Below, piece after piece: positions 1 to 12,866 of a stretch of DNA of 12,866 bases. Positions within the stretch are counted from its first letter, which is position 1; every line of letters starts with the position of its first letter. Source of the DNA: a bacterium. GTDB taxonomy: Bacteria > JAMCPX01. The notes below the pieces were generated by a model. That model saw only the letters and a program-made list of their open reading frames with translations. It ran no database searches and was not told the DNA's origin. The DNA lies in contig JAJYJX010000058.1 of assembly GCA_021789095.1 (NCBI GenBank), forward strand, positions 1-12,866, read 5' to 3'. A program made the position numbers and the translations under genes.

Positions 1-76
1 TGTTGAAGAGAAACGTTAAAACCGCCATAGCCATTATCCCCGGTATTGCCGGATTGCCAAACTTTACTTCGGACAT
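1..76 (-). CDS. GPR1/FUN34/YaaH (SatP)-type transporter, N-terminal fragment
   Basis: Only the first 25 codons are inside the window; the gene continues past the left edge. The visible peptide starts MSEVKFGNPAIPGIMAMAVL and then turns hydrophobic (TFLFN). The N-P-A-x-P-G-I/L-M pattern just before the first membrane helix matches the signature at the start of the GPR1/FUN34/YaaH family, whose E. coli member SatP carries acetate and succinate across the inner membrane. A strong Shine-Dalgarno (AAAGGAGG, about 83-90) lies at normal spacing from the ATG. The gene follows the acyl-CoA ligase by about 54 bp on the same strand, so the two are probably co-transcribed and would import and activate a carboxylic acid. 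Family assignment rests on a short stretch; substrate is not determinable. Confidence 0.72.
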   Translation of the reverse strand, partial: MSEVKFGNPAIPGIMAMAVLTFLFN

Positions 77-115
77 AAACTTACCTCCTTTTACTAAATT
101 TTAATACTATAAGCT

Positions 116-133
116 TAGGTTTCTTAAAACCTA
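116..133 (-). repeat. Small hairpin overlapping the acyl-CoA ligase stop codon
   Basis: A perfect 7-bp inverted repeat, TAGGTTT-TAAG-AAACCTA on the minus strand, starts at the TAG stop codon of the ligase (131-133) and lies between it and the transporter's ribosome-binding site. No T-tract follows, so it is not a convincing intrinsic terminator. It could be an intercistronic processing or stability hairpin, or chance in an AT-rich spacer. Confidence 0.3.
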
Positions 134-1774
134 CTGCTTATACCATTGCCGAACTACCTTTTTATCAATTTTACCGACGCTTGTTTTTGGTATAGCATCT
201 ACAATTTCAACCCTGTCCGGAACAGCCCATTTTGGAATTACATTCTGATCAACAAACCTAATGAAAAATTCCTTCAGTTCCTTCCCGGAAATCTTCCCCT
301 TGTAGTTATCCTTTACAGTTACAACAGCCAGAGGCCTCTCATCCCATTTCTCATCTGGAATACCTATCACTGCTGCCTCATTTACAGCTTCATGCTGTGT
401 TATGATATCCTCAAGCTGCAGAGATGATATCCATTCACCGCCGGTCTTTATAACATCTTTTAGCCGCTCAGTTATCTTTACATATCCCTCCGGATCAATA
501 TATCCAATATCCCCTGTGTGCAACCATCCATCTTTCCATAGTTCTTCCGATCTTGCAGGATCTTTAAAATACCCCTGTGTAAGCCATGGTGATCGCACAA
601 CAATTTCTCCTTCACTTACACCGTCATGGGGCAAAAATTTACCATTGAGATCTATAATTTCAATATAGGTTAACCCCATTGGCTGGCCTGTCTTACATCT
701 TATTTTGATTTGTTTTTCTTTGGACCAGTTTGACATATATGATTTTAAGTAGGTTGCATCAATAACAGGACATGTTTCAGACATGCCATCCCCATTGGTT
801 ACATCTATACCTCTATCAAGACTCATTTTACATAAACTTTCGGTAAGGGCTGCCCCTCCAATCGTAAGTCTTAATTTTGAAAGGTCTACAGTCTCTGCTT
901 CTTTTGCCGTTAGAATCATCTGCGCTATTGTCGGCACCGTATGGGTCAGCGTTACTCCTTCTTTTTTGATGAGCTCTAAAATCAGGGGAACTTCGTATCT
1001 GCCCGGATAAACCTGTTTAACACCAAGCATGGTCATAAAATAAGGGTAACCCCATGCATGCACATGAAACATAGGCGTGAGCGGCATGTACACAATATCC
1101 GTTCCCATTCTGCGATGGGTAGCTATCGCAGCCCCGCCTGCTAAAATAACAATGGAGTGTAACACCAACTGCCTGTGACTGAAATAAACACCTTTTGGTG
1201 AACCGGTGGTCCCGGTTGTGTAGAAGGTAGTTGCCCTTGTGTTTTCATCGAAGTCCGGGAAGTTATAAGAATTATTGGAACCCTTAACCAGAGACTCATA
1301 CTCTCCATCGAACTTAGAGGCTAATTTATCATTTTCATCATCGGTCAGAAGAACTACCTTTTTTACTGTTCCAAGATTATCCTTAACAGCTTCGTAGAGA
1401 GGTAAAAAATCTTTGTTGACAAACAGTATGTCATCTTCTGCATGATTTATTGTATAAAGAATCTGTTCTGCGGAAAGACGGACATTGATTGTATGCAGTA
1501 TGGCTCCCATCATGGGTACAGCAAAGTATAATTCAAGATATCTGTGAGTGTCCCAATCCATTACACCGACCGTTTTCCCGGGACCTATACCCATGCTCTT
1601 AAGACCATGGGCTATTCTATGAACCCGCTCTTTAAACTCTCTGTATGTTAGTCTTTTGAGGTTTCTATAAACAATTTCCTGATCCGGATCATAGTAAATT
1701 GGAGCGTTAAAGATATGCTTTATTAAGAGTTGGTAATCATAAGCTGAAGGCGTCTTTTTAATTTCCTTAGACAT
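131..1774 (-). CDS. AMP-forming acyl-CoA ligase (AlkK-like medium/long-chain fatty acid type)
   Basis: This 547-aa enzyme of the ANL superfamily would activate a fatty acid to acyl-CoA via an acyl-adenylate, in the cytoplasm or at the membrane. Visible core motifs in order: the P-loop-like TTFYTTGTTGSPKG (182-195), GDGMSET (328-334), WLHTGDIGYID (417-427), the hinge region ITERLKDVIKTGGEWIS (434-450), and PKTSVGKIDKK (529-539) with the catalytic lysine K535 of the C-terminal lid. Length is normal for the family. The order and spacing, and TGGEWIS, resemble AlkK-type medium-chain fatty-acid ligases more than acetyl-CoA synthetase, but chain length cannot be fixed from sequence alone. The start is set by a strong purine-rich site (GGGAGGGG) directly upstream of the ATG. 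It has its own promoter and is followed by a transporter gene. Confidence 0.93.
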   Translation of the reverse strand: MSKEIKKTPSAYDYQLLIKHIFNAPIYYDPDQEIVYRNLKRLTYREFKERVHRIAHGLKSMGIGPGKTVGVMDWDTHRYLELYFAVPMMGAILHTINVRLSAEQILYTINHAEDDILFVNKDFLPLYEAVKDNLGTVKKVVLLTDDENDKLASKFDGEYESLVKGSNNSYNFPDFDENTRATTFYTTGTTGSPKGVYFSHRQLVLHSIVILAGGAAIATHRRMGTDIVYMPLTPMFHVHAWGYPYFMTMLGVKQVYPGRYEVPLILELIKKEGVTLTHTVPTIAQMILTAKEAETVDLSKLRLTIGGAALTESLCKMSLDRGIDVTNGDGMSETCPVIDATYLKSYMSNWSKEKQIKIRCKTGQPMGLTYIEIIDLNGKFLPHDGVSEGEIVVRSPWLTQGYFKDPARSEELWKDGWLHTGDIGYIDPEGYVKITERLKDVIKTGGEWISSLQLEDIITQHEAVNEAAVIGIPDEKWDERPLAVVTVKDNYKGKISGKELKEFFIRFVDQNVIPKWAVPDRVEIVDAIPKTSVGKIDKKVVRQWYKQ

Positions 1775-1807
1775 GGTACCCCTCCCTTGCTTTAGATAAG
1801 TGATAAG

Positions 1808-1836
1808 AGCATAGTTTAATAAAAAACCTTTGTCAA
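1808..1836 (-). promoter_or_regulatory. Sigma-70-type promoter for the acyl-CoA ligase gene
   Basis: On the minus strand a perfect -35 TTGACA (1836-1831) is followed after exactly 17 bases by TATGCT (1813-1808). The predicted transcript would start near 1800, about 25 bases before the ligase ATG. The site lies between the moeA stop and the ligase start, indicating that the ligase-transporter pair can be transcribed separately from the molybdopterin operon. No convincing operator palindrome is seen. Confidence 0.68.
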
Positions 1837-1893
1837 GTAAGGACGTTGCTCTGAAAATGGTATTTCACATAGGATTACATATTCACCGGGTTG

Positions 1894-3117
1894 TTATCCC
1901 TGATTGTCCAGCAAATAGGCCCTTACCTGCTCGCCTTTTTTGCAGGGTTTATCTTTTGGTTCAAGCACGATCAAAGCGTTTGCATTCGAGAACGACAAAA
2001 GCATGTGCGAGTCCTGGCCTTTCAGCGGCGCGACCCTGTTATTTTCATACCTTGCGCGTATAAAAGATGTTCTGCTTTTATCCGGTTTTGCCTCGCTGTC
2101 CAGTTCAGCATTGATCTCGTGCAAAGTAAAAGGCTGTTTGCCCATATACTTCCTTATCGCACTCCTGATATAAATATAAAAACACACAATAACAGCGGCA
2201 GGGTTGCCGGGCAGTCCGAAAAACATGGTCTTGTCTTTTACACCTGCATAAAATGGTTTGCCAGGTTTTTGAGAAACCCTCCAGAACAGCGTTTCAACTC
2301 CGAATGACTGCAGTTCTTCTTTAACATAGTCATGACTGCCTACGGATACACCACCGGTAAGTACAAACATATCAGGCATATTTGATATAGATTCAAGATA
2401 ATTACATATAGATCCCTTTGTATCCGTGAACCTTTTTGTGAATACAGGCTTTATGCCCATGGTACCGAGAAGCGCAACAAGGCTCCACTCATTTGAGTCC
2501 CTTATCTGGTATTTGCCGGGCTCGTCTTCCGGTGAAACAAGCTCGCTGCCTGTTGTGATTATACCGATCTCCGGCGGTGCAAGCACGTTGACCGATTTGA
2601 TGCCCAATGCCCCGAACAAACCTACCATAGCAGGTATAATAACAGTGTCTTTCTTTGCTGCAATATCTCCGATGCGGATATCATCGCCTTCCATCCTTAT
2701 ATTAGCGCCTTTTTTTACCTTTTTTCTGAACTCTATTGTCCCGTTTTTCTTCTCAACATCCTCGAGTATTATGACAGCATCCGCGCCGTCAGGCACAGGA
2801 GCTCCTGTTGTGATCTCAAATGCCTCGTTGTTTTTAAGATACAGGTTCTCAATGCTGTCACCCGGGAATACGCTGAATGCAACCTTCAGAAGCACCGGCT
2901 TTCCTTCAGATGTGTCCTCGGATCTGACCGCGTAGCCGTCCATTGCGGATTGTGAGAACCTCGGCAGTCTGTCAGGCGAGATCACATCCTCTGCAAGCAC
3001 GCAGCCTACCGCATCAAGTGGAGAAAGCGCCCTTGTTCTTGTGCCCTTTACCTGCTTAAGGATAATTTCCAATGCTTTTTGTATGCTGATCAGAGGTCCT
3101 GTTTTATTGCTTGCCAT
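1894..3117 (-). CDS. moeA: Molybdopterin molybdenumtransferase MoeA
   Basis: MoeA inserts molybdate into adenylylated molybdopterin, the last core step of molybdenum cofactor synthesis in the cytoplasm. From the start chosen here the protein is 407 aa, the usual MoeA length. Visible landmarks: SAMDGYAV (57-64), TGAPVPDGADAVI (104-116), GDDI (144-147), IITTGSELV of the central MoCF fold (186-194), TGGVSVGSHDYVK (254-266), QKPGKPF (283-289) and GLPGNP (301-306). The longer reading frame opens 18 codons upstream, but that extension is unlike MoeA N termini. The ATG at 3117 has an AGGGGTG ribosome-binding site about 6 bases upstream. It overlaps the end of the moaC/moaB gene by 14 bases, indicating translational coupling. 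No obvious terminator follows the stop codon. Confidence 0.93.
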   Translation of the reverse strand: MASNKTGPLISIQKALEIILKQVKGTRTRALSPLDAVGCVLAEDVISPDRLPRFSQSAMDGYAVRSEDTSEGKPVLLKVAFSVFPGDSIENLYLKNNEAFEITTGAPVPDGADAVIILEDVEKKNGTIEFRKKVKKGANIRMEGDDIRIGDIAAKKDTVIIPAMVGLFGALGIKSVNVLAPPEIGIITTGSELVSPEDEPGKYQIRDSNEWSLVALLGTMGIKPVFTKRFTDTKGSICNYLESISNMPDMFVLTGGVSVGSHDYVKEELQSFGVETLFWRVSQKPGKPFYAGVKDKTMFFGLPGNPAAVIVCFYIYIRSAIRKYMGKQPFTLHEINAELDSEAKPDKSRTSFIRARYENNRVAPLKGQDSHMLLSFSNANALIVLEPKDKPCKKGEQVRAYLLDNQG

Positions 3118-4018
3118 GCGCCGCACCCCTGAGCATCGGGAAAATATGGAATACGCCGGGCAGGATCGCATCGAGCGACTCTTTAACGCCCTTTGAACTG
3201 CCGGGCAGGTTTATGATTACCGTAGTGTCCCTGACTCCGCTTATGCCCCTTGAAAGCATGGAAAAAGGCGTCCTCTGCTGGCCGAACGACCTCATCGCCT
3301 CTGAAATGCCGGGCACCTCCCTTTCAATGACCTCCTTTGTTGCCTCCACAGTAACGTCCCTTGGCCCAAGACCTGTTCCTCCTGTCGTAAAGATTATATC
3401 GATCTTTTTGTTTACCCATTCAAGCAGCGTATTTTTTATCTCCTCCCTTTCATCAGGGAGGATCCTGAATTCAACAATATCAAGCCCGTGTTTTGTGATC
3501 TCTTCCTTTATGGCCTTGCCTGATTTGTCCTGTCTTTTGCCTGATGATGTTGCATCGGATGCAACCAGGACGCATGCCCTGAGCGGCTTATCGAACTTCT
3601 CCGTGAAATCGGACTTGCCGCCCGCCTTCTCCAGCAGCTTTATACCCGTAATCTCACAGACCTCGTTGAGCGGCTTGACCATGTCATAAATAGTAAGTGC
3701 TGCAATGCTTGCACCCACGAGTGCCTCCATTTCCACGCCGGTCTTCCACACTGTCTTTGCGGTAACATGGATCGAGATTGTTTCAGGTGTGGTCGAAAAT
3801 TCCACTGCAATATTGTCGATGGGTATGGGATGACAGTGCGGTATAAGCTCCGACGTGCGCTTTGCGGACATTATAGCTGCGATCTTCGCGGCCTCGAACA
3901 CGTCGCCCTTCTCTATCCTGTTGTCCTTTATAAGGCCCATTACCTTTTTGCTTGTCTTTACCTGTGCTACTGCTGATGCGGTCCTTAAAGAACTATACTT
4001 TTCAGAAGTATCGTACAT
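3104..4018 (-). CDS. MoaC-MoaB/Mog fusion: cyclic pyranopterin synthase plus molybdopterin adenylyltransferase
   Basis: A 304-aa bifunctional molybdopterin protein. Residues about 1-138 are MoaC, which rearranges the MoaA product to cyclic pyranopterin monophosphate. They show EKGDVFEAAKIAAIMSAKRT, HCHPI (61-65), TGVEMEAL (93-100) and YDMVK (111-115), keeping the Asp and Lys equivalent to the catalytic pair near the end of E. coli MoaC. Residues about 146-304 are a MoaB/Mog domain that binds and adenylylates molybdopterin, with TTGGTGLGPRD (211-221) and LPGSSKG (271-277). The full-length MoaC domain and complete Mog-type fold indicate a true fusion rather than a misread frame. The gene starts 1 base after the moaA stop, with a GGAGG site formed by the last two Gly codons of moaA, and its end overlaps moeA. 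Confidence 0.92.
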   Translation of the reverse strand: MYDTSEKYSSLRTASAVAQVKTSKKVMGLIKDNRIEKGDVFEAAKIAAIMSAKRTSELIPHCHPIPIDNIAVEFSTTPETISIHVTAKTVWKTGVEMEALVGASIAALTIYDMVKPLNEVCEITGIKLLEKAGGKSDFTEKFDKPLRACVLVASDATSSGKRQDKSGKAIKEEITKHGLDIVEFRILPDEREEIKNTLLEWVNKKIDIIFTTGGTGLGPRDVTVEATKEVIEREVPGISEAMRSFGQQRTPFSMLSRGISGVRDTTVIINLPGSSKGVKESLDAILPGVFHIFPMLRGAAHGKQ

Positions 4019-4019
4019 G

Positions 4020-5009
4020 CTATCCTCCTATAAGCCTTATAAGGTTTTTTATCTCGGGCGCCCTGTCTTTCAGGTTTGACTCGTCGAGTCCGTGCGACGG
4101 CTTCTTAAACAACAGCACTTCCCTGAATATGTGCATGATCTCTTCGTCACCGGTATTGTTTCTCAGCATGTGCCTTATATTGATCCCGCTGCTGTCAAAC
4201 AGGCACCCGTACAGCGTGCCTGTTGAAGAAAGCCTTATCCTGTTGCATTTGTCGCAGAACGGATGCGATATGGGTGAGATGAACCCTATTGCGCCCCTTC
4301 TGCCAAGCGGATAAACCTTTGCAACGCCGTCCATGGATGGGTTCATAAGCCCGTGCTTCATGACAAGGTATTCCTCGATCGTACTGACAGGCACAAACCC
4401 GGTCTTTGAGCTTCCTTCACCGCAAAGCGGCATTAATTCTATGAACCTGACAGTGACGGGATGGATTGATGCAAATTCAAGGAAGCGGTCTGCCTCATCG
4501 AGTCCGAGTGAATCAAGCGCAACCACGTTTATCTTCGGTCTGAACCCCTGCCCGATTGCTGCGAATATCCCGTCCATTACATCATGGAATGCGTTACTGC
4601 CTGTTATGGTATTGAACCTTTCAGGATCAAGGCTGTCCAGGCTTATGTTCAGTGAATCAAGGCCTGCGTCCTTGAGTGCAGCGGCCGTGTGCTTCAGCAT
4701 GACGCCGTTCGTTGTTATGGACACGCGCTCAATGCCGTGTATGGCTTTGACCTGTCTTATGATACTGTGTATGTCCTTCCTGAAAAGCGGTTCACCGCCT
4801 GTGAACCTTATCTTGCTTATGCCGAACTCTGCTGCTATGCGTACTGTCCTTACTATTTCCCTGCGACCGAGTTGATCCGCCCTGTCTGAAAGCTTTAGTC
4901 CGTACTTTGGCGTGCAGTAGAAACAGGAAAGATTGCACCTGTCGGTGAGTGAAATCCTGAGGTATGTATGACGTCTTCCGTATTTGTCTGTATTTTTTTC
5001 TGTTTTCAT
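4020..5009 (-). CDS. moaA: GTP 3',8-cyclase MoaA (radical SAM)
   Basis: MoaA converts GTP to the 3',8-cyclo intermediate, the first step of molybdopterin synthesis. The 329-aa protein has the N-terminal radical-SAM cluster site C25-x3-C29-x2-C32 (CNLSCFYC), the SAM-binding GGEP (71-74), and the second, substrate-binding cluster site C252-x2-C255-x13-C269. It ends in the conserved C-terminal Gly-Gly (RLIGG) that MoaA inserts into its own active site. All hallmark residues of an active enzyme are present. A TTG codon at 5021 could add four residues (MERR) but has no ribosome-binding site. The ATG at 5009 has GGAAAG/AAGG immediately upstream and is preferred. It is the first gene of moaA-moaC/B-moeA, preceded by a structured leader. 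Confidence 0.95.
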   Translation of the reverse strand: MKTEKNTDKYGRRHTYLRISLTDRCNLSCFYCTPKYGLKLSDRADQLGRREIVRTVRIAAEFGISKIRFTGGEPLFRKDIHSIIRQVKAIHGIERVSITTNGVMLKHTAAALKDAGLDSLNISLDSLDPERFNTITGSNAFHDVMDGIFAAIGQGFRPKINVVALDSLGLDEADRFLEFASIHPVTVRFIELMPLCGEGSSKTGFVPVSTIEEYLVMKHGLMNPSMDGVAKVYPLGRRGAIGFISPISHPFCDKCNRIRLSSTGTLYGCLFDSSGINIRHMLRNNTGDEEIMHIFREVLLFKKPSHGLDESNLKDRAPEIKNLIRLIGG

Positions 5010-5023
5010 CCTTCTTTCCAATC

Positions 5024-5139
5024 ACGGGAGGCACGATCGTTTCCAACCATACCCTATCGGCGCTGTGTCATAGCTTTTGCTTTAGATCACAGCACTCGAA
5101 GGAGCCCCGCTGCACGAGAAAACTCTCTGCCGTACAGAG
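5024..5139 (-). promoter_or_regulatory. Candidate Moco (molybdenum cofactor) riboswitch in the moaA leader
   Basis: The minus-strand leader folds by eye into several helices. A closing stem pairs GCGGGG (5110-5105) with UCCCGU (5029-5024). An 8-bp stem pairs GUGCUGUG (5095-5088) with CACAGCGC (5067-5060). A 10-bp stem pairs GGUAUGGUUG (5053-5044) with CGAUCGUGCC (5039-5030) and is capped by a GAAA tetraloop. Inside the 8-bp stem, UCUAAA opposite UAUGA resembles the 11-nt GNRA tetraloop receptor (CCUAAG/UAUGG). A further hairpin, CUCUG/CAGAG, is at 5139-5125. The Moco RNA motif is known upstream of moaA and is described as containing a GNRA tetraloop and receptor, so context and architecture both fit. 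The closing stem ends 4 bases before the GGAAAG ribosome-binding site, which suggests translational control. Whether it senses Moco or the tungsten form cannot be told. Confidence 0.72.
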
Positions 5140-5148
5140 CATAATGCT

Positions 5149-5178
5149 TTCATATCAATATTCCGGTTCACAAGTCAA
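5149..5178 (-). promoter_or_regulatory. Candidate promoter 1 for the moa operon
   Basis: TTGACT (5178-5173, 5/6 match to the -35 consensus) is followed after 18 bases by TATGAA (5154-5149, 4/6 match to the -10). Transcription would begin near 5142, just before the first hairpin of the folded leader. That placement makes it the better of the two candidates. Confidence 0.5.
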
Positions 5179-5203
5179 CTTTATTTTTTCCCAAGGGCTT
5201 AAG

Positions 5204-5212
5204 ATTATAACA
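5204..5212 (-). promoter_or_regulatory. Candidate extended -10 promoter 2 for the moa operon
   Basis: TGTTATAAT on the minus strand is a perfect extended -10 element (TGnTATAAT) about 195 bases upstream of the moaA ATG. No recognisable -35 lies upstream, which extended -10 promoters can tolerate. It would add about 50 bases of leader before the riboswitch-like fold. Confidence 0.35.
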
Positions 5213-5257
5213 GGGAGGGAAGAGTTTGATTGGTTTATTTTTCTCAGGATGGAGGTC

Positions 5258-6301
5258 TTATTTATCAAACCAAAGTATTCTGTCGATCATGGATCTCTTT
5301 TGCCTGATAAATTTCTCATGCTCCTTGTTGTACAGCTTAACGTAATCAAGAGCCTCTGGTTCCTGCTTTTCCAGGCTTTCCTCTCCGGCCTCCCGGAGGG
5401 TGTCAAAAAGCCCGACCAGCCTTTCATAAAATCCGTCCGGCAAAGGAATCACCTTTACATTGAGGTTATGCTTTATGCCTTCCACTATCCTTGCTGATTG
5501 CTCCATGTTCAGTATGCCCCTCCTCATGAGGTCCTGAAGGGAATTTGCCAGTATTTCCGGGGAATATTTGTATTCAAAAATCAGATCAAGTATCAGCCTT
5601 ATTATTGATGCAAGCACCATCAGGCCCTCTGTGTATAATACCAGTGCAGCCTGGAAATAATTGTATATGGAAACAAGCCTGCTTCCGTACACCTCAAATC
5701 TTTTTGGCGGTGATTTCTTTTCAAGATAGATAAAGATCTTTTCTACCGAATCAGTATGGTGGATATGGTCAAGTAAAACGGAAATCTTTTTTATATTTGC
5801 GTGCGGTGCGTGCACAAGCTCCATGACCTTCTGAATTGTTTCTTCCTTTACCTTGCCTGCAATGGTATCCGCGTATAATGAGTATATATAAGCGTCCGAT
5901 TCGGCATCGTCCCCGAACAATACCTCTTTCAGTTCTTTCCTGCCTTTTACCCTGTCTTCCAGCAGCATGGGCAGCTTGAACCCTATCTGTTCCCTCATTG
6001 CATGGAAACGCCCCAGAAGGAGGTTCTGGAGGTTGGGCTTCAGCACAAGCTGTTCCCACCTGATCCCGTCTATTGTAAGTTTCTTTTCAAGCACCTTGCG
6101 CATCTGTTTCGGGCTGCCGGATATAAAATATATCTGGTTATTCTCATTTTTTTGCAGTTCCTTCAACAGTGAAGGTGCGCCCGGAACGCTCTGTTTTTCC
6201 TCTGCCTGCTCAAATGCTATTTTTATAATGTCTTTAAATGTATCGAATTCCGTTTTGAGATAGGTTTTATCAAGATCCCATCTGTAAATTACATGCTCCA
6301 T
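5258..6301 (-). CDS. HAD-superfamily (APP1/DUF2183-like) phosphatase domain protein with a helical C-terminal half
   Basis: A 347-aa protein. The N-terminal ~150 residues carry the HAD phosphohydrolase pattern: motif I WDLDKT (D9, D11), a PGAPSLLKEL segment (40-49), motif II-like FISGSP (S61), candidate motif III lysines K119/K122, and motif IV FGDDAESDAYIY (129-140, D131/D132/D136). The motif layout is closest to the APP1/DUF2183 catalytic domain, whose yeast member is a phosphatidate phosphatase, so a phospholipid-related phosphatase is possible but unproven. Residues about 175-347 are predicted helical, with a strongly hydrophobic stretch at about 217-242 that may touch the membrane, and match nothing I recognise. 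The gene begins 9 bp after the plsX remnant, so they are probably co-transcribed. The ribosome-binding site is weak. Confidence 0.66.
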   Translation of the reverse strand: MEHVIYRWDLDKTYLKTEFDTFKDIIKIAFEQAEEKQSVPGAPSLLKELQKNENNQIYFISGSPKQMRKVLEKKLTIDGIRWEQLVLKPNLQNLLLGRFHAMREQIGFKLPMLLEDRVKGRKELKEVLFGDDAESDAYIYSLYADTIAGKVKEETIQKVMELVHAPHANIKKISVLLDHIHHTDSVEKIFIYLEKKSPPKRFEVYGSRLVSIYNYFQAALVLYTEGLMVLASIIRLILDLIFEYKYSPEILANSLQDLMRRGILNMEQSARIVEGIKHNLNVKVIPLPDGFYERLVGLFDTLREAGEESLEKQEPEALDYVKLYNKEHEKFIRQKRSMIDRILWFDK

Positions 6302-6310
6302 ATACGCGGA

Positions 6311-6601
6311 TCAGGATTTATGCGGATTAAAGTCTTTAATGGTAGCAGAAATCTCCTTAATCATGCCGCTGCTTGCCGCCTTTGCAGCCACCTTATCCGC
6401 TGTCCCTTTTGGTATATCCACACCTTCGATATTGCCGACAAAGTTAATCTTCCGGAATTCCTTGAGAAACTTGTGCGCCTTAATCATTTCTGCAGTACCT
6501 TTTATCTCCTCGGTGCCGTTTGAAAGTATGGCTACGCGTGGCTTTGGTATCTCGTCAGGAGCATAATCACCGCCCATCGCATTAAGAGCTATAGTTGTCA
6601 T
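6311..6601 (-). pseudogene. plsX: Internally deleted plsX (phosphate acyltransferase) remnant, open reading frame intact
   Basis: This 96-aa ORF begins with a PlsX N terminus (ALNAMGGDYAPDEI, residues 5-18), then jumps directly to a segment normally found about 150 residues further into PlsX: KPRVAILSNGTEEIKG (20-35) and INFVGNIEGVDIPKGTAD (52-69). The rest (70-96) does not follow PlsX. Full-length PlsX is about 330 aa and makes acyl-phosphate for phospholipid synthesis; most of its fold is missing here, so it cannot be an active enzyme. No stop or frameshift interrupts it and it has a GGGGGG-AAG ribosome-binding site, so a short protein may still be made. It could be a decayed paralogue or a repurposed mini-protein. 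It lies just upstream of the HAD protein gene. Confidence 0.75.
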
Positions 6602-6686
6602 AATCTTCCCCCCACATTATATACAACCGCAATACAGCCATGCATTCAATGAGCAATAGTTAAAGATAGTAAATTTTAATCAAAAA

Positions 6687-6800
6687 GTAAACCCCGTTAG
6701 AAAGGACGTGGCTTTAAACCACGCCCTTTCTATAAGGAATTTAACAATTATCCTATTATCCCCACCATAAATGGTGGGGCTTTCTAACGGGGTGAACCCC
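6687..6800 (-). repeat. Palindromic repeat element, intergenic copy (E1)
   Basis: This 114-bp element lies between priA and the plsX remnant. A perfect 14-bp inverted repeat (ACCCCGTTAGAAAG, 6691-6704, and its complement at 6780-6793) frames two internal hairpins. One is a 12-bp stem with a single mismatch and a 7-base loop (6700-6730). The other is CCCCACCAT-AA-ATGGTGGGG (6760-6779), a perfect stem. The priA-side end adds GGGGTTCACCCC (6789-6800, minus sense). The outer ends, length and orientation match a second copy inside uvrA. It encodes nothing of its own and looks like a small MITE-like or palindromic repeat. It starts 1 base after the priA stop codon, so its hairpins may also stop or stabilise the priA transcript. 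Confidence 0.85.
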
Positions 6801-6801
6801 T

Positions 6802-9036
6802 TCATACAAAGTACTGCGGGTCCATGTCTATAACAACCCTTACGTCGCCGATTAATTTCTTGAACCTCTCATCCATGCGATGTAGTACATCCACAAGCTG
6901 CTGCGTCCTGGCGGATTTCAAAAGCAGGTGATAAACATAGGTACCTTTTACCTTTGCCATAGGAGCAGGAACAGGACCGTATGCCTGCACGGATTTTGGC
7001 AATGCCTCTATTTCACTGCCGATCTTTCCCATTGCAGCATGCAGCTTATCGAGCCTTTTATCCTTGAATATGAACAGCGCGATCCTTGAGAAAGGCGGGT
7101 ACAGGAGCTCTTTCCGGTATCCGAGCTCTGTTGCATAGAATGCGTCGGTATTGTATTCAACCGCATGCTTAACAGCATAGTACCCGGGGTTATATGTCTG
7201 GATAAACACCCTTGCACCGCTTGATCCCCTTCCTGCCCTTCCAGCCGACTGGGTGATAATATTGAATATGCGTTCCGCACTCCTGAAATCAGGGACATTG
7301 AGCCCGACATCGAGCATCGGAAGGCATACGAGCTCAACATCGGGAAAATCCAGTCCCTTTGCAACCATCTGTGTGCCGATCAGCAGGAAAACCTCTCCCG
7401 TCCCGAACATATTGATGAGCCCTTCATGGGAACCCGCTTTCCCTGTTGTATCACTGTCCATTCTTACGAATTTTATGTCATTGAATATTCTTTTTATCTC
7501 TTCTTCAAGCCTCTGGGTACCGATACCGAGCGGCCTTATGTCATTTGAACCGCACGCCGGGCACCGGGGTAAAACAGCAGAAGAATAGCCGCAATAATGA
7601 CACATCAGCCTTTGCGTGACTTTGTGATAGGTAAGAGGAATATCGCACTCGGGACATTTCTCAACATGCCCGCAGCCGGTGCAAACAAGGCTCGAGGAAT
7701 AGCCCCTTTTGTTCAGCATTATAATTGCCTGCTTGCCCCTGGATAACGTCAGGGACAGCGCGTCAACAACGGGTTTTGTCAGTATCTCGCTGCCGATCCT
7801 GTGCGGATGCTCTTTCCTGAGATCAATAACGTGTATCTCGGGCATAGGCAGGTTATGTATCCTGTGATAGAGCCGGTAAAATTTGTACTTGCCTGTTGAT
7901 GCGTTATAGTATGACTCAATTGAAGGTGTTGCACTGCCGAGTATGACGAGCGCCTGCTCAAGCTTGCCACGCATGATTGCCACGTCCCTTGCATTGTACC
8001 TGAACCTGTCCTCTTGCTTATAGGTATGCTCGTGTTCCTCATCAACTACGATAACACCCACGTTACTTACGGGTGCAAAGACTGCTGCACGCACACCGAT
8101 TACAATGCGTACCCTGCCGTTCAGTATGTCTTCCTGCGTCTTTTTCTGCAATGACGGCTTTATACCGCTGTGAACAATGCCGACAATGCTGCCGAACCTT
8201 GTAACAAACCGCTGAACAAGCTGGGGTGTCAGCGCTATTTCAGGCACCAGAATAATCGCGTTCCTGCCGGCCTCTATTGTTTTTGCTATGACCCGCATGT
8301 ATATCTCTGTTTTACCGCTCCCTGTTACACCCATGATCAGGGCAGTCGTGAATGCGCCTGTATCCAGACTTTCTGTAAGCGCGGTTATAATATTTTTCTG
8401 TTCATCGGTAAGGGTTACTAATTTCTGCCCCAGGTTTCGCATGGGCGCCTCGTCAATCTTAAGAGAAGATGGGATTTCTTGCGATGACTCTGATATCTTT
8501 TTGATAGATTTAAATGCAGCCTCAACAAAGCCTTTTTTAACAAGGCCGTTGACATTATTTATGCCGAACCTGCTTATCAATGTATTTCTTGATACGGATT
8601 TCTTATTCTTTAAATAATTTATTACATTGAGTTCTTTGTCACTTAATCCTTCAAAATAAACGTATTGTAATGATAACCTATATAATTTATTTGCCTCAAG
8701 TTTTATATCTTTATGGGGCATGAATTGTTTAAACACGTCACCAACAGGATGGAAATAATAATCAGATGACCATAAAAGAAGTTTGATAAGGGCTTCTGAT
8801 AAACACGGTTTATGGTCTATGATCTCTTTAACAGATCTTGTTTCATACCCGGGTTTATCAACCCCTGCCCTGCTTATGATGCCGGCAAGTATCCTCGTGC
8901 CGAAAGGCACAATGACCCTTTGTCCTGCAGCAGGTTCCGGATAAGCAATACCTGCATTTTTATCAAGCCTGTAAATAAACCCGTGATCAACAGGTACGGG
9001 CAGGATGACCTCAATATAAACATCTTTGTTGTTCAT
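6802..9036 (-). CDS. priA: Primosomal protein N' (replication restart helicase PriA)
   Basis: PriA is a 3'-to-5' DNA helicase that recognises abandoned replication forks and reloads the replisome. The 744-aa length is normal. The N-terminal DNA-binding domain (about 1-105) is followed by a winged-helix region (about 130-180). The helicase core has Walker A GVTGSGKT (236-243), VVDEEH (330-335) and GSATPS (367-372). The zinc-binding insert has eight cysteines in four pairs (C452/C455, C461/C464, C479/C482, C492/C495). Helicase motifs GTQMVAKGLDFP (554-565) and QSAGRAGRG (596-604) and the C-terminal domain follow. Every expected catalytic and metal-binding residue is present. The start lies 3 bp after the stop of the upstream membrane-protein gene, without its own clear ribosome-binding site, so translation is probably coupled. 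Confidence 0.96.
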   Translation of the reverse strand: MNNKDVYIEVILPVPVDHGFIYRLDKNAGIAYPEPAAGQRVIVPFGTRILAGIISRAGVDKPGYETRSVKEIIDHKPCLSEALIKLLLWSSDYYFHPVGDVFKQFMPHKDIKLEANKLYRLSLQYVYFEGLSDKELNVINYLKNKKSVSRNTLISRFGINNVNGLVKKGFVEAAFKSIKKISESSQEIPSSLKIDEAPMRNLGQKLVTLTDEQKNIITALTESLDTGAFTTALIMGVTGSGKTEIYMRVIAKTIEAGRNAIILVPEIALTPQLVQRFVTRFGSIVGIVHSGIKPSLQKKTQEDILNGRVRIVIGVRAAVFAPVSNVGVIVVDEEHEHTYKQEDRFRYNARDVAIMRGKLEQALVILGSATPSIESYYNASTGKYKFYRLYHRIHNLPMPEIHVIDLRKEHPHRIGSEILTKPVVDALSLTLSRGKQAIIMLNKRGYSSSLVCTGCGHVEKCPECDIPLTYHKVTQRLMCHYCGYSSAVLPRCPACGSNDIRPLGIGTQRLEEEIKRIFNDIKFVRMDSDTTGKAGSHEGLINMFGTGEVFLLIGTQMVAKGLDFPDVELVCLPMLDVGLNVPDFRSAERIFNIITQSAGRAGRGSSGARVFIQTYNPGYYAVKHAVEYNTDAFYATELGYRKELLYPPFSRIALFIFKDKRLDKLHAAMGKIGSEIEALPKSVQAYGPVPAPMAKVKGTYVYHLLLKSARTQQLVDVLHRMDERFKKLIGDVRVVIDMDPQYFV

Positions 9037-9039
9037 GCA

Positions 9040-9462
9040 TTATTGTGTTGAAGCGGATATGGATTTTGTTTTAACAGCAAAGCCTGACCTTACCGTTACC
9101 TTTTTAGGCATGTAATTTTGCTGCGGCTGCGGCTTAAAAGATGTAAAATATACAACTATAGATTGTTTTGGCTTTATTTCATTAACCTCGGTTGTATATG
9201 TTCCATCCATGCTTACATAAACATGTCTGAGCGATGAAGAAGACGTGTTATCTACAAATACGGCGGATTTCCCGAGCAAACCGGCAGTATCAACGCTTAT
9301 AACTACGTCAAGATATCTTAAGTAAAACAATGCTGTCAGTCCGACAATAACTATGAATGTAAAAGCACAGATACCCGTTATAGTATAAACCCTCATTCTT
9401 TCATAATCATCCATATCCTCAAACCTGCGTGTAAACCGTCTGTACATTGTCTTGATATTCAT
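9040..9462 (-). CDS. Single-span membrane protein of unknown function, upstream of priA
   Basis: I do not recognise this 140-aa protein. A basic and acidic N-terminal tail (1-25) leads into one hydrophobic helix (about 26-49), and the remaining ~90 residues would be outside the cytoplasm by the positive-inside rule. The outer part contains DNTSSSSLRHVYVSMDG (71-87) and NEIKPKQSIVVYF (94-106), alternating polar and hydrophobic residues suggesting a small beta-sandwich. It ends in a low-complexity Ser/Thr/Lys tail. A good ribosome-binding site (CAGGGG) precedes the ATG. The gene ends 3 bp before priA and is presumably co-transcribed with it, though nothing links it to replication restart. Codon use resembles its neighbours, so I judge it a real gene. 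Confidence 0.72.
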   Translation of the reverse strand: MNIKTMYRRFTRRFEDMDDYERMRVYTITGICAFTFIVIVGLTALFYLRYLDVVISVDTAGLLGKSAVFVDNTSSSSLRHVYVSMDGTYTTEVNEIKPKQSIVVYFTSFKPQPQQNYMPKKVTVRSGFAVKTKSISASTQ

Positions 9463-9556
9463 AATTCAACCCCTGATAAAATGTTTACCAATTTTCCCCC
9501 ATTTAAACAAATTATTTTTAAGGCTGCTGGACAGGTCATTAAATACGGGTTATATT
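9463..9556. other. Divergent intergenic spacer
   Basis: These 94 bases separate the leftward membrane-protein/priA pair from the rightward small ORF and must hold both start regions. On the minus strand TTGTTT-17-TAAACA is the only promoter-like pairing I see, and it is weak. For the plus strand no strong -35/-10 pair or ribosome-binding site stands out. Confidence 0.35.
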
Positions 9557-9787
9557 ATGCACATGAAGCTGATAAAATGGCTGGTGATAATAGGGATCAT
9601 TGTAGCAGGTGTATTTCTGATCAAAGACATAGCAGGCCATGAGCAAAAGCATGTAGACAGTGTAAATACACACAATGCCGCAACCGTGGAGCAATACACA
9701 ACAGGCATGGCGAAAGACCTCAAGCAAAAGATCAACAAGGACGTCCGGCAGGGATACAAAGGCCTGCCCATGAGTCCGCAGCAATAG
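9557..9787 (+). CDS. Small signal-anchored protein, unknown function
   Basis: This is the only plus-strand gene I can support. It encodes 76 aa from ATG 9557, or 74 aa from ATG 9563 (MKLIKWLV...). A lysine-flanked hydrophobic segment (about residues 6-22) resembles a signal peptide or membrane anchor. It is followed by about 50 polar, charged residues ending LPMSPQQ. The reading frame could extend upstream to 9452, but that part overlaps the start of the leftward gene, so it is unlikely. In-frame codons look normal for this genome, whereas the overlapping minus-strand frames give implausible cysteine-rich proteins. The ribosome-binding site is poor, which lowers confidence. No family is recognised. 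Confidence 0.58.
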   Translation: MHMKLIKWLVIIGIIVAGVFLIKDIAGHEQKHVDSVNTHNAATVEQYTTGMAKDLKQKINKDVRQGYKGLPMSPQQ

Positions 9788-9895
9788 GTTAAGCCCAAAA
9801 TTGACAATGACTTTTCGGTTGTGCATTCATTCGCAGCAGCCCCTATGTAACGCAGAGTTGAGCAAACGAGCAAACTTTCTTATCACACATTCAGG
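9788..9895. other. Convergent spacer between the small ORF and the uvrA end
   Basis: These 108 bases lie between two genes that end toward each other. I see no hairpin followed by a T-tract on either strand, so no intrinsic terminator can be called. The only structure noticed is an 8-bp tandem repeat, GAGCAAAC-GAGCAAAC, near 9861-9876, likely incidental. Confidence 0.35.
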
Positions 9896-12811
9896 CTAAT
9901 CTCGGTGGTTCAGCACTTTTTTCAGATACTCGCCCGTATATGAGGCCGCAGTCCCGGCAATTTCTTCCGGAGTGCCGGTTGCAACAACATACCCGCCCTT
10001 CTCGCCGCCGTCGGGCCCCAGGTCAATGATGTGGTCTGCTGATTTTATCACATCGAGGTTGTGCTCTATGACAATGACCGTATTGCCCTCGTTGACAAGC
10101 CTGTTCAGTACGTTCAGCAATTTCTTGACATCGTCAAAATGCAGGCCTGTTGTAGGCTCATCCAGGATGTACACCGTCCTGCCGGTACTTCTCCTGCTGA
10201 GCTCTTTTGCAAGCTTCACCCTCTGTGCCTCACCGCCGGAAAGCGTTGTAGCGGATTGCCCGAGCTTCAGGTAATCGAGCCCTACATCGTACAAGGTCTG
10301 TAGCTTGTCCTTTATTGCAGGTATATTGCTGAAAAAGCCCAGTGCTTCCTCAACAGACATGTCAAGAACATCGGCAATATTCCTGCCTTTATAATATACT
10401 TCAAGTGTTTCCCTGTTGTAGCGCTTGCCCTTGCATCCGTCGCACTGAACGTAAATATCCGGCAAAAAATGCATCTCTATCTGCAGGAAGCCCTGGCCGT
10501 CACATGTTTCACACCTGCCGCCCCTGACGTTAAAGCTGAACCTGCCCTTGGCATAACCCCTTGCCCTTGCTTCGGGTGTCTGTGTGAACAGATCCCTTAT
10601 AGGCTCAAATACACCCGTGTACGTTACGGCATTTGAACGCGGCGTTCTGCCGATGGGGGATTGGTCTATCTGGATGACCTTATCGACCAGCTGTACACCC
10701 TCGATCTTCTTGTAGCGGACAGTAATGCCCGTAGGACCATAAAGCTTCTGGTAAAGGACGTTATAAAGCGTATCAACCACAAGGCTGCTTTTGCCCGAGC
10801 CGGACACGCCTGTTACGCACGTAAACACGCCCGCAGGAAAACTCACATCTATGTGCTTCAGGTTATTGGTATCCGCACCGTATATTTTTAAAAAACTGTA
10901 CCCCGCCGGCCTCCTTTTCTGCGGGACGGGAATGGAAAGCCTGCCGGAAAGATACCTGCCTGTCAGAGATGCGCTGTTGTCCATTATCTGTGCCGGAGTG
11001 CCTTCTGCAACAACTTCTCCTCCCTTATGTCCCGCACCAGGCCCCATGTCTATTACATGATCCGAGGACATAATTGTTTCAGGATCGTGTTCTACCACTA
11101 TGACCGTGTTGCCGAGGTTCCTTAACCTTAAAAGCGTATTGATGAGCTTTTGATTGTCCTTCTGGTGCAGACCTATTGTCGGCTCATCAAGTATGTAAAG
11201 AACCCCTACAAGACCGGACCCGATCTGTGTGGCAAGCCTTATCCTCTGGTATTCGCCCCCTGACAGGGTACTTGCCATCCTGTCCAGTGAAATATAATCA
11301 AGACCCACATCAAACATGAACCCTATGCGGTTATCGATCTCCTTCAGCAGCCTTTCGGCTATAATCTTATGCTTCTCTGAAAGAGACAGGTTCTTTATGA
11401 ACCTGTATGACTGTTCGATGGTCATGCATGTAAATTCATATATGTTTTTCCCGTTTATCGTGACCGAGAGGCTTTCCTTCTTCAACCTGGCCCCGTTGCA
11501 CACAGAGCATGTTTTGTAGTGCAGGTATTTCTCAAGTTCCGAGACAATAAAGGGGTCATCCTCTTCTTGATACTTTCTTTTAAGATGGGGTATCACTCCC
11601 TCGAACGAATAATCGTACCTTTTTGCATACCTTGCATACGGCTGTCCTTCCATGTCTCTTGTCCCGTACAGTATTACACCCTTCTGCCATTCCGGCAGTT
11701 CGTTAAAAGGTACATCAAGATCTATGCCAAACTCCCTTTCGAGTGAATCAAGCATCTCATTAAAAAAGAAGCCGTTCCTTCTTCGCCAGGGAGAAATTGC
11801 CCCCTGTTTTATGGACAGGGTCCTGTCGGGAACGACAAGTTCGGGGGTAAAATCTACATGATAGCCTATGCCGTCACAGCTATCACACGCCCCGTAAGGA
11901 CTGTTGAAGGAAAATATCCTCGGTGCGAGCTCCGGAAGGTTTGTCCCGCATTCGGTGCATGCAAACTTACGGCTCATGGTAAACCCCGTTAAAAGCTTAT
12001 GTCTGTGATCAGCCTCGTTTTTAGCACTATCATGTATTGTGTTTTTGTCGCCCTTCACTATGGTTTGAGCTTCTAACGGGGAAGATCCCCTGTCCTTGTC
12101 AACCATATCTACTTCGACTATGCCGTCTGCAAGAGAAAGTGCTGTTTCTACCGAGTCGGCTATCCTTGAGTGCATACTTTCATCGACAGCTATCCTGTCT
12201 ATGATGATCGATATCCTGTGTTTTTTGTTTTTATCGAGCTTTATATCGTCCTGGAGTTCAACCGTTTTACCGTCTATCTTTGCCCTTGTGTAACCCTTTT
12301 TTCTCCACTGTAAGAGTTCTTTTTTGAATTCACCCTTATCCCCCCTGATAACGGGAGACATGATCATTATGCGCGTACCCTTTTCAAGCGAGAGTATCTG
12401 ATCCACCATTTGATCAACACCCTGGGAGATGAGTTCCCTTCCGCAGACAGGACAGTGAGGCGTACCTATCCTTGCATACAGCACTCTCAGGTAGTCATAA
12501 ATCTCCGTCACAGTCCCTACCGTTGATCTTGGATTGTGGCTTAGTGAGCGCTGCTCTATCGATATTGCAGGGGATAAACCCTCAATGGAATCAACGTCCG
12601 GTTTGTCCATCTGTCCAAGGAACTGTCTTGCATAGGCCGAGAGCGATTCAACATACCTGCGCTGGCCTTCTGCATATATGGTATCGAACGCCAGTGTACT
12701 CTTGCCGGAACCGGACAGTCCCGTGATGACAACAAACCTGTTTCTGGGTATATCTACGTTTATGTTTTTAAGGTTGTGCTCTCTCGCACCCCTTACAACA
12801 ATATGATCCAT
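9896..12811 (-). CDS. uvrA: Excinuclease ABC subunit UvrA with an in-frame repeat-encoded insert
   Basis: UvrA is the damage-recognition ATPase of nucleotide excision repair. This copy is 971 aa, about 30 longer than the usual ~940. Visible parts in order: Walker [10 protein letters not shown] (31-39), a UvrB-binding region (about 120-230), first zinc finger C285/C288/C309/C312, ABC signature LSGGEYQR (516-523) with ILDEPTIG (540-547), second Walker [10 protein letters not shown] (668-676), second zinc finger C767/C770/C790/C793, and second signature LSGGEAQR (857-864) with ILDEPTTG (882-889). All functional motifs are intact. The extra length lies at about residues 241-278, between the [11 protein letters not shown] segment and the first zinc finger, and is encoded by a palindromic repeat. 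The gene has its own promoter-like sequence; no LexA-type CTGT-N8-ACAG box is visible. Confidence 0.97.
11979..12090 (-). repeat. Palindromic repeat element inserted in frame within uvrA (E2)
   Basis: This 112-bp element shares its two ends with the intergenic copy E1: GTAAACCCCGTTA on one side, TTCTAACGGGG followed by a few bases and CCCC on the other. Its terminal inverted repeats are CCCCGTTAAAAGCT (11984-11997) and AGCTTCTAACGGGG (12068-12081). They pair over 14 positions in the uvrA mRNA sense, one being a G-U wobble. The interior has diverged from E1 and remains open in the uvrA frame, encoding roughly residues 241-278, a polar lysine/aspartate-rich stretch. UvrA proteins normally have only a short linker here, so the element accounts for the protein's extra length. 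Confidence 0.82.
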
Positions 12812-12829
12812 GTCAATATATTAATCATT

Positions 12830-12859
12830 ATTGTAAAGAGTGGCGCCATGACGAAGCAA
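12830..12859 (-). promoter_or_regulatory. uvrA: Candidate uvrA promoter
   Basis: On the minus strand TTGCTT (12859-12854) and TACAAT (12835-12830) are separated by 18 bases, placing the transcript start about 10-15 bases before the uvrA ATG. The leader would be very short and carries no clear ribosome-binding site. The -35 half lies within a sequence resembling a dispersed bacterial repeat. Confidence 0.42.
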
Positions 12860-12866
12860 TCCCTCT

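Follow-up and report, generated by a model that had tools for sequence, protein, structure and literature searches.

Most of what is known of protein-coding palindromes comes from Rickettsia, and repeats that invade proteins in frame also occur in Wolbachia. The Rickettsia palindromic elements (RPEs) are short palindromic repeats of about 150 bp, found between genes and also, in frame and at tolerated sites, inside unrelated genes; a 2024 review treats protein-coding palindromes elsewhere in prokaryotes only as 'conceivable' (PMC10969869). In the part of the Coxiella burnetii report cited here, QMITE1 and QMITE2 are described as MITEs that overlap ORFs or are inserted into them in frame (PMC5896051), and the cited part of an account of Haloquadratum walsbyi describes SMR-A, a multicopy repeat some 110 bp long that has inverted terminal repeats, as well as MITEs that have only terminal bases in common with their source transposon (PMC3119063).

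The element described here resembles RPEs in being a short palindrome with intergenic and in-frame intragenic copies, the latter at tolerated sites of unrelated genes. It differs from them in its host lineage and ends, in a highly variable interior that encodes no conserved peptide (only the ends, PLE and LTG, recur, and in-gene copies form no group by their interiors), in its clear 4-bp target duplications, in the small minority of copies that lie in genes, and in favouring the class III signal peptide. By analogy, it appears to work like an RPE, and we do not claim it as one. The QMITEs share the in-frame addition of MITEs to ORFs, but are 150–400 bp long with direct repeats of 2–3 or 7–11 nt, and the in-gene examples in the cited part of that report concern hypothetical proteins or a gene 3' end, with no single recurring protein motif as is seen here (PMC5896051). 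SMR-A of Hqr. walsbyi is similar in length, inverted terminal repeats and high copy number; unlike the present family, SMRs are said there to lack a target duplication and often to hit other mobile elements, and the cited text does not describe in-frame invasion of proteins by these SMRs or MITEs (PMC3119063). A search of open-licence papers for the ends, the element peptide or the pilin-leader pattern returned nothing relevant.

The first-pass annotation of this DNA had proposed a second, independent family of protein-invading repeats in a bacterium apparently unrelated to Rickettsia. The distance from Rickettsia was borne out and the repeat does invade genes, which places protein-coding palindromes in an unrelated, uncultured lineage; the Coxiella QMITEs mean, however, that the phenomenon is not unprecedented outside Rickettsia (PMC5896051). 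Very probably, the repeat is a non-autonomous MITE-like transposon that undergoes an RPE-like process in this lineage and survives only at tolerated sites.

The element within uvrA

The window, i.e. the whole stretch of 12,866 nt that was analysed, is contig 192 of a draft genome (G000, genus g1; 2.15 Mb in 203 contigs, 92% complete). Its relevant features are collected in Table 1.

Table 1. Positions of the uvrA element, its parts and neighbouring features in the window
Feature	Positions	Strand	Remarks
uvrA	9896..12811	-	971 aa; NCBIfam UvrA equivalog, 1502 bits; 34-residue insert with the UvrB-interaction domain on one side and the first zinc-finger region on the other
Palindromic MITE-like element within uvrA, 98 bp	11984..12081		encodes residues 244-276 (..PLEAQT....KLLTG..); empty sites in relatives
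Left arm of terminal inverted repeat, CCCCGTTAAAAGCT	11984..11997	+	
Right arm of terminal inverted repeat, AGCTTCTAACGGGG	12068..12081	-	
Presumed target duplication, preserved copy TAAA (coding strand TTTA)	11980..11983		adjoins FTMS codons
Opposite flank of uvrA element, AAGA	12082..12085		4-bp duplication copy, decayed or originally non-matching
Intergenic family copy, 101 bp, largest subfamily	6692..6792		10 bp downstream of priA; 11/11 ends
Molybdenum-cofactor riboswitch (RF01055)	4995..5113	-	69 bits; upstream of moaA-like gene, in a moaA / moaCB / moeA cluster
96-aa ORF	6311..6601	-	apparently shortened plsX (plsX-like start, early end)

UvrA had initially been noted as about 30 residues over its usual length, with a 112-bp element at 11979–12090 bounded by 14-bp terminal inverted repeats. 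The element stands, although these limits take in flanking bases and are replaced by those of Table 1. Its 14-bp arms, CCCCGTTAAAAGCT and AGCTTCTAACGGGG, have a single mismatch as complements (13 of 14), and the RNA fold of the element has a z-score of -3.9 on the forward and -3.0 on the reverse strand. Read on the coding strand, the element has the target TTTA-C (codons F-T) to its right and TCTT to its left, so the two flanks differ; the ends of this copy have changed less than the flank. The net insert of 102 bp (98 bp plus a 4-bp target duplication) amounts to 34 codons, through which the frame remains open, and the UvrA motifs are intact on both sides, as the first reading of the sequence had it.

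The comparison drew on eight same-family genomes from three other genera (among them G001, G004 and G006 of g2, G002 and G005 of g3, and G003 of g4), to the UvrA proteins of which that of G000 is 77–82% identical. Alignment shows that exactly the 34 residues of the insert are missing from UvrA of the three g2 genomes and of G003, the empty form reading VDEGR-SFTMSQ and the filled form VDKDR-[GSSPLEA...KLLTG]-FTMSR. The absence that was to be looked for in relatives was thus found in four of them, but not in g3, where UvrA of both genomes has an additional 32 residues at the codon of the G000 insert and the DNA has no recognisable element ends.

In an AlphaFold2 model of UvrA, residues 238–273 have a pLDDT of about 28 and stand directly before the first zinc-finger cysteines, flanked by strands 230–235 and 275–279; the remainder of the fold is intact. 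The insert is thus modelled as a disordered loop, although its low pLDDT may stem in part from the few other rows aligning there. Such a loop, empty in close relatives, agrees with the earlier description of the place as a tolerated site.

A MITE-like repeat family

The exact end CCCCGTTAGAA has 104 matches in the G000 genome and a reversed-pattern control has none. Elements extend from CCCCGTTAGAA to TTCTAACGGGG (the end motif is also written CCCCGTTAG) with a variable interior, and both ends are exact in 26 of them. These counts, together with the exact 34-residue gap in relatives, put the membership of the uvrA element in the family far beyond chance. From stretches of G000 sequence taken around end matches, 63 elements were collected, mostly 77–111 bp in length with a peak at 101 bp and inverted ends of 11–14 bp. 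By their interiors, 22 of them belong to a single group, some fall into a few small groups, and many stand alone. The ends are near-constant across the 63 elements and many interiors are mutually unrelated, which is partly an effect of how the copies were found. The intergenic repeat 5 kb from uvrA that had been credited with the same ends is indeed a member (Table 1), and no copy stands near priA in five relatives, i.e. the site is empty there. Rfam gave nothing at the uvrA element, its sole match in the window being the molybdenum-cofactor riboswitch.

The tetramers on either side of G000 elements repeat each other directly, in most cases as TAAA/TAAA or TTTA/TTTA; left and right flanks match in 213 instances, compared with a mean of 160 and a maximum of 186 when right flanks were shuffled (2000 shuffles). 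Elements with the same ends in other bacterial families have perfect TTTA/TTTA, TTCA/TTCA and TTGA/TTGA duplications, and from both sets of flanks the target is TTNA, most often TTTAC/GTAAA. The end pair occurs in 14 of 386 sampled genomes, five of the nine in its own family and nine of the 377 outside it, the latter with lower copy numbers, and viral contigs yielded a single match to the element. With short elements bearing terminal inverted repeats (63 elements), a target-site duplication of fixed length (4 bp, TTNA-type), and a high copy number combined with empty sites in relatives (104 ends; uvrA, gspG and the site downstream of priA), the repeat is a MITE-like family, save that the stretches taken around matches contained neither a transposase or autonomous element bearing such ends nor a convincing long end pair as autonomous partner.

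Copies inside genes and the prepilin signal

The search for further ends that had been suggested showed most copies to be intergenic, with about 6 of the 63 in genes; in G001, none of 19 elements sampled around exact ends is convincingly in a gene. Convincing in-gene inserts are those of uvrA (102 bp), gspG (102 and 102 bp, in two lineages), gspH (102 bp), gspJ (105 bp) and pilA (108 bp). Likely ones lie in a cytochrome gene (96 bp), a sensor kinase (36 bp) and a 479-aa protein of genome G093 (87 bp). All of these are multiples of three; among all G000 elements of 60–130 bp the figure is 30 of 57. The cytochrome copy (L023) and the 32-bp sensor-kinase copy (L035), both open in frame, are likely in-gene insertions judging from their reading frames. 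The former (572–663) lies in the linker of an NrfD-plus-cytochrome gene, and it is not a clean insertion because two relatives have a linker of the same length without the ends. The G093 copy (L196, 1501–1583) is 83 bp long, has a TTGA/TTGA duplication and adds 29 residues in frame directly after a signal peptide, again near a processing site. In another bacterial family (G121; L194, 1501–1587), an element overlaps the start of a citramalate-synthase-like gene; an ATG with AAGGA ahead of it falls within the element, from which the start and first residues would then come.

More striking than the uvrA copy is that class III (prepilin) signal peptides have been hit several times. Three neighbouring pseudopilin genes of a single G000 type II secretion cluster, gspG-, gspH- and gspJ-like (Pfam on gspG- and gspJ-like: T2SSG and N_methyl), each carry an element exactly inside this signal, e.g. 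MPRENGF[IPLEV...RLQTG]FTLIEIMVV. The target codons GG(N)-TTT-AC become GF[T/I-PLE...LTG]FTLIE, and the G/F prepilin cleavage motif is thereby recreated. The fourth pseudopilin of the cluster, gspI, reads GGT TTT TCC, without TTTAC, and has no insert. The gspG site is empty in G006, G002, G005 and G003 (G006: ATG CAA AGA GAT AAA GGA TTT ACG), and gspG of G001, G004 and G008 has a 102-bp insert at the same codon as that of G000 with a different interior. In a sister genus, then, the inserts at this gspG codon are different ones. The preferred reading is that the codon was hit by separate insertions, with a loss in G006 as the alternative. In gspJ of G004 the right end is perfectly kept (..GGCTTCTAACGGGG TTTACC), and G008 has two copies of a PilA-type pilin with a 108-bp insert, one of them adjoining an empty paralog.

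The DNA pattern of the pilin-leader arrangement was found in 3 of 386 genomes (G000, G001 and G008), all of the same family, and not in the control. Pilins of the form 'GFTPLE...LTGFTLIE' had been expected in other candidate phyla, and the pattern search of the 386 genomes found none outside the family. With about 7,200 TTTAC sites expected per genome, chance does not account for pilin signals holding three of the six in-gene copies, a location that reflects tolerance, preference, or both.

A prepilin peptidase site has G at -1, F at +1 and E at +5. The pilin junctions read G/F-T-P-L-E on the left and T-G/F-T-L-I-E on the right, and a hydrophobic segment follows the right one only. To judge from these motifs, the right junction is a normal cleavage site, in which case the element-encoded residues would be part of the leader and be lost with it; most likely, the insert merely lengthens a leader that prepilin peptidase removes. 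It is possible, though we would put it somewhat short of an even chance, that the element is matched, in its ends and in its target site, to the class III signal peptide, so that each insertion at G/FT would recreate G/FTxxE and the peptidase would remove the encoded peptide post-translationally. Such removal would hide the insertion and give the element a safe, repeatedly usable site inside protein genes. That elements have entered the prepilin signal more than once suggests that mobile DNA can find shelter where proteins are processed after translation.

Origin and fate of the inserts

As the g3 genomes have 0 and 5 exact family ends, their 32-residue UvrA insert looks like a fossil; PLE stands at the predicted place in G005, where the GFTM junction residues are partly kept too. 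The lack of recognisable ends points to an older or recurrent history. The g1 and g3 inserts could descend from one ancient insertion, with ends kept in g1 and worn away in g3, as the same codon, the near-equal length (34 and 32 residues) and the common PLE would suggest, but this is somewhat less likely than not: the two g1 ends differ from each other at only 1 of 14 positions despite the large distance between the genera, and an independent insertion at a preferred site, of the kind suggested by gspG, is equally possible. Trees do not decide, since both g1+g3 (AU p 0.36) and g1+g2 (AU p 0.69) are allowed and the UvrA tree alone leaves the genera unresolved. That g3 retains an insert at this codon although the repeat family is nearly extinct there, with PLE and GFTM partly retained in G005, might also be taken to mean that the insert is under selection as a functional part of the protein, e.g. 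as a new contact surface. Such domestication, which the first-pass annotation had assumed, is unlikely, as evolution of the insert is nearly neutral while its frame has been maintained. The inserts of G002 and G005 are identical at 10 of 33 positions, with pN 0.40 and pS 0.44 (ratio about 0.9) against pN 0.07 and pS 0.50 (0.14) in the rest of UvrA; the insert is modelled as disordered, and two other genera do without it. Similarly, for gspG of G001 and G008 pN/pS is 0.09/0.09 (1.0) in the insert and 0.01/0.10 in the mature protein, and in pairs with G004 the insert has a ratio of 0.6, mature gspG having 0.04–0.06 over the comparisons. In-gene inserts are tolerated and near-neutral: the frame is kept and the residues drift. 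With empty sites, target duplications and measured drift at hand, whether such a repeat is domesticated or merely tolerated becomes testable.

The favoured reading is of a non-autonomous MITE-like transposon with a 4-bp TTNA target duplication, which would be mobilised in trans by a transposase and land mostly between genes. In-gene copies would survive only where the length of the element plus 4 bp is divisible by three, one frame through the element is open and ~30 extra residues are tolerated. The landing site in UvrA, the function of which would presumably be preserved, would be a beta-hairpin loop immediately preceding the first zinc finger. For pseudopilins and pilins, the corresponding site would be the codons TTT-AC in their class III signal (G/FTLIE), where the right end (..ACG GGG) and the duplicated TTTA would rebuild ..TG/FTLIE. 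Movement of REP/BIME-type palindromes by a RAYT (Y1) transposase is very unlikely by comparison: the genome has three Y1_Tnp genes and a few copies are hairpins of 32–40 bp, but direct 4-bp target duplications are unexpected for Y1 transposition, and no paired ends, as expected of a REP/RAYT system, flank the three Y1 loci. An artefact of assembly or binning, or a natural UvrA loop resembling the repeat by chance, might be suspected in a draft genome of this kind, yet is hardly credible given the similarity of UvrA to that of same-family genomes, the open frame, the target duplication, the recurrence at pilin sites and the excess of exact ends over the control.

In G003 (L262, 539–1599), a gene for an apparent four-helix-bundle protein, of the kind known from rRNA intervening sequences, has a lone end on one side and a full element on the other, and this unit has TTTA at both outer edges.
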